From NCBI RefSeq assembly GCF_003258945.1, contig NZ_QLIX01000008.1, positions 62,001 through 126,000 of the forward strand: a stretch of DNA of 64,000 nucleotides, written 5' to 3'. Position numbers and translations under genes: made by a program. Origin of the DNA: Roseicella frigidaeris (GTDB taxonomy: Bacteria; Pseudomonadota; Alphaproteobacteria; Acetobacterales; Acetobacteraceae). The notes under the pieces are model-generated. The model ran no database searches. It was not told where the DNA came from and worked only from the letters and a program-made list of their open reading frames with translations. Position 1 is the stretch's first letter. Every line of letters starts with the position of its first letter. Shown piece by piece: positions 1-64,000 of this stretch.

Positions 1-132
1 GAGGAAGCCCTGGGCCAGGACGAAGACCAGCAGGACGAAGATGATGACCATGAGGAGCGTGGACAGCGCATCCACATAGCCCGGCCAGGCATCCAGCCCG
101 CTGCCGCGGTTGCGGCGCGAGTTCAGCGCCAC
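1..132 (-). CDS. Peptidoglycan-binding (OmpA/MotB-like) protein, N-terminal part, cut by window edge
   Basis: Only the first 44 codons lie in the window. They read VALNSRRNRGSGLDAWPGYV and then one long hydrophobic stretch (ALSTLLMVIIFVLLVFVLAQGF), the single N-terminal membrane anchor seen in MotB/ExbD-type partners of ion channels. The start is a GTG at 132-130. A better-spaced AGGAGG precedes an ATG at 152 that overlaps the stop of the upstream gene, but that frame ends after nine codons, and the GTG frame matches the usual MALxxR opening of the family. By family knowledge the missing part should carry an OmpA-like peptidoglycan-binding domain. It is the partner of the channel gene just upstream. 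Confidence 0.7.
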   Translation of the reverse strand, partial: MALNSRRNRGSGLDAWPGYVDALSTLLMVIIFVLLVFVLAQGFL

Positions 133-148
133 CGCGCGGCGCGGCGGC

Positions 149-1297
149 TCATCGCGGCGCCTCCTCGGCCAGCGCGGCGATGGTGCGCGCGACCAGCTTG
201 ATCTCGCTGCGCAGCTCCGCCGTCGCCTGGGCGCGGCCCTGGGTCAGCTCCTCCAGCAGGCGGGCCAGGTAGATCTCGGTGTTGCGCAGATGGCCGCGCA
301 CCACCTCGTCGCCGGCCGGCGCGGCCGCCTGCGCATCGGCCAGGCGTTGCAGCACCGGGCCGAGCGAGGCCTGCTGCTCGGCGACGCGCAGCATGAGCGA
401 CTGGCTGGCGCGGATCTGGTCGGTCAGCACCGAGAGCCGCTCGGTCAGCGTCATCATCGCCTGGCTGGTCTGCGCCCGCCCCTCCTCGCCGCGCGCCAGG
501 ATGCGTTGCAGCCCCTCCAGGTTCTCCGCCGTCTGCTCGAGCAGCGCCTGCACATAGGCGGGGACGTTGCCGCCCTCGCCGCTGCCGTCGCCGAGCACGC
601 CGGAGGAGAGCCGGGTGATGCCGGCCAGCCATTCCTCCAGCTCGTAGTAGAAGCGGTTCTGCGCCTGCCCGGCGGTGAGGTCGAGGAAGCCGAGGACGAG
701 GGCGCCGGCGAGGCCGAGCATGGAGGAGGAGAAGGCCGTCCCCATGCCCTTCAGCGGCTGCGCCAGCCCGCTCTTCAACTGGGTGAAGAGCTGGTTCAGG
801 TCGCCCGACCCGACCGACATGTTGCCGATGACGTCGGAGACCGAGCCGATGGTCAGCAGCAGGCCCCAGAAGGTGCCGAGCAGGCCGAGGAAGATCAGCA
901 GCCCGGTCATGTAGCGCGACAGCTCCCGGCTCTCGTCGAGCCGCGAGGCGATGCCGTCGAGCACGCTGCGCATCGCCGGCGCCGAGAGGCTGAGGCGTTC
1001 CGAGCGGCGGGCCTGGAACATGCTCGCCATCGGTCCGAGCAGGCGCGGCACCGGCATCGCCGGCGCGCCGAGCCGGGGGCTGCGGAAATGCTCCAGCCAG
1101 TCCACCTCCGGCCGCAGGGTCAGCACCTGGCGCAGGTTCCAGAGGATGCCGATGAACAGCACGCCGAGGATGAGGCTGTTCAGCACCAGGTTGGTGGCGA
1201 AGGCGGCGGCGAGCTGCGGCGCGAGCAGCGCGGCGAGGCCGGCGACCACGGCGAGGAAGCCGAGCATGCGCCAGAGGAAGCGGAGGGGAGGGGTCAT
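149..1297 (-). CDS. MotA/TolQ/ExbB-like proton channel protein
   Basis: 382 aa. Two N-terminal membrane segments (about residues 7-60), a third at LIFLGLLGTFWGLLLTIGSV and a fourth at SSSMLGLAGALVLGFLDLTA give the MotA/TolQ layout, with the G-T-F-W-G-L signature of the channel helix. The last 130 residues form a long charged, heptad-like tail (ENLEGLQRILARGEEGRAQT onward) that should be cytoplasmic coiled coil. The ATG at 1297 is chosen because the frame upstream is the coding frame of another gene. The stop overlaps the start region of the peptidoglycan-binding partner, so the two form a channel/anchor pair. In many alphaproteobacteria this pair is annotated as flagellar motor or biopolymer transport; its exact role is unknown. 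It resembles ZorA in layout only. Confidence 0.85.
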   Translation of the reverse strand: MTPPLRFLWRMLGFLAVVAGLAALLAPQLAAAFATNLVLNSLILGVLFIGILWNLRQVLTLRPEVDWLEHFRSPRLGAPAMPVPRLLGPMASMFQARRSERLSLSAPAMRSVLDGIASRLDESRELSRYMTGLLIFLGLLGTFWGLLLTIGSVSDVIGNMSVGSGDLNQLFTQLKSGLAQPLKGMGTAFSSSMLGLAGALVLGFLDLTAGQAQNRFYYELEEWLAGITRLSSGVLGDGSGEGGNVPAYVQALLEQTAENLEGLQRILARGEEGRAQTSQAMMTLTERLSVLTDQIRASQSLMLRVAEQQASLGPVLQRLADAQAAAPAGDEVVRGHLRNTEIYLARLLEELTQGRAQATAELRSEIKLVARTIAALAEEAPR

Positions 1298-1314
1298 CGT
1301 CCCTGCCTTGCCGG

Positions 1315-1887
1315 TCAGCGCTGCGGGGCGGCGGGCCGGAGCCCGGGCGGCTGCACATCGACGGCATCCGCCGCCTCCGGCGTCCGGCCCATCGGGCGCA
1401 GGTCGATGCGGGTGGCGGCGAGGCCGCCCGAGACCAGCGCCGCCTTCACCGCCAGGCCGCGGGCGAGGCTGCGCCGGCGGGCCATGGAGACATCCTTGGC
1501 CGGGCCGCTGGCCTGGGCGAGCAGCGTCACCCGCCCCTCCGGCAGGGCGGCGAGGCGCTTGCCGAGCGTGGCGAGCGCGGCCTCGGCCGCCGCCGGCGGC
1601 GCCTCCTGCTCCGGCGGGAAGCGCAGCCGCCAGCCGCCTTCGGGCAGCGCCTCCAGGCCGGCGGGCGTGGCGATGGCGAGCACCGCGGCCGACGGCCCCG
1701 CCGCCCGGCCGCGATCCGGGCCCCGCGAGAGGTCGGCGGGGCGGGGCGGCGCCGGCGCCGGCTCCGCCGGCATGTCCTCGGTCGTGGCGGGCGCCGGCTG
1801 GGCGTCCACGGGGGCGGCGAGGAGCAGGGCCGCGAGGAGGATCACCCCAGGCGGCCATCCCGTCCGGACTGGCTTGCTGCGCGACAC
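1315..1887 (-). CDS. Secreted OmpA-like domain protein
   Basis: 190 aa from a GTG at 1887. An N-terminal signal sequence (PPGVILLAALLLAAPVDAQ, cleavage expected after A-Q) is followed by a Pro/Ala-rich linker and a C-terminal domain. In that domain RVTLLAQASG, then ARRRSLARGLAVKAALV, then TRIDLRPMGRT follow the strand-helix-strand order of OmpA C-terminal peptidoglycan-binding domains. The usual TD and NxxLSxxRA residues are poorly kept, so peptidoglycan binding is inference. It ends 17 bp before the channel gene and reads in the same direction, so it probably belongs to the same envelope operon. A later in-frame GTG at the start of the hydrophobic stretch is possible. Confidence 0.7.
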   Translation of the reverse strand: MSRSKPVRTGWPPGVILLAALLLAAPVDAQPAPATTEDMPAEPAPAPPRPADLSRGPDRGRAAGPSAAVLAIATPAGLEALPEGGWRLRFPPEQEAPPAAAEAALATLGKRLAALPEGRVTLLAQASGPAKDVSMARRRSLARGLAVKAALVSGGLAATRIDLRPMGRTPEAADAVDVQPPGLRPAAPQR

Positions 1888-1981
1888 GCCCGTTATCGCC
1901 CCCGCTCCTGTCGCCGGCGGGCGCTGCACGCGCCGGCGGATCCCGCCCGTCAGGGTAGGGGATCGGCCCCGGCTTGGAAAC

Positions 1982-2863
1982 TCAACCCACGGAGGGGGCC
2001 GCGGCAGGGGGCGCCTCGGCGCTGCGACCGCGGGCGGCACCAGCGGCGGCAATGCCCTCCTGCACCACCTCGCGCAGCTTCGGCTGCAGCGCGGTGTTGC
2101 CGGCCACCACCATGCCCTCGGCATAGGGGTCGCCGCCCTCGGGATCGGTGACGAAGCCGCCGGCCTCCCGCAGCAGGATCAGCCCCGCCGCGATGTCCCA
2201 CTTCTTCAGGCCGAGCTCCCAGAAGCCGTCGTAGCGGCCGGCGGCGGTCCAGGCGAGGTCGAGCGCCGCGGCGCCGAAGCGGCGCACCCCCGCCACCTGC
2301 GGCATGAGCCGCGCCAGGATCTGCGAGAACTCGGCCTTGCGCGGCACGCCGGCGAAGGGGATGCCGGTGGCGAAGAGCGCCTCCTTCATGTCGCGGCGGG
2401 CGGAGACGCGCAGGCGGCGATCGTTGAGGAAGGCGCCGACGCCCTTCTCGGCCCAGAACATCTCATCGGCGGCGGGGTTGTAGACGACGCCGGCCACGAT
2501 CTCGGTGCGGTCGGCCTCGATCCGCTTCTCGATGCCGACCGAGATCGCCCAGTGCGGGATGCCGTGCAGGAAATTGCTGGTGCCGTCGAGCGGATCGACC
2601 ACCCAGCGCCATTCCCAGTCCTCGGCGCCCTGCGCCCCGCTCTCCTCCATCAGGAAGGCGAAATTCGGCCGGGCGCGGGAGAGCTCGGCCCGCAGCGTCT
2701 CCTCCGCCCGCAGGTCGGCGGCGGAGACGAAGTCGCCCGGCCCCTTCACCGAGACCTGCAGCTGCTCGACCTCGCCGAAATCGCGGAGCAGGCGGCGGCC
2801 GGCCTTCTGGACGGCGTTCACCACGACGTTGAGGGCAGGGGAGAGGCGTGGGGAGGGGGCCAT
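1982..2863 (-). CDS. suhB: Inositol-1-monophosphatase family protein SuhB
   Basis: 293 aa. The Li-sensitive phosphatase fold is clear: EES in LMEESGAQG (metal-binding glutamate), then WVVDPLDGTSNFLHG with the DPLDGT signature that ligates two Mg ions, then WDIAAGLILLREAGG near the C terminus with the third metal-binding aspartate. Members hydrolyse inositol 1-phosphate and similar sugar phosphates. In enterobacteria SuhB also binds RNA polymerase in ribosomal RNA antitermination complexes. It lies 83 bp downstream of efp on the same strand, so co-transcription is plausible. I looked for the alphaproteobacterial suhB RNA motif in the short gap and saw none. Confidence 0.92.
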   Translation of the reverse strand: MAPSPRLSPALNVVVNAVQKAGRRLLRDFGEVEQLQVSVKGPGDFVSAADLRAEETLRAELSRARPNFAFLMEESGAQGAEDWEWRWVVDPLDGTSNFLHGIPHWAISVGIEKRIEADRTEIVAGVVYNPAADEMFWAEKGVGAFLNDRRLRVSARRDMKEALFATGIPFAGVPRKAEFSQILARLMPQVAGVRRFGAAALDLAWTAAGRYDGFWELGLKKWDIAAGLILLREAGGFVTDPEGGDPYAEGMVVAGNTALQPKLREVVQEGIAAAGAARGRSAEAPPAAAPSVG

Positions 2864-2946
2864 GGGAATCCCGGCGGCAGGACGAGAAGGAAGGGCGACG
2901 GGCGGACGGCCGGGGGGCCGCGCGGCCGCCGCGGCAGGGCGTGGCG

Positions 2947-3513
2947 CTACTTCGCGCGCTCGACGTAGGAGGCGTCCTCGGTCTTCACCACGATCTTGTC
3001 GCCCGCGGTGACGAAGGGCGGCACCATGGTCTTCACGCCGTTCGACAGCAGGGCCGGCTTGTAGGAGGAGGAGGCGGTCTGGCCCTTCACTACCGGATCG
3101 GCCTCGGTCACCTCGAGCACCACCGATTCCGGCAGGGACATCGCCACCGGCTCGCCCTCGATGAGGCGGACATTGACGGTCATGCCCTCGACCAGGAAGG
3201 GCAGGCGGTCGCCGAGGATATCCTTCGAGACATGCGTCTGCTCATAGGTCTCGGGATGCATCAGCACGAGCTGCTCGCCCTCGGCATAGGAGAAGGTGAA
3301 CTCCTCGTCGGCCGTCTCCAGCCGCTCCACCGTATCGGCGGTGCGCCAGCGCTGGTCCTTCTTGGCGCCGGTCTTGACGTTGCGCATCTCCACCTGGATG
3401 ACGGCCGCGCCCTTGCCCGGGATCATGATGTTCTGCTTGAGGATGGTGTAGCGCTGGCCTTCGAATTCGATGACCATGCCGGCACGCATCTGGTTGGCCT
3501 GCATCTTTGCCAT
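2947..3513 (-). CDS. efp: Translation elongation factor P
   Basis: 188 aa, the normal length. Three beta-barrel domains are recognisable: the KOW-like N domain (AGMVIEFEGQRYTILKQ), the central domain with the highly conserved YEQTHVSKDILGDRLPFLVEG, and the C-terminal OB domain (TEADPVVKGQTASSSYKPAL). The modified residue position is lysine 34, in the loop IPGKGAAVIQ, so the lysine (EpmA-type) class rather than the arginine-rhamnosylated class is expected. EF-P relieves ribosome stalling on proline runs, which fits the many Pro-rich proteins here. The gene starts with ATG at 3513 and leads the efp-suhB gene pair. Confidence 0.97.
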   Translation of the reverse strand: MAKMQANQMRAGMVIEFEGQRYTILKQNIMIPGKGAAVIQVEMRNVKTGAKKDQRWRTADTVERLETADEEFTFSYAEGEQLVLMHPETYEQTHVSKDILGDRLPFLVEGMTVNVRLIEGEPVAMSLPESVVLEVTEADPVVKGQTASSSYKPALLSNGVKTMVPPFVTAGDKIVVKTEDASYVERAK

Positions 3514-3672
3514 GGGTGGGCGACCTGTCCGGTGGGTGAATGAGCGGGCGCGCCGCGGCGCCCTGCGGCGGCAGGGCCTGCGCGGTGCGGCAAGGGGCCG
3601 GGTTTTAGGAGGTCGGGCGCGGCGAGGGAAGGGGGCGCGGCTGCCGCCGCCGGCCCCCGGGCTGCCGGTTGT

Positions 3673-4038
3673 TCAGTTCCGGACCAGCGCCTTCAGCGTC
3701 CAGGCGGTGCCGCGGGCAAGGCTGGCCGGCACGGCGGGGCCGCCGGCCACCTGGACCTCGACATCGGGATCGTAGAGGCCCGGCCTGGCGACCACGCTCA
3801 GCCGGATATTCGGCCCGACCAACCGGCAGCTCTCGGCGACGAGGCGGTCGATGGCCGCGCGGTCGTTGTCGTCGAGGGCGCGGCGCAGCGCCGCGACCTG
3901 GTCCTGGCGGCGGCAGAGGGCGGTGGCGTCGGTGGTGAAGACGGGGCGGTCGAAGCGGACGCCCTCCTGGGCCCGGCCCGGGCCGCTCGGCGCGCCCAGG
4001 GCCAGGATGGCGCCTAGAGATAGAACAACAGCACGCAT
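3673..4038 (-). CDS. Small secreted protein of unknown function
   Basis: 121 aa from the ATG at 4038. A clean signal peptide (RAVVLSLGAILALGAPSGPG, cleavage likely after GRA-Q) precedes about 95 mature residues with two cysteines (ALCRRQ and ESCRLV) that could form one disulfide in the periplasm. The rest is short beta-like segments (IRLSVVARPG, DVEVQVAGGP). I do not recognise the family. It is separated from efp by 159 bp and faces a 526-bp gap, so it probably has its own promoter. The frame remains open upstream of 4038, but that stretch has no protein-like pattern and lacks the signal peptide at its N terminus. Confidence 0.65.
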   Translation of the reverse strand: MRAVVLSLGAILALGAPSGPGRAQEGVRFDRPVFTTDATALCRRQDQVAALRRALDDNDRAAIDRLVAESCRLVGPNIRLSVVARPGLYDPDVEVQVAGGPAVPASLARGTAWTLKALVRN

Positions 4039-4564
4039 GGCTCGCCTCCATCCACCGGTGGGCTTGGTGCCACAATCCGCGGACGGCGGAACATCACCAT
4101 TGGGAAACGGCGCCATTCCGTGAAGAGGGGCCCCCCTGCCGGTGGCCGGCCGGCGCAACGATGCGGATGCCAGGGGACCCCTGCCGGCCGGGGGACGCGT
4201 CACGTCATCGAGAGGACAAGGGCGCGGACACCCGCTCGCCCGGGCGGAAAGGCCGCAGCCCGGTGGCTTCCAGCCACGGATGGACCCAATATCCAATCGG
4301 AACGGCCTGGCAAGGGCAGGCGCGCGATCCCGGCGCGGAAACCCATGGCGGGATCGGGCCAGCATGCGATATTAAGTATGGTCCGGAATGACCCGCGTCC
4401 GGTCGGCGCATGCTGCGGTGCCACACGTCAGGCGCGAAATTCTTTCTGAAACGCACCCGAATCCATCATCGCCCCGCTCCCCAAACGATGGCGATCAGGC
4501 TATAACCCGGCGCGCGGGGCGACCCCCCTCTGCTCCGCTGGACGAAAAGAAGCGAGACTTTGGG
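4039..4564. other. Intergenic gap between divergent genes
   Basis: 526 bases without a convincing gene. Open frames cross it in several frames, as expected at this G+C, but none has a ribosome-binding site and recognisable protein together. The stretch around 4360-4460 is clearly richer in A+T than its surroundings and is the most likely place for the promoters of the two divergent flanking genes. I could not identify defined -35/-10 boxes or an operator. Confidence 0.5.
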
Positions 4565-4963
4565 ATGGAACGTGTGACCAGCCTCCCGGGCATCCGCCCG
4601 CTGGCCCTGCCGCGTTTGCCGGCCGATTTCTTCGCACCCCCCCGTGATCCGGCGGCCCCCGAGCCCCTGAGCCTGGAATGGCCCCGCCGCAGCGGCGTCT
4701 TCCGGCTGGCCGGCTGCCCGGCGCGCCAGGCCGCCTTCCGCGCTGCCCTCGCCGAATACGAGGCGGCCGAGACCGCCGCGGCCCTCGCCCGCCGCTCGGG
4801 CGACCTCCGCGGCTTCTTCGCGGCGATGACCGAGACCCATCGCTGCTACGCCGCGCTCGAAGGGTTCGGCATCGCCGGCGCCGACCTCGCCCGGCTGCAG
4901 GTGCTGGCGCGCCGTCGCGGCCGCGAGGCCGCCCGGCGCGAACGCGCGGCCGAGGCCGCCTGA
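4565..4963 (+). CDS. Hypothetical cytoplasmic protein
   Basis: 132 aa from the ATG at 4565. No signal peptide or membrane segment. The N-terminal third is Pro-rich (FFAPPRDPAAPEP). The rest is predicted mostly helical, with alanine- and arginine-rich segments (RQAAFRAALAEYEAAETAAA and a C-terminal RRRGREAARRERAAEAA) that look like a helical bundle or coiled coil with a basic tail. Family not recognised. The frame is open back to 4388, but the upstream part is low-complexity and the 4565 ATG sits where protein-like composition begins. It converges with serA, 76 bp away. Confidence 0.55.
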   Translation: MERVTSLPGIRPLALPRLPADFFAPPRDPAAPEPLSLEWPRRSGVFRLAGCPARQAAFRAALAEYEAAETAAALARRSGDLRGFFAAMTETHRCYAALEGFGIAGADLARLQVLARRRGREAARRERAAEAA

Positions 4964-4995
4964 CGCAACCCGGCCGGGCCGGGCGTCTCCGCGCG

Positions 4996-5015
4996 CCCCG
5001 GCCTGCCTGCCGGGG
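4996..5015. terminator. Possible bidirectional hairpin between convergent genes
   Basis: A 7-bp perfect GC stem (CCCCGGC / GCCGGGG) with a 6-base loop lies between the ends of the hypothetical gene and serA. There is no T-run on either side, so it is at best a weak or Rho-assisted terminator. Confidence 0.3.
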
Positions 5016-5039
5016 ATCGCCGCCGGCAGCGGCCGGCGG

Positions 5040-6287
5040 CTATTCCCGCTCGTAGATGAGCCGGGCCCGCACCGTGCCGGGCAGGGCCCTCAGCTCGGCG
5101 AGGATCGCCTCCGCCTCGCTGCGCGCCTCGACGCTCTCGACAACGACGTAACCGAGCTCGCCATAGGTCTGGTAGTACTGCGCCGCGATGTTGAGGCCGC
5201 GCCGGCCGAAGGCCTCGTTGATGCGCGAGAGCATGCCGGGCGTGTCGCGGTGCACATGCGTCCAGCGCGCCCCGGTCGGCCGCACCGGGAGCTGCACCTG
5301 CGGGAAGTTCACCGCCCCGACCGTCGAGCCGCTGTCGCTGTACTCGATCAGCTTGCGCGCCACCTCCTGGCCGATGCGCGACTGCGCCTCCTGGGTGCTG
5401 CCGCCGATATGCGGCGTCAGGATGACGTTCGGCAGGCCCTGCACCGGGCTGTGGAAGGTCTCGCCGTTGCGGGCCGGCTCCTCGGGGAAGACATCGGCGG
5501 CGAAGCCGAGCAGGTGCCGCCCGCGCAGCGCCGCCGCCACCGCATCGAGATCGACCAGCGTGCCGCGGGCATTGTTGATCAGGATGCTGCCGGGCTTCAT
5601 GGCGCGGATCTCGGCGGCGCCGATCATGCCGATCGTCGCCGGCGTCTCCGGCACGTGCAGCGTCACGATGTCGGCCTCGGCCAGCAGCTCGCCGAGCGAG
5701 GCGCAAGGCCGGGCATTGCCATGCGGCAGCTTGGCGGTGTGGTCGTAGTACAGCACCCGGAGGCCGAAGGCCTCGGCCAGCACCGAGAGCTGGCTGCCGA
5801 TATTGCCGTAGCCGACGATGCCGAGGGTGCGGCCGCGCACCTCGAAGCTGCCCTCGGCCGATTTGTCCCAGCCGCCCTGATGCGCCGCGCGCGAGCGGTC
5901 CGGGATGCCGCGCAGCAGCATGACGATCTCGCCCATCACCAGCTCGGCCACCGAGCGGGTGTTGGAGAAGGGCGCGTTGAAGACCGGGATGCCGCGGGCC
6001 CGGGTGGTCTCCAGATCGACCTGGTTGGTGCCGATGCAGAAGCAGCCCACCGTGATCAACCGGTCCGCCGCCGCCAGCGCCTCGCCCACCAGCTGGGTGC
6101 GGGAGCGGATGCCGAGCATGTGGACGCCATGCAGCGCCTCGGCCAGCGCTGGGCCGTCCAGCGCCTTGGTCATGCGGGTGACGTTCTCGTAGCCGGCGGC
6201 GGCGAGCAGCGCGACGGCGCTCTCGGAGATCCCTTCCAGCAGCAGGACGCGGATGCGCTCCTTGGGCAGGGAGATGCGGTCGGACAT
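5040..6287 (-). CDS. serA: D-3-phosphoglycerate dehydrogenase
   Basis: 415 aa, close to the 410 aa of the E. coli enzyme. First committed step of serine synthesis: 3-phosphoglycerate to 3-phosphohydroxypyruvate with NAD. Seen here: the substrate-binding N domain (GIRSRTQLV; GCFCIGTNQVDL), the NAD-binding GIVGYGNIGSQLS, catalytic arginine in NNARGTLVD, glutamate in DVFPEEP and histidine in TPHIGGSTQEAQ, and a C-terminal ACT domain (RDTPGMLSRINEAF; ELGYVVVESVEA) that normally binds serine for feedback inhibition. Start chosen at the ATG at 6287 (MSDRISLP); the frame is open further up but the extra residues are not conserved-looking. Confidence 0.95.
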   Translation of the reverse strand: MSDRISLPKERIRVLLLEGISESAVALLAAAGYENVTRMTKALDGPALAEALHGVHMLGIRSRTQLVGEALAAADRLITVGCFCIGTNQVDLETTRARGIPVFNAPFSNTRSVAELVMGEIVMLLRGIPDRSRAAHQGGWDKSAEGSFEVRGRTLGIVGYGNIGSQLSVLAEAFGLRVLYYDHTAKLPHGNARPCASLGELLAEADIVTLHVPETPATIGMIGAAEIRAMKPGSILINNARGTLVDLDAVAAALRGRHLLGFAADVFPEEPARNGETFHSPVQGLPNVILTPHIGGSTQEAQSRIGQEVARKLIEYSDSGSTVGAVNFPQVQLPVRPTGARWTHVHRDTPGMLSRINEAFGRRGLNIAAQYYQTYGELGYVVVESVEARSEAEAILAELRALPGTVRARLIYERE

Positions 6288-6445
6288 GCGGGGCTCCGGA
6301 AGGCCGGCCTCCTGGCGGGTTCGGCAGGGGACGACGCGCACGCTCTAGGCCGGATCGCCGGCCGGCGGAAGCCGGCGGCGCGCACCCCCGGCCTGCGCCA
6401 GCCGGGAGGCTGGCGGCGCCTCCCTGGCCGGCCGTTCCGCCCGCC

Positions 6446-6635
6446 TCATACCAACGGCCGTTGCTGGCGACCCATCAGCGGCCCCCATTGGGCAGTCCCT
6501 TTGGCGCCGGGCGCGAACCTCCGGTTTTTGCCTGGGCCTTCGCGGCGTCGCGCCATTTGGCGCGCCTGACGGCGCGACCCGCGGCGCCCGTTCGGGCGCT
6601 CGGCATGAAGGAATCCTGCATGCCGTTCGTATCAG
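6446..6635. repeat. R1 repeat, full copy A (about 190 bp, imperfect terminal inverted repeats)
   Basis: Left end TCATACCAACGGCCGTTG and right end (reverse complement) CTGATACGAACGGCATG share the terminal motif T(C/G)ATAC(C/G)AACGGC. The left end also contains the perfect palindrome CAACGGCCGTTG. Related copies occur at 23118-23289, 33688-33859 (reversed) and 55509-55605 (left half). There is no coding capacity, so it looks like a non-autonomous MITE-like element. The TGA stop of the methyltransferase gene at 6632 is made by the right end of the repeat. Confidence 0.8.
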
Positions 6636-7405
6636 CCCGCCCGGGGCGGCACCGGGCCGCGGCTGCGATAGCGGGCGACCTCCTGCCCGGCCGGCACCTT
6701 CTGGAAGACCAGGAAATAGCTGTGGTTCTTCCGGGCATGCACCTGCCGCAGCAGCCGGGCGATGCCCGGCCGGTTGGGCCGCATCAGCACGAAGAGGTCG
6801 CGGGCATAGAAGCCGAGCGCGGCGAGGCCGGTGACGATCTGCACATGCGTCAGCTCCTGCCGGTTGGCACTGACCTCGTCCTGGCATTTGACGATGAGGA
6901 TGCCGTGGTCGCGCAGCACCCGCCGGGCCTCGCGCGCCGCGTCCAGGTAGAGGTCGAGCACCGCCTGGTGCCAGCGCCCGCCGCCCGGCCCCGCGCGCCC
7001 GCCGCCGGCATCGTAGTAGCGGCGGAGCGCGGCATGGCTGCCGAGGCCGCCACGGGTCTCGGGCTTCGGCCGCAGCAGGCCCTCCATATAGGGCGGGTCG
7101 AGCACCAGCGCGTCCAGGCTGGCATCGGCATGCGGCAGGGCGCGGCAATCGGTGCCGGTGGCGAGGTCGCTGGCCAGCAGCCGGTAGCGGCCCGGCGGCA
7201 CCTCGCGCCAGAAGACGCCCTGGCCGAAGGTGACATCGGCGACCAGCGACCCGGCCGGCACATGCAGGGCGAGGATCTGCGGGAACAGCGCGGCATTGCC
7301 GCCGGCATGGGCGGAGAGCACCACATCGGCCGTCGCCAGGCCGCCCTGCACGCGCCGCTTCCGCGGCGCCGGCGGCGCCGCGGGCGCATCCCCGGCCTCG
7401 CTCAC
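6632..7405 (-). CDS. Solitary DNA methyltransferase-like protein (DPPY motif)
   Basis: 257 aa from a GTG at 7405. The SAM-dependent fold is visible: [15 protein letters not shown] (motif I region), LLASDLATG with the acidic residue, and the catalytic DPPY tetrapeptide in [13 protein letters not shown], typical of N4-cytosine/N6-adenine methyltransferases. Later [12 protein letters not shown] and [12 protein letters not shown] fit the C-terminal strands. There is no recognisable target-recognition domain and no restriction enzyme nearby; RNA is an alternative substrate. The GTG overlaps the TGA of aat (GTGA at 7405-7402), so translation is coupled to aat. The last residues and stop run into the end of an R1 repeat. 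Confidence 0.75.
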
Positions 7406-8079
7406 GCGCCGTCCTGGCTCCCGGCCCGCAAGCTGCGGATGGCCGTCTCGAGCGCCGCCGGGTCGGGCGCGGCCTGCCAGGTCGCCACGGCGTTCACCGC
7501 ATGCGCGAGGCGGCGCTTGTACTCGGCGCGCGGGATCTCATGCGCGCCGAACTGGGCCAGGTGCTCGGTGAGGAACTGGCTGTCGAGCAGGGTGAAGCCG
7601 CCGAGGCGCAGCCGCGCCACCAGATGCACCAGCGCCACCTTCGAGGCGTCGCGGGCGCGGCTGAACATGCTCTCGCCGAAGAAGGCGCCGCCCAGCACCA
7701 CGCCGTAGAGGCCGCCGACCAGCGCATCCTCCTGCCAGACCTCGACCGAGTGCGCATGGCCCTGCCGGTGCAGGGAGAGGAAGAGGAATTCGATCTCCGG
7801 GTTGATCCAAGTGTCCTCGCGCCCCGGGGCCGGGGCGGCGCAGCCGGCGATGGCGGCGGCGAAATCCGCATCCGCCGTCACCCGGTAGGGGCCGGAGAGC
7901 ACGGTGCGCAGCAGCCGCCGCGGCATGTGGAAGCCGGCATCGAGCGGGATGACGCCCCGCCGCTCCGGATCGAGCCAGTAGAGCCGGTCGCCGCGCCGGC
8001 TCTCCGCCATGGGAAAGAGCCCGGCGCGATAGGCGCGCAGCATCAGGTCCGGGGTGATGTCGATCTGCCGGCGGCTCAT
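7402..8079 (-). CDS. aat: Leucyl/phenylalanyl-tRNA--protein transferase
   Basis: 225 aa. It adds Leu or Phe to N-terminal Arg/Lys of proteins, creating N-degrons for ClpS/ClpAP. Family motifs: the N-terminal [25 protein letters not shown], the catalytic-core segments [12 protein letters not shown] and [18 protein letters not shown], and [17 protein letters not shown]. Length is typical. The ATG at 8079 is preceded by a 171-bp gap to accC. The stop overlaps the start of the downstream methyltransferase gene, so the two are one transcription unit. Confidence 0.95.
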
Positions 8080-8250
8080 GCGGCGCCTGCCCCCGTCCCG
8101 GTGCCGGGCGGCGCGGGCGGGCTTGGCGCGGGAGGGCGGTCCCGCCGCGGGGCCGGACGATGGCTCGGCATGCGGCAAGTATAGCCAGCAGCATCCCGGC
8201 ACGCCACGGCGAGCGTCGGGGCGGCGGCAACCGGCCCCGGCGCGCCCCGT

Positions 8251-9606
8251 TCAGCCGCCGGCGTTGCGGCGGGCGACGAATTGCTCCAGCCAGTGGATCG
8301 TGTAGTCCCCGGCCTGGAATTCCGGGTCCTCCATGATCGCCAGGTGCAGCGGCAGGGTGGTCTCGATGCCGTCCACCACCATCTCGGCCAGGCTACGCCG
8401 CAGCCGGGCGATCGCCTCGGCGCGGGTCGCGCCATGCACCACCAGCTTGGCGATCAGGCTGTCGTAATGCGGCGGCACCGCGTAGCCGGAATAGAGCGCG
8501 CTGTCGACGCGCACGCCGAGCCCGCCCGGGGCGTGATAGGTGGTGACGCGGCCGGGGGAGGGGAGGAAGGTGTCCGGGTTCTCGGCGGTGATCCGGCACT
8601 CGATGGCATGGCCCTGGAAGCGGATCTCCGACTGGCCGTAGCCGAGGCGCTCGCCGGCGGCGACGCGGAGCTGCTCCTTCACCAGGTCGATGCCGCAGAC
8701 CATCTCGGTCACCGGATGCTCGACCTGCAGCCGGGTGTTCATCTCGATGAAGGCGAACTGCCCGTCCTGCCAGAGGAATTCCAGGGTGCCGGCATTGCGG
8801 TAGCCGAGCTGCTGCAGCGCCCGCGTGACCTGCGCGCCGAGCGCATTGCGCTGCGCCGCGTCGAGCACCGGCGATCCCGCCTCCTCGACCAGCTTCTGGT
8901 GGCGCCGCTGCAGCGAGCAGTCGCGCTCGCCGAAATGCACGACATGCCCATGCGTGTCGGCCAGCACCTGCAACTCGATATGCCGCGGCCGGTCGAGATA
9001 CTTCTCGAGATAGACGGCATCGTCGCCGAAGGCGGCCTTGGCCTCGGTGCGGGCGACGCGCCAGGCCTCCTCGAGCTCGGACTCGTCGCGTGCCACCTTC
9101 ATCCCGCGGCCGCCGCCGCCGGCGGCCGCCTTGATCAGCACCGGGTACTTCACCTCCGCCGCCACCTGCCGCGCCTCCTCGAGCGAGGCGAGGGCGCCGG
9201 GGCTGCCCGGGACCAGCGGCACGCCGAGGCGGCGCATCGCGTCCTTGGCGGCGATCTTGTCGCCCATCATCCGGATGTGCTCCGGACGCGGGCCGATGAA
9301 GACGAAGCCGTGCGCCTCCACCATCTCGGCGAAATTGGCGTTCTCCGAGAGGAAGCCATAGCCGGGATGGATCGCGTCCGCGCCGGTGATCGCCGCCGCC
9401 GAGAGGATGGCGGCGACGTTCAGGTAGCTCTCCCGCGCCGGCGGCGGGCCGATGCAGACGCTCTCATCGGCCAGGCGCACATGCATCGCCGCGGCATCGG
9501 CGGTGGAGTGCACCGCGACGGTGCGGATGCCCATCTCCTGGCAGGCGCGGTGGATCCGCAGCGCGATCTCGCCGCGGTTCGCGATCAGCACCTTTCCGAT
9601 CTTCAT
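8251..9606 (-). CDS. accC: Acetyl-CoA carboxylase, biotin carboxylase subunit
   Basis: 451 aa, standard length. It carboxylates the biotin on AccB with bicarbonate and ATP in the first step of fatty acid synthesis. N-terminal IANRGEIALRIHRACQEMGI, the glycine-rich ATP-grasp loop KAAAGGGGRGMKVA, the biotin-carboxylase signature around HFGERDCSLQRRHQKLVEEA, and EMNTRLQVEHPVTE (metal-binding Glu/Asn and catalytic Arg) are intact. It follows accB by 37 bp on the same strand in the order aroQ-accB-accC, the usual alphaproteobacterial arrangement. Confidence 0.97.
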   Translation of the reverse strand: MKIGKVLIANRGEIALRIHRACQEMGIRTVAVHSTADAAAMHVRLADESVCIGPPPARESYLNVAAILSAAAITGADAIHPGYGFLSENANFAEMVEAHGFVFIGPRPEHIRMMGDKIAAKDAMRRLGVPLVPGSPGALASLEEARQVAAEVKYPVLIKAAAGGGGRGMKVARDESELEEAWRVARTEAKAAFGDDAVYLEKYLDRPRHIELQVLADTHGHVVHFGERDCSLQRRHQKLVEEAGSPVLDAAQRNALGAQVTRALQQLGYRNAGTLEFLWQDGQFAFIEMNTRLQVEHPVTEMVCGIDLVKEQLRVAAGERLGYGQSEIRFQGHAIECRITAENPDTFLPSPGRVTTYHAPGGLGVRVDSALYSGYAVPPHYDSLIAKLVVHGATRAEAIARLRRSLAEMVVDGIETTLPLHLAIMEDPEFQAGDYTIHWLEQFVARRNAGG

Positions 9607-9643
9607 GCAGCCCTCATGCGGCGCATCCGCCCGCCGGACGGCA

Positions 9644-10132
9644 TCATTCGACGATCATCAGCGGCTCGCCATATTCCACGGGCGTGCCGGTCTCGATCAG
9701 GATGCGCGTCACGGTGCCGGCGCGCGGCGCCTTGATCTGGTTGAAGGTCTTCATCGCCTCGACGAGGAGCAGGGTCTGGCCCTGCGTCACCCGGCTCCCG
9801 AGCGCGACGAAGGGGGGCTGCCCCGGCTCCGGCGCCAGATAGGCGACGCCAACCATGGGCGAGGCGACCAGCCCCGGATGCTTGGCGAGGTCGATGCTCT
9901 CCTCGGCCGCCGGCGCCGGGGAGGCCATGGCAGCGGGCGCCGCCGGGGCGGGCGCGGCCTGCGGCAGGCCGGCGGGCCAGGCCATCTGCATCGCCGGCGC
10001 CGGCGGCAGGGTGCGCGCCACCCGGATCCGGCTGTCCTTCTCGACCAGCTCGATCTCCGTCAGGTCGGTGTCCTTGAGGATCTGCGCCAGGGCGCGGATC
10101 GCCTCGGGATCGAACTGGATGCCATTGCTCAT
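9644..10132 (-). CDS. accB: Biotin carboxyl carrier protein of acetyl-CoA carboxylase
   Basis: 162 aa. An N-terminal AccC-interacting helix ([20 protein letters not shown]) is followed by a long Ala/Pro linker and the C-terminal biotinyl domain ([15 protein letters not shown] through YGEPLMIVE). The biotin-accepting lysine sits in the [10 protein letters not shown] motif. The ATG (10132-10130) overlaps the TGA of aroQ, so translation is coupled. The linker is a good example of the Pro-rich sequence that EF-P helps to translate. Confidence 0.96.
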
Positions 10133-10596
10133 TCGTCGTCGTCCGGGTCCTCGGCGTCCTCGACCAGCCCCGCCATGGCCTGCAGCGCCAGGGCGTAGCC
10201 CCGGATGCCGAGGCCGGCGATGACGCCGGTTGCCGCCTTCGACACATAGCTGTGGTGCCGGAATTCCTCCCGGCGATGGATGTTGGTGATGTGCACCTCG
10301 ATCACCGGCAGGCCGACGGCCAGCAGGGCGTCGAGGAGGGCGATGGAGGTGGTGGTGTAGCCCGCCGGGTTGATGACGATCCCCGCCGCCCGGCCGCGGC
10401 ATTCCTGGACCCAGGTGATCAGCTCGCCCTCGCCATTGGTCTGGCGGAAATCGATCGCCAGCCCCAGCCCCTCGGCCGTCTCGGCGCAGAGGGCCTCGAC
10501 GTCGTCGAGGGTCGCATGGCCGTATTTCTCCGGCTCGCGCGTGCCGAGCATGTTCAGGTTCGGGCCGTTCAGGACGGCAATGAGCGGCGGGTTCAC
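10129..10596 (-). CDS. aroQ: 3-Dehydroquinate dehydratase, type II
   Basis: 155 aa from a GTG at 10596, giving [18 protein letters not shown] at the N terminus. Third step of the shikimate pathway. Motifs: [18 protein letters not shown] with the active-site tyrosine lid, the catalytic-site [19 protein letters not shown] equivalent ([10 protein letters not shown]), and [19 protein letters not shown]. The frame extends a little upstream, but the GTG has an AGGA about ten bases before it and gives the family length. It heads the aroQ-accB-accC operon. Confidence 0.95.
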
Positions 10597-10742
10597 GGCA
10601 GGGTGTCCTGTCGGGGAGGAGAGCGGGGCTAGCACGGGGGGTTTTCGCGCCGCAAGCGGCGGGATGCCCGGAGCGCCCCGCCGCCTTGTCGGCGGGCCCC
10701 GGCTTCGCCATCTTCGTGCCCATGGAGGATAGGATTTCCATC

Positions 10743-10934
10743 ATGGTGAATGGCGAGCCGCGGGAGATCCCCGGCCCCGCCACGGTGGCCGACCTGCTGG
10801 CGCGGATCGGCCTCGACACGCGCAAGGTGGCGGTCGAGCGCAACCTCGAGATCGTGCCCCGCTCCACCTATGCCGCGACGGCCCTGACCGCCGGCGACCG
10901 GCTGGAGATCGTGCATTTCATCGGCGGAGGCTGA
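10743..10934 (+). CDS. thiS: Sulfur carrier protein ThiS
   Basis: 63 aa, ubiquitin-like fold, ending in the diagnostic Gly-Gly tail (IVHFIGGG) that becomes the thiocarboxylate sulfur donor for thiazole synthesis. MVNGEPREI at the N terminus and the [10 protein letters not shown] segment match the family. The ATG at 10743 is preferred over an in-frame ATG at 10722 because GGAGGATAGGA lies just before it; the longer form would add seven residues. thiG follows after 2 bp. I saw no TPP riboswitch upstream. Confidence 0.9.
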
Positions 10935-10936
10935 AC

Positions 10937-11746
10937 ATGGATGGCATCCCGACGGGGACGGCGGCCCAGGACGACGCCTGGGAGGTGGCCGGCCTGCGCT
11001 TCCGCTCCCGGTTGATCGTCGGCACCGGTCGCTACAAGGACCTGGAGGAGACGGGCCGGGCCATCGAGGCCTCGGGCGCCGAGATCGTCACCGTCGCGGT
11101 GCGGCGGGTCAATCTCGGCGATCCGAAGGCGCCGATGCTGCAGGATTACGTCGACCCCAAGCGCTACACCTACCTGCCCAACACCGCCGGCTGCTTCACC
11201 GCCCAGGATGCGGTGCGCACCCTGCGCCTGGCGCGGGAGGCCGGCGGCTGGAACCTGGTGAAGCTCGAGGTGCTCGGGCCGCCGCCCTTCCTCTACCCGG
11301 ACATGCGCGCGACCTTCGAGGCTCTGGAGGCGCTGCTGCGGGATGGGTTCCAGGTGATGGTCTATTGCTCGGACGACCCGATCGCCGCCAAGCGTCTCGA
11401 GGAGATGGGGGCGGTCGCGGTCATGCCGCTCGGCGCGCCGATCGGCTCCGGCCTCGGCATCCAGAACCCGGTCATGATCCGGGCGATCATCGAGAACGCC
11501 AAGGTGCCGGTGCTGGTCGATGCCGGCGTCGGCACCGCGAGCGACGCCGCCTTCGCCATGGAGCTCGGCTGCGACGCGGTGCTGATGAACAGCGCCATTG
11601 CCCATGCCCGGGACCCGGTGCGCATGGCCCGGGCGATGAAGGCGGCGGTGGAGGCCGGGCGGCATGCCTTCCTGGCCGGGCGGATGCCGCGGCAATACGC
11701 CGCCGATCCCTCGAGCCCGTTGCAGAGCGGGCTGATCACCCGCTGA
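10937..11746 (+). CDS. thiG: Thiazole synthase
   Basis: 269 aa. It builds the thiamine thiazole phosphate from deoxyxylulose 5-phosphate, dehydroglycine and the ThiS thiocarboxylate. (beta/alpha)8 barrel motifs are clear: [12 protein letters not shown], the catalytic lysine in [22 protein letters not shown], and the phosphate-binding [19 protein letters not shown] and [13 protein letters not shown]. Nearly contiguous with thiS, so translation is probably coupled. No thiE, thiC or thiO is in the window. Confidence 0.96.
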
Positions 11747-12094
11747 GGAGCGGCGCGGCCGCGGCGCCGCGCCTCCCTGCCCAGCTGTCGCAATCCATAT
11801 CCTGGCTTGCCTTCCCCACCCCGGCGGGATCTCCCGCCGGGGAGGCGGAGGCGTTCCGGCGCCGCCGCTCCGGCCGGCGCCGTTGCCGCTGCCGAATCGG
11901 CGCTTCGCCCTGGCCGGTGAATTCCCGGCCGCAAGGGCCTCCCGCAGGGCTTTCAGCCTGAGGGCAAGCGCCGCCCCGGGGGAGATTCCGGCCGGCAGCG
12001 ATGGTTCCTGGAAAAATATCCGGCTGGCGGCGCTTTTTCGCTTTGCAGCCCTGGGGGCGACGCTTATATGCGGCGCCAGACGCAGTACGCACGT
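11747..12094. other. Gap downstream of thiG, nothing recognised
   Basis: About 350 bases between thiG and the decarboxylase leader. It starts with a short GC hairpin (11752-11773, 7-bp arms) that may end thiG transcription. The stretch around 11995-12075 is richer in A and T (several GGAAAAAT/CTTTTTCG-like tracts) and is the likely promoter zone for the downstream leader. No coding frame is convincing. Confidence 0.4.
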
Positions 12095-12325
12095 GCCTCT
12101 GGCCCCAGGCCCACGGAATCCCGGCGCTCCTCCACAACGGCGCCCGCTTAGGGATCACCGCGGCGCAAGGTTTACGCAACGACGTCAAGCGTTCTGGCAA
12201 CCCCATCCGGCCCATCCCGCCAGGGACGCAAGCCGGGTGGCTCCTTTGGTCGCTGGTTCGTTCGACCGTTTCGTCAACTTGGGGCCGCGCAACCCTTTCC
12301 GGGGCGGTCCTGTCCGTTTTTGGAG
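12095..12325 (+). ncRNA. Candidate speF-type leader RNA
   Basis: The 5' region of the ornithine/lysine decarboxylase gene holds about 230 bases that look structured rather than coding: GCAAGGTTTACGCAACGACG, CAAGCGTTCTGGCAACCCC, and ACGCAAGCCGGGTGGCTCC followed by TTTGGTCGC. The speF motif is a known alphaproteobacterial RNA found upstream of ornithine decarboxylase genes, and the position and general sequence agree with what I remember of it. The match is from memory and boundaries are approximate. A regulatory role in polyamine synthesis is inferred. Confidence 0.5.
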
Positions 12326-12333
12326 GGTGAGGC

Positions 12334-13464
12334 ATGACCCCGAAGGTCGCCCGCTATCTGCGCGACGTCGCGCCCGCTACCCCATGCCTCGTCCTCGACG
12401 TGGATCGCGTCGAGGAAAACTATCGCCGGTTGATGGCGGCGATGCCCCTGGCCCGCGTCTACTATGCCGTGAAGGCCAATCCGGCGGTGCCGGTGCTGAC
12501 GCGCCTGGTCGGGCTCGGCTCCTCCTTCGATGCCGCCAGCCTCGAGGAGGTCGAGGCCTGCCTCGCCGCCGGGGCGCGGCCGGAGGCGATCTCCTTCGGC
12601 AACACGGTGAAGAAGGAGAGCGCCATCCGCGCCGCCTATGCGGCCGGCGTGCGCATGTTCGCCTTCGATTCCGAGCCGGAGCTGCTGAAGCTCGCCCGCA
12701 GCGCCCCGGGCGCGCGCGTCTATTGCCGCATCCTGGTTGGCAATGACGGGGCGGAATGGCCGCTCAGCCGCAAATTCGGCTGCGAGGTCGAGATGGCCAA
12801 GGCGCTGATGGTGCAGGCCGGGCGGCTCGGCCTCGACCCCTACGGCATCTCCTTCCATGTCGGCAGCCAGCAGACCCGCACCGCGGCCTATGAGGCGGCG
12901 ATCGCCCGCGTCGGCATGCTCTTCACCGATCTGCGCGAGGCGGGCGTGAATCTCCGCATGGTCAATCTCGGCGGCGGCTACCCGGTGCGCTACCGCTCCG
13001 AGGTGCCCGCGATCGACGCGATCGGCGACGCCATCATGGGCGCCATGGCGCGCGCCTTCGGCAATGCGCTGCCGGAGCTGGTGATCGAGCCGGGCCGCTT
13101 CATCGTCGGCGATGCCGGCATCGTCTCGGCCGAGGTGGTGCTGGTCTCCCGCAAGGCCGAGGACGATCCGGTGCGCTGGGTCTATCTCGATATCGGCCGC
13201 TTCGGCGGCCTGGCCGAGACCGAGGGCGAGGCGATCAAATACGCCTTCCGCACGCCGCATGACGGCGATGCGGACGGGCCGGTGACCATCGCCGGGCCGA
13301 CCTGCGACAGCACCGACACGCTCTACGAGAAGTCGAACTACCGGCTGCCGCTGGCGCTCGAGAGCGGCGACCGGATCGAGCTGCTTTCGACCGGCGCCTA
13401 TGTCACCACTTATGCGAGCCAGGCCTTCAACGGCTTCCGCCCGCTGACCGAGCATTACGTCTGA
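12334..13464 (+). CDS. Ornithine/lysine decarboxylase, PLP fold type III
   Basis: 376 aa. Alanine-racemase-like barrel decarboxylase that makes putrescine (or cadaverine). The PLP lysine is in YYAVKANPA; HVGSQQT, NLGGGYPVRY and VIEPGRFIVGDAG bind cofactor phosphate; and the second-subunit motif GPTCDSTDTLYE supplies the catalytic cysteine and aspartate. GGAGG stands 9-10 bases before the ATG at 12334. The long leader upstream resembles the speF RNA, which supports ornithine as substrate. Its TGA is part of TGATACG, the terminal motif of the R1 repeats, and a degenerate R1 copy follows. Confidence 0.9.
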   Translation: MTPKVARYLRDVAPATPCLVLDVDRVEENYRRLMAAMPLARVYYAVKANPAVPVLTRLVGLGSSFDAASLEEVEACLAAGARPEAISFGNTVKKESAIRAAYAAGVRMFAFDSEPELLKLARSAPGARVYCRILVGNDGAEWPLSRKFGCEVEMAKALMVQAGRLGLDPYGISFHVGSQQTRTAAYEAAIARVGMLFTDLREAGVNLRMVNLGGGYPVRYRSEVPAIDAIGDAIMGAMARAFGNALPELVIEPGRFIVGDAGIVSAEVVLVSRKAEDDPVRWVYLDIGRFGGLAETEGEAIKYAFRTPHDGDADGPVTIAGPTCDSTDTLYEKSNYRLPLALESGDRIELLSTGAYVTTYASQAFNGFRPLTEHYV

Positions 13465-13612
13465 TACGGGGCGCAGGCCGGTTTCACCGTCCTGCCCCTC
13501 AAGCGCCGGGCGCGAGGCTCCGGTTTGCTTGGCGGCGCGGCACAAGCCGCGGCGCCCATTCGGGCGCCCGGCCCTGCGGGCCGCAGGTCGGCGCTTCCTG
13601 CGCCCGGGATGA
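13460..13612. repeat. Degenerate R1-related repeat (copy E)
   Basis: The core GCGCCGGGCGCGAGGCTCC, GGTTTGCTTGGC and GGCGCCCATTCGGGCGCC matches the middle of R1 copies A and B in order. The left end begins with TGATACG, which contains the stop codon of the decarboxylase gene. The right side (GGCCCTGCGGGC onward) differs from A and B but is shared with the fragment at 45846-45906. Boundaries are approximate. Confidence 0.5.
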
Positions 13613-13699
13613 GCGATGGCCAGGGCAGGCGGGGTCCTGCCCCGCCGGGACCAAAATCCTTCCGTTCACAAGCCGTGCCGGGACGATTAAGCTCCCGTC

Positions 13700-14167
13700 A
13701 TGGATGAGATCGACCGGAACCTGACCGTCGCCCTGCAGCTCGATGGCAGTGCCGGGCTGGCCGAGCTCGCCAAGGTCGCCGGGCTTTCGGTCTCGGCCAC
13801 GGCCGAGCGGGTGAAGCGGCTCGAGGAACGGGGGGTGATCCGCGGCTGGCGGGCCGATCTCGATCCCGCCCAGGTCGGCTGCCCGCTGCTCGCCCATGTC
13901 CTCGCCGCCGTGGCGCCGGGGCGAGAGGATGCCAGCTTCCGCAAGGCCGTCCGGCGGCAGGAGGCGGTGCTGGAATGCCATGCCGTGACCGGCAGCTGGA
14001 CCTACCTGCTGAAGCTGCGCCTGCCCGACCTCGCCGCGCTCGACCAGTTCCTGAACGAGGAGCTGCGCCTGCTGCCCGGCGTGCAGCGGGTGGAGACGCT
14101 GCTCACCATCGCCACGGTGAAGGAGAGCTCGATCCTGCCCGTGGCCCCGGCCGACCCGGAGGAATGA
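13700..14167 (+). CDS. Lrp/AsnC family transcriptional regulator
   Basis: 155 aa. N-terminal winged helix-turn-helix (DEIDRNLTVALQLDG; SVSATAERVKRLEERGVIRG) and C-terminal RAM/ligand-binding domain (ECHAVTGSWTYLLKLRLPDL; LLPGVQRVETLLTIATVK). Members bind amino acids and control amino-acid metabolism. It lies between the decarboxylase and a convergent peptide-binding protein gene. An amine or amino-acid target is plausible, but no operator was identified. Confidence 0.9.
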   Translation: MDEIDRNLTVALQLDGSAGLAELAKVAGLSVSATAERVKRLEERGVIRGWRADLDPAQVGCPLLAHVLAAVAPGREDASFRKAVRRQEAVLECHAVTGSWTYLLKLRLPDLAALDQFLNEELRLLPGVQRVETLLTIATVKESSILPVAPADPEE

Positions 14168-14174
14168 GGGCACG

Positions 14175-15773
14175 TCACTTCGCCGGGCGCGTCGCCATCG
14201 CCAGGGTGCGTTCGTCCATCCGCGCATCGTAGGCGAGGCCCTTCCGCAGCGCCCAGCTGTTCACCAGCTGGAAGAGCGGGATGATGGCGACGTCGTCCAT
14301 CGCCATCTTCACCGCCTGCCGCAGCAGGCCCTCGCGGGTTGTGTCGTCGATGGTCGCGGCGGCGCGCGCCGTCAGCGCATCCAGCTCGGGATTGGCATAG
14401 CGGCCGGAATTGCTCGCCCCCAGCCGCGTCTCGCGGTTGAAGGTGCCGAGGATGTTGACCAGCGCATAGCTCGCCTCGCCGGTGACGCTGCCCCAGCCGG
14501 CCAGGCGGAGGGCGTAGTCCTGCCGGTTGGAGCGCAGCGAGAAGCTGGCCCAGGGCACCGCCTCGACCTCGGTGCGCAGGCCGATGCGGGTGAACATCTG
14601 CGCCACCGCCTGGGCGGCCTTGGCATCGTTCGGATAGCGGTCGTTCGGGCTGTGCAGGGTGAGGCGGAATCCCTGCGGGAAGCCGGCCTCGGCCAGCAGC
14701 CGCTTCGCGCCCTCGGGGTCGTAGGCGGGCGGCTTCACCTCGGGATTGTAACCGAAGGTGCCCTCGGGCAGCCATTGCCCGCTCGGCTGCGCCGTCCCCT
14801 CCATCACCCGCGCGGCCAGCGCCTCGCGGTTGATCGCCATGGACAGGGCGCGGCGGATGCGCAGGTCGTTGAAGGGATTCGCCGGCAGCGGCTTGCCCTC
14901 GTTGTCGCTGACGAAGGGCACCTCGCCCTGCCGCGAGCGGTCGGGCGCCAGGTAGATCAGCCGCAGCCCCTGGATCTCGGAGACCGTGACCCGGCTCTCC
15001 CGCTTCAGCCGGCCGAGATCGGTGGAGGGGACCTGGTCGATCAGGTCGACATCGCCGGCGAGCAGCGCCGCGGTGCGGGCGCCGTCATTGCCGATGAAGC
15101 GGTAATTCACCCGCGCCCAGGGTTCCGGGCCGCGGAAATAGGCCTCGTTGCGCGCGAGTTCGCTGCGGTCGCCCGGGCGGTAGGCCAGCAGGCGATAGGG
15201 GCCGGTGCCGATCGCCGCCTTGCCGCTGTTGAAATCCTCGGTCGAGGCGCCCTCGGCGGCATGCCGGGCGATGACGGCGACCGAGGCGAGCTCCGTCGGC
15301 AGCAGCGGATGCGGCCGCGCGGTGTGGAAGCGGAGCGTCAGCGGGTCGACCACCTCGACCCGCTCGATGGCGCGGACGAAGCCGCCGAAGCCGCCCGGGC
15401 TGCCGGGCACGTTCGGCGCGCGGGCGATGGTGAAGGCGACGTCGTCGGCGGTGAAGGCGCGGCCGTCATGCCATGTGATGCCGGGCCGCAGCCGGAACTC
15501 CCAGACCGTGTCGGAGAGCACGCGCCAGCTCTCGGCCAGCCCCGGATAGGGCTGCGCCTTCGCATCGCGCTCGACCAGCCGGTCGAAGAGATGCATCGAC
15601 AGGCTGTTGTTCGGCGAGGCGTTGTAGAAATGCGGATCGACCGAGGTGACCGCGCCGCCGATGCCGATGTTCAGCACCACCTCTGGCTGCGCGGCGGCGG
15701 GGGCGGCGGCCCCGAGCAGGGCGGCGCCGAGCAAGGCGGCCACGGCAAGGGGCAGGGCGGATCGGCGGTGCAT
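14175..15773 (-). CDS. ABC transporter substrate-binding protein, peptide/nickel family (paralogue 1)
   Basis: 532 aa. Signal peptide (LPLAVAALLGAALLGAAAPA, cleavage after AAA-Q) followed by a type 5 solute-binding fold: SVDPHFYNASPNN, the family signature WEFRLRPGITWHDGRAFTAD with DDVAFT, IGTGPYRL, and FNDLRIRRALSMAINREALA. Exported to the periplasm, where it should deliver peptides or similar ligands to an inner-membrane permease. It is divergent from, and clearly paralogous to, the binding protein at 16076; both share YDPEGAKRLLAEAGFPQGF. It has no permease genes of its own on its strand, so it may share the transporter encoded next door. Confidence 0.92.
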   Translation of the reverse strand: MHRRSALPLAVAALLGAALLGAAAPAAAQPEVVLNIGIGGAVTSVDPHFYNASPNNSLSMHLFDRLVERDAKAQPYPGLAESWRVLSDTVWEFRLRPGITWHDGRAFTADDVAFTIARAPNVPGSPGGFGGFVRAIERVEVVDPLTLRFHTARPHPLLPTELASVAVIARHAAEGASTEDFNSGKAAIGTGPYRLLAYRPGDRSELARNEAYFRGPEPWARVNYRFIGNDGARTAALLAGDVDLIDQVPSTDLGRLKRESRVTVSEIQGLRLIYLAPDRSRQGEVPFVSDNEGKPLPANPFNDLRIRRALSMAINREALAARVMEGTAQPSGQWLPEGTFGYNPEVKPPAYDPEGAKRLLAEAGFPQGFRLTLHSPNDRYPNDAKAAQAVAQMFTRIGLRTEVEAVPWASFSLRSNRQDYALRLAGWGSVTGEASYALVNILGTFNRETRLGASNSGRYANPELDALTARAAATIDDTTREGLLRQAVKMAMDDVAIIPLFQLVNSWALRKGLAYDARMDERTLAMATRPAK

Positions 15774-15800
15774 GCGGGGTCTCCTCGGCTGCTCCGAGCC

Positions 15801-15841
15801 TAGGGTGTGATCGCCGGAGGTGGAATCAGCGAAGGCGTGTG
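15801..15841 (+). repeat. R2 repeat, left half (copy a)
   Basis: TGTGATCGCCGGAGGTGGAA then TCAGCGAAGGCGTGT matches the left half of the R2 family (consensus GAGCGTGATCGCCTGAGGTG, GAATCACCGAAGGCGTG). The right half is replaced by an R3 copy that begins two bases later. Confidence 0.7.
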
Positions 15842-15842
15842 G

Positions 15843-15897
15843 TTTCAGGGCATCTGCACCCGATCGGGTGAGTCCAGCTGATCGGGATCTGCTCCAG
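15843..15897 (-). repeat. R3 repeat (copy a)
   Basis: Read on the minus strand: TGGAGCAGATCCCGATC, a degenerate spacer, then CGATCGGGTGCAGATGCCC. It matches the R3 family (AGAGCAGATCC at one end, GGTGAAGATGCTC at the other). It is fused head to tail with the R2 half copy in the 302-bp gap between the two divergent binding-protein genes. Promoters for both genes must lie in or next to these repeats. Confidence 0.65.
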
Positions 15898-16075
15898 CGG
15901 CGCCCCATCCCCGGGCCGGCAACGGCCCCTGGCGGCGGATCGGGCAAGCGCTGGCGCGAAACCGGGCAGGCCTGTCCAGGGCGAGGCCGGGCCCGGACCG
16001 GCCACCCCGGTCCTGCGCCTTTCGGCGGCAGAGGCACGCTGCTAGCATCCCCGCTGCGGGCTTCCGGGAGGCGAC

Positions 16076-17668
16076 ATGGTCGGGTGGTTTCGCGCGGCGC
16101 TGTGCGGCGCCATCCTGGCATGCGGGTTGACGCCCGCCACGCCATGTCGGGCCCAGACCCTGACGATCGCGGTCGGGGCGCCGGTCACCTCCATCGATCC
16201 GCATTACCACCAGCTCTCGCCCAACACCGCCGTGGCGCAGATGATCTTCAGCGGCCTGACCGCGACGGACGGGCATGCCCGCCTCGTCCCGGAGCTGGCG
16301 GAGGGCTGGCGCCCGGTGGATGCGACGACCTGGGAGTTCAGGCTCCGTCCGGGCGTGCGCTTCCACAACGGCAGCGCCTTCACCGCCGAGGATGTCGCCT
16401 TCACCTTCCAGCGCGTGCCGAACGTGCCGAACTCGCCCTCCTCCTACGCCATCTACACCCGGCCGATCCGCGAGGTGCAGGTCGTCGACCCCCTGACCCT
16501 GCGGCTGACGACGGCATCGCCCTATCCGCTGATGCCGACCGACCTCGCCAGCGTCATGATCCTCGACGCCGAGACGCATGCGCAGGCGACGACGGAAGGC
16601 TTCAATGCCGGGCCGATGGCGATCGGCACCGGCCCCTTCCGCATGGCGAGCCACCGCAACGGCGACCGCATCGCCTTCGAGCGCAACGACGACTATTTCG
16701 GCGCGCGCCCGGCCTGGCAGCGCGTCACCTACCGCATGATCACCAACGACGCGGCGCGCACCGCGGCGCTGCTCGCCGGCGATGTCGAGGTCATCGACCA
16801 GGTGCCGACCAGCGACCTGGCGAAGCTGCGCGGCGATGCCCGCCTCGCGCTGTCGGAGATCACCGGCCTGCGCCTGATCTACCTCGCCCTCGACCATGCG
16901 CGGCGCGAGGCCACGCCCTTCGCCACCGATGGCGAGGGCAGGCCGCTGCCGCGCAACCCGCTGCAGGATCCGCGGGTGCGGCGCGCGCTGTCGATGGCGA
17001 TCGACCGCGGCGCCATCGTCGAGCGGGTGATGGAGGGCGCGGTGATCCCGGCCGGGCAATTCCTGCCCGAGGGCAGCTTCTCCCATGTGCCGGACCTGGC
17101 GCCGACCCCCTACGACCCCGAGGGCGCGAAGCGGCTGCTGGCCGAGGCCGGCTTCCCGCAGGGCTTCCGCCTCACCCTGCACGGGCCGAACGACCGCTAT
17201 CCGAACGACGCCCGCATCATCCAGGCGATCGGCCAGATGTGGACGCGGGCCGGGCTGCGCACCGCGGTCGAGGCGCAGCCCTGGACCAGCTTCGTCGCCC
17301 GGGCCGGGCGGCAGGAATTCTCGGTCTTCCTGCAGGGCTGGGGCAGCAGCTCCGGCGAGGGGTCCAACCCGCTCCGCAACCTGGTTGCGACGCCCGACCG
17401 CGAGAAGGGCTATGGCGCCTCCAACCGCGGCCGCTATTCGAACCCCGAGCTCGACCGGCTGCTCGCCGCGGCGATGCAGGAGCTCGACGACGCGAAGCGC
17501 GAGGCGCTGCTGCAGCAGGCGACGCGCCTGGCCTTCGAGGATGTCGGCATCCTGCCGCTGCACATCCAGAAGAACAGCTGGGCCATGCGCAAGGGCCTGG
17601 CGCATGACGCGCGGGCGGATGAGCTGACGCGGGCGCAGGACATCCGCCCGGCCGGTGCGGCGCGATGA
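16076..17668 (+). CDS. ABC transporter substrate-binding protein, peptide/nickel family (paralogue 2)
   Basis: 530 aa, first gene of a five-gene Dpp/Opp transporter operon. Signal peptide (FRAALCGAILACGLTPATP, cleavage after CRA-Q), then TSIDPHYHQLSPNT, WEFRLRPGVRFHNGSAFTAE with DVAFTFQ, IGTGPFRM and DPRVRRALSMAIDRGAI, all typical of solute-binding family 5. It is a paralogue of the gene at 14175-15773, with stretches nearly identical even at DNA level. Its stop overlaps the ATG of the first permease gene, so it is the dedicated receptor. Dipeptide, oligopeptide, glutathione or opine-type ligands are all possible. Confidence 0.94.
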   Translation: MVGWFRAALCGAILACGLTPATPCRAQTLTIAVGAPVTSIDPHYHQLSPNTAVAQMIFSGLTATDGHARLVPELAEGWRPVDATTWEFRLRPGVRFHNGSAFTAEDVAFTFQRVPNVPNSPSSYAIYTRPIREVQVVDPLTLRLTTASPYPLMPTDLASVMILDAETHAQATTEGFNAGPMAIGTGPFRMASHRNGDRIAFERNDDYFGARPAWQRVTYRMITNDAARTAALLAGDVEVIDQVPTSDLAKLRGDARLALSEITGLRLIYLALDHARREATPFATDGEGRPLPRNPLQDPRVRRALSMAIDRGAIVERVMEGAVIPAGQFLPEGSFSHVPDLAPTPYDPEGAKRLLAEAGFPQGFRLTLHGPNDRYPNDARIIQAIGQMWTRAGLRTAVEAQPWTSFVARAGRQEFSVFLQGWGSSSGEGSNPLRNLVATPDREKGYGASNRGRYSNPELDRLLAAAMQELDDAKREALLQQATRLAFEDVGILPLHIQKNSWAMRKGLAHDARADELTRAQDIRPAGAAR

Positions 17669-18639
17669 CGGTCTTCCTGCTGCGCCGGCTGCTGCAGGCC
17701 GCCGCGGTGGTGCTGGTCATGTCGCTGCTGGTCTTCCTCGGCGTCTATGCCATCGGCGATCCGGTCGAGATCCTGATCAGCCCCGAGGCCGACCAGATCG
17801 AGCGCGAGCGGGCGATCCGGGCGCTCGGCCTCGACCTGCCGCTCTGGCAGCAATACCTCGTCTTCCTCGGCCGGGCCCTGCAGGGCGATCTCGGCCGCAG
17901 CTTCGTCTTCAACGAGCCGGCGCTGCAGCTCATCCTGCAGCGCATGCCGGCGACGCTGGAACTGGCCGTCGGGGCGACGCTGGTCGCGCTGGTGATCGGC
18001 CTGCCGCTCGGCCTCTATGCCGGGCTCAGGCCGCACGCGCCGGTCGCCAAGGGCATCCTCGCCGGCAGCATCCTCGGCTTCTCGCTGCCCACCTTCTGGG
18101 TCGGGCTGATGCTCATCATGGTCTTCGCGGTGCAGCTCGGCTGGCTGCCGAGCACCGGGCGGGGCGAGACGGTGACCGTGCTCGGCATGCGCTGGAGCTT
18201 CCTGACGCGCGACGGGCTGGCGCATATGGTCATGCCGGCGCTCAACCTCAGCCTGTTCAAGACCAGCCTCGTCATCCGCCTCACCCGCGCCGGGGTGCGG
18301 GAGACGATGCTGATGGACTACGTGAAATTCGCCCGCGCCAAGGGGCTCTCGCCGGCCCGCATCACCTTCGTGCACGTCTTCAAGAACATCCTCATCCCGG
18401 TCGTGACGGTGGTGGGGCTGGAATTCGGCGGCACCATCGCCTTCTCGGTGGTGACCGAGAGCGTCTTCGCCTGGCCCGGCATGGGCAAGCTCATCATCGA
18501 CAGCATCAACGTGCTGGATCGGCCGGTGATGGTCGCCTACCTCATGATCATCGTGCTGATGTTCATCACCATCAACCTCGTGGTCGACATCACCTATTCG
18601 CTGCTCGATCCCCGGGTCCGGCTGGAGGGCAAGTCATGA
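17665..18639 (+). CDS. ABC transporter permease (DppB/OppB type)
   Basis: 324 aa, six predicted membrane helices starting with LLQAAAVVLVMSLLVFLGVY. The BPD transporter EAA loop is in YVKFARAKGLSPARITFVHV, the segment that docks onto the ATPases. ATGA overlaps at both ends (with the binding protein and with the second permease) show a tightly coupled operon. It forms one half of the inner-membrane channel. Confidence 0.94.
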   Translation: MTVFLLRRLLQAAAVVLVMSLLVFLGVYAIGDPVEILISPEADQIERERAIRALGLDLPLWQQYLVFLGRALQGDLGRSFVFNEPALQLILQRMPATLELAVGATLVALVIGLPLGLYAGLRPHAPVAKGILAGSILGFSLPTFWVGLMLIMVFAVQLGWLPSTGRGETVTVLGMRWSFLTRDGLAHMVMPALNLSLFKTSLVIRLTRAGVRETMLMDYVKFARAKGLSPARITFVHVFKNILIPVVTVVGLEFGGTIAFSVVTESVFAWPGMGKLIIDSINVLDRPVMVAYLMIIVLMFITINLVVDITYSLLDPRVRLEGKS

Positions 18640-19565
18640 GCAGCGCCACGGCCGGCACGCCGGCCACGAGCCCGCCGCAGGCCGCGGCGGTCGAGACGCC
18701 GTTCCGGCGCTTCGTCGCCGAGTTCGCCGAGAGCCGCCTCGCGCTCTTCGGCCTCGGCCTCTTCCTGCTCATCGCCGCCGCCGCCCTCCTCGCGCCCTGG
18801 ATCGCGCCGCAGGATCCCTACGACCTCGCCCAGCTCGACATCATGGATGGGCGGCTCGAGCCCGGCTCGCCGAGCGGCGACGGCCGCATGACCTATTGGC
18901 TCGGCACCGACGACCAGGGCCGGGACATGCTCTCGGGCATCCTCTACGGGCTGCGCATCTCGCTCGGCGTCGGCGCCGGCTCGGCGATCCTCGCCTGCCT
19001 CGTCGGCGCCTCGCTCGGCATGCTCGCCGCCTATGCTGGCGGCCGCACCGACGGCCTGATCATGCGGCTGGTCGACCTGCAGCTCTCCTTCCCCGCCATC
19101 CTCGCGGCGCTGATGATCCTCGCCTTCCTCGGCAAGGGCGTCCTCAACGTCGTCATCGCCCTCGTCGTCGTCGAATGGGCCTATTACGCCCGCACCGTCC
19201 GCGGCACCGCGCTGGTCGAGCGGCGGCGGGAGTACATCGAGGCGGCGCAATGCCTGGCGCTGCCGACGCGGCGCATCATCTTCCGCCACCTGCTGCCCAA
19301 CTGCCTGCCGCCGCTGATCGTCGTCGGCACCATGCAGGTGGCGCGCGCCATCGCGCTGGAGGCGACGCTCTCCTTCCTCGGCCTCGGCGTGCCGATCACC
19401 GAGCCCTCGCTCGGCCTGCTCATCGCCAATGGCTACGAGTACATGCTGAGCGGGAAATACTGGATCAGCTTCTATCCCGGCATCGCGCTGCTGGTGACCA
19501 TCGTCGCCATCAACCTCGTCGGCGACCAGCTCCGCGACGTGCTGAACCCGAGGCTGAAGAAGTGA
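18636..19565 (+). CDS. ABC transporter permease (DppC/OppC type)
   Basis: 309 aa from the ATG at 18636. An N-terminal cytoplasmic extension precedes the first helix (LALFGLGLFLLIAAAALLAP). LGTDDQGRDMLSGILYG is the signature of the DppC/OppC family. The EAA loop is YIEAAQCLALPTRRIIFRHL. It pairs with the DppB-type permease to form the channel. The stop overlaps the GTG of the first ATPase. Confidence 0.94.
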   Translation: MSSATAGTPATSPPQAAAVETPFRRFVAEFAESRLALFGLGLFLLIAAAALLAPWIAPQDPYDLAQLDIMDGRLEPGSPSGDGRMTYWLGTDDQGRDMLSGILYGLRISLGVGAGSAILACLVGASLGMLAAYAGGRTDGLIMRLVDLQLSFPAILAALMILAFLGKGVLNVVIALVVVEWAYYARTVRGTALVERRREYIEAAQCLALPTRRIIFRHLLPNCLPPLIVVGTMQVARAIALEATLSFLGLGVPITEPSLGLLIANGYEYMLSGKYWISFYPGIALLVTIVAINLVGDQLRDVLNPRLKK

Positions 19566-20542
19566 GCCCGCCGACCCTGCAGGTGCGGAACCTCAGGACG
19601 CATTTCTTCACCCGCGCCGGCGTGGTCCGGGCGGTGGACGACGTCTCCTTCACCGTCGGTCGCGGCCGGGTGCTGGGGCTGGTGGGGGAGAGCGGCTCGG
19701 GCAAGTCGGTCACCGGCTTCTCCATCCTCGGCCTGGTCGATCCGCCCGGCCGGATCGTCGGCGGCCAGGTGCTGTTCCAGGGCCAGGACCTCGCCACCCT
19801 GTCGGAGGAGGCGATGCGGCGGCTGCGCGGCAACCGCATCGCCATGATCTTCCAGGACCCGATGATGACGCTGAACCCGGTGCTCCGCATCGACACCCAG
19901 ATGATCGAGACGGTGCTGGCGCATGCGAAGGTCAGCCGGGAGGAGGCGCGGCAGCGGGCGCGGGACGCGCTCGGCCAGGTCGGCATCCCGAGCCCGGAGG
20001 AGCGGCTGCGCGCCTATCCGCACCAATTCTCGGGCGGCATGCGCCAGCGCGTCGCCATCGCCATCGCCCTGCTGCACAAGCCCGACCTGATCGTGGCGGA
20101 CGAGCCGACCACCGCCCTCGACGTGACGATCCAGGGGCAGATCCTGGCCGAGGCGCAGAAGCTCTGCGCCGAGAGCGGCACGGCGCTGATCTGGATCACC
20201 CATGATCTCTCGGTGGTCGCCGGCCTCGCCGACGACATCGCGGTGATGTATGCCGGCAAGGTGGTGGAGCAGGGGCCGGTCGCCGAGGTGCTGGACGCGC
20301 CGCTGCACCCCTACACGGTCGGGCTGATCGGCAGCGTCCCCAGCCGCAACCGCCGCGGCGAGCCGCTGCGGCAGATCCCCGGCATGACGCCCTCGCTGCT
20401 GAACCTGCCCGCGGGCTGCGCCTTCCGCGCCCGCTGCCCGCGCGCCGAGGCGCGCTGCGCCGAGCCGCCGCCCTTCGCCGAGTACCGGCCCGGCCGCTTC
20501 GCCCGCTGCATCCATCCGCATGGGGAGGCGATCGCGGCATGA
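19562..20542 (+). CDS. ABC transporter ATP-binding protein (DppD/OppD type)
   Basis: 326 aa from a GTG at 19562 that overlaps the preceding TGA (GTGA). Walker [16 protein letters not shown]-loop [15 protein letters not shown] signature [10 protein letters not shown], Walker [14 protein letters not shown] and the H-loop ITHDLSVV are all intact. The C terminus has the OppD/F-type extension ([13 protein letters not shown] and a Cys-rich tail [14 protein letters not shown] with spaced cysteines, which in related proteins can hold an iron-sulfur cluster). Confidence 0.94.
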
Positions 20543-21579
20543 GCGAGGCCGTCGCGCCGCCCCGTCCCGCCGCGCAGGTGGCGCCGCCGATCATCGAGCT
20601 GCGCGGCGTCTCCCGGCGCTTCGCCAGCAGCCTCGATTTCGCCGGCAGGCTGGCCAGGCGGCTCGGCCTCAGGGTGCGGGAGGAGGTCGTCCATGCGGTG
20701 GACGGCGTCGATCTCCGCATCCACAAGGGCGAGGTGGTGGGGCTGGTCGGCGAGAGCGGCTGCGGCAAGTCGACCCTCGGCCGCATGGCCGCCGGCATCC
20801 TGCCGCCGAGCGCGGGCAGCGTGCACTGGCATGGCCGCGACCTCGGCAGCCTCTCGGGGCGGGAGGCGCGACAGGCCAAGCTGCGCACGCAGATGATCTT
20901 CCAGGACCCCTATGCCTCGCTGAACCCGCGGCTGAAGGTGGCCGAGATCGTCGGCGAGGCGCCGCATTACCACGGGCTGGTCGGGCGCGCCGGGCTCGAG
21001 GCCTATGTCGACGAGCAGCTCCGCCGCGCCGGCCTCGACCCGGCGCTGAAGCGGCGCTACCCGCACCAGTTCTCCGGCGGCCAGCGCCAGCGCATCGGCA
21101 TCGCCCGGGCGCTCGCCGTGCAGCCGGACTTCCTGATCTGCGACGAGGCGGTGGCGGCGCTCGACGTCTCGATCCAGGCGCAGATCCTCAACCTCTTCAT
21201 GAAGCTCCGGCGCGAGCTCGACCTGACCTACCTGTTCATCAGCCACGATCTCGGCGTGGTCGAGCATCTCTCCGACCGGGTGGTGATCATGTATCTCGGC
21301 CGGGTGGTCGAGGAGGCGCCGACCGAGGCGGTCTTCCGCCGGCCCAACCACCCCTATACCCGCGCCCTGCTGGCCGAGGTGCCGCGGATCGAGGCCCGCA
21401 AGCGCGCCTTCTCCGGCGTCAAGGGCGAGATTCCCTCGCCGCTGACCCCGCCGCCCGGTTGCCATTTCCATCCGCGCTGCCCGCATGCCTTCGCGCGCTG
21501 CCAGGTGGAACGGCCGGCCCTGCAGGAGGTGGCGCCCGGCCACCGCGCCGCCTGCCATCTCAATGACGGCCCGGGATAG
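20539..21579 (+). CDS. ABC transporter ATP-binding protein (DppF/OppF type)
   Basis: 346 aa. Walker A GLVGESGCGKSTLG, Q-loop MIFQDPYASLNP, signature QFSGGQRQRI, Walker B FLICDEAVAALD and H-loop ISHDLGVV are intact, and the OppF-type C-terminal motif RPNHPYTRALLAEVP and CHFHPRCPHAFARC are present. It makes the ATPase heterodimer with the preceding gene; ATGA overlap. With this gene the transporter is complete. Confidence 0.94.
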   Translation: MSEAVAPPRPAAQVAPPIIELRGVSRRFASSLDFAGRLARRLGLRVREEVVHAVDGVDLRIHKGEVVGLVGESGCGKSTLGRMAAGILPPSAGSVHWHGRDLGSLSGREARQAKLRTQMIFQDPYASLNPRLKVAEIVGEAPHYHGLVGRAGLEAYVDEQLRRAGLDPALKRRYPHQFSGGQRQRIGIARALAVQPDFLICDEAVAALDVSIQAQILNLFMKLRRELDLTYLFISHDLGVVEHLSDRVVIMYLGRVVEEAPTEAVFRRPNHPYTRALLAEVPRIEARKRAFSGVKGEIPSPLTPPPGCHFHPRCPHAFARCQVERPALQEVAPGHRAACHLNDGPG

Positions 21580-21583
21580 CCGC

Positions 21584-21712
21584 ATGACCCGCCTCCTCGC
21601 CTGCCTCCTGCTGCTCGCACTCGCCGCCTGCGCCGCGGGAGAGGGGCCGAGCGGGCCCTATGTCGGCGGCGGCCTCGGCGGCAACCTCCGCAGCCCGGCG
21701 CGGGACCGCTAG
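21584..21712 (+). CDS. Small lipoprotein
   Basis: 42 aa: LLACLLLLALAAC is a lipoprotein signal peptide with lipobox L-A-A-C, then only about 26 mature residues rich in Gly (GPYVGGGLGGNLRSPARDR). It begins 5 bp after the transporter operon on the same strand and may be its last gene. The glycine-rich mature part suggests an envelope-associated tail rather than an enzyme. Family not recognised; it could also be a fortuitous frame, but the lipobox is convincing. Confidence 0.6.
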   Translation: MTRLLACLLLLALAACAAGEGPSGPYVGGGLGGNLRSPARDR

Positions 21713-21748
21713 GCTCCGGCGGTCCGTTCCGCCGCCTCGCCCATCGGC

Positions 21749-22963
21749 CTATCGGGCCCGGGCCGCCAGGGCGAAGGCGGCGGCGGCCAGCAGCGCCAGC
21801 CCGGCCAGCAGCCAGGGCACCGGCGCATAGCCGCCCGCCCCCTCCCAGAGCAGGGCGATCAGCAGCGGCGCCGCGGTGCGCGGCGGCATGGTGGCGAGGC
21901 TGAGCGCCCCGGTGATGGCGCCATAGCCCTCTCGCCCGAGGATCTCCGCCACCCCCGCCGCCCGCACGATGGTCATCAGCCCATCGGCCACCGCCCAGGC
22001 CAGGGCATAGAGGGTCAGCCAGGCCAGGTCCGGCGGAGCGAGCGCCAGGACGAGCATGCCGAGCGGCGCGAGCAGCGTCGCCAGCAGGCCGACGCCGCGC
22101 ATCGTCACCCGCCGGCCGAGGCCGAACAGCGCCAGCCGGGCCGCTACCTGGAAGGGGCCGTGCAGCGCGACGACGAGCAGCACGCTCGCCTCCGGCAGGC
22201 CGCGCTCGCGCAGCAGCGGGATGGCATGCGCGCCGAGGGCGGTGCTGATGAAGGCATGCGCGGCGAAGCAGGCGGCCAGGCCCAGGAAGGCCGGCTGCCG
22301 GATCGCCGGGCCCAGCCGGAAGGCCGGGGGCGGGCGCGCGGCATCGCGCGGCGGCGGCGAAGGCAACAGCCAGAGCGCCAGGAGGCCGGGGAGGAGCTGC
22401 AGCGCCGCCAGGGCGAGCAGCGCGCCGCGCCAGCCGAGCGCCGCGATCAGCGCCGCGCCGAGCGGGACGAAGACCGTGGCGGTGAAGCCGGTGATGAAGG
22501 TGATGCCGGCGATGCAGCGGTTGGGGTCGCGCGCCGCCCCGACCGCCACCGCCATGGCCGGGCCCCAGAGCGCCATGGCATGGGCGAGGCCCATCGTCGT
22601 CCAGAGCAGCCAGTAGAGCGGCAGGCTGTCCGTGACCGCCCAGAGGGCGAGCAGCGCCGCGCCGAGCCAGGCGCCGAACGCGAGCAGCCCACGGCCGCCA
22701 TGGCGGTCGACATGCCGGCCGACCGGGATGGCGGCGATGCCCGAGACCAGCAGGGCCAGCGTCAGCCCGGCATTGATCGCGGCCCGGGACCAGCCGAGCT
22801 CGGCCTCCATCGGCGCGCCGAAGAGGGGGAAGACGGAGAACAGCGTCCCCCAGCCGATCATCTGGCCGCTGGCGATGCCGAGGACGAGGCGCAGGTCCCC
22901 GTCGGGCTTCGCGGCGTCCGGCCGGGTGCCGGGGGAGGCGGTGCGGGCGGGCGGCATGGTCAT
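21749..22963 (-). CDS. MFS transporter
   Basis: 404 aa with about 12 hydrophobic segments (GIASGQMIGWGTLFSVFPLF, LLAFGAWLGAALLALWAV, FITGFTATVFVPLGAALIAA and so on). The cytoplasmic loop VGRHVDRHGGRGLL between helices 2 and 3 follows the MFS signature G-x-x-x-D-R-x-G-R-R. The substrate cannot be told. Converges with the transporter operon, 36 bp from the small lipoprotein gene. Upstream is a 322-bp gap that contains an R1 repeat. Confidence 0.85.
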   Translation of the reverse strand: MTMPPARTASPGTRPDAAKPDGDLRLVLGIASGQMIGWGTLFSVFPLFGAPMEAELGWSRAAINAGLTLALLVSGIAAIPVGRHVDRHGGRGLLAFGAWLGAALLALWAVTDSLPLYWLLWTTMGLAHAMALWGPAMAVAVGAARDPNRCIAGITFITGFTATVFVPLGAALIAALGWRGALLALAALQLLPGLLALWLLPSPPPRDAARPPPAFRLGPAIRQPAFLGLAACFAAHAFISTALGAHAIPLLRERGLPEASVLLVVALHGPFQVAARLALFGLGRRVTMRGVGLLATLLAPLGMLVLALAPPDLAWLTLYALAWAVADGLMTIVRAAGVAEILGREGYGAITGALSLATMPPRTAAPLLIALLWEGAGGYAPVPWLLAGLALLAAAAFALAARAR

Positions 22964-23117
22964 CGGGCTGGCGGCGGCTCTGCCTCGGTGGGCCGCGTGC
23001 GGTTGGGCCCGGGGCGCCTCCCGTTCGTAGCGGCGCAGGGGCCAGGCGCCAATCGGTCGCGTCCGCGGAGGTCGCGCCCGATGCCGCCCGCAGCCGCGAA
23101 CGCGCCGGCTGGGGCGA

Positions 23118-23289
23118 TCACACCAACGGCCGTTGCGGGTGGCCCATCAACGGTCCCTCAGGCGCTTGGTGCAAACCGCCGGTTTGCTTGGCTGCGCCGC
23201 GTCGCGCCGACAGGCACGCCGAACGGCGCGACCGGCGGCGCCCATCCGGGCGCTCGGCATGAAGGAAGCATTCATGCCGTTGGCATCAG
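23118..23289. repeat. R1 repeat, full copy B (172 bp)
   Basis: Left end TCACACCAACGGCCGTTG, right end CATGCCGTTGGCATCAG. The interior GGTTTGCTTGGC, GGCGCCCATCCGGGCGCTCGGC and ATGAAGGAAGC matches copy A in the same orientation. As in copy A, the right end supplies the TGA stop of the adjacent minus-strand gene, here nadK (TCA at 23286-23288). The rest of the 322-bp gap before the MFS gene (22964-23117) shows nothing recognisable. Confidence 0.8.
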
Positions 23290-24110
23290 ACGGTGAACTG
23301 CTCCGCGATGATCCGCTCGCTCAGCCCGTGATCGGGATCGAAGAGCAGGGTGAGGGCGATGCTGCGATCCTCCCGCACCTCGACGCGGCGGACATCGCGC
23401 ACCTCGGTATAGTCGGCGACGGCGGCGACCGGGCGCTTCTCCGCCTCCAGGATCTCGAACACCACCGCCGCCTCCCCGGGCAGCAGGGCGCCGCGCCAGC
23501 GCCGCGGCCGGAAGGCGGAGATCGGCGTCAGCGGCATCAGGTTGGCGCCGAGCGGCACGATCGGCCCATGCGCCGAGAGGTTGTAGGCGGTGCTGCCGGC
23601 CGGCGTCGCCACCAGCACGCCGTCGCAGATCAGCTCGGGCAGCCGCACCTTGCCATCGACCAGGATGCGCACCTTGGCCGCCTGGCGGGTCTCGCGCAGC
23701 AGCGAGACCTCGTTGATCGCCAGCGCCTCGGCGATGCCGCCGATCTCGGTGGCGGCGCGCATGCGAAGCGGGTGCAGCACGGCGGCCTGCGCCTCGGCCA
23801 GCCGCTCCTCCAGCCGCTCCTCGCGGTACTCGTTCATCAGGAAGCCGACGCTGCCGCAATTCATCCCGTAGACCGGGATGTTGTGGCCGAGCCAGCGATG
23901 CTGCGTCTCCAGCATGCCGCCATCGCCGCCGAGCGCGACGATCGCCGCCGCCTGCTCCGGCGGCACCTCGCCGTAGCGGGCGACGAGGCGGTCCCGGGCG
24001 GCGCGCGCCGCCTCGGTCGCGGCGGCGTGGAAGGCGATGCGGCCGCGGACATCCTCGGCCCGCAGGGCGACCGGCTGCGGAAAGGGGAGGGGGACCGGGA
24101 CGTCGCTCAC
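23286..24110 (-). CDS. nadK: NAD kinase
   Basis: 274 aa from a GTG at 24110. It phosphorylates NAD to NADP. The GGDG catalytic loop is in [12 protein letters not shown], followed by [14 protein letters not shown] (NxGxxGF-type) and the second NAD-binding motif [20 protein letters not shown]. The frame is open upstream, but it would overlap the nitrilase gene; the GTG leaves 7 bp. The last residues (EQFTV) and the stop lie at the junction with an R1 repeat. Confidence 0.93.
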
Positions 24111-24117
24111 GCCAGGC

Positions 24118-25014
24118 TCACGGGGCGTCCGGCCGCGTGGCGGCATCGAAGTCCGCGCGCCTGGCGGCATCGAAGTCCAGGCGCCTCGCGGCGCGATGCT
24201 CCAGGACCGGCATGTCGCGGCGGACCCGGGCGGTGAGGGCGGGATCGATCCGCGCCGTCGCCCAGCCGATGCCGTCGGAGGCCCTGGCGACCACATGCCC
24301 CCAGGGATCGGCCACCAGGGAATGGCCGTAGACCGAGCGCGCGGCGCCCCGCTCCTCATACTGGCCGGTGGAGGCGGCGGCGAGGATCCAGCACTGGCTC
24401 TCGATCGCCCGCGCCCGCATCAGGACCTCCCAATGGTCCTTGCCGGTCTGCAGGGTGAAATTGGAGGGGACGAAGATGGCCTCGGCGCCGAGCCGGCGCA
24501 GCGCCAGGTACGCCTCGGCGAAGCGGATGTCGTAGCAGATGGTGCAGCCGAAGGTGATGCCGCCGGCCGCGAAGGTCACCAGCCGGTCGCCGGCGCCGTA
24601 GAGGGCGCTCTCGCGGTAGCCGGTGCCGTCCGGCCCGGTGATGTCGAAGAGGTGGATCTTGCGGTAGCGCGCGATCTCCTGGCCCGCCGGGTCGAAGACC
24701 ACGGTGGTGTTGAACAGCTTCTCGCCGCCATCCTCGATCATCGAGCCGCCATGAACATGGATGCCGTGCCGGCGGGCGAGGCCGCGGAGCAGCTCGTAGG
24801 CCGGGCCGCCCGGCTCGCCGGACCCCTCGGGCGGCAGGATCTCGGCCGCGGCCCGGCGGCTGTCCCGGCCGCCGCCGAGATTGGTCCAGGTCTCAGGCAG
24901 GGTGACGAGGCCCGGCCGGTCGGCCTCCACCGCCGCCGTGACCAGCCGATGCGCCTGGTCGAGATTGGCGGCCTTGTCGCTGCCCTGGTTCATCTGGATG
25001 ACGCTGACGCGCAT
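24118..25014 (-). CDS. Carbon-nitrogen hydrolase (nitrilase superfamily, Nit-type)
   Basis: 298 aa. The Glu-Lys-Cys catalytic triad is visible: LVTLPETW (Glu), YRKIHLFDI (Lys) and [15 protein letters not shown] (Cys). Sequence around these, and [13 protein letters not shown], fits the Nit1/Nit2 group that hydrolyses deaminated glutathione or omega-amides, a metabolite-repair role. The C terminus carries two tandem eight-residue units ([16 protein letters not shown]) from a 24-bp DNA duplication at 24138-24178; they extend beyond the fold and are probably neutral. It is 7 bp upstream of nadK, so the two are co-transcribed. Confidence 0.9.
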
Positions 25015-25124
25015 GCGAGCCCCTCCGCCGGTGCCGCATCAAGCCCCGGCGGCCGCGCCGCGGCAAGCCGTGCCAGGGCGCCAGGCTCCCAGCGGTGCCG
25101 CCGCCGGCGGCCCCGGGCGATGCC

Positions 25125-25514
25125 TCAGCGCCGCCGGTCGCCCGGCCAGTCCAGCCGCGGCTCGGCCCGGCCGCCGCGCGCGGGGTCCGGCCAGGCGGCG
25201 GGCGGCGGCACCGGCGGCGTCACCCGCGGCGGCTCCTCCTCGACCCGGTTCCGCCGCGGCAGCTCCACCCAGTCATCGGTCACGGCGTGGCGCGGCGCCC
25301 CGGAAAGCTGCAGGGAGAGGCTGCGGATCTCGGCCTGGATCTCGTCGAGCTGCGCCTCGAGCGAGTCCAGCCGGCCCTTCAGGCCGAAGACGCTGAAGGG
25401 CATGAGGAGATAGGCGAGGCCGGCGAGCAGCAGCAGGAGCAGGGCGAGCAGCCCGGTCCAGCCTGGCAGGCCGGGAATGGCGAGCCGCGACGCGAGTTCC
25501 TGCAGCAGGGCCAT
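25125..25514 (-). CDS. Small membrane-anchored coiled-coil protein, unknown
   Basis: 129 aa. One membrane segment (GWTGLLALLLLLLAGLAYLL, about residues 18-40) is followed by a short coiled coil (LKGRLDSLEAQLDEIQAEIR) and a Pro/Arg-rich tail. The layout resembles small inner-membrane scaffold or cell-division-type proteins, but no family is recognised. Between moaA and the nitrilase on the same strand; the gaps (48 and 110 bp) allow co-transcription with moaA. Confidence 0.65.
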   Translation of the reverse strand: MALLQELASRLAIPGLPGWTGLLALLLLLLAGLAYLLMPFSVFGLKGRLDSLEAQLDEIQAEIRSLSLQLSGAPRHAVTDDWVELPRRNRVEEEPPRVTPPVPPPAAWPDPARGGRAEPRLDWPGDRRR

Positions 25515-25562
25515 GGGCGTTGCACCTCGGCATGGGGCGCCGGGGTTGCCGCCCCGGCAGGA

Positions 25563-26564
25563 TCAACCGCCGGTCACACTCATGTGCCGGCCGACCGAGG
25601 GTCGGTTATGCCGTCGGTCGATGATGAAGTCATGTCCCTTCGGCTTGCGCGCTATCGCCGCCTCGATGGCCGCCCGCAGCCCGGCCTCGTCCACCGAGGG
25701 GTCGCGGAGCAGGGCCCGGAAATCGGCCGCATCCTCCTGGCCGAGGCACATATACAGCGTTCCGGTGCAGGTCAGCCGCACGCGGTTGCAGCTTTCGCAG
25801 AAATTATGGGTCATCGGCGTGATGAAGCCGATGCGGCCGCCGGTCTCCCGCACCGTGAAGTAGCGGGCCGGGCCGCCGGTGCGGTAGTCGCTCTCCTCCA
25901 GCGTCCAGTGCTCGCGCAGGCGGGACCGGACCAGGGACAGCGGCAGGTACTGGTCGGTGCGGTCGCCGGTGATGTCGCCCATCGGCATGGTCTCGATCAG
26001 GCAGAGATCGAAGCCGTGCTCGCCGCACCAGGCCAGCATGCGGTCATACTCGCCCTCGTTCACGCCCTTGAGGGCGACGGCGTTGATCTTGACCGCGAGC
26101 CCGGCCGCCTTGGCGGCGAAGACGCCGTCCAGCACCTTCTCCAGCGCCCCCCAGCGGGTGACGGCCCGGAACACGCCGGGGTCGAGGGTGTCGAGGGAGA
26201 CGTTGATCCGGCGGACGCCGGCCGCGTGCAGCCCCTCGGCCATCTCCCCGAGCTGGGTGCCGTTCGTGGTCACGGTCAGCTCGCGCAGCCCGCCCCCGCC
26301 GAGTCGGGCGCCAAGGCTGCGGAAGAGCGACAGGACGTTCTTGCGGACCAGCGGCTCGCCGCCGGTCAGCCGGATCTTCTCGACGCCGAGGCCGATGAAG
26401 GCGCCGCACAGCCGGTCCAGCTCCTCGAGCGTCAACACCTCCCGCTTCGGCAGGAAGGTCATGTCCTCCGCCATGCAATAGACGCAGCGAAGGTCACACC
26501 GGTCGGTGACGGAAACGCGCAGGTAGGAGATCCGTCGGCCGAACGGATCGATCATGGACAGCAT
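25563..26564 (-). CDS. moaA: GTP 3',8-cyclase (molybdenum cofactor biosynthesis)
   Basis: 333 aa. Radical-SAM enzyme of the first Mo-cofactor step. The N-terminal cluster motif is CDLRCVYC (C-x3-C-x2-C with its first half [11 protein letters not shown]), followed by [15 protein letters not shown]. The C-terminal second cluster is [14 protein letters not shown], and the protein ends in the conserved Gly-Gly tail (SVTGG). Several starts are possible (26564, 26555, 26600); 26564 is chosen for family length. No moaC or other moa gene is in the window. Confidence 0.95.
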
Positions 26565-26672
26565 TCCCAGGACAAGGGGTTTCGGTGCGCTGCCAGGCAT
26601 TTGGGCCCCGCCCCCCGCGCGCCGCAAGTCCCTGGCCAGGCCCATCCGGCGCGGGGCTGCCCCGCGCCGGGC

Positions 26673-26849
26673 TCAGTCGTCGGCCTCCACCACCTTGAGC
26701 TCGACCAGCGCCGCGTTGATCAACAGCTTGCCGGCATGCTGGAAATTGACCGTGATGCGGTTGCCGATGACCGACTGGACCTGGCCCTCGCCCCAGTCCG
26801 GGCGTTCCGGGTGGCGCACGCGCATGCCCGGTTCGATGATGCTGGACAC
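26673..26849 (-). CDS. DUF3553-type small protein
   Basis: 58 aa from a GTG at 26849, preceded by a near-perfect AGGAGGGG. It reads VSSIIEPGMRVRHPERPDWG and continues EGQVQSVIGNRITVNFQHAG to KLLINAALVELKVVEADD. Short beta-strand pattern with RHPxxPDWGxGQV is what I know as the DUF3553 domain, a small SH3/Tudor-like barrel also found fused to helicases. Function is unknown. It stands alone, 108 bp upstream of moaA and downstream of a cluster of repeats. Confidence 0.8.
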   Translation of the reverse strand: MSSIIEPGMRVRHPERPDWGEGQVQSVIGNRITVNFQHAGKLLINAALVELKVVEADD

Positions 26850-26902
26850 GTCCCCTCCTGGTTCACGGATGATGACAGCGGCGGGCGGAGTTCGGCACTC
26901 TG

Positions 26903-26944
26903 GAGCATTTCCTGCGAACTTCCGTTCACCTGCAATGCTCTAGG
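26903..26944. repeat. Short inverted repeat (R4 type)
   Basis: GAGCATT at 26903-26909 and AATGCTC at 26934-26940 are perfect 7-bp arms. The middle holds GCGAACTTCCGTTC, itself a partial inverted repeat. It is the first of three different repeats stacked in 210 bp. I see only this copy in the window; similar GAGCATTTCC repeats are common in alphaproteobacterial genomes. Confidence 0.55.
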
Positions 26945-26946
26945 TA

Positions 26947-27006
26947 TTTGTTTTTACGAGCATCTTCACCTGTCCGGATGAGGCCATCCGGACAGGATCT
27001 GCTCTG
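26947..27006 (-). repeat. R3 repeat (copy b) with 12-bp perfect stem
   Basis: Arms CCTGTCCGGATG (26969-26980) and CATCCGGACAGG (26985-26996) around the loop AGGC. Flanked by ACGAGCATCTTCA on one side and ATCTGCTCT on the other. The arms are identical to those of the copy at 46803-46865, which lies 20 kb away on the other strand. Confidence 0.8.
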
Positions 27007-27034
27007 CACCCTGATTCCACTCACACAGGCTCGC

Positions 27035-27112
27035 GGACCATGGTCTAGGTCGTTGTTTGATCGCGTGTTTCACGCTTTTCGGTGAGTCCGCCTCAAGCGA
27101 TCACGCTCTGGC
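27035..27112 (-). repeat. R2 repeat, full copy b
   Basis: Minus-strand reading: AGAGCGTGATCGCTTGAGGC, GGACTCACCGAAAAGCGTG, AAACACGCGATCAAACAACG. GCGTG/CACGC and GTGATCGC/GCGATCA form nested inverted pairs. Other copies are at 15801 (half), 41436 and 43872. The rest of the 378-bp gap between the DUF3553 gene and chpT must hold the chpT promoter; none was identified. Confidence 0.75.
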
Positions 27113-27227
27113 CCAAATTGGTGGGATATGATCCCACCAGAACCGCTTTGCGGTTGGCCGGGAAGGTGGGATCGGGGGGGCACGGCGGAGGCCGTCGGCG
27201 CCGCCCAAGGCCGGACAGGAACTGCAT

Positions 27228-27842
27228 ATGGTTGCGGAAACCAGGCTTGCCGAGGCCCTTGCCGCGCGTCTGTGCCATGACCTGGGGGGCGCCGTCGGCA
27301 CCCTCGCCGGCACGCTCGACCTCGTGAGCGAGGGCGATACCGGCCTGCTCGACCTGGCGCGCGAGACGGCCATCGGCTTGCGCCAGCGGCTCTGTCTTTT
27401 CGCCGCCGCCTGGGGTGGCGTCTCGGCCGCGCTCGGGGCCGAGGACCTCGCCGCGCTGCTCGCCGGCGCCCCCGCCGCCGGGCGGGTCGAGTTCCGCCTG
27501 GCCGCGCTGGCGCCGGGCTCGGTCCTGCCGGCGCCGCTGGTGCCGCTGGCGCTGAACGCGGCGCTGCTCGGGGCGGAGGCCCTGCCGCGCGGCGGCACGG
27601 TGCTGCTCGCCGGCTCGGCCGAGGACGGCCTGGTCGTCAGCCCGGCGGGTCGCGACGCGGCCTGGCCGGCCGGGCTGCGGGCGCTTTGCGAGGGCACGGC
27701 GCCGCCGGAGGGGCCGCGCGGCATCCTGGCGCCGCTGCTGCTGGGGCTGGCGACCGAACGCGGCTGGCAGGTCGGCTTCGGCACCCCCGTGGCGGCGGGG
27801 CCGCCGGCGCTGCGGCTGGAGCCGCCGCAGGGCCCGCGCTGA
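27228..27842 (+). CDS. chpT: ChpT-like histidine phosphotransferase
   Basis: 204 aa. The phosphorylated histidine is in the helix LAARLCHDLGGAVGTLAGTL, the H-D-L-G/x-P-V-type motif of ChpT; a degenerate ATPase-like domain follows, as in the family. ChpT carries phosphate from CckA to CtrA and CpdR in the alphaproteobacterial cell-cycle relay. An AGGA precedes the ATG at 27228. It stands 227 bp upstream of the chemotaxis operon on the same strand, and ctrA is found on the other side of that operon. CckA is not in the window. Confidence 0.8.
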   Translation: MVAETRLAEALAARLCHDLGGAVGTLAGTLDLVSEGDTGLLDLARETAIGLRQRLCLFAAAWGGVSAALGAEDLAALLAGAPAAGRVEFRLAALAPGSVLPAPLVPLALNAALLGAEALPRGGTVLLAGSAEDGLVVSPAGRDAAWPAGLRALCEGTAPPEGPRGILAPLLLGLATERGWQVGFGTPVAAGPPALRLEPPQGPR

Positions 27843-28069
27843 CCGTCCTCCGGCCCCGCCCGCCGCCCCGCCCGACCCCGGCGCTTTCCCGGCGCTTTAC
27901 GGAATCTTCGCCCGCATCCCCCAGGCTGACGGGACGCCCGGCGTTGCCGCGGCGCGCCGGAGCAACTCCCGTCCGGGCGGCGACGCCCGAACGGGCGCAG
28001 CGGCTCCGGCAACGAAGGGCCCTGGCATCGTCGCCAGGCCCGGCTGGCCTGGCGAGGCCGTGGCGGGGG

Positions 28070-30592
28070 ATGCGGATGGACGACCTGCTGGCCGACTTCC
28101 TGACCGAGACGAGCGAGGGGCTGCTCGCCCTGGATGCCGCGCTGGTGCGGCTGGAGCGGGCGCCGCAGGACGCCGCGACGCTCGCCGAGGTCTTCCGCAT
28201 CGTCCACACCATCAAGGGCACCTGCGGCTTCCTCGGCCTCGCCCGGCTCGAGCGGGTGGCGCATGCGGCGGAGACCCTCCTCGGCCGCTACCGCGACGGC
28301 AGCCGGCCGGTGACGCAGGGCGGCATCTCGCTGATCCTCGCGGCGCTGGACGCCATCCGCGGCATCGTCGCCGGCCTCGAGGCCACCGGCCAGGAGCCGC
28401 CCGGCGAGGACGCGCCGCTGATCGCCCGGCTGGATGCCGAGGCGGACGGCGCGCCTGGCGCCGACCCGGGGCCGGGGCCGGCGGCCGCCCCGCCGCCCGA
28501 GCCCGACCCGTCCCGGCTGCCGGCCGGCGGCGCGCCACCCCAGACCATCCGGGTCTCGGTCGAGGTGCTCGAGGACCTGATGATGCTGGTCTCCGAGCTG
28601 GTGCTGACGCGCAACCAGCTCCTGCAGCTCGCCCGCAGCCGGGAGGACAGCCCCTTCGCCGTGCCGCTGCAGCGCCTCTCGCACATCACCACCGAGTTGC
28701 AGGAAGGGGTGATGAAGACGCGCATGCAGCCGATCGGCCATGCCTGGGCGAAGCTGCCGCGGCTGGTGCGCGATCTCGGCCTCGAGCTCGGCAAGCGGAT
28801 CGCGCTCGAGATGCGCGGCGCCGAGACCGAGCTCGACCGGCAGGTGCTGGAGCTGATCAAGGACCCGCTGACCCACATGGTCCGCAACTCCGCCGACCAT
28901 GGGCTGGAGCGGCCGGAGGAGCGGCTGGCCGCGGGCAAGCCGGAGACCGGCCGCATCACGCTCGATGCGCGGCACGAGGGCGGGCACATCGTCATCGAGA
29001 TCGGCGATGACGGCCGCGGCCTGGATGCCGAGCGCATCCGCCAGAAGGCGCTGGCGCAGGGCCTGGCCAGCGAGGCCGAGCTGGCCGGCCTGCCGGAGCG
29101 CGAGATCCAGCGCTTCATCTTCCGCCCCGGCTTCTCGACCGCCGACGCCGTCACCGCCGTCTCCGGCCGCGGCGTCGGCATGGACGTGGTCAAGACCAAC
29201 ATGGAGCGGATCGGCGGCACCATCGACATCCAGGCGCGCGAGGGCCGCGGCACCCGCTTCGTCATCAAGATCCCGCTGACGCTCGCCATCGTCTCCGCCC
29301 TCATCGTCGAGGCGGGGGGCGAGCGCTTCGCCGTGCCGCAGATCGGCGTCGTCGAGCTGGTCCGGGTCGGCGGCGAGGGGGCGGCGCGGATCGAGCACAT
29401 CAAGGAGGCGCCGGTGCTGCGGCTGCGCGACCGGCTGCTGCCGCTGATCGACCTCGCCGTGCTGCTGCGGCTGCGGACCGGCGCCGAGGCGGCGGGCGGG
29501 CCAATGGAGGCAGCGGCGGGCCGCTTCGTCGTCGTCACCCAGGTCGGCGCGCATGTCTTCGGCTTCATCGTCGACCGCGTCTTCGACACCGAGGAGATCG
29601 TGGTGAAGCCGGTGGCGCCGATCCTGCGCCAGGTGACGATGTTCGGCGGCAACACCATCCTCGGCGATGGCAGCGTCATCATGATCCTCGACCCGAACGG
29701 GATCGCCCGCGCGACCGGCCTCGGCGCCGATGCCGCCGAAGCCGAGGCCGGGCGCGAGGCGGTGCCGCAGGTCGGGGCGATGTCCGAGGCAGGCACGGCG
29801 CTGCTGCTCTTCCGCGCCGGCGATGCCACGCCGAAGGCGGTGCCGCTCGGCCTCGTCGCGCGGCTCGAATCCGTCGAGAGCGGGCGCATCGAGCAGGTTG
29901 GCGGTCGCCCGCTGGTGCAGTATCGCGGCCGGCTGATGCCGCTGCTGCCGCTGTCCGGCCGCTGGGACCCGGCGGCGGCGCCGGCGCGGCAGCCGGTGCT
30001 CGTCTTCGGCGATGGCGAGCGCTGCATGGGCCTGATGGTCGAGGAGATCCTCGACGTCGTGGAGACGCCGCTGGCGATCGACAGCGCCGGCGAGCGGCCG
30101 GGCTATCTCGGCAGCATCGTCGTCGCCGGGAGGGTGACCGAGCTGCTCGACACCGCCTGGTGGCTGCGCGAGGCGGGCGAGGACTGGTTCGGCGGCGCCG
30201 CGACGGCCGGCAGCGGCCACCGGGTGCTGCTGGTGGAGGACAGCGGCTTCTTCCGCAACCTCGTCGTCCCGGCGCTCAGTGCCGCGGGCTATGCGGTGAC
30301 GGCGGTGCCCGATGCGGCGGAGGCCCTCCGGCTGCGCGATGCCGGCTGCGCCTTCGACATCATCCTCTCCGACATCACCATGCCGGGCATGGATGGCTTC
30401 GCCTTCGCCCGCGCCCTGCGGCACGCGGGCGCCTGGCGCGACCTGCCGCTGATCGCGCTGACCAGCCGCGACGCGCCCGAGGATGTCGAGCGCGGACGCG
30501 AGGCCGGCTTCACTGATTACGTGGCGAAATTCGACCGCGCGGGGCTGCTGGAAAGCCTTGCCCAGTGCCTCGCGGCACCGGTCGCGGCCTGA
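28070..30592 (+). CDS. cheA: Hybrid chemotaxis histidine kinase CheA
   Basis: 840 aa. Domains in order: HPt (about 1-110) with the phospho-histidine in FRIVHTIKGTCGFLG; an acidic/Pro-rich linker; dimerisation domain; HATPase with N box MVRNSADHGLE, G1 GDDGRGLD and G2 GRGVGMDVVKTNM; a CheW-like domain (AVPQIGVVELVRV, LRLRDRLLPLIDL); a second CheW-like region (about 560-700); and a C-terminal receiver (HRVLLVEDSGFFRNLV, DIILSDITMPGMDG). A P2 domain is not obvious. It phosphorylates CheY and CheB in response to receptors. No receptor gene is in the window. The start at 28070 is preceded by GGCGGGGG; ATG at 28076 is an alternative. Confidence 0.95.
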   Translation: MRMDDLLADFLTETSEGLLALDAALVRLERAPQDAATLAEVFRIVHTIKGTCGFLGLARLERVAHAAETLLGRYRDGSRPVTQGGISLILAALDAIRGIVAGLEATGQEPPGEDAPLIARLDAEADGAPGADPGPGPAAAPPPEPDPSRLPAGGAPPQTIRVSVEVLEDLMMLVSELVLTRNQLLQLARSREDSPFAVPLQRLSHITTELQEGVMKTRMQPIGHAWAKLPRLVRDLGLELGKRIALEMRGAETELDRQVLELIKDPLTHMVRNSADHGLERPEERLAAGKPETGRITLDARHEGGHIVIEIGDDGRGLDAERIRQKALAQGLASEAELAGLPEREIQRFIFRPGFSTADAVTAVSGRGVGMDVVKTNMERIGGTIDIQAREGRGTRFVIKIPLTLAIVSALIVEAGGERFAVPQIGVVELVRVGGEGAARIEHIKEAPVLRLRDRLLPLIDLAVLLRLRTGAEAAGGPMEAAAGRFVVVTQVGAHVFGFIVDRVFDTEEIVVKPVAPILRQVTMFGGNTILGDGSVIMILDPNGIARATGLGADAAEAEAGREAVPQVGAMSEAGTALLLFRAGDATPKAVPLGLVARLESVESGRIEQVGGRPLVQYRGRLMPLLPLSGRWDPAAAPARQPVLVFGDGERCMGLMVEEILDVVETPLAIDSAGERPGYLGSIVVAGRVTELLDTAWWLREAGEDWFGGAATAGSGHRVLLVEDSGFFRNLVVPALSAAGYAVTAVPDAAEALRLRDAGCAFDIILSDITMPGMDGFAFARALRHAGAWRDLPLIALTSRDAPEDVERGREAGFTDYVAKFDRAGLLESLAQCLAAPVAA

Positions 30593-30609
30593 GCAGGGGA
30601 GGAGGCATC

Positions 30610-31101
30610 ATGCAGCAGGACCCGACCGGCCCGGCCGGCAGCCCATCCTCCGGGCCGAAGGGCCGGCCCGCCGGCGCGGCGACGGAGGTCTTCCTGACCC
30701 TGGTCGTCGCCGGGCAGCTCTGCGGCGTGCCGGTGCTGGCCGTGCGCGACGTGCTCGGCCCGCAGGCGATCACGCCGATCCCCCTCGCGCCGCCAGAGGT
30801 CGCGGGCAGCCTCAACCTGCGCGGCCGCATCGTGACCGCGCTCGACCTCCGGCGCCGCCTGGGCCTGCCGCCGCGGGAGGCGGGGAGGGCGATGAGCGTG
30901 GTGGTCGAGCGCGAGGACGAGCTCTACGCCCTGCTGGCCGATGCGGTGGGCGAGGTGCTGCCGCTGCCGCCCGTGGACCGGGCCCCCAACCCGCCGACGC
31001 TCGACCCGCTCTGGCGCGGGGTATCGCAGGGCGTGCACCGGCTGGGCGAGAAGCTCCTCATCCTGCTCGATGTCGAGCAGGTGCTGGCGATCGGCGCATG
31101 A
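30610..31101 (+). CDS. cheW: Chemotaxis coupling protein CheW
   Basis: 163 aa. A disordered N-terminal 30 residues, then the CheW SH3-like fold: TLVVAGQLCGVPVLAVRDVL, GSLNLRGRIVTALDLRRRLG and a C-terminal LLILLDVEQVL. It links receptors to CheA. The ATG at 30610 has a strong GGGGAGGAGG before it and lies 17 bp after cheA. The stop overlaps the cheY start. Confidence 0.92.
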   Translation: MQQDPTGPAGSPSSGPKGRPAGAATEVFLTLVVAGQLCGVPVLAVRDVLGPQAITPIPLAPPEVAGSLNLRGRIVTALDLRRRLGLPPREAGRAMSVVVEREDELYALLADAVGEVLPLPPVDRAPNPPTLDPLWRGVSQGVHRLGEKLLILLDVEQVLAIGA

Positions 31102-31496
31102 CCGCGCCGGCGGGGCAGGGAACCTGCCTGGTCGTCGATGACAGCCGGGTGGTGCGCAAGGCGGCGCGGCGGATCCTGGAGGGGCTCGGCTTCCAGGTGC
31201 GCGAGGCCGGTGACGGGGCCGAGGCCCTTGCCGCCTGTCGCGCGGAGATGCCGCGGGCGGTGCTGCTCGACCGGAACATGCCGGTGATGGACGGCATCGC
31301 CTTCCTGCGCGCCGCCCGCGCCGAATTCGGGCCGGACCGGCCGGTGGTGGTGCTCTGCACGACGGAAGCGGCGATGGAGCGCATCGTCGAGGCGCTGGAG
31401 GCCGGGGCGCAGGAATACGTCATGAAGCCCTTCGACGCGGCGCTGCTGCAGGACAAGCTGATCCAGGCCGGGCTGCTGCCGGATCCCGCGGCGTGA
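31098..31496 (+). CDS. cheY: Chemotaxis response regulator CheY
   Basis: 132 aa, a single receiver domain: acidic pair in CLVVDDSRVVRK, phospho-aspartate in AVLLDRNMPVMDG, Thr in VVLCTTEAA and Lys in YVMKPFDAA. Phosphorylated by CheA, it binds the flagellar switch. ATGA overlap with cheW and GTGA overlap with cheB. Confidence 0.94.
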   Translation: MTAPAGQGTCLVVDDSRVVRKAARRILEGLGFQVREAGDGAEALAACRAEMPRAVLLDRNMPVMDGIAFLRAARAEFGPDRPVVVLCTTEAAMERIVEALEAGAQEYVMKPFDAALLQDKLIQAGLLPDPAA

Positions 31497-32590
31497 GCGA
31501 CGGCCCCGCCTCCCCCCTCTCCGTCATGCTGTGCGACGACAGCGCGACGGTCCGCAACGCGCTGGCCCGGCTGCTCGAATCCGATCCCGCGATCCGCGTC
31601 ACCCTGCGGGCCGGGCATGGCGCGGAGGCGGTTTCGGCCCTCGCCCGCCTGCCGGCGGCGGAACGGCCGCAGGTCATCCTCCTCGACCTCGAGATGCCGG
31701 TGATGGACGGCATGACGGCCCTGCCCCTGCTGTTGCGGCAGGCGCCGCGGCCGGCGGTGATCGTCGCCAGCGCCCTTACCCAGCGCGGCGCCGCGACGGC
31801 CATGGCGGCCCTGCGCGCCGGCGCCGTCGACTACATCCCGAAGCCGGATGCCGCGGGCGGCGGCCTGGCGGATCCCGCGTTCCGGGCCGAGGTGCTGGCC
31901 AAGGTGCGGGGCTGGGCGCGGGTGGGGCGCATCGCCGTCCCGGCCGCGGCCGGCGCGCGGGCCGCGCCGGCGAGGGTGCCGCGCAGGGGCATGAAGGCGA
32001 TCGGCATTGGCAGTTCGACCGGCGGGCCGGCTGCCCTGGCGGCGCTGCTGCAGGGGCTGGACCGTCCGCCGCCGGTGCCGCTCCTGGTGACGCAGCACAT
32101 GCCCGCCCGCTTCATCGGCATGCTGGCGGATCATCTGGACCGGCTTGGCCAGCTTCCCTGCGCCGAGGCGCGGGACGGCGAGGCGCTGCGGCCGGGCCGC
32201 CTCTATCTGGCGCCCGGCGACCGGCACCTGCTGGCGGAGAGCGCCGGCGCCGGCCTGGTGGCGCGGCTGTCCGACGCGCCGGCGGAGAATTTCTGCCGGC
32301 CTTCCGTCGACCCGATGCTGCGCAGCCTGGCCACGGCCTGCGGCGGGGCGGTGCTGGCGGTGATCCTCACCGGCATGGGGCAGGATGGGCTCGCCGGCTG
32401 CCGCGCCGTGGCCGGCGCCGGCGGGCTGGTGATGGCACAGGACGAGGCGAGCTCGGTGGTCTGGGGCATGCCGGGCGCGGTCGCGCGGGCCGGGCTCGCG
32501 CAGGGGCTGCTGCCGCCGGCCGGCCTCGCCGCGCAGATGCTCGCCGCCTGCGGCGCCCGGACGGGGCCTGCCGCGGGGCATGCGGCATGA
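31493..32590 (+). CDS. cheB: Chemotaxis protein-glutamate methylesterase CheB
   Basis: 365 aa from a GTG at 31493. N-terminal receiver (MLCDDSATVRNALAR, ILLDLEMPVMDG) and C-terminal methylesterase with the Ser-His-Asp triad: serine in GIGSSTGGPAALA, histidine in LVTQHMPARF, aspartate in LTGMGQDGLAG. It removes methyl groups from receptors during adaptation. The stop overlaps the ATG of cheR. Confidence 0.94.
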   Translation: MSDGPASPLSVMLCDDSATVRNALARLLESDPAIRVTLRAGHGAEAVSALARLPAAERPQVILLDLEMPVMDGMTALPLLLRQAPRPAVIVASALTQRGAATAMAALRAGAVDYIPKPDAAGGGLADPAFRAEVLAKVRGWARVGRIAVPAAAGARAAPARVPRRGMKAIGIGSSTGGPAALAALLQGLDRPPPVPLLVTQHMPARFIGMLADHLDRLGQLPCAEARDGEALRPGRLYLAPGDRHLLAESAGAGLVARLSDAPAENFCRPSVDPMLRSLATACGGAVLAVILTGMGQDGLAGCRAVAGAGGLVMAQDEASSVVWGMPGAVARAGLAQGLLPPAGLAAQMLAACGARTGPAAGHAA

Positions 32591-33414
32591 CCCCGCGCAG
32601 CTTCGCCTTCATCGCCGCGCTGGTGAAGAGCCGGTCCGGCCTCGTCCTCGCCGCCGAGCAGGGCTACATGCTGGAGACGCGGCTTGGCCCCATCCTCAAG
32701 CGGGAAGGCCTGGCGGACTTCGAGGCGCTCGCCGAGCGCCTGCAGGGGCCCGGGGGGCATCGCCTGGCGGAGGCGGTGACCGAGGCGCTGACCACCAACG
32801 AGAGTTCCTTCTTCCGCGACGGCAGGCCCTTCGAGCATCTGCGGCGCCTCCTGCCCGGATTGGCCGCCGCGCGCGGCGCCGGGATGCCGCTGCGCCTCTG
32901 GTCGGCGGCCTGTTCGACCGGCCAGGAGGCCTATTCCATCGCGATGATCCTGGCCGAGCTGGCGCCGCAACTCGGCGGCTGCCGGGCGGACATCCTGGGG
33001 ACGGACATCTCCCAGGCGGTGGTGACGCGGGCCCGGCAGGGGCGCTTCTCGCAATTCGAGGTGCAGCGCGGCCTGCCGGCGCGGCTGCTCGTCCGGCATT
33101 TCCGCCAGGAGGAGGGGCGGTGGCAGGTGGCGCCCGATTTGCGGGAGATGATCCGCTTCGAGCGCTGGAACCTGCTCGCCGATCTGCGGCCGCTCGGACG
33201 GTTCGACGTGATCTTCTGCCGCAACGTGCTGATCTATTTCGATGCCCCGACCAAGGCGCGGGTGCTGGAGGCGATGGCGGCGCAGCTCGCCCCCGATGGC
33301 GTGCTCTATCTCGGCGGGGCGGAGACCGTCCTCGGCCTGACGGACAGGCTGGTGGCGCTGCCCGGCGAGCGGGGCGCCTATCGGCGCGCCGGGATGGCCG
33401 CGCTGGCGGGGTAG
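32587..33414 (+). CDS. cheR: Chemotaxis protein methyltransferase CheR
   Basis: 275 aa. TTNESSFFRD at the end of the N-terminal helical domain, SAM-binding RLWSAACSTGQEAYSIAMIL, ILGTDISQAVVTRAR, and FCRNVLIYFD are all typical. It methylates receptor glutamates. Last gene of the cheA-W-Y-B-R operon; downstream is a repeat-rich gap before the convergent ctrA. Confidence 0.95.
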   Translation: MTPRSFAFIAALVKSRSGLVLAAEQGYMLETRLGPILKREGLADFEALAERLQGPGGHRLAEAVTEALTTNESSFFRDGRPFEHLRRLLPGLAAARGAGMPLRLWSAACSTGQEAYSIAMILAELAPQLGGCRADILGTDISQAVVTRARQGRFSQFEVQRGLPARLLVRHFRQEEGRWQVAPDLREMIRFERWNLLADLRPLGRFDVIFCRNVLIYFDAPTKARVLEAMAAQLAPDGVLYLGGAETVLGLTDRLVALPGERGAYRRAGMAALAG

Positions 33415-33516
33415 GGCGGGCGAGGCGGGGGCCCCGGGCCACCGACGGGGGCGAGGCGCCCGAAGGCTGGAGCAGCCTCCATTCAACTGCCTGCGCGGCG
33501 GATGCTGCGGCGCGTC

Positions 33517-33573
33517 GTTTTCAGGGCATTTGCATCCGTCCGGGCGTTTCCACCCGAATGGGATCCGCTCCAG
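33517..33573 (-). repeat. R3 repeat (copy c), diverged
   Basis: Minus-strand reading: CTGGAGCGGATCCCATTCGG, GTGGAAACGCCCGGACGG, ATGCAAATGCCCTGAAAA. The ends match the R3 family; the central stem is diverged. It lies in the 441-bp gap between the convergent cheR and ctrA genes. The remainder of that gap (33415-33516, 33574-33687) shows nothing else I can name. Confidence 0.65.
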
Positions 33574-33687
33574 GCGCAGGCCGCCGATCCCGCTGCGGCG
33601 CGATGTCGCGCCGGTCCGGCGCGCCACGAGGCCGCGGGGCGTCGGCGCCGGCCGTGGGGCAGTGATCCAGAGGGCGGTCCACCGCCC

Positions 33688-33859
33688 TCATACCAACGGC
33701 ATGAAGGATTCATTCCTGCCGAGCGCCCGGATGGGCGCCGCGCGTCGCGCCGTCAGGCGCGCCTGACGGCGCGACGGCGTGGTGCCAAGGTTTGCGCAGC
33801 AAGCCGCCCGGCGACGGAGGGGCTGTTGATGGGTCGCCAGCAACGGCCGTTCGTATCAG
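33688..33859. repeat. R1 repeat, full copy C (172 bp, reversed orientation)
   Basis: Same family as copies A and B but inverted: the end with the GGCATGAAGGATTCATTCC segment now comes first and the CAACGGCCGTT end last. The outer termini are again TCATACCAACGGC and GCCGTTCGTATCAG. This time the palindrome end abuts the gene: the ctrA stop (TCA at 33856-33858) is inside the terminal GTATCAG. A perfect inverted pair GTCGCGCCGTCAGGCGCGCC / GACGGCGCGAC lies in the centre. Confidence 0.8.
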
Positions 33860-34581
33860 GCCGCCTCGGCCGCGAGCGTATCGGCAGCGCCGTGGCGGTT
33901 CGCCGCCGCGCTCGGCTCGCGCAGGACATAGCCGCGGCCCCAGACCGTGCCGATCAGGTTGTCCGCCCCCGCCTGGGCCAGCTTCTTGCGCAGCTTGCAG
34001 ATGAAGACATCGATGATCTTCACCTCGGGCTCGTCCATGCCGCCATAGAGGTGGTTGAGGAAGCCCTCCTTCGTCATCACGACGCCCTTGCGCAGCGTCA
34101 GCAGCTCGAGGATGGCGTATTCCTTGCCCGTCAGGTGGATCTGCCGGCCGTTCACCGTCACCTCGCGGGAGTTGAGGTTCAGCATCAGCGGGCCGGCCGT
34201 CAGGCTCGGCTGCGAGAAGCCCTTGGTCCGGCGGACCACCGCCTGGATGCGGGCGACCAGCTCCTCGCGGTCGAAAGGCTTGGTGATGAAGTCGTCGGCG
34301 CCGACGCTGAAGGCCTTCACCTTCGCCTGCGGCCGGGTCTGGCCCGAGAGCACCAGCACGGGCGTCTCCACCCGGGCCGCCCGGAGCCGGCGCACCACCT
34401 CGTAGCCGTCCATGTCCGGCAGGACCAGATCGAGGACGACGACGTCGTAGTCGTAGAGACGGGCGAGTTCGAGGGCCTCCTCGCCGGTATCGACCGCATC
34501 GACGACCATAGCGGCCGCCTTCAGCAGGGCGACGATGCCGCGAGAGGCGGTGAGATCGTCCTCAACCAAGAGAGCGCGCAT
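33856..34581 (-). CDS. ctrA: Cell cycle response regulator CtrA
   Basis: 241 aa. OmpR-type regulator with a receiver (LLVEDDLTASRGI, phospho-Asp in VVVLDLVLPDMDGYEV, Lys in FITKPFDREELVAR) and a winged-helix DNA-binding domain whose recognition region GGMDEPEVKIIDVFICKLRK is essentially the CtrA hallmark, ending ETVWGRGYVLREP-like (GTVWGRGYVLREP). CtrA controls flagellar, division and chemotaxis genes across alphaproteobacteria. ATG at 34581; the frame is open 10 codons further up. It diverges from fliI; the 167-bp gap between them holds two GANTC sites (34675, 34730), the CcrM methylation target known from ctrA promoters. Confidence 0.94.
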   Translation of the reverse strand: MRALLVEDDLTASRGIVALLKAAAMVVDAVDTGEEALELARLYDYDVVVLDLVLPDMDGYEVVRRLRAARVETPVLVLSGQTRPQAKVKAFSVGADDFITKPFDREELVARIQAVVRRTKGFSQPSLTAGPLMLNLNSREVTVNGRQIHLTGKEYAILELLTLRKGVVMTKEGFLNHLYGGMDEPEVKIIDVFICKLRKKLAQAGADNLIGTVWGRGYVLREPSAAANRHGAADTLAAEAA

Positions 34582-34748
34582 CCTTGGGTTCTCCACACGT
34601 TCCGCGTGCAAAAACTATCATCTCTGCGCGTTGTGTGAAGGAGAAATTCACCCAAAAGTTGTCTTATTTTCCGAGACTCCTGGTTTGAAAGGCGAAGATC
34701 ATTCCTCCTTCCCTGGCAACAGAACCATCGAATCAAGGTCTTGCAAGA
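34582..34748. promoter_or_regulatory. ctrA/fliI divergent control region
   Basis: 167 bp, clearly richer in A+T than the flanks (for example AAAAACTATCATCT and AAGTTGTCTTATTTTCC). Two GANTC sites, GACTC at 34675 and GAATC at 34730, fit possible CcrM-dependent control. I found no full TTAA-N7-TTAA CtrA box, so autoregulation cannot be shown from sequence. Confidence 0.5.
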
Positions 34749-36086
34749 TTGTGGGCGGCCAGGCTGGGGCTTGGGCGCCTCCCGACCGTCGAGAGACACG
34801 GCAGGGTTGTATCGGCCGACAGCGTCTCATTCGTGATCGAGGGTCTCGCACCCTGGCTTGCCCTGGGGTCCAGGCTGGCCCTGTGCGGCGCCGGCGGCAG
34901 CGTGCCGGGGGAGGTGGTGGCCCTGCGCCAGGGCGCTGCCACCGCGCTCGCCTTCGAACCGCCGGAGGGGATCGGCATCGGCACGCCGGCGCGGCTCGCC
35001 ACGCCCGCGACCCTGGCCGTGGATGGGAGCTGGCTCGGCCGGGTGCTCGACCCCCTTGGCCGGCCGATCGATGGCCGTGGCCCGTTGCGCCCGGGGCCGC
35101 GGCCACGGCCGCTGCGCGCGCCGCCGCCCCCCGCCGGTCGGCGCGCCCGGCTCGGCCCGCGGCTCGATCTCGGCGTGCGGGTGCTGGACGCCTTCGCCAC
35201 CTGCCGCCGCGGCCAGCGCCTCGGCCTCTTCGCCGCTTCGGGCGTCGGCAAGTCCACCCTGCTCTCGATGCTGGCGAGCGGCGCCGATTGCGATGTCGCG
35301 GTGCTCGGCCTGGTCGGCGAGCGTGGCCGCGAGCTGCGCGAATTCCTCGAGGACGATCTCGGGCCGGAGGGGATGGCGCGCGCCGTCACCATCTGCGCCA
35401 CCTCGGACAGCTCGGCCCTGATGCGGCGCGAGGCCGCCTATGCCGCGATGACGGTCGCCGAGCATTTCGCGGCCGAGGGCAGGCAGGTGCTGCTGCTGAT
35501 CGACAGCATCACGCGCTTCGCCATGGCGCTGCGCGAGATCGGCCTCGCCGCCGGGGAGCCGCCGGCGACCCGCGGCTACACGCCGGGCGTCTTCGCCGAG
35601 CTGCCGCGGCTGCTGGAACGCGCTGGGCCGCGGGAGGAGGGCAATCCCGGCGCCATCACCGGCCTCTTCACCGTGCTGGTGGAGGGCGACGACCATGACG
35701 AGCCGGTGGCGGATGCGGTGCGCGGCATCCTCGATGGGCATGTGGTGCTCGACCGGCGCATCGGCGAGGCGGGGCGCTATCCGGCGGTCGATGTGCTGCG
35801 CAGCCTGTCGCGCACCGTGCCCGGCTGCCTCACGGGGGAGGAGCGGGCGCTGATGCAGCGCGCCCGGCGCATCCTGGCGCTGCAGGCGGAGATGGCGGAT
35901 CTGGTCCGTCTCGGCGCCTATCGGGCCGGGACCGATCCGGCGGTGGACGAGGCGATCCGCCTGGCGCCGCGGATCGAGGCGATGCTGGCGCAGGGCAAGG
36001 GCGAGCGTGGCAGCATCGGCTCCGCCTTCGCGGCCCTGGCCGCGGCCCTGGACGGGGCGGAGGCGGGACCGGGCGATGGCGCGTGA
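34749..36086 (+). CDS. fliI: Flagellum-specific export ATPase FliI
   Basis: 445 aa. F1-beta-like ATPase that energises flagellar type III export. N-terminal barrel (LPTVERHGRVVSADSVSFVI), Walker A LFAASGVGKSTLLSM, Walker B VLLLIDSITRFAMALRE, and GEPPATRGYTPGVFAELPRL are typical, as is RYPAVDVLRSLSRTVP. A proline/arginine-rich insertion (PLRPGPRPRPLRAPPPPA) sits before the ATPase domain. The start is TTG at 34749; no ATG or GTG fits upstream of the conserved barrel, though a rare ATT at 34701 is in frame. Confidence 0.93.
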   Translation: MWAARLGLGRLPTVERHGRVVSADSVSFVIEGLAPWLALGSRLALCGAGGSVPGEVVALRQGAATALAFEPPEGIGIGTPARLATPATLAVDGSWLGRVLDPLGRPIDGRGPLRPGPRPRPLRAPPPPAGRRARLGPRLDLGVRVLDAFATCRRGQRLGLFAASGVGKSTLLSMLASGADCDVAVLGLVGERGRELREFLEDDLGPEGMARAVTICATSDSSALMRREAAYAAMTVAEHFAAEGRQVLLLIDSITRFAMALREIGLAAGEPPATRGYTPGVFAELPRLLERAGPREEGNPGAITGLFTVLVEGDDHDEPVADAVRGILDGHVVLDRRIGEAGRYPAVDVLRSLSRTVPGCLTGEERALMQRARRILALQAEMADLVRLGAYRAGTDPAVDEAIRLAPRIEAMLAQGKGERGSIGSAFAALAAALDGAEAGPGDGA

Positions 36087-36486
36087 CGGGCTGGGCGCGC
36101 TGGCGCGGCTGCGGCGGCTGGAGGTGGCCGAGGCGAAGCGACGGATGGCGCTGATGCTGGCGCAGGAGGCGGCGGCGGCGGAACGCCTCGCCGGGGCCAG
36201 CGCCGCGCTGCGGGCGGAGGCCGCGGCCGATGCGACGGACTGGCGCCTCTGGCTGCCGCGCGGCCTGGCGGAGCGCGATCGTGCCGCCCTGGCGCGGGAC
36301 CAGGCGGCGGCGCGGCGCGACCAGGCGCGGGAGGCGCTCGCCGAGGCCCGAGCGGCCGAGCGGGCGGTCGAGCTGCTGCGCGAGCAGCAGGCGGCGGCGG
36401 CGCGGCGGTGCGCGGCGCGGCGGGCGCAGGCGCTGCTGGACGATGCGGCGCAGCGCCGCCGGCCCGGCGAGGCGCCGGGTCCATGA
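36076..36486 (+). CDS. fliJ: FliJ-like flagellar export chaperone
   Basis: 136 aa, almost entirely charged, alanine-rich helix (LGALARLRRLEVAEAKRRMA through RAAERAVELLREQQAAAARR), predicted as a two-stranded coiled coil. That shape, the length and the 11-bp overlap with fliI identify it as FliJ, the stalk-like partner of the FliI ring; sequence identity in this family is low. No other flagellar genes are in the window. Confidence 0.75.
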   Translation: MARDGLGALARLRRLEVAEAKRRMALMLAQEAAAAERLAGASAALRAEAAADATDWRLWLPRGLAERDRAALARDQAAARRDQAREALAEARAAERAVELLREQQAAAARRCAARRAQALLDDAAQRRRPGEAPGP

Positions 36487-36582
36487 CGGGGCGGCGACAA
36501 CGCCCCCCTGGCAGCGGCGTTGCCTGTCCTGCGTGATCGAGCGCCGCCGAGGCGGCGCCCGGGAGGCGAGGGAGGTCAGGCC

Positions 36583-36894
36583 ATGCGATGGCTTCGGACG
36601 GGCTGGATGGGGATCGCGCTGGCAGCCCTGCCAGGCGTATCGGCCCTGGCGCAGCGCGACCCGCAGGCGGTGCCGGAGCGGATCGGCCCGGTCTGGGATC
36701 ACCGCGAGCACCAGCCCAACCCGGCCGAGATCGAGGCCCGGGCGCGGGCCCGGGGCCTCGCGGAACAGCCACGGGACCGCGAGGCCCGGGATGTCGAGGC
36801 CCAGGATGTCGACAGGATCTTCCGCGACCTGACCGGCAGCGATCCCGCGGCACAGCCGCAATCGACCCGGATGCGGGATTCCGACCGGCGCTGA
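36583..36894 (+). CDS. Secreted protein with R-[DE]-LTGSDP motif (tandem copy 1)
   Basis: 103 aa. Signal peptide (GWMGIALAALPGVSALA, cleavage before Q), then a charged, mostly disordered chain rich in Arg, Glu and Pro. Near the end VDRIFRDLTGSDPAAQP matches VDQLYRELTGSDPNAPA of the next gene, and both have an Arg/Asp-rich middle (RDREARDVEAQD versus VRDREQAVGVAPD). The pair looks like an ancient tandem duplication. Family unknown; it lies 96 bp downstream of fliJ and may be transcribed with it, which would suggest a periplasmic role, but this is inference. Confidence 0.65.
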   Translation: MRWLRTGWMGIALAALPGVSALAQRDPQAVPERIGPVWDHREHQPNPAEIEARARARGLAEQPRDREARDVEAQDVDRIFRDLTGSDPAAQPQSTRMRDSDRR

Positions 36895-36969
36895 CCGCCG
36901 CGCCGCGCAGCCGCCGGTTGTGCGGGCCGCCGCCTTGCCCGCATGCTGCGGCCTCGACGGAGGTGTCCG

Positions 36970-37251
36970 ATGCGCGCCCGATCTGCCGTTGCCCTGCTGA
37001 CCATGCTGGCCCTGGGGGGAGGCGCCGCGGCGCAGCCCGCGGCCGGCACCCAGCCCCTCGACAACCGGGAGCCGCGGCCCGGCCAGGTGCGGGACCGCGA
37101 GCAGGCCGTCGGCGTCGCGCCGGACCGGCAGCAGAGCCGCAAGGAGGGGCAGACGGTGGATCAGCTCTACCGCGAGCTCACCGGCTCCGATCCCAACGCG
37201 CCCGCCAAACCACGCCCGGCGCCGCAGGACCGGCCGGCGCCGGCGCGCTGA
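36970..37251 (+). CDS. Secreted protein with R-[DE]-LTGSDP motif (tandem copy 2)
   Basis: 93 aa from the ATG at 36970. Signal peptide (SAVALLTMLALGGGAAA, cleavage before Q), then short charged disordered chain and the motif DQLYRELTGSDP near the C terminus, followed by a Pro-rich tail. Paralogous to the gene 75 bp upstream. Conserved Y/F-R-[DE]-L-T-G-S-D-P in two otherwise diverged proteins suggests a binding peptide. No family is recognised. Confidence 0.65.
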   Translation: MRARSAVALLTMLALGGGAAAQPAAGTQPLDNREPRPGQVRDREQAVGVAPDRQQSRKEGQTVDQLYRELTGSDPNAPAKPRPAPQDRPAPAR

Positions 37252-37284
37252 GCCGGCCCCCGCGGCGCGCGTGCGCCGCGCCGC

Positions 37285-38388
37285 CTATTCGGCCGCGAGC
37301 ACGCCGCGGCGGATCTGGTCGAGCTCGATGCTCTCGAAGAGGGCGCGGAAATTGCCCTCGCCGAAGCCCTGGTCGCCCTTGCGCTGGATGAGCTCGAAGA
37401 AGATCGGGCCGATGACGGTGCCGGTGAAGATCTGCAGCAGCCGCCCGCCTTCGGGCGTCGGCGCGCCATCGGTGAGGATGCGGTTCCTCGCCAGCCGGGC
37501 GATCTCCTCCGGCGCCAGGTCGGGCATGCGCCGCGGCAGCAGCTCGTAATAGGTGTCGGGCGTGTCCATGAAGGCGATGCCGGCCGCCCGCATCCCCTCG
37601 ACGCTGGCGAAGATGTCCCGGGTGCCGAGGGCGATGTGCTGGATGCCCTCGCCACCATAGGCGCGGAGGTATTCCTCGATCTGCGACTTGTCGTCGCTGC
37701 TCTCGTTGATCGGGATGCGGATCTGGCCGCAGGGCGAGGTCAGCGCGCGGGACTTCAGCCCGGTCAGCTTGCCCTCGATGTCGAAGTAGCGGATCTCGCG
37801 GAAATTGAAGAGCTTCTCGTAGAACTGCCACCAGACATCCATGCGCCCGCGATGGACGTTGTGGGTGAGGTGGTCGATCACCGTGATGCCCTGGCCCTGC
37901 GGCCGCGCCTCGGCGCCCTCGATCCAGCGGAAGTCGATGTCGTAGATGCTGCCGCGCGGCCCGTAGCGGTCGACGAAATAGAGCAGCGAGCCGCCGATGC
38001 CCTCGATCGCCGGGATGTTCAGCTCCATCGGGCCGAGCTTGCCGGTGACCGGCCTGGCGCCGAGGGCGATGGCGCGCCGGTAGGCGGCGGCGGCATCGGC
38101 CACCCGGAAGGCCATGGCGCAGGCCGAAGGGCCGTGCACGCGCTGGAAGGCGCTGGAGAAGCTTTCCGGCTCGGCATTCAGGATGAAGTTCACGTCGCCC
38201 TGGCGCCAGAGCGTCACCTGCTTGCTGCGATGCCGCGCCACGGCGGCGAAGCCGAGGCGCGCGAAGAGCGCCTCCAGCGCCGGCAGGTCGGGGCCGGTGA
38301 ACTCGACGAACTCGAAGCCGTCGGTGCCCATCGGGTTGGCATCGGAGACGATGCCGGCCAGCGGGGTGCGATCGGGCGGGATGTCCAT
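37285..38388 (-). CDS. hpd: 4-Hydroxyphenylpyruvate dioxygenase
   Basis: 367 aa. Converts 4-hydroxyphenylpyruvate to homogentisate in tyrosine breakdown. Two glyoxalase-like halves; the three iron ligands are His in VIDHLTHNVHRG, His in GIQHIALGTRD and Glu in IFFELIQRKGDQGFGEGNF. DTYYELLPRR and GGRLLQIFT are further family motifs. Start at ATG 38388. It follows phhA on the same strand, 67 bp away, forming a two-step Phe/Tyr catabolic unit with a transaminase supplied elsewhere. Confidence 0.95.
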   Translation of the reverse strand: MDIPPDRTPLAGIVSDANPMGTDGFEFVEFTGPDLPALEALFARLGFAAVARHRSKQVTLWRQGDVNFILNAEPESFSSAFQRVHGPSACAMAFRVADAAAAYRRAIALGARPVTGKLGPMELNIPAIEGIGGSLLYFVDRYGPRGSIYDIDFRWIEGAEARPQGQGITVIDHLTHNVHRGRMDVWWQFYEKLFNFREIRYFDIEGKLTGLKSRALTSPCGQIRIPINESSDDKSQIEEYLRAYGGEGIQHIALGTRDIFASVEGMRAAGIAFMDTPDTYYELLPRRMPDLAPEEIARLARNRILTDGAPTPEGGRLLQIFTGTVIGPIFFELIQRKGDQGFGEGNFRALFESIELDQIRRGVLAAE

Positions 38389-38455
38389 GGGGCGTCTCCT
38401 CCGTGTCGATGCGTGCCGGCGCTGCCCGGGGCAGGCCGGATGGGTCGGGGGTGTC

Positions 38456-39292
38456 TCAGGCGGCCGGCTGGTCCTCGGGCGCCGCCGCGCCGGGCGGGAT
38501 CGGCGCCGCGTCGCGCGCCTCGGCGAGGAGCGCGGGCAGCCGCGGCATCGCCGCGAAGAGCTCGGCATAGCGCTCGATGACGAAATAGGTCGGTTGCAGA
38601 TCGTCGATGAAGTAGTCGCTGCGCAGCACCCGGCGGGGATCGAAGCGCAGCCGCCGCGGCGTCGCCGCGGTGGTGGCGTGCACCGTCTCGGCCGAGGAGC
38701 TCAGGATGCCGGCGCCATAGGCGCGGATCTGGCCCGCCTCGCGGATGAGGCCGAACTCGACCATGTGCCAGTAGAGCCGGGCGAGCGGCTTCAGCGCGCC
38801 GAGCCGCGCCGCGACCTCGCCCATCCGGCCATAGGCTTCCAGGAAATCGGCGAAGTCGGGCTGGGTCAGCAGCGGCACGTGGCCGAAGGCGTCGTGGAAG
38901 ATGTCGGGCTCGACCACGTAGTCGAGCTCCTCGGGCCGGCGGATCCAGCGCGTCACCGGGAAGCGCCTCGCGGCGAGATGGGCGAAGAAGGCGGCGTCGG
39001 GGATGAGCCCCGGCACCGCGACCAGCGTCCAGCCGGTGGCGGCCCGGAGCCGGCCGGAGGTCAGGGCGAAATCGGGGATGCCGGCGGCGAAGTCGAGCTG
39101 CGCCAGGCCGTTGCGATAGGCCGCCGCGGCATGCCGCGGCAGCAGCCCTGCCTGGCGGGCCTGGAGCGTGCGCCAGGTGGCGTGGTCGGCCTCGGTGTAG
39201 TCGCCCCAGCGCTGCGGCAGGGTGAAGTCCGGCCGGGCCGCGGCATAGTCGCCGCGCAGTCCGGCGGGCAGGTCCCAGAGGCTCCCTTCCAT
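38456..39292 (-). CDS. phhA: Phenylalanine 4-monooxygenase
   Basis: 278 aa, the size of bacterial single-domain enzymes. Makes tyrosine from phenylalanine with tetrahydropterin and oxygen. Iron ligands: two His in PDIFHDAFGHVPLL and the Glu in YWHMVEFGLI. Also RPEELDYVVEPD and GAGILSSSAETVHA. First gene of the phhA-hpd pair; an AsnC-type regulator diverges from it 114 bp away and probably controls it. Confidence 0.95.
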   Translation of the reverse strand: MEGSLWDLPAGLRGDYAAARPDFTLPQRWGDYTEADHATWRTLQARQAGLLPRHAAAAYRNGLAQLDFAAGIPDFALTSGRLRAATGWTLVAVPGLIPDAAFFAHLAARRFPVTRWIRRPEELDYVVEPDIFHDAFGHVPLLTQPDFADFLEAYGRMGEVAARLGALKPLARLYWHMVEFGLIREAGQIRAYGAGILSSSAETVHATTAATPRRLRFDPRRVLRSDYFIDDLQPTYFVIERYAELFAAMPRLPALLAEARDAAPIPPGAAAPEDQPAA

Positions 39293-39406
39293 CTCGGCCG
39301 CTCCCCGTATCGCAGCAAGAATGCCGCAAGGGCCGGAGGGGTTTTCGGCGATTTTTGGTCCGCTCCGGGTTAGGCTTGGAGGAAATCACCAAAGAGTAGC
39401 CCAGCC

Positions 39407-39880
39407 ATGGCGAAATCCGCCATCGACCTCGATGCCATCGACCGCCGCATCCTGCGCGCGCTGCAACGCGACGGCCGCCTGCCGGTGGTGGCGCTGGCCG
39501 AGCAGGTGGGGCTGTCGCCGACGCCCTGCCAGCGCCGCCTGCGGCGGCTGGAGGAGGCCGGGGTCATCACCCGCTACGCGGCGCTGCTCGATCCCGCGCG
39601 CCTCGGCCTGCCGTTGCAGGCCTTCGTCATGGTCGCGCTCGAGAGCCATGCCGAGGAGGTGGTGGCGCGCTTCCACAAGGCGCTGGCCGAGCGGCCGGAG
39701 GTGCTCGCCGCCTATGCGATGAGCGGCGAGATGGACTACCTGCTGCACGTCCTGGCGGCGGATTTCGAGGCCTATGCCGAATTCGCCCTGAAGGCGCTGC
39801 TGCGGATGCCCGGCGTGAAGGAGACCCGCAGCTCCTTCGTGCTCACCGCCCTGAAGCCGCCGGGCGACGTGCCGGTGTAG
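39407..39880 (+). CDS. Lrp/AsnC family regulator, probable control of Phe/Tyr catabolism
   Basis: 157 aa. Helix-turn-helix (AIDRRILRALQRDGRLPVVA; LSPTPCQRRLRRLEEAGVIT) plus ligand-binding domain (YAMSGEMDYLLHVLAADFEA; LRMPGVKETRSSFVLTALK). The divergent position next to phhA-hpd suggests it senses an aromatic amino acid and controls the pair; this is by context only. The shared 114-bp gap contains GGGGTTTTCGGCGATTTTTGG, the only A+T-rich part. Confidence 0.9.
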   Translation: MAKSAIDLDAIDRRILRALQRDGRLPVVALAEQVGLSPTPCQRRLRRLEEAGVITRYAALLDPARLGLPLQAFVMVALESHAEEVVARFHKALAERPEVLAAYAMSGEMDYLLHVLAADFEAYAEFALKALLRMPGVKETRSSFVLTALKPPGDVPV

Positions 39881-39930
39881 CGGCGGCCGGCGGGGCGGTG
39901 CGGGCCGTGCCGGCGCGGCGCGCTGCGGCG

Positions 39931-41406
39931 TCAGCCGCCGGCGACGTGCACGCCCGGGCGGCGCCCGGCATTCCACCGGCCGTCGATCGCCCGTTCGATC
40001 TGCGCCGCGAGCTGCAGCAGCAACCCGTCATTGGCCTGGCGCGCCTGCGCCTGGATGCCGAGCGGCAGGCCGTTCTCCTGCGCCGCGAGCGGCAGGGAGA
40101 TGGCCGGGATCCCGCACAGATTGGCCAGCGGCGTGTAGGCGAACTGGCGCCAGAGAGTGCCGAACCAGTCCTGCACCGAGGGGTTGTCGCTGGTCGTCAG
40201 GTATTCGGTGGTGCCGGAGAGGGGCGTCGGCAGGGCGGTGATCGGGGTCAGGATGATGTCCCAATCCTCGAAGAAGGCGCCGAACCCGCGCGAGGTGGTG
40301 TTGAACACCGCCTGCATCTGCGCCCGCTCGGTGTAGGACATGCCGATCCCGGCTTCCCAGATCCTGATGTTGATCGGCTCGATCAGGCCCTCGGGCGGCC
40401 GGTCGAGCCCGCGCGGCGCCAGGAGGTTGGCGATGGTCTGCGCGAAATTGCTGATGTAGCAGCGCGTCTGCGCCGCGAAGGCGGCACGGAAGTCGATGGC
40501 GGGCAGCGCCCAGTCCACCCTGTGGCCCAGGCCTTCGAGGAAGCGGCCGACCCGCTCCAGCTCCGCCACGAAATGCGGGGTGGCGCGGTAATCGCCCCAT
40601 TCATGCGACAGCGCGATGCGCAGCCGGGGCGGATCGCGCTGGATGAGCGCGGCATAGGGCTCGGCCGCGGTCCAGTAGGGCATGAACTCGCCCGGCGCGC
40701 CGCCGCGGCAGGCATCGACGAACACCGCCGTGTCGCGCACGCTGCGGCTGTGGCAGCCCTGGATGGAGACCAGCCCCGTGAGGTCCGAGGCGGCGGGCGC
40801 GATGGAGAAGACGCCGCGCGACACCTTCAGCCCGATATTGCCGCAGGCCCCGGCCGGGATGCGGATGGAGCCGCCGCCATCCGTGGCGTGCGAGATCGGC
40901 AGCACCCCGGCCGCCACCATGGCCGCCGTGCCGGCGGAGGAGCCGTTGGTGGTGTAGTCCGCGTTCCACGGGTTGCGCGTGACATAGACGGCGGGATTGT
41001 CGGCGGCGCTGCAGCAGCCGAATTCGGGCGTGGTGCTGCGGCCGAGGATGTTCAGCCCGGCCTCGCGGATCCGCCCCGTCAGGTGGCTGTCCGCCGCGGC
41101 GCGGTTGCCCCGCATGAACAGCGAGCCCATCTCCTGCAGCCGCCCCCTGAGGGTCGGGCCGAGATCCTTCATCAGGTAGGGGACCCCGGCGAAGGCGCCA
41201 TCGGGGTTCATGCCGTCCCGCAAGGGATCGGCGACGACATCCTCGAAGACCTCGACGACGGCGCTGAGGACCGGGTTGGTCCTGGCGATGCCGGCGGCGG
41301 CCTGGGCCGCCAGCTCGGCCGGCGTCACCTGCCCGTCGCGGACCAGGGCCGCCAGCCCCACGGCATCCTGTCCCGCCCACTCGTCCCAGCTCATCGCCAA
41401 TGTCAT
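39931..41406 (-). CDS. Amidase signature family hydrolase
   Basis: 491 aa. The Ser-cisSer-Lys triad can be placed: Lys in GVPYLMKDLGP, cis-Ser in TTNGSSAGTAAMVAAG, nucleophile Ser in ATDGGGSIRIPAGACG. The glycine-serine signature is slightly altered (SSAGT rather than SSGGS). C-terminal LANLCGIPAISLPLA and GLPLGIQAQA are typical. Substrate unknown (amide, aryl amide or acyl amide). It is divergent from an MmgE/PrpD gene and a cyclase gene, so the three may serve one catabolic route. Confidence 0.9.
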   Translation of the reverse strand: MTLAMSWDEWAGQDAVGLAALVRDGQVTPAELAAQAAAGIARTNPVLSAVVEVFEDVVADPLRDGMNPDGAFAGVPYLMKDLGPTLRGRLQEMGSLFMRGNRAAADSHLTGRIREAGLNILGRSTTPEFGCCSAADNPAVYVTRNPWNADYTTNGSSAGTAAMVAAGVLPISHATDGGGSIRIPAGACGNIGLKVSRGVFSIAPAASDLTGLVSIQGCHSRSVRDTAVFVDACRGGAPGEFMPYWTAAEPYAALIQRDPPRLRIALSHEWGDYRATPHFVAELERVGRFLEGLGHRVDWALPAIDFRAAFAAQTRCYISNFAQTIANLLAPRGLDRPPEGLIEPINIRIWEAGIGMSYTERAQMQAVFNTTSRGFGAFFEDWDIILTPITALPTPLSGTTEYLTTSDNPSVQDWFGTLWRQFAYTPLANLCGIPAISLPLAAQENGLPLGIQAQARQANDGLLLQLAAQIERAIDGRWNAGRRPGVHVAGG

Positions 41407-41435
41407 GTCGCGCGCCTGCCTCGATTGAAGGTCGA

Positions 41436-41505
41436 GCCTAGAGCGTGATCGCCTCGGGTGGAATCACCGAAGGCGCGCGACACGCGATCCAACAGGGGGA
41501 TGGTC
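41436..41505 (+). repeat. R2 repeat, full copy c
   Basis: CCTAGAGCGTGATCGCCTCG, GGTGGAATCACCGAAGGCG, CGCGACACGCGATCCAACAG. Lies in the 262-bp gap between the divergent amidase and MmgE/PrpD genes, so it is upstream of both rather than at a gene end, unlike the copy at 43872. Confidence 0.75.
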
Positions 41506-41668
41506 GGGCCTCTCGAACCGCGTCGAGGGGCGGGCCGCGCCGGACGGCAGCGGGCCTCATCCGCAACGATGCGGGCGACGGGCTGGCCGTGGCCCCGGAA
41601 TGGCCCGATCCTGCGCAGGGCGGCCGGCGCCTGTCCGGAGATCGCCGTCGAGCAGCAAGGACCACGAC

Positions 41669-43045
41669 ATGACCACGCGTGCCATGGCAGAGTTCGTCGC
41701 GCAGCTGCGCTTCGAGGCGCTCCCGGAGGCGGTGCGGCGTCAGGCGTGCCGCCTCGTGCTCGATGCGGTGGGCTGCGCCGTCTCGGCCTGGACGGAGGAT
41801 GCCGGCAAGGCCCGCATCGCCGGCGCGGTCGCGGCGATGTACCCGGCATCGGCGGGGGCGGAGGGCGCCGGCGTGATCGGGGTGGCGGGCCAGCCTGCGC
41901 AGCCCGCCTTCGCGGCGCTGGCCAACGGCATCCTGGTGAACGCCGCCGACAACGACGACACGCATAAGCGCGCGCTGCTGCATGCCGGCTCCGTGGTGGT
42001 TCCGGTGGCGCTCGCCATGGCGCAGGCGGGCGGGCTGGACGGCCGGCGCTGCCTCGCCGCCCTGGTGGCCGGCTACGAGGTGGCCGTGCGCGTCGGCATG
42101 GCGGTGATGCCGACGCATTACCGCTTCTGGCATTCCACGGCGACCAACGGAACCTTCGGCGCCGCCGCGGCGGCGGCGCATGCGCTCGGCCTCGATGCCG
42201 ATGGCGTGCAGCGCGCCCTGGGCCTGGCCGGCACGCAGGCGGCCGGGCTCAACACCTTCTTCGAATCCGGCGACATGACCAAGAGCCTGCATCCGGGCAA
42301 GGCGGCGTTGAACGGCATCCTCTCCGCCCAGCTCGCCGGGCTCGGCATGACCAGCCCGCCGAACATGCTGGAGCATCCGAAAGGCTATCTGAACGCCTTC
42401 TCGCTGGAGCCCGACGCCGCGGCGCTGACCCGGGGGCTCGGCACGGAATGGGAGATCCTGCAGAACGGCTTCAAGTCCTTCCCCTCCATCCTCGCCAGCC
42501 ATTCGCCGATCCAGGCGACGCTCGCCCTGGTGCGCCGGCATGCGATCGACCCGGCGCGGATCGCGCGCATCACCAACGAGACCTACAACACGGTGCTGAG
42601 CCATTTCTCGAGCAAGGAGGTCGGCTCGGTGATGGCGGCGCGGATCTCGGTCCCCTACTGCATCGCCGTCGCCGCGGTGGACGGGGCCTTGACCCAGGCG
42701 CAGTTCGACCCGGCCCGGATCAACGACCCCCTGGTGCGCCGGGTGCTCGCACGCACCGAGGTGATCGCGGATGCGGCGCTGAATGCGCGCTACCCGGCCG
42801 AGTTCCCGGCCCGCGTGACGATCACGCTGGAGGACGGGCCGTCCTTCACCGAGACGGTGCTGCTGCCGAAGGGCGACCCCGGCCAGCCGCTCAGCGATGC
42901 CGAGCTGGAGGCGAAGTTCCGCGACAATTGCGCGGCCAGCCTGACGCCGGAGCGCACCGCGCAGCTGCAGGCCGCGATCCAGGGCCTGCCGGAGGCCGGC
43001 TCGCTGCGCGCCTTGACCGGGTTGCTAACCTTCTCGGGCGGTTGA
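41669..43045 (+). CDS. MmgE/PrpD family protein
   Basis: 458 aa. Two-domain fold of 2-methylcitrate dehydratase / cis-aconitate decarboxylase-like enzymes: VLDAVGCAVSAWTED, FAALANGILVNAADNDDTHK, the conserved HSTATNGTFGAAAAAAHALG, GDMTKSLHPGKAALNGIL and FKSFPSILASHSPIQATL. Start is ATG 41669 (MTTRAMAEF). The family contains dehydratases and racemases of small carboxylic acids, so the substrate is open. The cyclase gene follows 86 bp later on the same strand. Confidence 0.88.
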   Translation: MTTRAMAEFVAQLRFEALPEAVRRQACRLVLDAVGCAVSAWTEDAGKARIAGAVAAMYPASAGAEGAGVIGVAGQPAQPAFAALANGILVNAADNDDTHKRALLHAGSVVVPVALAMAQAGGLDGRRCLAALVAGYEVAVRVGMAVMPTHYRFWHSTATNGTFGAAAAAAHALGLDADGVQRALGLAGTQAAGLNTFFESGDMTKSLHPGKAALNGILSAQLAGLGMTSPPNMLEHPKGYLNAFSLEPDAAALTRGLGTEWEILQNGFKSFPSILASHSPIQATLALVRRHAIDPARIARITNETYNTVLSHFSSKEVGSVMAARISVPYCIAVAAVDGALTQAQFDPARINDPLVRRVLARTEVIADAALNARYPAEFPARVTITLEDGPSFTETVLLPKGDPGQPLSDAELEAKFRDNCAASLTPERTAQLQAAIQGLPEAGSLRALTGLLTFSGG

Positions 43046-43131
43046 CCAGGATCCGGCGAGGGAGCCAGCATCGAGCCCTCGCGCGCGGGCCAAGGGGAGG
43101 CCAGGGGGAGGCCAAGGGGGAGGGAACAGGG
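43046..43131 (+). repeat. Short G-rich tandem repeat before the cyclase gene
   Basis: GGGGAGGCCA-like units recur three times (about 43094-43123) directly upstream of the start. The last unit, GGGGGAGGGAACAGG, also serves as the ribosome-binding site of the cyclase gene. Confidence 0.45.
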
Positions 43132-43887
43132 ATGTGCGACCCATCGCCGCCACGGGGCCAGGGATGGCGCGGCTGGATGTCCCTGCCGCCGCCGCGCATC
43201 GGCTCGCCGGCCGGGCCCTGGATCGATCTCTCGCATCCCTTCTCGCCCGACATGCCGCGCGTGCCGGTCTTCCGGCCCCTGCATCTGGAGCGGTTGAAAT
43301 GCCTGCCGGCCGATCCGCTGAACGTCACCGCCTTCAGCATGGTGGTGCATACCGGCACGCATCTGGATGCGCCGTTCCATTTCTACAATGACGGCCCGGC
43401 CTTCGACGCCATCCCCCTGGAGCGGCTGCATGGCGGCGGCGTGGTGTGGCGGCTGGACCTGCCGCCCGACAGCCTGATCGAGCCGGATCATCTGGCGGCG
43501 GCGCGGCCGCTGCTGCAGCCGGGCGACATCCTGGCGCTCGACACCGGCTGGTCGGAGCGGGTGGGCACGGAAAGCTACGACCGTCACCCCTGCCTCTCGG
43601 AGGCGGCGGCGGAATGGCTGGTGGCGCGCCGGCCGAAGCTGCTCGCCTGCGATTTCGCAACGCCGGACCTGCCGGTCGGCCGCAGGCCGGCCGGGGAGTT
43701 CGACTATCCCATCCATCGCCGGCTGCTGCGCGACGGCGTGCTGATCTGCGAGCATCTGCGCAGCCCGCGGGCGCTGGCCGGCGGACGGGTGGAGTTCGTC
43801 TTCGGCGCGCTCTCCCTCGTCGGCGCGGACGGGGCGCCGGCGCGGGTGCTGGCGCGGCGGGTGGAGCCTGGGAGCGTGATCGCCTGA
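43132..43887 (+). CDS. Cyclase / kynurenine formamidase-like hydrolase
   Basis: 251 aa. Metal-dependent hydrolase of the cyclase family: the H-x-G-T-H-x-D-A-P-x-H-F signature is intact (VVHTGTHLDAPFHF), with WIDLSHPFSPDMPRVPVF near the N terminus and LACDFATPDLPVG later. Starts possible at 43132 and 43177; the first has the G-rich ribosome site. Members open formamides or lactones and amides. The last four residues SVIA and the TGA stop come from an R2 repeat (GAGCGTGATCGCCTGA), so the C terminus is partly repeat-derived. Confidence 0.88.
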   Translation: MCDPSPPRGQGWRGWMSLPPPRIGSPAGPWIDLSHPFSPDMPRVPVFRPLHLERLKCLPADPLNVTAFSMVVHTGTHLDAPFHFYNDGPAFDAIPLERLHGGGVVWRLDLPPDSLIEPDHLAAARPLLQPGDILALDTGWSERVGTESYDRHPCLSEAAAEWLVARRPKLLACDFATPDLPVGRRPAGEFDYPIHRRLLRDGVLICEHLRSPRALAGGRVEFVFGALSLVGADGAPARVLARRVEPGSVIA

Positions 43888-43945
43888 GGTGGAAACACCG
43901 AAGGCGTGGATCACGCGACCAAACAACACGCTGGACCATGCTCCG
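43872..43945 (+). repeat. R2 repeat, full copy d
   Basis: GGAGCGTGATCGCCTGAGG, TGGAAACACCGAAGGCGTGG, ATCACGCGACCAAACAACACG. The first 16 bases are in frame with the cyclase gene and encode its final residues and stop codon. The rest of the gap up to 44122 shows no gene. Confidence 0.8.
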
Positions 43946-44122
43946 TTGGAACCGCCGGCGCGCGTGACGAGGCGCGCACCACGACAAGGCGGCGCATGCC
44001 GCCTGGACGCATGCGAAGGCGGCCTGCACCGGGCGAGGAGGGACCACCGGCCCGGCGCCGCGCGGTTCCGGCGAACCCGGCGCCCGGCCGCGTCGTTGGG
44101 CCTGGAGGCGCGGAGAGGCCCC

Positions 44123-44332
44123 ATGGCAGCGAAACCGAAGACGGGCGACAAGGTGACGTGGGATACGTCCCAGGGCCGGGCGGAAGGGGTCGTGGAGAAG
44201 ACCGTCACCCGGACGACCCGGATCAAGGGCCATGTGGCGAAGGCCACGCAGGACGAGCCGCAGGTGGTCGTCAAGAGCACGACATCGGGGAAGCGGGCCG
44301 TCCACAAGCCCGAAGCGTTGAAGAAAGCCTAG
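44123..44332 (+). CDS. DUF2945 / HVA1-type TUDOR-like small protein
   Basis: 69 aa. AKPKTGDKVTWDTSQGRAEG and VVKSTTSGKRAVHKPEALKK match what I know as the hypervirulence-associated TUDOR-domain family (DUF2945), small SH3-like barrels often of unknown function and sometimes stress-linked. Basic and soluble. The stop TAG (44330-44332) is the first three bases of an R3 repeat (TAGAGCAGATCC). A class II photolyase gene follows. Confidence 0.8.
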   Translation: MAAKPKTGDKVTWDTSQGRAEGVVEKTVTRTTRIKGHVAKATQDEPQVVVKSTTSGKRAVHKPEALKKA

Positions 44333-44382
44333 AGCAGATCCCGTCCGAGTGGAAAGACGCGAGCGGGTGAAAATACCCTGGC
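44329..44382 (+). repeat. R3 repeat (copy d), diverged
   Basis: TAGAGCAGATCCCGTCCGAG, TGGAAAGACGCGAGCGGG, TGAAAATACCCTGG. Both ends match the R3 family and the middle arms are diverged. It begins with the stop codon of the preceding gene. Confidence 0.7.
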
Positions 44383-44438
44383 GGCGGCCGTCGGCGCCGG
44401 TCCTTGCTTCCGGGGGCGATCCTGAAAGGTGGCGCGGC

Positions 44439-45845
44439 ATGCCGATAGCAGCGGACCGCATCCGCCTCCTGAACCAGGCGGAGATCCGCGCCGGCGGCCG
44501 CTATGTCTTGTACCTGATGCAGCAGTCATGTCGGTCGCGCGGCAACCCCGCGCTCGAGCTGGCGGTGGAGGAGGCGAACCGGCTGAACCTGCCGGTGCTG
44601 GCCTGCTTCGGGCTGCTCGACGGCGCGGGCGGCTTTCCCTCGGCCAATGCCCGGCACTACGCCTTCCTGCTGGAGGGCCTCGCCGAGGTGGCGCGGCGCC
44701 TGGCCGGGCGCGGCATCGGCTTCGTCATGCGCAAGGGGTCGCCGGCCGAGGTGGCGATCGACCTGTCGCGGCACGCCGCGCTGCTGGTGCTCGACCGCGG
44801 CTACCTGGCGATCCAGAAGCGCTGGTATGCCGATATCGCGCGCCAGGCCAGGCTGCGGGTCGTGCAGGTCGAAGGCGACGTGGTGGTGCCGGTGGAGACG
44901 GCATCCGGCAAGCATGAATACGCCGCGCGCAGCCTGCGCCCGAAGCTCGGCCGCCGCATGGAGGATTTCCTGCAGCCGCTGGCCGAGGGCGAGGTCCGGT
45001 GCCGGGCCGACGGGCTGGAGCCGCGGGGCATCGACGCCGCCGATCCCGCGGCGGTGCTGGGGGGCATGACGCTCGACCGCTCGGTGCCCCAGGTCCGGCG
45101 CTTCCAGGGCGGCGAGGCCGCGGCGCGGCGCCGGCTGGCGGCCTATCTCGCCGGCGGCTTCCATGGCTATGGCAGCCATCGCGGCCGGCCGGAGGCGGGC
45201 GCGGCCTCGCATATGAGCCCCTATCTGCATTTCGGCCAGATCTCGCCGGTGGATCTCGTCCTTGCCGTGCGGGCCGCGAGGGGCGGCACGGCGGAGGACA
45301 AGGCCGCCTTCGCCGAGGAGGTGGTCGTGCGGCGCGAGCTGGCCATGAACCACGTCCATTACACGGAGCATTACGACCGCTACGAGGGCGCCGTGCCGGC
45401 CTGGGCGCGCAAGACCCTCGCCGAGCATGCGGATGATCGGCGCCCGCACCGCTACGGCGACGACGAGCTGATCGAGGGGCGCACGCACGACCATTACTGG
45501 AACGTCGCCATGGGCGAGATGCGCGACACGGGCTACATGCACAACCACCTGCGCATGTACTGGGGCAAGAAGATCCTGGAATGGTCCGCCACGCCGGAGG
45601 AGGGCTTCGAGCGCACCCTGCGTCTCAACAACCGCTTCTTCCTGGATGGCCGGGACCCGAACTCCTTCACCAACGTGGCCTGGATCTACGGCCTGCACGA
45701 CCGGCCCTGGGCCCGGCGGCCGATCTTCGGGACCGTTCGCTACCAGAGCGAGAATTCCCTCCGGAAGATCGATGCCAAGGCCTATGAGGCCATGGTCCGG
45801 ACGCTCTGCCAGGCCGAGGGGAGGGGCGGGCCGCTCCCCGGTTGA
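44439..45845 (+). CDS. Class II CPD photolyase
   Basis: 468 aa. Uses FADH and light to split cyclobutane pyrimidine dimers. Class II motifs: VLYLMQQSCRSRGNPALELA near the N terminus, SPYLHFGQISPVDL, EEVVVRRELAMNHVHY, HDHYWNVAMGEMRDTGYMHN, RMYWGKKILEW and RFFLDGRDPNSFTNVAW (DGRDPN-N/G signature), then ARRPIFGTVRY. Start is ATG 44439; the open frame upstream runs into the R3 repeat and is not protein-like. Neighbouring genes give no hint of regulation. Confidence 0.92.
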   Translation: MPIAADRIRLLNQAEIRAGGRYVLYLMQQSCRSRGNPALELAVEEANRLNLPVLACFGLLDGAGGFPSANARHYAFLLEGLAEVARRLAGRGIGFVMRKGSPAEVAIDLSRHAALLVLDRGYLAIQKRWYADIARQARLRVVQVEGDVVVPVETASGKHEYAARSLRPKLGRRMEDFLQPLAEGEVRCRADGLEPRGIDAADPAAVLGGMTLDRSVPQVRRFQGGEAAARRRLAAYLAGGFHGYGSHRGRPEAGAASHMSPYLHFGQISPVDLVLAVRAARGGTAEDKAAFAEEVVVRRELAMNHVHYTEHYDRYEGAVPAWARKTLAEHADDRRPHRYGDDELIEGRTHDHYWNVAMGEMRDTGYMHNHLRMYWGKKILEWSATPEEGFERTLRLNNRFFLDGRDPNSFTNVAWIYGLHDRPWARRPIFGTVRYQSENSLRKIDAKAYEAMVRTLCQAEGRGGPLPG

Positions 45846-45906
45846 TCCCTCTCCGGGCGCTCGGCCCTGCGGGCGGCGGGTCGGAACCTCCTGCGACGGG
45901 TATCAC
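45846..45906. repeat. R1-related repeat fragment (copy F)
   Basis: CGGGCGCTCGGCCCTGCGGG and GGGTCGGAACCTCCTGCG match the right part of the degenerate copy at 13460-13612. It ends in GGTATCA, whose TCA is the stop codon of the adjacent minus-strand cupin gene (45903-45905). Only the right side of the element is present. Confidence 0.45.
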
Positions 45907-46700
45907 CCCCCGGCGGCCGGCGCCGCCTCGGGCAGATGGTCGCGGCCGCGCGGGAACTGCACCACCACCAGCTCCAGCCCATCCGCCGCCGCCTGCGCGG
46001 CGAAGGCCGGCTCGTCCGGGCCGACGAAGGCGCAGGACAGCGGCCGCAGGGCGCTGCCATCGGGGCGCGCCAGGCCGCCGCGCGTCACCACCCAGAACTG
46101 CCCATCGCCGCTGGCCGGGTCCGGGCCGGTGACCGCCGCGCCCGCCGGCAGCCGATAGCGCCAGGCCGAGAGGCCGTCGGCCGCCGCCGGCAGCAGCGGC
46201 TCGACCGCGATCCGGGCTGGGATGGGGGCCGGGATGGGGGCCGCCTCGGCGACCGCCTCGCGGAACCGGCGCCGGACGCCGCGGAGCTCGGCCCGCGCCG
46301 CCGGCAGGTAGCGGGCGCCGCGGTCATAGCCGTTGCGCAGGGTCAGGTAGTGCAGCCCCGCCTGCCCCGCCGTGATCGGCCCATAGGCGCTGTAGGCATT
46401 GCTGTAGTGCACGGCGAGGGGCTGCAAGGCGTGCGTGCCGAGCCGGCCGCTGCCGGCCACCACGATCTGGAACTGGTTGGCCTCGTGGAAATGCGCCTGC
46501 ACCACCGAGCCCGCCGGCTGCTCCACCAGGAAGGCCATCGGATAGACGGCCTCGGCCCCCGGCAGGGCCGCGCCATCCGGCGCGGCGTTGTACCGGTTGC
46601 CGCCGATATAGGTGGTGAGGAAGGCCGATACGCCGTTGGACACGATCGGCCGGCGGCTGCCCCTGGCGGCGTCGCCGGATGCCAGTATCGCCATCTCCAT
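45903..46700 (-). CDS. Cupin-like protein of unknown substrate
   Basis: 265 aa. The middle holds AGSVVQAHFHEANQFQIVVA with G-x5-H-x-H-like spacing of a cupin metal site, followed by GSGRLGTHALQP; a second barrel-like half (GAAVTGPDPASGDGQFWVVT) ends the protein. No signal peptide. The fold is probably a double-barrel cupin; reaction unknown. It stands alone, convergent with the photolyase, and its stop is in the R1-related fragment. Confidence 0.65.
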   Translation of the reverse strand: MEMAILASGDAARGSRRPIVSNGVSAFLTTYIGGNRYNAAPDGAALPGAEAVYPMAFLVEQPAGSVVQAHFHEANQFQIVVAGSGRLGTHALQPLAVHYSNAYSAYGPITAGQAGLHYLTLRNGYDRGARYLPAARAELRGVRRRFREAVAEAAPIPAPIPARIAVEPLLPAAADGLSAWRYRLPAGAAVTGPDPASGDGQFWVVTRGGLARPDGSALRPLSCAFVGPDEPAFAAQAAADGLELVVVQFPRGRDHLPEAAPAAGG

Positions 46701-46802
46701 CCCTCCCGTCCCCGCGGTGCCCGCCAGCCCTGGCAGGCCGGCAGGGGCCTTTTCCGAGGGGCCATCCTGGCGCAGCGCCGGCCAGGGGGAAATGGCCTCC
46801 TA

Positions 46803-46865
46803 CTAGAGTAGATCCTGTCCGGATGACCTCATCCGGACAGGTGAAGATGCTCGTGAAAACAATAG
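46803..46865 (+). repeat. R3 repeat (copy e) with 12-bp perfect stem
   Basis: Arms CCTGTCCGGATG (46814-46825) and CATCCGGACAGG (46830-46841) around ACCT; left flank TAGAGTAGAT, right flank TGAAGATGCTCGTGAAAACA. Arms and flanks are nearly identical to the copy at 26947-27006. Between the cupin and the binding-protein gene. Confidence 0.8.
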
Positions 46866-46943
46866 CCTGGGGCACTTCTCCTGAACCGGTGTTCAGGGGA
46901 AGTGCCCTGGGCGCGGGACGGCGAAACCGTGCTGCGCCCGGTC

Positions 46944-48185
46944 TCAGGTCCGGATCATCGGGCAGCCGCCCTCGGAGAGCGGGCGGAACGCCTCGGCTGC
47001 CGGGATGGTGGAGACGAGCCTGAACAGGTCCCCCGCGCCGCGGCTTTCCTCCGGCGCCTTCGACTGGAACAGGTGGACCGGCACGATCATCTGGCCGTCC
47101 TCGCGGATCCTGCCCGCGCCGAAGGCATCGTCGTCGGTCGGCCTCGCCTTCATGGCGGCGACCGTCGCCTGGCCCGACCGCTTCGCCTCGGCGAAGCCCA
47201 TGCCCCGCGCCGTCGTCAGGTAGTGCCGCACCAGCGCATAGGCCCCCGCATGCAGGGTGTTCGGGATGACCCCCGCGGCGAGCTGCGGCTTGAGGCGCGT
47301 GTGGAAGGCGCGCGTGCGCTCGGTCAGGTCCCAGTAGAAGCTCTCCGTCAGCAGCAGCCCCTGCGCCACCGGCAGGCCCACCGCGGCGACATCGGTGATG
47401 AAGGCGCCGAGGCCGACGAGGCGGGTGCCGCGCCGCGTCACGCCGAACTCCTTCGCCTGCTTCAGGCAATTGATGAGGTCGGAGCCGGAATTGGCCAGCG
47501 CCACCACCTTGGCCCGGCTGGCCTGGGCTTGCAGCAGGAAGGAGGCGAAATCCGTCGTCCCCGGGAAGGGATGCGCCACCGAGCCCAGCACCCGCCCGCC
47601 GGCGGCCTGCACGAAGCGCGCGGCGTCGTCGCGCAGCGCATGGCCATAGGCATAGTCCGCGGCGAGGAAGAACCAGCTCTCGCCGCCGTCCCCGACCACG
47701 GCGGTTGCCGTGGCATGGCTCATCGCCCAGGTGTCGAGCGGGCCGTGCACCAGGTTCGGCGAGCACTGCGCCCCGGTCAGGACCGAGGACAGGGCGCCGC
47801 TGTTCAGGTGCACCTTGTCCTTCTCCTTCGCCACGGTGTTGGCGGCGAGCGCCACCGCGGTGTTGCCCACCTGGCAGATCGCATCCACGCCGCCGCGGTC
47901 GAACCACTCGCGCACGATGCTGCTGGCGACGTCCGGCTTGTTCTGGTGATCGGCGACGACCACCTCGACGACGGCGCCGGGATTGGCGGCGGTGAACTCC
48001 GCCACGGCCTGGCGGACGCAGGCCGTGCCCGTCGGGCCCTCGACATCCCGGTAGGGGCCCGACATGTCGGTGAGCGCGCCGAGGCGGATCGTGGTGTCGC
48101 GGGCGGTCTGCGCCCGGGCCATGGGCCCGGCCGGCAGGCAGGCGACCGCGGCTGCCGTGAGCAGGCCACGTCGGTCAAGCGTCAT
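46944..48185 (-). CDS. Branched-chain amino acid-type periplasmic binding protein
   Basis: 413 aa from ATG 48185. Signal peptide RRGLLTAAAVACLPAGPMA (double Arg before the hydrophobic core, possibly Tat), then the Leu/Ile/Val-binding fold: IRLGALTDMSGPYRDVEGP, EVVVADHQNKPDVAS, WFFLAADYAYGHALRDDAAR, LTESFYWDLTERTRAF. Periplasmic receptor for an ABC transporter whose other genes are not nearby, so the ligand is open. The next gene upstream on the same strand is a FAD monooxygenase. Confidence 0.88.
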   Translation of the reverse strand: MTLDRRGLLTAAAVACLPAGPMARAQTARDTTIRLGALTDMSGPYRDVEGPTGTACVRQAVAEFTAANPGAVVEVVVADHQNKPDVASSIVREWFDRGGVDAICQVGNTAVALAANTVAKEKDKVHLNSGALSSVLTGAQCSPNLVHGPLDTWAMSHATATAVVGDGGESWFFLAADYAYGHALRDDAARFVQAAGGRVLGSVAHPFPGTTDFASFLLQAQASRAKVVALANSGSDLINCLKQAKEFGVTRRGTRLVGLGAFITDVAAVGLPVAQGLLLTESFYWDLTERTRAFHTRLKPQLAAGVIPNTLHAGAYALVRHYLTTARGMGFAEAKRSGQATVAAMKARPTDDDAFGAGRIREDGQMIVPVHLFQSKAPEESRGAGDLFRLVSTIPAAEAFRPLSEGGCPMIRT

Positions 48186-48270
48186 TCTGGTCTCCCATGT
48201 CTCGTCGCGGCCCTCGCCGCGCGGCATCGCCGCGGCGGCTGGGCATGAGCCGCGACCCGAATCCCCGGTG

Positions 48271-49515
48271 TCAGCCGGCCCGTCCCACCGACCAGCTCTC
48301 GCGGCGGTTCAGCGTCTCCGGGTCGAAGCCGGCGATGCGCTTGTAGCCCGCGATGGTCGCCTCCAGCTCGGCGCGCGGCACCACCGCCGCGAGATCGGTG
48401 AAGCCCTCCGGCGCCCGGGCATGCACCAGGTCCATCACCCGGTCCGGCCCGTCGCCGCGATTGGCCTCGACCACCGCCGCGGTGGCCGGCCGGCGCACCG
48501 CCTCATAGGCGGCGAGCGCCGCCGGGATGTCGGGCTGCGTCGCCAGTTGCAGCGCCAGGAAGCGGGCATCGAGGATGGCCTGGGAGGCGCCGTTCGAGCC
48601 GATCGGGTACATCGGATGCGCCGCGTCGCCGAGCAGCGTCACCCGGCCCCGGCTCCACCAGGGCAGCGGGTCGCGGTCGACCATGGGGAATTCGTAGACC
48701 GCCTCGGCGGCGCGGATCAGCCCCGGCACGTCCAGCCAGTCGAAGCGCCAATCGGCGAAGATCGGCAGGAAATCCTCCACCTGGCCCGGCCGGTTCCAGT
48801 CCTCCCGCGCCCAGGGCGTGTCGGTCGGGAAGCGCTGCTCGGCGATCCAGTTGACCAGCAGCCTGCCATCCGGCGCGGCGCCGATCGGGTAGCAGACGAA
48901 TTTCGTGTCGCGGTGCCCGGCCTGCACCATGGAGGCGCCGGTGAGGAAGGGCGGCGCCCAGCTCACCGCCCGCCAGAGCAGCGCGCCGTTCCATTTCGGC
49001 GGTCCCTCGGCGGGGAAGAAGGCCGCGCGGACGGCGGAATGGATGCCGTCGGCGGCGATCAGCAGCGCGCCGCGCGCCGTGCCGCCATCGGCGAAGCGGG
49101 CGGTGACGCCGGCCGCGTCCTGCTCGACGCCGATGAGGCGCCGCCCGGCCTGCACCCGGTCCGCGCCGAGCCGCGCCCGCGCCGCCTCCCAGAGCAGCAT
49201 CTGCAGCCGGCCGCGATGGATCGAGTATTGCGGCCAGCGATAGCCGGCGGCGAGGCCGCGCGGCTCGGCCCAGATGGTCTGGCCGAAGCGGTTGGCGTAG
49301 CGGAACTCGCGCGTGGCGATGCCGGTCGCGGCCAGCGCCTCGCCGAGGCCGAGCTCGGTCAGCTCGCGCACCGCATGCGGCTGCAGGTTGATGCCGACGC
49401 CGAGCGGCCGGATCTCGGCGGCGCTCTCGAACAGCTGCGCCTCGATCCCCGCCGCCTGCAGCGCCAGCGCCGCGGTCAGCCCGCCGATGCCGCCGCCGAT
49501 GATGATCGCCCGCAT
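48271..49515 (-). CDS. FAD-dependent monooxygenase
   Basis: 414 aa. Class A flavoprotein hydroxylase: the FAD-binding GxGxxG is in RAIIIGGGIGGLTAALAL, the acidic end of strand 2 in AQLFESAAE, and the second FAD motif in VTLLGDAAHPMYPIGSNGAS. The middle motif ALLIAADGIHSAVRAAFF has the DG signature. It probably hydroxylates an aromatic acid using NAD(P)H. Start ATG 49515. The upstream serine hydrolase gene ends 22 bp before it, and the periplasmic binding protein follows 85 bp after, all on the same strand: a possible three-gene unit. Confidence 0.88.
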   Translation of the reverse strand: MRAIIIGGGIGGLTAALALQAAGIEAQLFESAAEIRPLGVGINLQPHAVRELTELGLGEALAATGIATREFRYANRFGQTIWAEPRGLAAGYRWPQYSIHRGRLQMLLWEAARARLGADRVQAGRRLIGVEQDAAGVTARFADGGTARGALLIAADGIHSAVRAAFFPAEGPPKWNGALLWRAVSWAPPFLTGASMVQAGHRDTKFVCYPIGAAPDGRLLVNWIAEQRFPTDTPWAREDWNRPGQVEDFLPIFADWRFDWLDVPGLIRAAEAVYEFPMVDRDPLPWWSRGRVTLLGDAAHPMYPIGSNGASQAILDARFLALQLATQPDIPAALAAYEAVRRPATAAVVEANRGDGPDRVMDLVHARAPEGFTDLAAVVPRAELEATIAGYKRIAGFDPETLNRRESWSVGRAG

Positions 49516-49537
49516 GCCGCCCCTCCCGCGTCCCGCA

Positions 49538-50749
49538 TCATAGCGGCGGCGGCGCCTCGCCGCCCAGCAGGCGCCGCACCGCGGCGACGAAATCGGCGAC
49601 CGCCTGGCGATGCGCCCGGTCGGTCTCGGGCGGGACATGCGGCGCCTGCGGGAAGGCGCCGAGCGTGATCACGGCCAGCCGCTCCGCCGGCAGGATGTCG
49701 ATGCGCTGGCCGGCGAAGCCGAGCGCCGAGATCAGCCCCTCGCCGAGCCACCAGCAATAGCCGTAATGGGTGATGCCGGGCGCGCGCGGCTCCGGCACCG
49801 GAAAGCGCGGCGTGGCCATCGCCGCCACCCAGCCCTCGGGCAGGACGCGCCGGCCGGCGATCATGCCGTCCTCCAGGATGAACTGGGCGATGCGGCCGAA
49901 GTCGCGCAGCGCCATGCCGGCGCGGCTGCCGCCGATCTCCTGCCCGCCTTCCGATTCCAGCGTGTAGAAGGCCTCGAACTCCATCCCCGCCGGCTGCCAG
50001 AGCCGCGCCGAGAGGTAGTCCGCGAGCGGCATCCCGACCGCGCGGGTGAGGCAGGCGCCCAGCACGAAGGTGTCGCCCGAGTTGTAGAGGAAGCGGCTGC
50101 CGGGCGCGGCGTCGCGCGGCAGCGCCGCCATCTGCCGCAGCACCCCGCCGGGTTGCCGCGCGGCGAGGGCGCGGCTGTAGCGGTTCACCTCGCTCTCCGG
50201 GTCGGCATAGACCTCGGTCCAGCGCAGGCCGGAGGCCATGGTGAGCAGATGCTCCAGCGTCACGCCGTCATAGGCGGTGCCGCGCAGCTCCGGCAGGTGG
50301 CGCGTCACCGGCTCCTCGACCGAGGCGATGGCGCCGTCCTGGATCGCCGCGCCGACCAGCACGGCGGTGAGCGACTTCACCGTGGACATGGTGCTCCAGC
50401 GATCCGCCTCGCCGAGGCCGAGCCCGTAGCGCTCCAGCCGGACGCGCCCGTCCTGCACCACCAGCAGCCCGGCCAGGCAATTCCGGGCCATGACATCCTC
50501 CACCGCCAGCCCGGCCTCGGCCAGCGCCCCGGCGATGTCCGCGCCCCGCGCCCAGGGGCGCGGCGTGCCGCGGCGGACCACGCGATGGGCGAAGAGTTGG
50601 TCGACGATGCGATAGGCCCAGGGCTGCAAAGTCGGCGGGTAGAGCAGGAAATCGCCGGGCGGCGGCAGGCAGGCGGCGGGCAGGGCAGGGGGCAGGGAAG
50701 GAGGCAGGGCAGGGGGCAAGCGTCGGATCTCCGGGGGGCAGTCCGGCAT
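49538..50749 (-). CDS. Serine hydrolase, beta-lactamase / class C-like family
   Basis: 403 aa. The S-x-x-K of class C-type beta-lactamases and esterases is in STMSTVKSLTAVLVG; the tyrosine motif appears as the YNS in SRFLYNSGDTFVLG, and further GITHYGYCWWLGEG precedes the third motif region. No signal peptide is obvious, which argues for an esterase or peptidase in the cytoplasm rather than an antibiotic-inactivating enzyme. The N terminus is Pro-rich (RRLPPALPPSLPPALPAACL). Starts at 50749 and 50776 are both possible. Confidence 0.85.
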   Translation of the reverse strand: MPDCPPEIRRLPPALPPSLPPALPAACLPPPGDFLLYPPTLQPWAYRIVDQLFAHRVVRRGTPRPWARGADIAGALAEAGLAVEDVMARNCLAGLLVVQDGRVRLERYGLGLGEADRWSTMSTVKSLTAVLVGAAIQDGAIASVEEPVTRHLPELRGTAYDGVTLEHLLTMASGLRWTEVYADPESEVNRYSRALAARQPGGVLRQMAALPRDAAPGSRFLYNSGDTFVLGACLTRAVGMPLADYLSARLWQPAGMEFEAFYTLESEGGQEIGGSRAGMALRDFGRIAQFILEDGMIAGRRVLPEGWVAAMATPRFPVPEPRAPGITHYGYCWWLGEGLISALGFAGQRIDILPAERLAVITLGAFPQAPHVPPETDRAHRQAVADFVAAVRRLLGGEAPPPL

Positions 50750-50911
50750 CCTGCCCCCGCCGGGCCTGCCTGTCATCGAACCGGGCCTGCGCGCCGCGCC
50801 CGCCTGGGGCAGGATGGCCCCGCCGGAGCCAGGGGGCCGGATGCCCTCGCCAGGGTCCTGCTGGCGAAGTCCCGCGGGCGTCGCCAGCAGGCCATCAGGG
50901 ACGCATTGCGC

Positions 50912-52513
50912 ATGGACAGCCTGGCCCGTCACCTCCTCGCCCTGCACCGCCGCGGCCTGTTGCGCGGCGCCCTCGGCCTCGCCGCGCTCGGCGCCCTGCC
51001 GCCGGCGCGCGCCCAGCCGGCGGGCGGCGGCGCGGCGCTGTTCCGCCTCGGCGTCGCCAGCGGCGATCCCTGGCCGGACGGCATGGTGCTCTGGACCCGC
51101 CTCGCCCCGGAGCCGCTGGCGCCGCTCGGCGGCATGCCGGCGGCGCCGGTCGAGGTCGGCTGGGAGGTGGCGGAGGAGGAGCGCTTCGCCCGCATCGCCG
51201 CAAGCGGCACTGCCCTGGCCCGGCCGGAGGGCGGCTTCGCGGTGCATGCCGAGGTCGCCGGCCTGCAACCCGGCCGGCCCTATTGGTACCGCTTCCGCGC
51301 CGGCGGCGAGGCCAGCCCGGTCGGCCGCACCCGCACCGCGCCGGCGCCGGGCGCGATGCCGGCGCGGCTGCGCGTCCTCAATGCCGGCTGCCAGCATCTG
51401 GAGCATGGCTGGTTCACCGCCTGGCGGCATGCCGCCGAGGAGGAGGCGATCGACCTCGTCTTCCATTATGGCGACTTCATCTACGAGCAGGCGGGCCGGC
51501 AGCCCGGCCAGGGCGGCTGGGGGCCGCCGCCGGTGCGCCAGCATGCCGGCGGCGAGGCCATGACGCTCGAGGCGTATCGCCGCCGCTACGCCCAGTACCG
51601 GCTGGACCCCGACCTGCAGGCGGCGCAGGCGGCGCATCCCTTCCTCTGCAGCTTCGACGACCACGAGGTGGACAACAACTGGGCCGGCCCCGTCAGCGAG
51701 GAGGATGGCGGCGCCCGCCATCCCGTCGCCGTGCCGCCGGAGGTCTTCGCCCTGCGCAAGGCCGCCGCCTTCCAGGCCTGGTACGAGGCCATGCCGGTGC
51801 GCCGCGCCCTGCTGCCGCGCGGGCCGGAGATCACCGCCTTCCGCCGGCTGCGCTTCGGGCGGCTGCTGGAGGTGCATGTGCTCGACACCCGCAGCTTCCG
51901 CGACGACCAGCCCTGCGGCGACGGCAGCGGCCCGCCCTGCGCCGCGGTGGCGCGGCCGGAGGCGCAGATGCTCGGCCCGGGGCAGGAGGCCTGGCTGCTC
52001 GACGGGATGGCGGCGTCGGGCGCGCGCTGGCAGGTGCTGGCGCAGCAGGTGATGATGATGCGCCGCGAATTGCCGCAGGGCCGCCTCTCGATGGACAAGT
52101 GGGACGGCTATCCCGCCGCCCGCGCCCGGGTGCTGGAGGGGCTGGCGGCGCGCGGGATCGGCCGGGCGGTGGTCCTCAGCGGCGATGTCCACAATGCCTG
52201 GGCCGGGCAGCTCCACCGCGATCCGCTGGACCCGGCGAGCCCGGTGCTCGCCACCGAGTTCACCGGCACCAGCATCACCAGCGAGGGGGACGGCGCGGAG
52301 ATCCAGCCCTCGACGCCCGAGATCCTGCGGCGCAACCCGCATGTCGCCTTCTTCAACGACCGCCGCGGCTACACCCTGCACGAGGTGACGCCGGACCGCT
52401 TCGAGGCCTGCTTCCGCGCCGTGGCGCGGGTGAGCCGGCCCGGCGCGCCACGCGAGGATCGTGGCCGCTTCCTGCTGGAGGCCGGGCGGCCCGACCGGCT
52501 GCTGCGGGCGTGA
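50912..52513 (+). CDS. phoD: PhoD-family alkaline phosphatase / phosphodiesterase
   Basis: 533 aa. Tat-type signal (HRRGLLRGALGLAALGALPP, RR before a hydrophobic stretch, cleavage after ARA-Q) followed by an N-terminal Ig-like domain (GDPWPDGMVLWTRLAP) and the metallophosphatase domain: FHYGDFIYEQ, DDHEVDNNW, and VLSGDVHNAWAG. Tat export agrees with a metalloenzyme folded in the cytoplasm. It releases phosphate from phosphodiesters and phospholipids in the periplasm. Divergent from the serine hydrolase gene; no Pho box was identified. Confidence 0.92.
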   Translation: MDSLARHLLALHRRGLLRGALGLAALGALPPARAQPAGGGAALFRLGVASGDPWPDGMVLWTRLAPEPLAPLGGMPAAPVEVGWEVAEEERFARIAASGTALARPEGGFAVHAEVAGLQPGRPYWYRFRAGGEASPVGRTRTAPAPGAMPARLRVLNAGCQHLEHGWFTAWRHAAEEEAIDLVFHYGDFIYEQAGRQPGQGGWGPPPVRQHAGGEAMTLEAYRRRYAQYRLDPDLQAAQAAHPFLCSFDDHEVDNNWAGPVSEEDGGARHPVAVPPEVFALRKAAAFQAWYEAMPVRRALLPRGPEITAFRRLRFGRLLEVHVLDTRSFRDDQPCGDGSGPPCAAVARPEAQMLGPGQEAWLLDGMAASGARWQVLAQQVMMMRRELPQGRLSMDKWDGYPAARARVLEGLAARGIGRAVVLSGDVHNAWAGQLHRDPLDPASPVLATEFTGTSITSEGDGAEIQPSTPEILRRNPHVAFFNDRRGYTLHEVTPDRFEACFRAVARVSRPGAPREDRGRFLLEAGRPDRLLRA

Positions 52514-52608
52514 CGGGCGCGGGCCGGGACGCTGCCGGCGCGGCGGGGCGTTTCCGCCCCGCGCCGATCCGCTCTACCCTGCGCCGGACGGATCGGGAGG
52601 AAGGGCGC

Positions 52609-53487
52609 ATGGCACGCATCGGCTTCGTCGGCTTGGGCAACATGGGCGGGCCGATGGCGCGCAACCTGCTGCGGGCGGGGCATGCCGTCGCCGGCTACGA
52701 CCTGGTCCCGGCGGCGCTCGAGGCCTTCGCCGGCGCGGGCGGCCAGGCCGCCGGCAGCGCCGCCGAGGCCGCCGCCGGCGCCGCGTTCGTCGTCACCATG
52801 CTGCCGGCCGGGCGGCATGTGCGCGAGGCCTGGCTCGGCGCCGGCGGCCTGGCGGCGGCGAGCGCGCCCGGGGCGGTGCTGATCGACTGCTCGACCATCG
52901 ACGTGGCGACGGCGCGCGAGGTCGCCGCCGGCGCGGGCAAGCCGATGCTGGATGCGCCGGTCTCGGGCGGCACCATGGGGGCGGAGGCGGCGACGCTCAC
53001 CTTCATGGTGGGCGGGCCGGCGCCGGCCTATGCCGCGGCGCTGCCGATCCTGCAGGCGATGGGCCGGACCATCGTGCATTGCGGCGAGGCCGGCGCCGGC
53101 CAGGCGGCCAAGGTCTGCAACAACATGATGCTGGCGGCGAACATGATCGTCACCGCCGAGGCCTTCGTGCTGGCCGAGAAGCTCGGCCTGACGCATCAGG
53201 CGCTGTTCGACGTCGCCAGCAAGTCCTCCGGCCAGTCCTGGGCGCTGACCTCCTATTGCCCGGTGCCGGGGCCGGTGCCGAACAGCCCGGCCAACCGCGA
53301 CTACCGGCCGGGCTTCGCCGCCGCCCTGATGCTGAAGGATCTCGGCCTGTCGCAGGAGGCCGCGGCGACGGCCGGTGCCACGACGCCGCTCGGCGCCGAG
53401 GCGTTGGCGCTGTACCGGCGCTTCGTCGAGGCGGGCGGCGGGGATGTGGATTTCTCCGGCATCATCCGTCTGCTCCGCGAAGGCTGA
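52609..53487 (+). CDS. mmsB: 3-Hydroxyisobutyrate dehydrogenase
   Basis: 292 aa. Beta-hydroxyacid dehydrogenase in valine breakdown. NAD-binding IGFVGLGNMGGPMARNLLRA; substrate signature DAPVSGGTMGAEAATLTFMV; catalytic lysine in GAGQAAKVCNNMMLA; C-terminal LMLKDLGLSQEAA. GGGAGGAAGG precedes the ATG at 52609. It is alone here, without the acyl-CoA dehydrogenase or aldehyde dehydrogenase (mmsA), so a related acid substrate cannot be excluded. Confidence 0.92.
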   Translation: MARIGFVGLGNMGGPMARNLLRAGHAVAGYDLVPAALEAFAGAGGQAAGSAAEAAAGAAFVVTMLPAGRHVREAWLGAGGLAAASAPGAVLIDCSTIDVATAREVAAGAGKPMLDAPVSGGTMGAEAATLTFMVGGPAPAYAAALPILQAMGRTIVHCGEAGAGQAAKVCNNMMLAANMIVTAEAFVLAEKLGLTHQALFDVASKSSGQSWALTSYCPVPGPVPNSPANRDYRPGFAAALMLKDLGLSQEAAATAGATTPLGAEALALYRRFVEAGGGDVDFSGIIRLLREG

Positions 53488-53681
53488 GCCGGTCTTCCGT
53501 CACGGATGGAAAACGCATCATCCATGAGGTAACCTGCGGACGCCTTTGCGGCAGCCTGCACCCGGGCGCGATGATCGTCCCAGCCGTCCTCCGCGGCGCT
53601 GGGCAGGGATCGCGCCGGTGCGCTCCGGCGCGGGGGCGCCCCTGACCGGATGCCTCCCCATTCGGTCCAGCCTGGTTGCCT

Positions 53682-55469
53682 ATGGTCCCTTCTGCCGTGC
53701 CCAGCCTCACCGCCCTTGCCGACACCCTCGGCCTGGTGCCGGTCCCGACCCTCCTGCTGGAGCGGCCGGGGCTGCGCTTGCTGCTCGGCAACGGGGAGGC
53801 CGCCGCGCTGCTCGGCTGCCCCCCCGAGCATCTGGCCGCGGCCTGGGCGGCGGTGCTCGGCGGCGCCGAGGGCGGGGCCCTGGCCCAGCGCCTGGCCGGC
53901 ATCGCCGGGGATGGCCGGACCGAGGTGTTCGACGCGCCTTTCGTCCTCGCCGGGGCCAGGACCCGGGCGGTGCTGGTCCATGCCCGCGAGATCACGCTCG
54001 AGGGCCGGCGGCTGCTCTCGGTCGGGCTGACCGACATCACCCGGCAGCAGCGGGCGGAGGCGCGGCTGGCCCGGGTGCAGCGGCGGCTGGACGCGGCGCT
54101 GGCCGGGGCCGAGCTCGGCGCCTGGCACCGCAACCTGCGCACCGAGCTGATCGAGGTCTCGGCACGCTGGTGCGCCATGCTCGGCCTGCCGCCCATGCAC
54201 ACCCTGCCGGTGCCGGCCTGGCGCAAGCTGGTGCATCCCGCCGACCGGGCGGTGCTGCAGGACCATGCCGAGGCCATCCTGACCGGCGAGATCGACCGCT
54301 ACGAGCTCGTGCTGCGCCTGCAGCACGTGGATGGGCGCTACATCCCGGTCCTGAGCCGCGGCGTCGTCATCGAGCGCGACCCGGCGGGGCGGCCGCTGGT
54401 GATGACCGGCACGCATCACGACCTCACGGTGCTGCACGCCTCGGAGGCGGCCCGGGTCGAGAGCGAGCGGGAGGCGCGGCGCCGGCTGGCCGAGCTCGAG
54501 ACCCTCTATCACTTCGCTCCGCTCGGCCTCGCGCAATTCGACCGCTCGCTCCGCTTCGTGCGCATCAACGAGGCCCTGGCCGAGATCAACGGCTTCCCGG
54601 TCGAGGCGCATATCGGCCGGGTGGTCTGGGACCTGGTCCCGGACCTGCAGGCGGCGGCGGAGCCCTTGATGCGGCGGGTGCTGGACCGCGGCGAGACCAT
54701 CACCGGCATCGAGTTCATCGGCGAGACCGCGAAGGCGCCCGGGGTCAAGCGCGACTGGGTGGAGCAGTTCTACCCGCTGCGCGACCCGGAGACGCAGGAG
54801 GTCATCGGCCTCGGCATCGTCTGCGAGGAGGTGACGGAGCGCAAGCGGGCCGAGCGGACGCGCGAGCTGCTGCTGCGCGAGCTGGATCACCGGGTGAAGA
54901 ACCTGTTCGCGGTGATGGGCGGGCTGGTCGCCTTCAGCGCCCGCGAGGCGGCCTCGCCGCAGGCGATGTGCGAGGCGCTGCTCGGGCGGATCGAGGCGCT
55001 GGCGCAGGCGCACGACCTGGTCCGCCCGGCGATCGCCGGCGCCGCCGGCGATATCCGCTCGACGACGCTCGCCGCCCTGGTCCACGCCCTGCTGGCGCCC
55101 TTCCGGGCGGCGGGGGAGCAGGCGGCGGGGCGGCTTCGCCTGGAGGGGCCGGAGATCCCGCTGGGGCCGGCCGCGGCCCCGCCGATCGCGCTCGCGCTGC
55201 ACGAGCTGGCGACCAACGCCGCGAAATACGGGGCGCTGTCGCGCACGGGCGGCCTGGTGCTGATCGAGTGGGGGATCGAGGCGCCGAGCCTCGGGCTGCG
55301 CTGGTCGGAGCGCGGCGGCCCGGCCGTGGTGCAGCCGGCCCGTCGTGGCTTCGGTCATCGCCTCGTCGCGCAGAGCGCGGCGCAGCTCGGCGGCACGGCG
55401 GAGTTCCGCTGGGCGCCGGAGGGGCTGACGGTCGAGCTGCGCCTGCCGCTCCAGCGGCTCACCGGCTGA
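53682..55469 (+). CDS. PAS-domain sensor histidine kinase, HWE family
   Basis: 595 aa, no membrane segments, so a cytoplasmic sensor. Three PAS-like regions (about 15-120, 130-260 and 270-390; GLVPVPTLLLERPGLRLLL, YELVLRLQHVDGRYIPVLSR, PLGLAQFDRSLRFVRINEAL). The kinase core begins LLLRELDHRVKNLFAVMGGL, the H-R-V-K-N box of HWE/HisKA_2 kinases, with ATPase N box ALALHELATNAAKYGALS and the late GFGHRLV-type G box. HWE kinases act in light, stress or general stress responses in alphaproteobacteria. No response regulator is adjacent. Start ATG 53682; a TTG at 53676 is in frame. Confidence 0.9.
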   Translation: MVPSAVPSLTALADTLGLVPVPTLLLERPGLRLLLGNGEAAALLGCPPEHLAAAWAAVLGGAEGGALAQRLAGIAGDGRTEVFDAPFVLAGARTRAVLVHAREITLEGRRLLSVGLTDITRQQRAEARLARVQRRLDAALAGAELGAWHRNLRTELIEVSARWCAMLGLPPMHTLPVPAWRKLVHPADRAVLQDHAEAILTGEIDRYELVLRLQHVDGRYIPVLSRGVVIERDPAGRPLVMTGTHHDLTVLHASEAARVESEREARRRLAELETLYHFAPLGLAQFDRSLRFVRINEALAEINGFPVEAHIGRVVWDLVPDLQAAAEPLMRRVLDRGETITGIEFIGETAKAPGVKRDWVEQFYPLRDPETQEVIGLGIVCEEVTERKRAERTRELLLRELDHRVKNLFAVMGGLVAFSAREAASPQAMCEALLGRIEALAQAHDLVRPAIAGAAGDIRSTTLAALVHALLAPFRAAGEQAAGRLRLEGPEIPLGPAAAPPIALALHELATNAAKYGALSRTGGLVLIEWGIEAPSLGLRWSERGGPAVVQPARRGFGHRLVAQSAAQLGGTAEFRWAPEGLTVELRLPLQRLTG

Positions 55470-55508
55470 GGGTTGATCGCCGGCGGCTGGTGCGCCGACA
55501 GGCCGGTG

Positions 55509-55605
55509 CCATACGAACGGCCGTTGCCGGTGACCCATCAACGGCCCCCATGGGCGGTCCCCTTGGCGCCGGGCGCAACCCTCCGGCCGGACCGTCGTCC
55601 GGCCG
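55509..55605. repeat. R1 repeat, left half only (copy D)
   Basis: CCATACGAACGGCCGTTGCC, GGTGACCCATCAACGGCCCC and CTTGGCGCCGGGCGCAACC match the left half of copy A in order. The right half is missing; the sequence ends in a short hairpin (CCGGCCGGACCGTCGTCCGG) just before the panE stop at 55608. A deletion derivative of the element. Confidence 0.7.
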
Positions 55606-55607
55606 GG

Positions 55608-56549
55608 TCAGCCCCGCGGCAGCCTGCCGGCGTCGCGCCGCTGCTCATAGGCCTTGGCGTGCAGATAGGCGGCCTCGTGCAGCTCGTGCGGCACGCCGGC
55701 CGCCCGCGCGGCCTCGAGCAGGAAGCCGAGGATGTGGTCGGCCTCGATCCGCCCGCCCGCCTCCAGGTCGCGCAGCATGGAGGTGGCGTAGCTGCCCTTC
55801 GGATCGGCGAAGAGGGCGCGGAATTCCGCCAGGAAGGCCTCGGGCATCGGATGCCCGTTGGCGGCGGCGATGGCGGCGTTGCGCTCCAGCAGCCGGTGCA
55901 TGACGCCGACGCCGCCGGGCGAGCGCGCGATCTCGCCGGTGTTGGCCCGCAGCAGCACCGTGCCGATGGCGCTGGTGCCGAGATGCACCAGCTTCTCCCA
56001 CATCCGCTGCAGGATGTCCGGCACCGCGCTCGCCACCATGCCCTCGGCGCGCGCGGCCAGCGCCGCCAGCGCCTCGACCCGCGGGCTCATCCGGCCATCC
56101 GTCTCGCCGAAGGTGAGCCAGCGCCAGTCGTTGAGCTGCCGCACCACCCCCTCGGCGGTGAGCGTCGCCTGGATCTTGGCGAGGCCGCCGAGCACCGCGC
56201 CGGCGCCGAACTCCGCCTGCAGCCGGGCGATGTGCGACAGGCCGTTCAGCACCGGCAGGATGGCGGTTTGCGGCCCGACCGAGGGGCGGATGGCGGCGAT
56301 CGCCGCCTCCAGGTCATAGGCCTTGCAGGTGAGCAGGATCAGGTCCCAGCCGCCGCCGCCCTGGCCCGGGGCATGGGTCGCGGCCGGCAGCCGCGCATCG
56401 CCGAAGGGGCTCTCGATCACCAGCCCGTCGCGGGCGAGCTGCTCGCGCCGCCGCGGCCGGACCAGATAGGCCGTCTCCGCCCCCGCCTGCTGCAGCCGCC
56501 CGCCGAAATAGCCGCCGAGCGCGCCGGCACCGAGCACCAGGATCCGCAT
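55608..56549 (-). CDS. panE: 2-Dehydropantoate 2-reductase
   Basis: 313 aa. Ketopantoate reductase of pantothenate/CoA synthesis. NADPH-binding RILVLGAGALGGYFGGRLQ, LILLTCKAYDLEAA, VLNGLSHIARL, KLVHLGTSAIGTVLLRANTG (with the catalytic lysine in MWEKLV) and C-terminal KGSYATSMLRDLEAGGRIEAD are typical. Immediately downstream of the acpXL operon on the same strand (22 bp), so possibly read through from it; a functional link to lipid A is not obvious, apart from the need for ACP phosphopantetheine. Confidence 0.92.
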   Translation of the reverse strand: MRILVLGAGALGGYFGGRLQQAGAETAYLVRPRRREQLARDGLVIESPFGDARLPAATHAPGQGGGGWDLILLTCKAYDLEAAIAAIRPSVGPQTAILPVLNGLSHIARLQAEFGAGAVLGGLAKIQATLTAEGVVRQLNDWRWLTFGETDGRMSPRVEALAALAARAEGMVASAVPDILQRMWEKLVHLGTSAIGTVLLRANTGEIARSPGGVGVMHRLLERNAAIAAANGHPMPEAFLAEFRALFADPKGSYATSMLRDLEAGGRIEADHILGFLLEAARAAGVPHELHEAAYLHAKAYEQRRDAGRLPRG

Positions 56550-56571
56550 CGCCTTCCTCCCTTCGATCGCC

Positions 56572-57471
56572 CTACCGCCAGCGCCGGTGCATCCAGAGCC
56601 ACTGCCCCGGATGCTCGCGCACCCAGCCTTCGACGATGCGGTTCAGCAGCGCCGTCGCCGCCTCGACATCCACCCGCCCGCGGGCATCGCGGGGCAGCAG
56701 GATGGCCTCGGTCAGCTCCAGCCGGAAGCCGCCATCCGGCTCGCGGATCGCCCGTGCGCCATGCACCGGGCAATCGAAGCGCCGCGCCAGATGCGCGACC
56801 AGCGGGTTGGCGGCCGCCGGCCGGCCGAGGAAGGGCACGCGCGGGCCGCGGCCGAAGCGCTGGTCGATCAGCATGCCGACATGCAGCCCCTCGTCGAGCG
56901 CCTCCATCATGCGGAGCGGCGCCTCGATCCCGGCCGGGATCAGCCGCCCCATGCTGGTGCTGCGCAGCGCCACGATGTCGCGGGCGATATGGGGGTTGTT
57001 CGGGGTGCGGTAGAGCACCGCCGCCGGCAGCCCGTGCCGCGCCGCGGCGATGGCCGGCAGCTCCCAGTTCGCCAGATGCGCGGCGAAGAGCAGGGCGGGC
57101 TTGCCGTCCTCGCGCAATTCCAGGAAGCGGGCGGCGACCTCGGGCGCGATGCGGATGCGCCCCGGCCGCGCTGCCTCCAGGTCGAAATCCCAGAGCCGGT
57201 CGAGATGCGGGTATTCCGCCGCGGTGCGGCCGAGATTGTCCCAGGCCGCGCGGGCGATCCGGGCATGCTCGGCCGCGGGCAGCTCGGGGAAGGCCTGGCG
57301 GATGTTGTCGAGCGCGGTGCGGTGCGCCGGCAGCCAGGGGCCGATGCCGCGGGCGAGGGCGGCGCCGAAGGCCGCCGCGCGATCCGGGCCGAGGAGGCGC
57401 ATCAGGGCGACGAGGCCGCGCACCGGCAGGGCGAGGGCGGCATCCGCCGCGCGACGCAGGCGGCGGCGCAT
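56572..57471 (-). CDS. lpxXL: Lipid A very-long-chain acyltransferase LpxXL (LpxL/HtrB family)
   Basis: 299 aa. The H-x4-D/E-type acyltransferase site appears as LFAAHLANWELPAIAA (His and Glu). N-terminal membrane segment, FPELPAAEHARIARAAW, GMLIDQRFGRGPRVPFLGRP, and a C-terminal WVREHPGQWLWMHRRW are characteristic of lauroyl/LPS acyltransferases. By family knowledge LpxXL puts the 27-hydroxyoctacosanoyl-type chain on lipid A. Last gene of the six-gene acpXL operon (5 bp from adh), in the same order as in Rhizobium. Confidence 0.88.
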   Translation of the reverse strand: MRRRLRRAADAALALPVRGLVALMRLLGPDRAAAFGAALARGIGPWLPAHRTALDNIRQAFPELPAAEHARIARAAWDNLGRTAAEYPHLDRLWDFDLEAARPGRIRIAPEVAARFLELREDGKPALLFAAHLANWELPAIAAARHGLPAAVLYRTPNNPHIARDIVALRSTSMGRLIPAGIEAPLRMMEALDEGLHVGMLIDQRFGRGPRVPFLGRPAAANPLVAHLARRFDCPVHGARAIREPDGGFRLELTEAILLPRDARGRVDVEAATALLNRIVEGWVREHPGQWLWMHRRWR

Positions 57472-57476
57472 CGCCG

Positions 57477-58499
57477 CTACAGGGTGACGAGGATCTTGCC
57501 GAAGACGCGCCGGCTCTCCAGCCGCTGCAGCGCCTCGGCGAAGCCCTCGAGCGGCGCCACGGTGTCGAGCACCGGCGTCACCCCCTGCGCCATCCGCGCC
57601 AGCCCGTCGCCGATGCGGCGCATCGGGGCGCCGAAGCTGCCGATGATCCGCAATTGCCGCTGGAACAGCATCATCAGGTTGGTCTCGGCGGCGGCGCCGC
57701 TGGTCGAGCCGCAGGTCACCAGCCGCCCGCCCATCCGCAGCGAGAGCAGCGAGCCCGCCCAGGTGGCGGCGCCGACATGCTCGAAGACGACATCGACGCC
57801 GCGCTTGCGCGTCACCTTGCGGGCCACCGCCTCGAAGCGGTCGGTCGTGTAGTTCACCACGTGGTCGGCGCCGAGCGCCCGGGCCTGGGCGCATTTCTCG
57901 TCGGAGCCGGCGGTCGCGATCACCGTGCAGCCGATCGACTTGGCGATCCGCACCGCCGCCGTGCCGATGCCCGAGCCGGCGGCCTGCACCAGCACGGTCT
58001 CGCCGGGCTCCAGCCGCGCATTGTCGAAGAGCATGTGCTCGACGGTCGAGAAGGTGATGCCGGCGCAGGCGGCGTCCTCCAGGGCGACGCCCTCCGGCAC
58101 CGGCACCAGCAGCCGCGCCTCCTGGTTCACCAGCTCCTGCGCGAAGCCGTCGAGGTGGAAGCCCTTCACCCCGCGCACATCCTCGCAGAGATTGTCGCGC
58201 CCCTCGCGGCAGGCGCGGCACTGGCCGCAGGTGACGGCGCCATAGGGCACGGCGCGCTGGCCGAGGCGCCAGCCCTCGACGCCCGCGCCGAGCGCCACCA
58301 CCTCGCCCACCGCCTCGGCGCCGACGGTCAGCGGCAGGCGGCGCTTCGCGAAGGCCATGCCGCGCCAACCCCAGACATCGATGTGGTTGAGCGCGACCGC
58401 CCGCATGCGCAGCCGCACCTCGCCCGGCCCGGGCGGCGGCGGCTCGGGGAGATCGACCAGCCGCGTGTCGCGGTCGCCGTAGAGCTGCAGGGCGCGCAT
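57477..58499 (-). CDS. Zinc-type alcohol dehydrogenase (acpXL operon, adh)
   Basis: 340 aa. MDR superfamily: catalytic-domain NHIDVWGWRG, a structural zinc Cys cluster in GAVTCGQCRACREGRDNLCE, NAD(P) motif VLVQAAGSGIGTAAVRIA and AGSDEKCAQARALGADHVVN. In the Rhizobium cluster the equivalent gene is adh2XL, presumed to work on a long-chain intermediate. Here it sits between fabF1 (21 bp) and lpxXL (5 bp) and must be translated with them. Specific substrate is inferred. Confidence 0.85.
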   Translation of the reverse strand: MRALQLYGDRDTRLVDLPEPPPPGPGEVRLRMRAVALNHIDVWGWRGMAFAKRRLPLTVGAEAVGEVVALGAGVEGWRLGQRAVPYGAVTCGQCRACREGRDNLCEDVRGVKGFHLDGFAQELVNQEARLLVPVPEGVALEDAACAGITFSTVEHMLFDNARLEPGETVLVQAAGSGIGTAAVRIAKSIGCTVIATAGSDEKCAQARALGADHVVNYTTDRFEAVARKVTRKRGVDVVFEHVGAATWAGSLLSLRMGGRLVTCGSTSGAAAETNLMMLFQRQLRIIGSFGAPMRRIGDGLARMAQGVTPVLDTVAPLEGFAEALQRLESRRVFGKILVTL

Positions 58500-58520
58500 G
58501 CCGGCTCCTATGCCTGCCGC

Positions 58521-59834
58521 TTAGGCCTGGGGGGCGGCGCCGAGGACGAGGCAGACATTCTGCCCGCCGAAGCCGAAGCTGTTCGAGAGCACGTGCCGCA
58601 CCGCCGCCGGCCGCGCCAGGTTCGGCACCACATCGAGCGGGATGGCGGGGTCGGGCACCTCGTGGTTGATGGTCGGCGGCAGCATCCCGTCGCGGATGGC
58701 GAGCAGGCTGAACACCGCCTCGATCGCGCCGGCGGCCGAGAGGGTATGGCCGATCATCGACTTGTTGGAGGAGATGGGCGGGCAGGACTCGCCGAAGACG
58801 GCGCGCATGCCGAGCGTCTCCATCTTGTCGTTCTCCGGCGTGCCGGTGCCATGCGCGTTGACGTAGTCGATGGCGCCGGGCTCGAGCCCGGCATCGGCGA
58901 TCGCCGCCCGCATGGCGCCGATGATGGCGCCGCCATCGGGGTTGCTGCGGGTGCGGTGGAAATTGTCCGCCCGCTCGCCGCAGCCCATCACCAGGCCGAG
59001 CACCGGGGCGCCGCGCGCCGTCGCCGCCTCCAGGCTCTCCAGCACCAGCGCCGCCGCGCCCTCGCTCATCACGAAGCCCTCGCGGCCCTTCTCGAAGGGG
59101 CGGGAGGCGCGCTCCGGCTCGTCGTTGCGGGTGGAGAGGGCCGAGAGCAGGGAGAAGCGGATCAGCGCCTCCGGCTGCACGCTGCCCTCGGCGCCGATGC
59201 AGAGCGCCGCCGCCGCCTCGCCGCGCTGGATCGCCTCGACGCCGAGCTGGATGGCCGAGGCGCCGGTGGCGCAGGCGGTGGTGATCTCGAGCGGCGCGCC
59301 AAGGGTGCCGAAGCGCGCCGCCAGCCGCTCGCCGATGCCGCCGAAGAGGCATTGCTCGTGCAGCGCCCGCTGCCCCGTCGCCGCGGCGGCCAGCGCCGGG
59401 TAGCGGGGCGGTTCCGCGGACGCCGCCAGGGCCTGCCGGGCCAGGGCGAGCCGATGCGGCCATTCCACCTCGACCGGCGGCATGCCGAGGCAGAGCGGGC
59501 CAGGGAAGCGACCTTGGCCGGGGAGGCCGGCGCCGGCGATCGCCTCCGCCGCCGCCAGGACGGCCATGCGCTCGACCCGGACCGGCGAGGTCAGGACCTC
59601 GCCCGCCGCATCCTCGGGCAGCGTCACCTGGCCGGCGATGGTCGTCTTCAGATGCGCGGTCGGGAAGCGGGTGATGCGGCGGATGCCGGAGCGGCCGGCG
59701 AGCAGCGCCGCCCAGCTCTCGGCCACCCCGAGGCCGAGCGGCGTCACCAGGCCGATGCCGGTGACGGCGACGCGGGGGCGGCCGCGGTGGTCGCGCAGGG
59801 CGGTGCCGGGGGGCGGCGGGGCTGTCTCGGTCAT
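58521..59834 (-). CDS. 3-Oxoacyl-ACP synthase (FabF-type, acpXL operon; active-site Cys present)
   Basis: 437 aa. Condensing enzyme that extends an acyl-ACP by two carbons. The nucleophile Cys (about 188) is in EITTACATGASAIQ, the two His in YVNAHGTGTPENDK and SMIGHTLSAAGAIEA. C-terminal SNSFGFGGQNVCLVL is also normal. It corresponds to fabF1XL of the Rhizobium acpXL cluster, where such enzymes elongate on AcpXL to C28. The ATG overlaps the stop of the second synthase gene (ATGA). Confidence 0.9.
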   Translation of the reverse strand: MTETAPPPPGTALRDHRGRPRVAVTGIGLVTPLGLGVAESWAALLAGRSGIRRITRFPTAHLKTTIAGQVTLPEDAAGEVLTSPVRVERMAVLAAAEAIAGAGLPGQGRFPGPLCLGMPPVEVEWPHRLALARQALAASAEPPRYPALAAAATGQRALHEQCLFGGIGERLAARFGTLGAPLEITTACATGASAIQLGVEAIQRGEAAAALCIGAEGSVQPEALIRFSLLSALSTRNDEPERASRPFEKGREGFVMSEGAAALVLESLEAATARGAPVLGLVMGCGERADNFHRTRSNPDGGAIIGAMRAAIADAGLEPGAIDYVNAHGTGTPENDKMETLGMRAVFGESCPPISSNKSMIGHTLSAAGAIEAVFSLLAIRDGMLPPTINHEVPDPAIPLDVVPNLARPAAVRHVLSNSFGFGGQNVCLVLGAAPQA

Positions 59835-60973
59835 GCGACGGGCTCCACCAGGGCCAGCGCCTCGCCGCGCCAGGCACCGAAGCCGGTGACGAGGGCCTGC
59901 GGGGCGTCGCCGGCGGCGACGGCGAGGGTGGCGAGGGCGAGGCTGGCCGGGAAGCCCGCCTCGACCGCATGGCCGATCAGGTCGGCGCTGTGGATGACGG
60001 GGCCGGGCGCGGCGCCGCCGGCGCGCAGCCCGGCGAGGAAGCGGGCCTCGGCCAAGCCGGCCGCGGCGGCGCCGCTGGCGCCGGAGAGCACGACATGGCC
60101 GGGCCGCAGCGGCAGGTCCCGGGCCAGGGCGGCAGCCGAGGCCTCGGCCGTGTCCTCGGCCGTGCGCCGGGCGGCCCCGCTGCGCACCGGGCCGAGCCGG
60201 GCGAGGCCGCCGGCGCCGCGGCCGCGGGCATGGGTCTCGGTCTCCAGCACCAGGAAGGCCGCGGCGCTGCCGGTGACGAGGCCCGGGCCGTCCGCCGGGC
60301 GCTCGGCCAGCGGCACCCAGGGCCCGCGCCGGAGCTCGCCCGAAGCGGCGTGCAGCAGCAGCATGTCCCAGCGCCCGGCGACATAGGCGCCGCCGACCAG
60401 GGCGATGCCGCCGCGCCCCTCGGCCAGCCGCGCCGCGGCGATGCGCACCGCATCGGCCCCCGCCGCCTCCTCGCCCATGAGGGTGCGGGAGGAGCCGGTC
60501 ACCCCATGGACGATGGAGATGTTGCCGGCCAGCAGGTTGGAGAGCTGGGCCAGGAAGAGGGTGGGCCGCAGGCCCGAGGCGAGCAGGGCGTTCAGCCGCT
60601 CGCCCGCTTCCCCGGCCGGCAGCCGGGCGATCTCGGCGCAGACCGCCTCGTCGAGCGCGGTGTCGCGCTCGCCGCCGCCGGCCGCGACGACGAGGTGCAT
60701 GTCGGCGACGCAGCCCCGCGCCCCGGCCTGGTCGAGCGCGAGCCCGGCGGCATAGGTGCCGAGGCGCTGCCAGGGCTCCATCTGGCGCTGGTCGCCCCGC
60801 TTCGGGATCTGCCGGTCGAGCTCGAGCGCCGGCAGGGGGTGGATGGGGTAGGGGGCGAAGCTCGTGTCATCGACCACGGGCGCGCGGCCGGCGAGGGCGG
60901 CGCGATGGATCTCCGGCCCCTCGCCGAGCGAGGAGACCAGGCCGATGCCGGTGATCCAGATGCTCTCGGTCAT
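59831..60973 (-). CDS. Condensing-enzyme homologue lacking the catalytic Cys (acpXL operon, fabF2-like)
   Basis: 380 aa, shorter than the active partner. The thiolase fold is kept (IWITGIGLVSSLGEG at the N terminus; GPGLVTGSAAAFLVLE; IHSADLIGHAVEAGFPASLA with one His). The nucleophile elbow reads HGVTGSSRTLMGEEAAGADA, so the Cys position is Gly/Ser, and the first catalytic His region is HVVLSGASGAAAAG. It cannot condense by the usual mechanism; a chain-length-factor-like partner of the active synthase is the natural guess. In Rhizobium the counterpart is fabF2XL. Confidence 0.82.
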   Translation of the reverse strand: MTESIWITGIGLVSSLGEGPEIHRAALAGRAPVVDDTSFAPYPIHPLPALELDRQIPKRGDQRQMEPWQRLGTYAAGLALDQAGARGCVADMHLVVAAGGGERDTALDEAVCAEIARLPAGEAGERLNALLASGLRPTLFLAQLSNLLAGNISIVHGVTGSSRTLMGEEAAGADAVRIAAARLAEGRGGIALVGGAYVAGRWDMLLLHAASGELRRGPWVPLAERPADGPGLVTGSAAAFLVLETETHARGRGAGGLARLGPVRSGAARRTAEDTAEASAAALARDLPLRPGHVVLSGASGAAAAGLAEARFLAGLRAGGAAPGPVIHSADLIGHAVEAGFPASLALATLAVAAGDAPQALVTGFGAWRGEALALVEPVA

Positions 60974-61009
60974 GCTGTGCTCGCTCGGATCATGCCTGCT
61001 GAGGCGCGG

Positions 61010-61471
61010 TCAGGGCCGTGGCGCGGCGGCGAGCCCGATGCGCTCCGCCTGGGCGCGCATCGCGGCCTCGAGCTCGGGCGTCGGGAAGGGCAGGGTGCGG
61101 AGCGTCAGCTCGGCGTCGCAGAGGCGCTGGCCCCCCCTGGCGACGCCGGTCCGCAGCACCGCATAGCCGGAGCCGTCATGCGCGAGCCGGGCCGAGACCT
61201 CGAGCCGGGTTTCGGGCGGCACGAAATTGCGGAACTTCGCCTCCTTCACGGCGGCGAGGAAGGGCATGCGGGCGAAGTCCTGCCGGTAGAGCAGCAGATA
61301 ACCCGCGGCCTGGGCCATGGTCTCGACCAGCAGCACGCCGGGGACGAGCGGATATCCCGGGAAATGCCCCTCGAAGACCGGGCTCGCGGCCGGTACCAGC
61401 GCCTCGGCCTCGATGCTCTCGGGACCGACCGCGAGCACCCGGTCGATCATCTGGAAATACTCGAGGCGCAC
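61010..61471 (-). CDS. 3-Hydroxyacyl-ACP dehydratase FabZ-type (acpXL operon)
   Basis: 153 aa from a GTG at 61471. Hot-dog fold; active-site His36 in FEGHFPGYPLVPGVLLVETM (HFPG-Y replacing the usual HFPGH) and Glu50. It removes water in each elongation round. The GTG stands 9 bp after the acpXL stop; the counterpart is fabZXL. RLAHDGSGYAVLRTGVARGG continues the usual strands. Gene order acpXL-fabZ-fabF2-fabF1-adh-lpxXL equals the known cluster. Confidence 0.88.
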   Translation of the reverse strand: MRLEYFQMIDRVLAVGPESIEAEALVPAASPVFEGHFPGYPLVPGVLLVETMAQAAGYLLLYRQDFARMPFLAAVKEAKFRNFVPPETRLEVSARLAHDGSGYAVLRTGVARGGQRLCDAELTLRTLPFPTPELEAAMRAQAERIGLAAAPRP

Positions 61472-61480
61472 GGCCCGGGG

Positions 61481-61768
61481 TCAGCCGTTCGCGGCCTTCG
61501 CCGCCACCAGCTCCTCGATGCGCGTCGCGAGGTTCTTCATGACGAAATACTGCTCGGCCGGCGCCTGGCCGGAATTCACTTCCTGCGTCCAGGTCTCGAC
61601 CGGCACCTTGATCCCGAAATCCTTGTCGATGGCGAAGACGATGTCGAGGAAGTCCAGGCTGTCGATGCCCAGGTCCTCGATCACATGGCTGTCCGGCAGG
61701 ATCGTCTCGCGTGGGACGTCGGACGTCTCCGCGATGATGTCGGCGATGCGGTCGAACGCCGATGCCAT
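61481..61768 (-). CDS. acpXL: Dedicated acyl carrier protein AcpXL
   Basis: 95 aa, longer than housekeeping ACP. Phosphopantetheine serine is Ser37 in [20 protein letters not shown]. The C-terminal half ([20 protein letters not shown] and [13 protein letters not shown]) is characteristic of AcpXL, not of AcpP. It carries the growing very-long acyl chain for lipid A. First gene of the operon; two tRNA-Leu genes lie upstream on the same strand, the nearer one 170 bp away. Confidence 0.92.
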
Positions 61769-61938
61769 GGCGAATCTCCGGGCTGGGCTGTGAAACAGGC
61801 GGGTCTTTCGCCCGAACCGCCCGGCTTGTCCAGCAGGCCGGGGCGCGCGCGGCGGGCGTCCCGCGAGGCCCGCGGCGCGGCGGATGGCGGGGCCGCCATG
61901 AAACCGCAAGCCGGGCCGGGAGGGTGCTGCCGGGAGAG

Positions 61939-62022
61939 TAGGGGTGGCCGGACTCGAACCGGCAAGACCTTGCGGTCGGGGCATTTTGAGTGCCCTGCGT
62001 CAACCAATTCCGCCACACCCCC
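61939..62022 (-). tRNA. tRNA-Leu (anticodon CAA)
   Basis: 84 nt, class II tRNA. Acceptor GGGGGTG pairs with CACCCCT (one G-U). D arm GCGGAATTGGTTGACGC; anticodon stem GGGCA / TGCCC around loop CTCAAAA with anticodon CAA; long variable arm CGACCGCAAGGTC; T arm GCCGGTTCGAGTCCGGC. The discriminator is A. The 3' CCA is not encoded. Reads UUG. Confidence 0.95.
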
Positions 62023-62114
62023 GCGGCCGCCCCTGGATAGGGCCCGGCCGCCTGCGGCGCAAGGATCGCGACGGTGGCGCGAGGGCGAGGGGGAGAGAGG
62101 GGGTCGAATGCGCG

Positions 62115-62149
62115 GCAGCGCCGCCTGGGACCTGCCCAGGCGGCGCTGC
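62115..62149. terminator. 15-bp perfect inverted repeat between the two tRNA genes
   Basis: GCAGCGCCGCCTGGG (62115-62129) and its exact complement (62135-62149) flank the loop ACCTG, starting 20 bp downstream of the tRNA-Leu(UAG) end on the minus strand. No T-run follows, so it is either a U-less terminator or a processing hairpin. Confidence 0.55.
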
Positions 62150-62168
62150 GTTGCTCACAAGCAATCGA

Positions 62169-62462
62169 TGGTGGGCCTCCCTGGACTCGAACCAGGACGC
62201 CTCTGAGGCCCGCGACACTCATACCACTTCGGCTTTCGCCGCCCCGTTGCCGGGTTCGTGGTCTGGACTGTCCCTTCGCCCTACCACTCGCGTGGGTTAG
62301 GCGCCGCCCGTCCAGTCTCTACACCTTCCCATGTCTGGGCTTGGCTCGGGATCAACAGTGAAGTCTTCCCCGACTTTGAGCGGTTCTACTCCCGGCATTT
62401 CCACCGGGGCACCCAGTTGTTCATCCTAGGTCGCGGTCGTCTACCATTTCCGACAGAGGCCC
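62169..62462 (-). tRNA. tRNA-Leu (anticodon UAG), interrupted by a group I intron
   Basis: Two exons: 5' exon 62462-62428 (35 nt) and 3' exon 62219-62169 (51 nt, CCA encoded). Acceptor GGGCCTC / GAGGCCC; D arm TCGGAAATGGTAGACGA; anticodon stem CGCGA / TCGCG; variable arm GCCT-CAG-AGGC; T arm CCTGGTTCGAGTCCAGG; discriminator A. Joining the exons gives a 7-nt loop CCU|AGUG with anticodon UAG, cut between positions 34 and 35, the same site as the cyanobacterial tRNA-Leu(UAA) intron. Odd: position 33 is C where U is nearly invariant, and C32-G38 could extend the stem. Confidence 0.85.
62220..62427 (-). ncRNA. Group I intron (IC3-like, 208 nt) in the tRNA-Leu(UAG) anticodon loop
   Basis: Minus-strand landmarks: the internal guide GGGU pairs with exon ACCU, leaving a U-G pair at the 5' splice site; the core segment GAAGGUGUAGAGACUGGACGG is of the type known from Azoarcus and cyanobacterial tRNA introns; P7 pairs GACUG with CAGUC; CGAGCCAAGC precedes it; the 3' part has a GGCGAAAGCC hairpin with GAAA loop; the last base is G. 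ACU next to the guide can pair with exon AGU (P10). No open frame for a homing endonuclease. Compact, like the 205-nt Azoarcus intron as I remember it. Confidence 0.88.
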
Positions 62463-62947
62463 GATGGCGTTTTGGTAACGGAATTCATTAAGCGTGAGCA
62501 AGCCCAAAGTCAGACAATTTTCATAGCGTTTCGGTGATAACTCGGGACGCGATGCTGCACCAGCGCTCAGCCGCCTCGAGTGGATGGCGCCAGGACGCCA
62601 ACAGCCGCTGCGAGCAGGCCAGTGCCGCACTCGAGATGCTGGAATAGTTTTAACATAGAATGAACCACCGCTGCGCGTGCCTTGCCCAAGGACGACGCGT
62701 ATCGCGTGTGTCGCCGACTGCCCGCCGGCGGATGGGGGGCTCGGGCGCCAGGCGGTCCAGGCGGCCGGCCGGGCTCTCGCCGCGCGGTCCGCCCCGGATG
62801 CGCCCCGGCCGGGGTGTGCGGGGCAGGTTGGTGATATCGCATCACATCTCTCTTTTCCGTGTGTTTTGCTCACGAGAGTGTGTATTAGAGATGCACATCA
62901 TCCGAGGCGGACGCCTCGCAACGCCTTGCGCTGAAGGAACACCGCTG
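62463..62947. other. Gap upstream of tRNA-Leu(UAG), nothing coding recognised
   Basis: 485 bases. The part next to the tRNA (62463-62530) is A+T-rich (GGTAACGGAATTCATTAAGC, CAATTTTCATAGCG) and should hold the tRNA promoter on the minus strand. A second A+T-rich patch at 62640-62665 and one at 62845-62905 (CTCTTTTCCGTGTGTTTTGC) may drive the rightward small membrane protein gene. Frames crossing the G+C-rich middle look like noise. No integrase or attachment-site duplication was seen beside the tRNA. Confidence 0.45.
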
Positions 62948-63166
62948 ATGCGGCACGCCTCCCGGCAACAGGCGCGCGCCGAGCAGCGCGCGCTGGTCAT
63001 CGCCGTGCTCTGGATGCTCGTGGTCCAGCTCGCCTGCGTCGCGCTCTGGGATGCGGGCTGGCTCGCCCGGCAGGCCGCCCTCGTCCACTGGCTCATCGTC
63101 GGCGTCCTGCCGCCCGCCTTCGCCCTCTGGGGCATGCGGCACACCGATGCGGAAGCGGCCCGCTGA
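62948..63166 (+). CDS. Small two-helix membrane protein, unknown
   Basis: 72 aa. A basic N terminus (RHASRQQARAEQRA) then two membrane helices (LVIAVLWMLVVQLACVALW and LVHWLIVGVLPPAFALWGM) and a short charged tail. By the positive-inside rule both ends face the cytoplasm. AAGGAA precedes the ATG at 62948. Family not recognised. It lies 104 bp upstream of otsB on the same strand. Confidence 0.6.
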   Translation: MRHASRQQARAEQRALVIAVLWMLVVQLACVALWDAGWLARQAALVHWLIVGVLPPAFALWGMRHTDAEAAR

Positions 63167-63270
63167 CCGCAGCCGTCCAGGCGCGCTGAGCCCTCCGCCC
63201 CGCGGATCTTTTGCTACCCTCGCGCGTTCGCGACGCAACTGACGGCGCCGATCGGTCTTGTCCAGAAAGT

Positions 63271-64000
63271 ATGGCTGGACCGTTCCTCCTGCCGCCGCCA
63301 CCAGGCGTGCCCGGAATGGGCCCCATCGAGCGCGCGGCCCTGCTTCTCGATTTCGACGGCACCCTGGTGGAGATCGCCGCCACGCCCGATGCCGTGCGCG
63401 TCGACCCCCTGCTGCCGAACCTCCTCTACCGCCTCGCGGGCGAGCTTTCGGGCGCCCTCGCGGTGGTCAGCGGGCGGTCGCTGCGGGACCTCGACACCTT
63501 CCTCCCCGTGCCAATCCCGATGGCCGGCGACCACGGCGCCACGCTGCGGCCCGACCCGGCCGCCCCGGCGCTGCGCCCCGACCTGCCGCATCCGCCGGCC
63601 GCCTGGCGCGCCCGGGCGGCGGCGCTGGTCGCGCACCATCCCGGCGCGCTGATCGAGGACAAGGACCACGGCTTCGTCCTGCATTACCGCCAGGCCCCCG
63701 GGCTCGGCCCCGAGGCGCAGGCCCTGATGGCCTCCTTCGTCGCCGAGGACCCGGCCGCCTTCGACCTGCTCGAGGCGCGGATGGCCTGGGAGATCCGGCC
63801 GCGCGGCGCCTCCAAGGGCACGGCGGTGCAGGCCCTGATGCAGCGCGCGCCCTTCGCCGGCCGCGTCCCCGTCTTCATCGGCGACGACGTCACCGACGAG
63901 GAGGGGATGGAGGTGGCCCGCCGCTTCGGCGGCTTCGGCTTCAAGCTGCAGGATGCGTTCGGCAGCCCGGCGGCGCTGCGCGACTGGCTGGCGCGGGCGG
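63271..64000 (+). CDS. otsB: Trehalose-6-phosphate phosphatase OtsB, C terminus cut by window edge
   Basis: 243 codons are in the window, most of the protein. HAD phosphatase: nucleophile Asp in LLLDFDGTLVEIA, motif II Ser in AVVSGRSLRDLD, GDHGATLRP, Lys in RPRGASKGTAVQAL and motif IV Asp pair in FIGDDVTDEEGM. It dephosphorylates trehalose 6-phosphate to trehalose. Start ATG 63271; an in-frame ATG at 63316 would give a shorter N terminus. The usual partner otsA (synthase) would be expected just past the window edge; not seen here. Confidence 0.92.
   Translation, partial: MAGPFLLPPPPGVPGMGPIERAALLLDFDGTLVEIAATPDAVRVDPLLPNLLYRLAGELSGALAVVSGRSLRDLDTFLPVPIPMAGDHGATLRPDPAAPALRPDLPHPPAAWRARAAALVAHHPGALIEDKDHGFVLHYRQAPGLGPEAQALMASFVAEDPAAFDLLEARMAWEIRPRGASKGTAVQALMQRAPFAGRVPVFIGDDVTDEEGMEVARRFGGFGFKLQDAFGSPAALRDWLARA

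Follow-up and report, generated by a model that had tools for sequence, protein, structure and literature searches.

The known group I intron of leucine tRNAs is inserted between U34 and A35, and the intron of Azoarcus tRNA-Ile(CAU) is a small tRNA group I ribozyme with a P3-P8 core comparable to that of the intron described here, from which it differs in its host, insertion site, and peripheral loops. Leucine tRNA has been noted as a group I intron host (PMC4033280), and alphaproteobacterial introns of this type split tRNA-Arg(CCU) in Agrobacterium and in Bartonella, where the intron, BbgpI, splices both in vivo and in vitro (PMC7717549). Here, we analysed a 64,000-nt stretch of the Roseicella frigidaeris genome (hereafter, the window), in which a leucine tRNA gene is split by an insert. 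Like the known Leu-hosted intron, this one has a leucine host and a 34/35 insertion; however, its spliced anticodon would be UAG, its host is probably derived from a tRNA-Leu(CAA), and an intact gene with the same anticodon is present in the genome. With the Arg(CCU) introns read here, it shares (i) a core homologous over about 200 nt, (ii) a similar length, (iii) the lack of a gathering-level Rfam match, and (iv) a host tRNA that is hidden from annotation, whereas those introns reside in another tRNA, are inserted after U36, and form a separate clade in our tree. Self-splicing, shown for BbgpI (PMC7717549), is predicted for the window intron. Group I introns in tRNA genes are a known kind; the anticodon shift at this locus is the novel case.

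On the minus strand of the window, the sequence reads as two halves of a class II tRNA, at 62428-62462 and 62169-62219, separated by a 208-nt insert at 62220-62427 that ends in a G at 62220. The 5' exon (GGGCCUCUGUCGGAAAUGGUAGACGACCGCGACCU) comprises the acceptor 5' strand, the D arm, the 5' strand of the anticodon stem, and C32, C33, and U34. The 3' exon (AGUGUCGCGGGCCUCAGAGGCGUCCUGGUUCGAGUCCAGGGAGGCCCACCA) comprises A35, G36, U37, and G38, the 3' strand of the anticodon stem, a long variable arm, the T arm, the acceptor 3' strand, and A73, and its CCA (62171-62169) is genome-encoded. When the exons are joined, ARAGORN calls a tRNA-Leu(tag) with A73, the long variable arm, and the encoded CCA, and the spliced sequence forms a cloverleaf with a class II variable arm and a 7-nt anticodon loop. 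The original prediction had proposed these two halves, with a group I intron of the same boundaries between them, and both proposals are borne out: the halves by the ARAGORN call on the joined exons and the intron by that call together with the model match, homology, tree placement, and covariation described below.

The unspliced stretch yields no tRNA in ARAGORN. Its intron mode reads the unspliced gene as Ser(aga) with a 206-nt intron, a boundary slip that is overridden by the invariant terminal G, P1, and the empty-site relatives; the same mode calls many Arg(CCU) genes His(atg), which are likewise boundary-slip artefacts. Other splice sites in the window (after G36, or with the terminal G at 62218) would give an identical product but without guide pairing, and the remaining alternatives were rejected because they leave anticodon loops of the wrong length. 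A scan of 62020-62800 for promoters and terminators found none.

The Rfam group I model RF00028, proposed earlier as a check on the intron, aligns over its full length with 62424-62240 (27.1 bits; E 8e-5 for 701 bases searched), but this score lies under its gathering cut-off of 50 bits. The default Rfam scan of the window therefore does not report the intron and returns only the neighbouring tRNA-Leu(CAA). None of 17 related intron loci, those in Arg(CCU) included, gave a gathering-level match to RF00028 (L001, L050-L058, L062-L064, L081, L082, L087, and L090), so the cut-off does not discriminate for these tRNA introns. The expectation that annotation tools would overlook the gene thus held for ARAGORN and default Rfam, but its corollary, that the genome would lose its tRNA-Leu(UAG), did not, since an intact copy exists. 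At E<=0.001, the query gene matched in 137 of the 299 genomes of the bacterial family, mostly across the intron core, and whole-gene matches at 82-83% occur in two genera other than that of the window; matches in phages were partial only and confined to four records.

The fold of the insert was assessed by laying the group I structure of the window sequence on an alignment of 26 introns, leaving P1 and P2, which do not align across hosts, out of the count. Across the 26 relatives, 98.2% of the cells in the core are paired and 14 of 42 pairs have changed on both sides, with two-sided changes in P3, P7, and P8; none of 500 shuffles scored as high, and sliding the structure by one to three columns left 26-46% paired. 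P3 (minus strand, as are all helices here; 62304-62383, CCGCUC at 62383-62378 with GGGCGG at 62309-62304) forms a pseudoknot with P7 and is paired in 26/26 sequences, three of its pairs having changed on both sides. The P4/P5 domain (62346-62373, UCGGG at 62373-62369 with CCCGA at 62350-62346) is invariant in the 26 sequences; P7, the G-binding helix (62266-62317, GACUG at 62317-62313 with CAGUC at 62270-62266), is paired in all of them, with one pair changed from GC to AU in three; and the P9 domain (62224-62261, CCAC at 62261-62258 with GUGG at 62227-62224) encloses P9.1 and a GAAA-capped P9.2. The P2 hairpin (62391-62408) reads CCCGGUG-GAAA-UGCCGGG, and its pairing is preserved as CCUGGUG-GAAA-CAUCAGG in a second Roseicella genome (G024). 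In P1, the internal guide sequence GGGU (62411-62414) pairs with the exon ACCU (62431-62428), which sets U34 against a G at the splice site; this helix extends to ACCUAG/CUGGGU, with a hairpin energy of -7.5 kcal/mol. The last intron base is a G in 26/26 sequences. The guide, the U34-G pair, P7, a GAAA-capped hairpin, and the terminal G at 62220, all named in the original prediction, are thus present.

The full-length model match and the covariation of the 26 sequences together delineate a group I core (P3-P4-P6-P7-P8, with the P3/P7 pseudoknot). A chance resemblance, or an insert of some other kind, would find support in the RF00028 score under the gathering cut-off, yet the related loci with such introns fall under it as well, and the homology, the covariation, the invariant terminal G, and the exact tRNA halves already refute this reading computationally; we regard its probability as negligible. 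Chance resemblance being excluded on these sequence grounds, we consider the group I identity settled. By resemblance to tRNA introns, the intron would be of the IC3 type, with a length of 208 nt, a host tRNA that is split in the anticodon loop, and homologues in Arg, Leu, and Thr tRNAs.

Related introns were typed by host-specific patterns (Arg(UCU) by eye) at 99 loci, a set drawn from a single query and therefore biased to relatives of the window intron, and their hosts were Arg(CCU) (55), Leu(UAA) (24), Leu(CAA) (8), Thr(GGU) (6), Arg(UCU) (four), and the Leu type of the window (2). All of these loci belong to one bacterial family, apart from a plasmid and a handful of named MAG or genome records, the latter possibly duplicating genomes already in the count. 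The list of known hosts given with the original prediction, which included Leu(UAA) and Arg(CCU), was too short for this lineage, as Leu(CAA), Thr(GGU), and Arg(UCU) also serve as hosts in this family. In the literature covered, none of the papers found describes Leu(UAG), Leu(CAA), Thr(GGU), or Arg(UCU) as a bacterial group I intron host, an absence that counts for little because the key papers of 1997 and 1999 lie outside that coverage.

Several of these loci deserve mention in their own right. In four genomes of the family (L179, L192, L218, and L219), a related intron lies in an apparent tRNA-Arg(UCU), with a cut after U34 and the loop CUUCUAA. The window genome contains a second intron (G000:C23:60330-60529, minus strand; L001:1480-1690), which splits a tRNA-Thr(GGU) after U36, with the loop UUGGUAA; as this is the only Thr(GGU) found in the genome, translation there should depend on the splicing of that intron. 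On plasmid pCTX-M3 (L079:3991-4203), an intron of the same type splits a tRNA-Leu(UAA) near aac(3)-IId. In total, 1270 plasmid records, most of them from Enterobacteriaceae, contain partial matches to the window intron; of these, pCTX-M3 is the one that was read.

In a tree of 35 introns, the clades follow the host (Arg(CCU), Thr(GGU), Leu(UAA), and Leu(CAA)), and the window intron, together with its sister from G024, Roseicella sp. DB1501 (L050), nests in the Leu(CAA) clade with 100/98 support. The Leu(CAA)-hosted introns of Belnapia, Rhodopila MAGs, and relatives (L051, L052, L081, L082, L087, and L090) belong to this clade and occupy the same 34/35 site, and two of them (L051 and L052) are 82-83% identical to the window gene across exons and intron. 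They are, however, spliced after C34, which gives the canonical loop CUCAAAA with a C-G pair at the splice site, and intron-less (empty-site) relatives (L104 and L105) have CUCAAAA at the same place, which fixes the 34/35 boundary in the Leu(CAA) clade. A further difference from the window gene lies in Belnapia arida T18 (G274) and in G231, where all nine intact class II tRNAs were read, including four intact Leu tRNAs; none of the nine is an intact Leu(CAA), and the intron-split gene is therefore the only Leu(CAA) found there. Relative to these genes, CU-CAA-AA has become CC-UAG-UG in the loop of the window gene, and probably CC-CAG-UG in that of DB1501, with loss of the nearly invariant U33. 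When the intron, its splicing mechanism, and its descent are taken jointly, we consider it likely that the split gene arose from an intron-split tRNA-Leu(CAA) and is now a supernumerary leucine tRNA. This explanation is based on the sequence and its homologues, on covariation, on the tRNA genes present, and on the position in the tree, and within it we infer splicing, leucine charging, decoding, and the order of events.

The window genome (G000; 5.82 Mb, 98.5% complete) has five intact Leu tRNAs (UAG, UAA, CAG, GAG, and CAA), to which the split gene adds a sixth Leu gene. Its intact, canonical tRNA-Leu(UAG) is located at G000:C12:137066 (L037), and accordingly we rejected a missing-isoacceptor reading; the implication of the original prediction that the split gene is the only tRNA-Leu(UAG) gene fails for the same reason. 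About 100-150 bases downstream of the split gene, both the window genome and G024 carry an intact Leu(CAA) that differs from it in sequence and makes it redundant for Leu(CAA). In the window, this neighbour occupies 61938-62022 on the minus strand (ARAGORN; Rfam tRNA, 54 bits). In the remaining three genomes of the genus, an intact Leu(CAA) shares a contig with acpXL. The window neighbour differs from the Leu(CAA) of those three genomes and lacks an encoded CCA, which suggests that this neighbour was acquired. The split gene itself has no match in three of the five genomes of the genus, its version being carried by two genomes only. Further downstream, the genes at 56572-61765 (minus strand) resemble an acpXL lipid A cluster and comprise, as named by eye, an acyl carrier protein, a FabZ-like, two FabF-like, an alcohol dehydrogenase-like, and an acyltransferase-like gene.

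The spliced loop, CCUAGUG, has C33 and U37 and thus contains neither the U33 nor the purine at 37 of a functional decoder; the canonical Leu(UAG) loop of the same genome is UUUAGGU. U33 was present in the intact tRNAs examined in the window genome, with two script-flagged exceptions, Lys(UUU) and Glu(CUC), that we take for off-by-one errors in string matching. Since C33, U37, and possible pairing between C32 and G38 are unfavourable for decoding, it is doubtful whether the split tRNA decodes. In the sister, G024, the splice register is ambiguous owing to an extra C. In one register, ACCC pairs with GGGU and the cut follows C34, leaving the 7-nt loop CCCAGUG with the anticodon CAG; in the other, CCU-AG pairs with CUGGG and the cut follows the next U, leaving an 8-nt loop (CCCUAGUG). 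The Leu(UAG) identity assigned in the original prediction therefore applies to the literal anticodon after splicing, but is qualified by the C33/U37 loop, the Leu(CAA) descent, and a sister that reads CAG or has an 8-nt loop.

Comparison of the window with G024 bears on whether the split gene is maintained. The exons are identical at 85/86 positions, the intron at 190/208 positions (with one indel in addition), and the 80-nt upstream flank at 50/80 (62%); exon conservation differs strongly from that of the upstream flank (Fisher p = 2.5e-10), and its excess over the intron is weakly significant (p = 0.017). Intron differences in the listed helices preserve pairing, save for one apparent break at column 159, next to an inserted C, which the alignment itself probably causes. 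Moreover, relative to the Leu(CAA) relatives, the differences in the acceptor and T stems are compensated (GGGCCUC/GAGGCCC versus GGCCCUC/GAGGGCC). The strong conservation of the tRNA body suggests that the split tRNA is probably not dead, and the exon conservation, together with the helix-preserving intron changes, argues that the spliced product still matters in both lineages. LeuRS in E. coli is anticodon-independent, and the product would therefore probably still be charged with leucine.

What the product does is a separate matter, and the proposals for it are all compatible with descent from an intron-split tRNA-Leu(CAA), since they concern only its role. The gene might be a decaying relic, whose intron may splice but whose redundant product goes unused in translation while the loop drifts freely. 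This fits the intact Leu(UAG) and Leu(CAA) elsewhere in the genome, C33 and U37 where the intact tRNAs of the genome have U33, a sister that differs in anticodon position or loop length, and the absence of the gene from 3/5 genomes of the genus; we nevertheless find it rather unlikely, given a tRNA body that two species share unchanged although their upstream flanks agree at only 62%, intron changes that preserve helices, and compensated acceptor and T-stem pairs. That same conserved body, along with A73, the long variable arm, the encoded CCA, and the Leu(tag) call on the joined exons, would suit a second tRNA-Leu(UAG) isodecoder, expressed and reading CUA and CUG as a working extra Leu tRNA. 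Such a role is quite possible, although we would not assume it, because CCUAGUG has neither U33 nor a purine at 37 (and hence no G37 for m1G), the sister has another anticodon or another loop length, and the genome already has a canonical Leu(UAG). A conserved body with an unconventional conserved loop, in a tRNA redundant for decoding, could also point to a non-decoding job (for example, leucyl-tRNA as an amino-acid donor) in which a poor anticodon loop is tolerated; the neighbouring genes (a tRNA and what is probably an acpXL lipid A cluster) speak against it, and we judge it very improbable.

The sequence is best read as a leucine tRNA gene that is redundant and has undergone an anticodon shift, and that hosts a tRNA group I intron of the typical kind. 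In the mechanism that we propose, the intron, located between positions 34 and 35, would fold after transcription; a free G bound in P7 would cut after U34, paired with the guide G; and U34 would then be ligated to A35 as the intron leaves with its terminal G, yielding a mature leucine tRNA with CCA. In the window lineage, the adjoining intact Leu(CAA) would have freed the split copy from reading UUG, so that the loop could change from CUCAAAA to CCUAGUG, whose UAG anticodon would in principle read CUA and CUG. The changed loop has strengthened P1, which has an energy of -7.5 kcal/mol in the window versus -3.4 and -4.3 in two Leu(CAA) relatives, and the changes of A36 to G36 and A37 to U37 let AGU pair with the ACU just before the guide, a possible P10 recognized by eye. 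The changes at 33 and 34 would thus account for the stronger P1 and the U-G at the splice site, those that follow for the AGU/ACU pairing (P10), and the anticodon loop is now no worse a fit for the ribozyme than for the ribosome. A bolder proposal is that the intron itself reshaped the anticodon: in a copy made redundant by the intact Leu(CAA), the loop would have evolved to fit the ribozyme (P1, the splice-site U-G, and P10), its reading shifting from UUG to CUA/CUG and U33 being dropped, while selection continued to act on the body, perhaps for a function in which decoding plays little or no part. On this view, one boundary base in the window genome appears to have moved from the intron to the anticodon. 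We offer this only tentatively and think it unlikely as a whole.

If the intron splices, the locus would be a natural case of a self-splicing intron that has outlived the original decoding job of its tRNA, with the anticodon changed around the intron. Two close species that differ at the splice-site base would then allow a direct test of how splice-site pairing conflicts with anticodon function. In practical terms, the related introns read here score under the default Rfam cut-off and hide their host tRNAs, including what is apparently the only tRNA-Thr(GGU) of the window genome.
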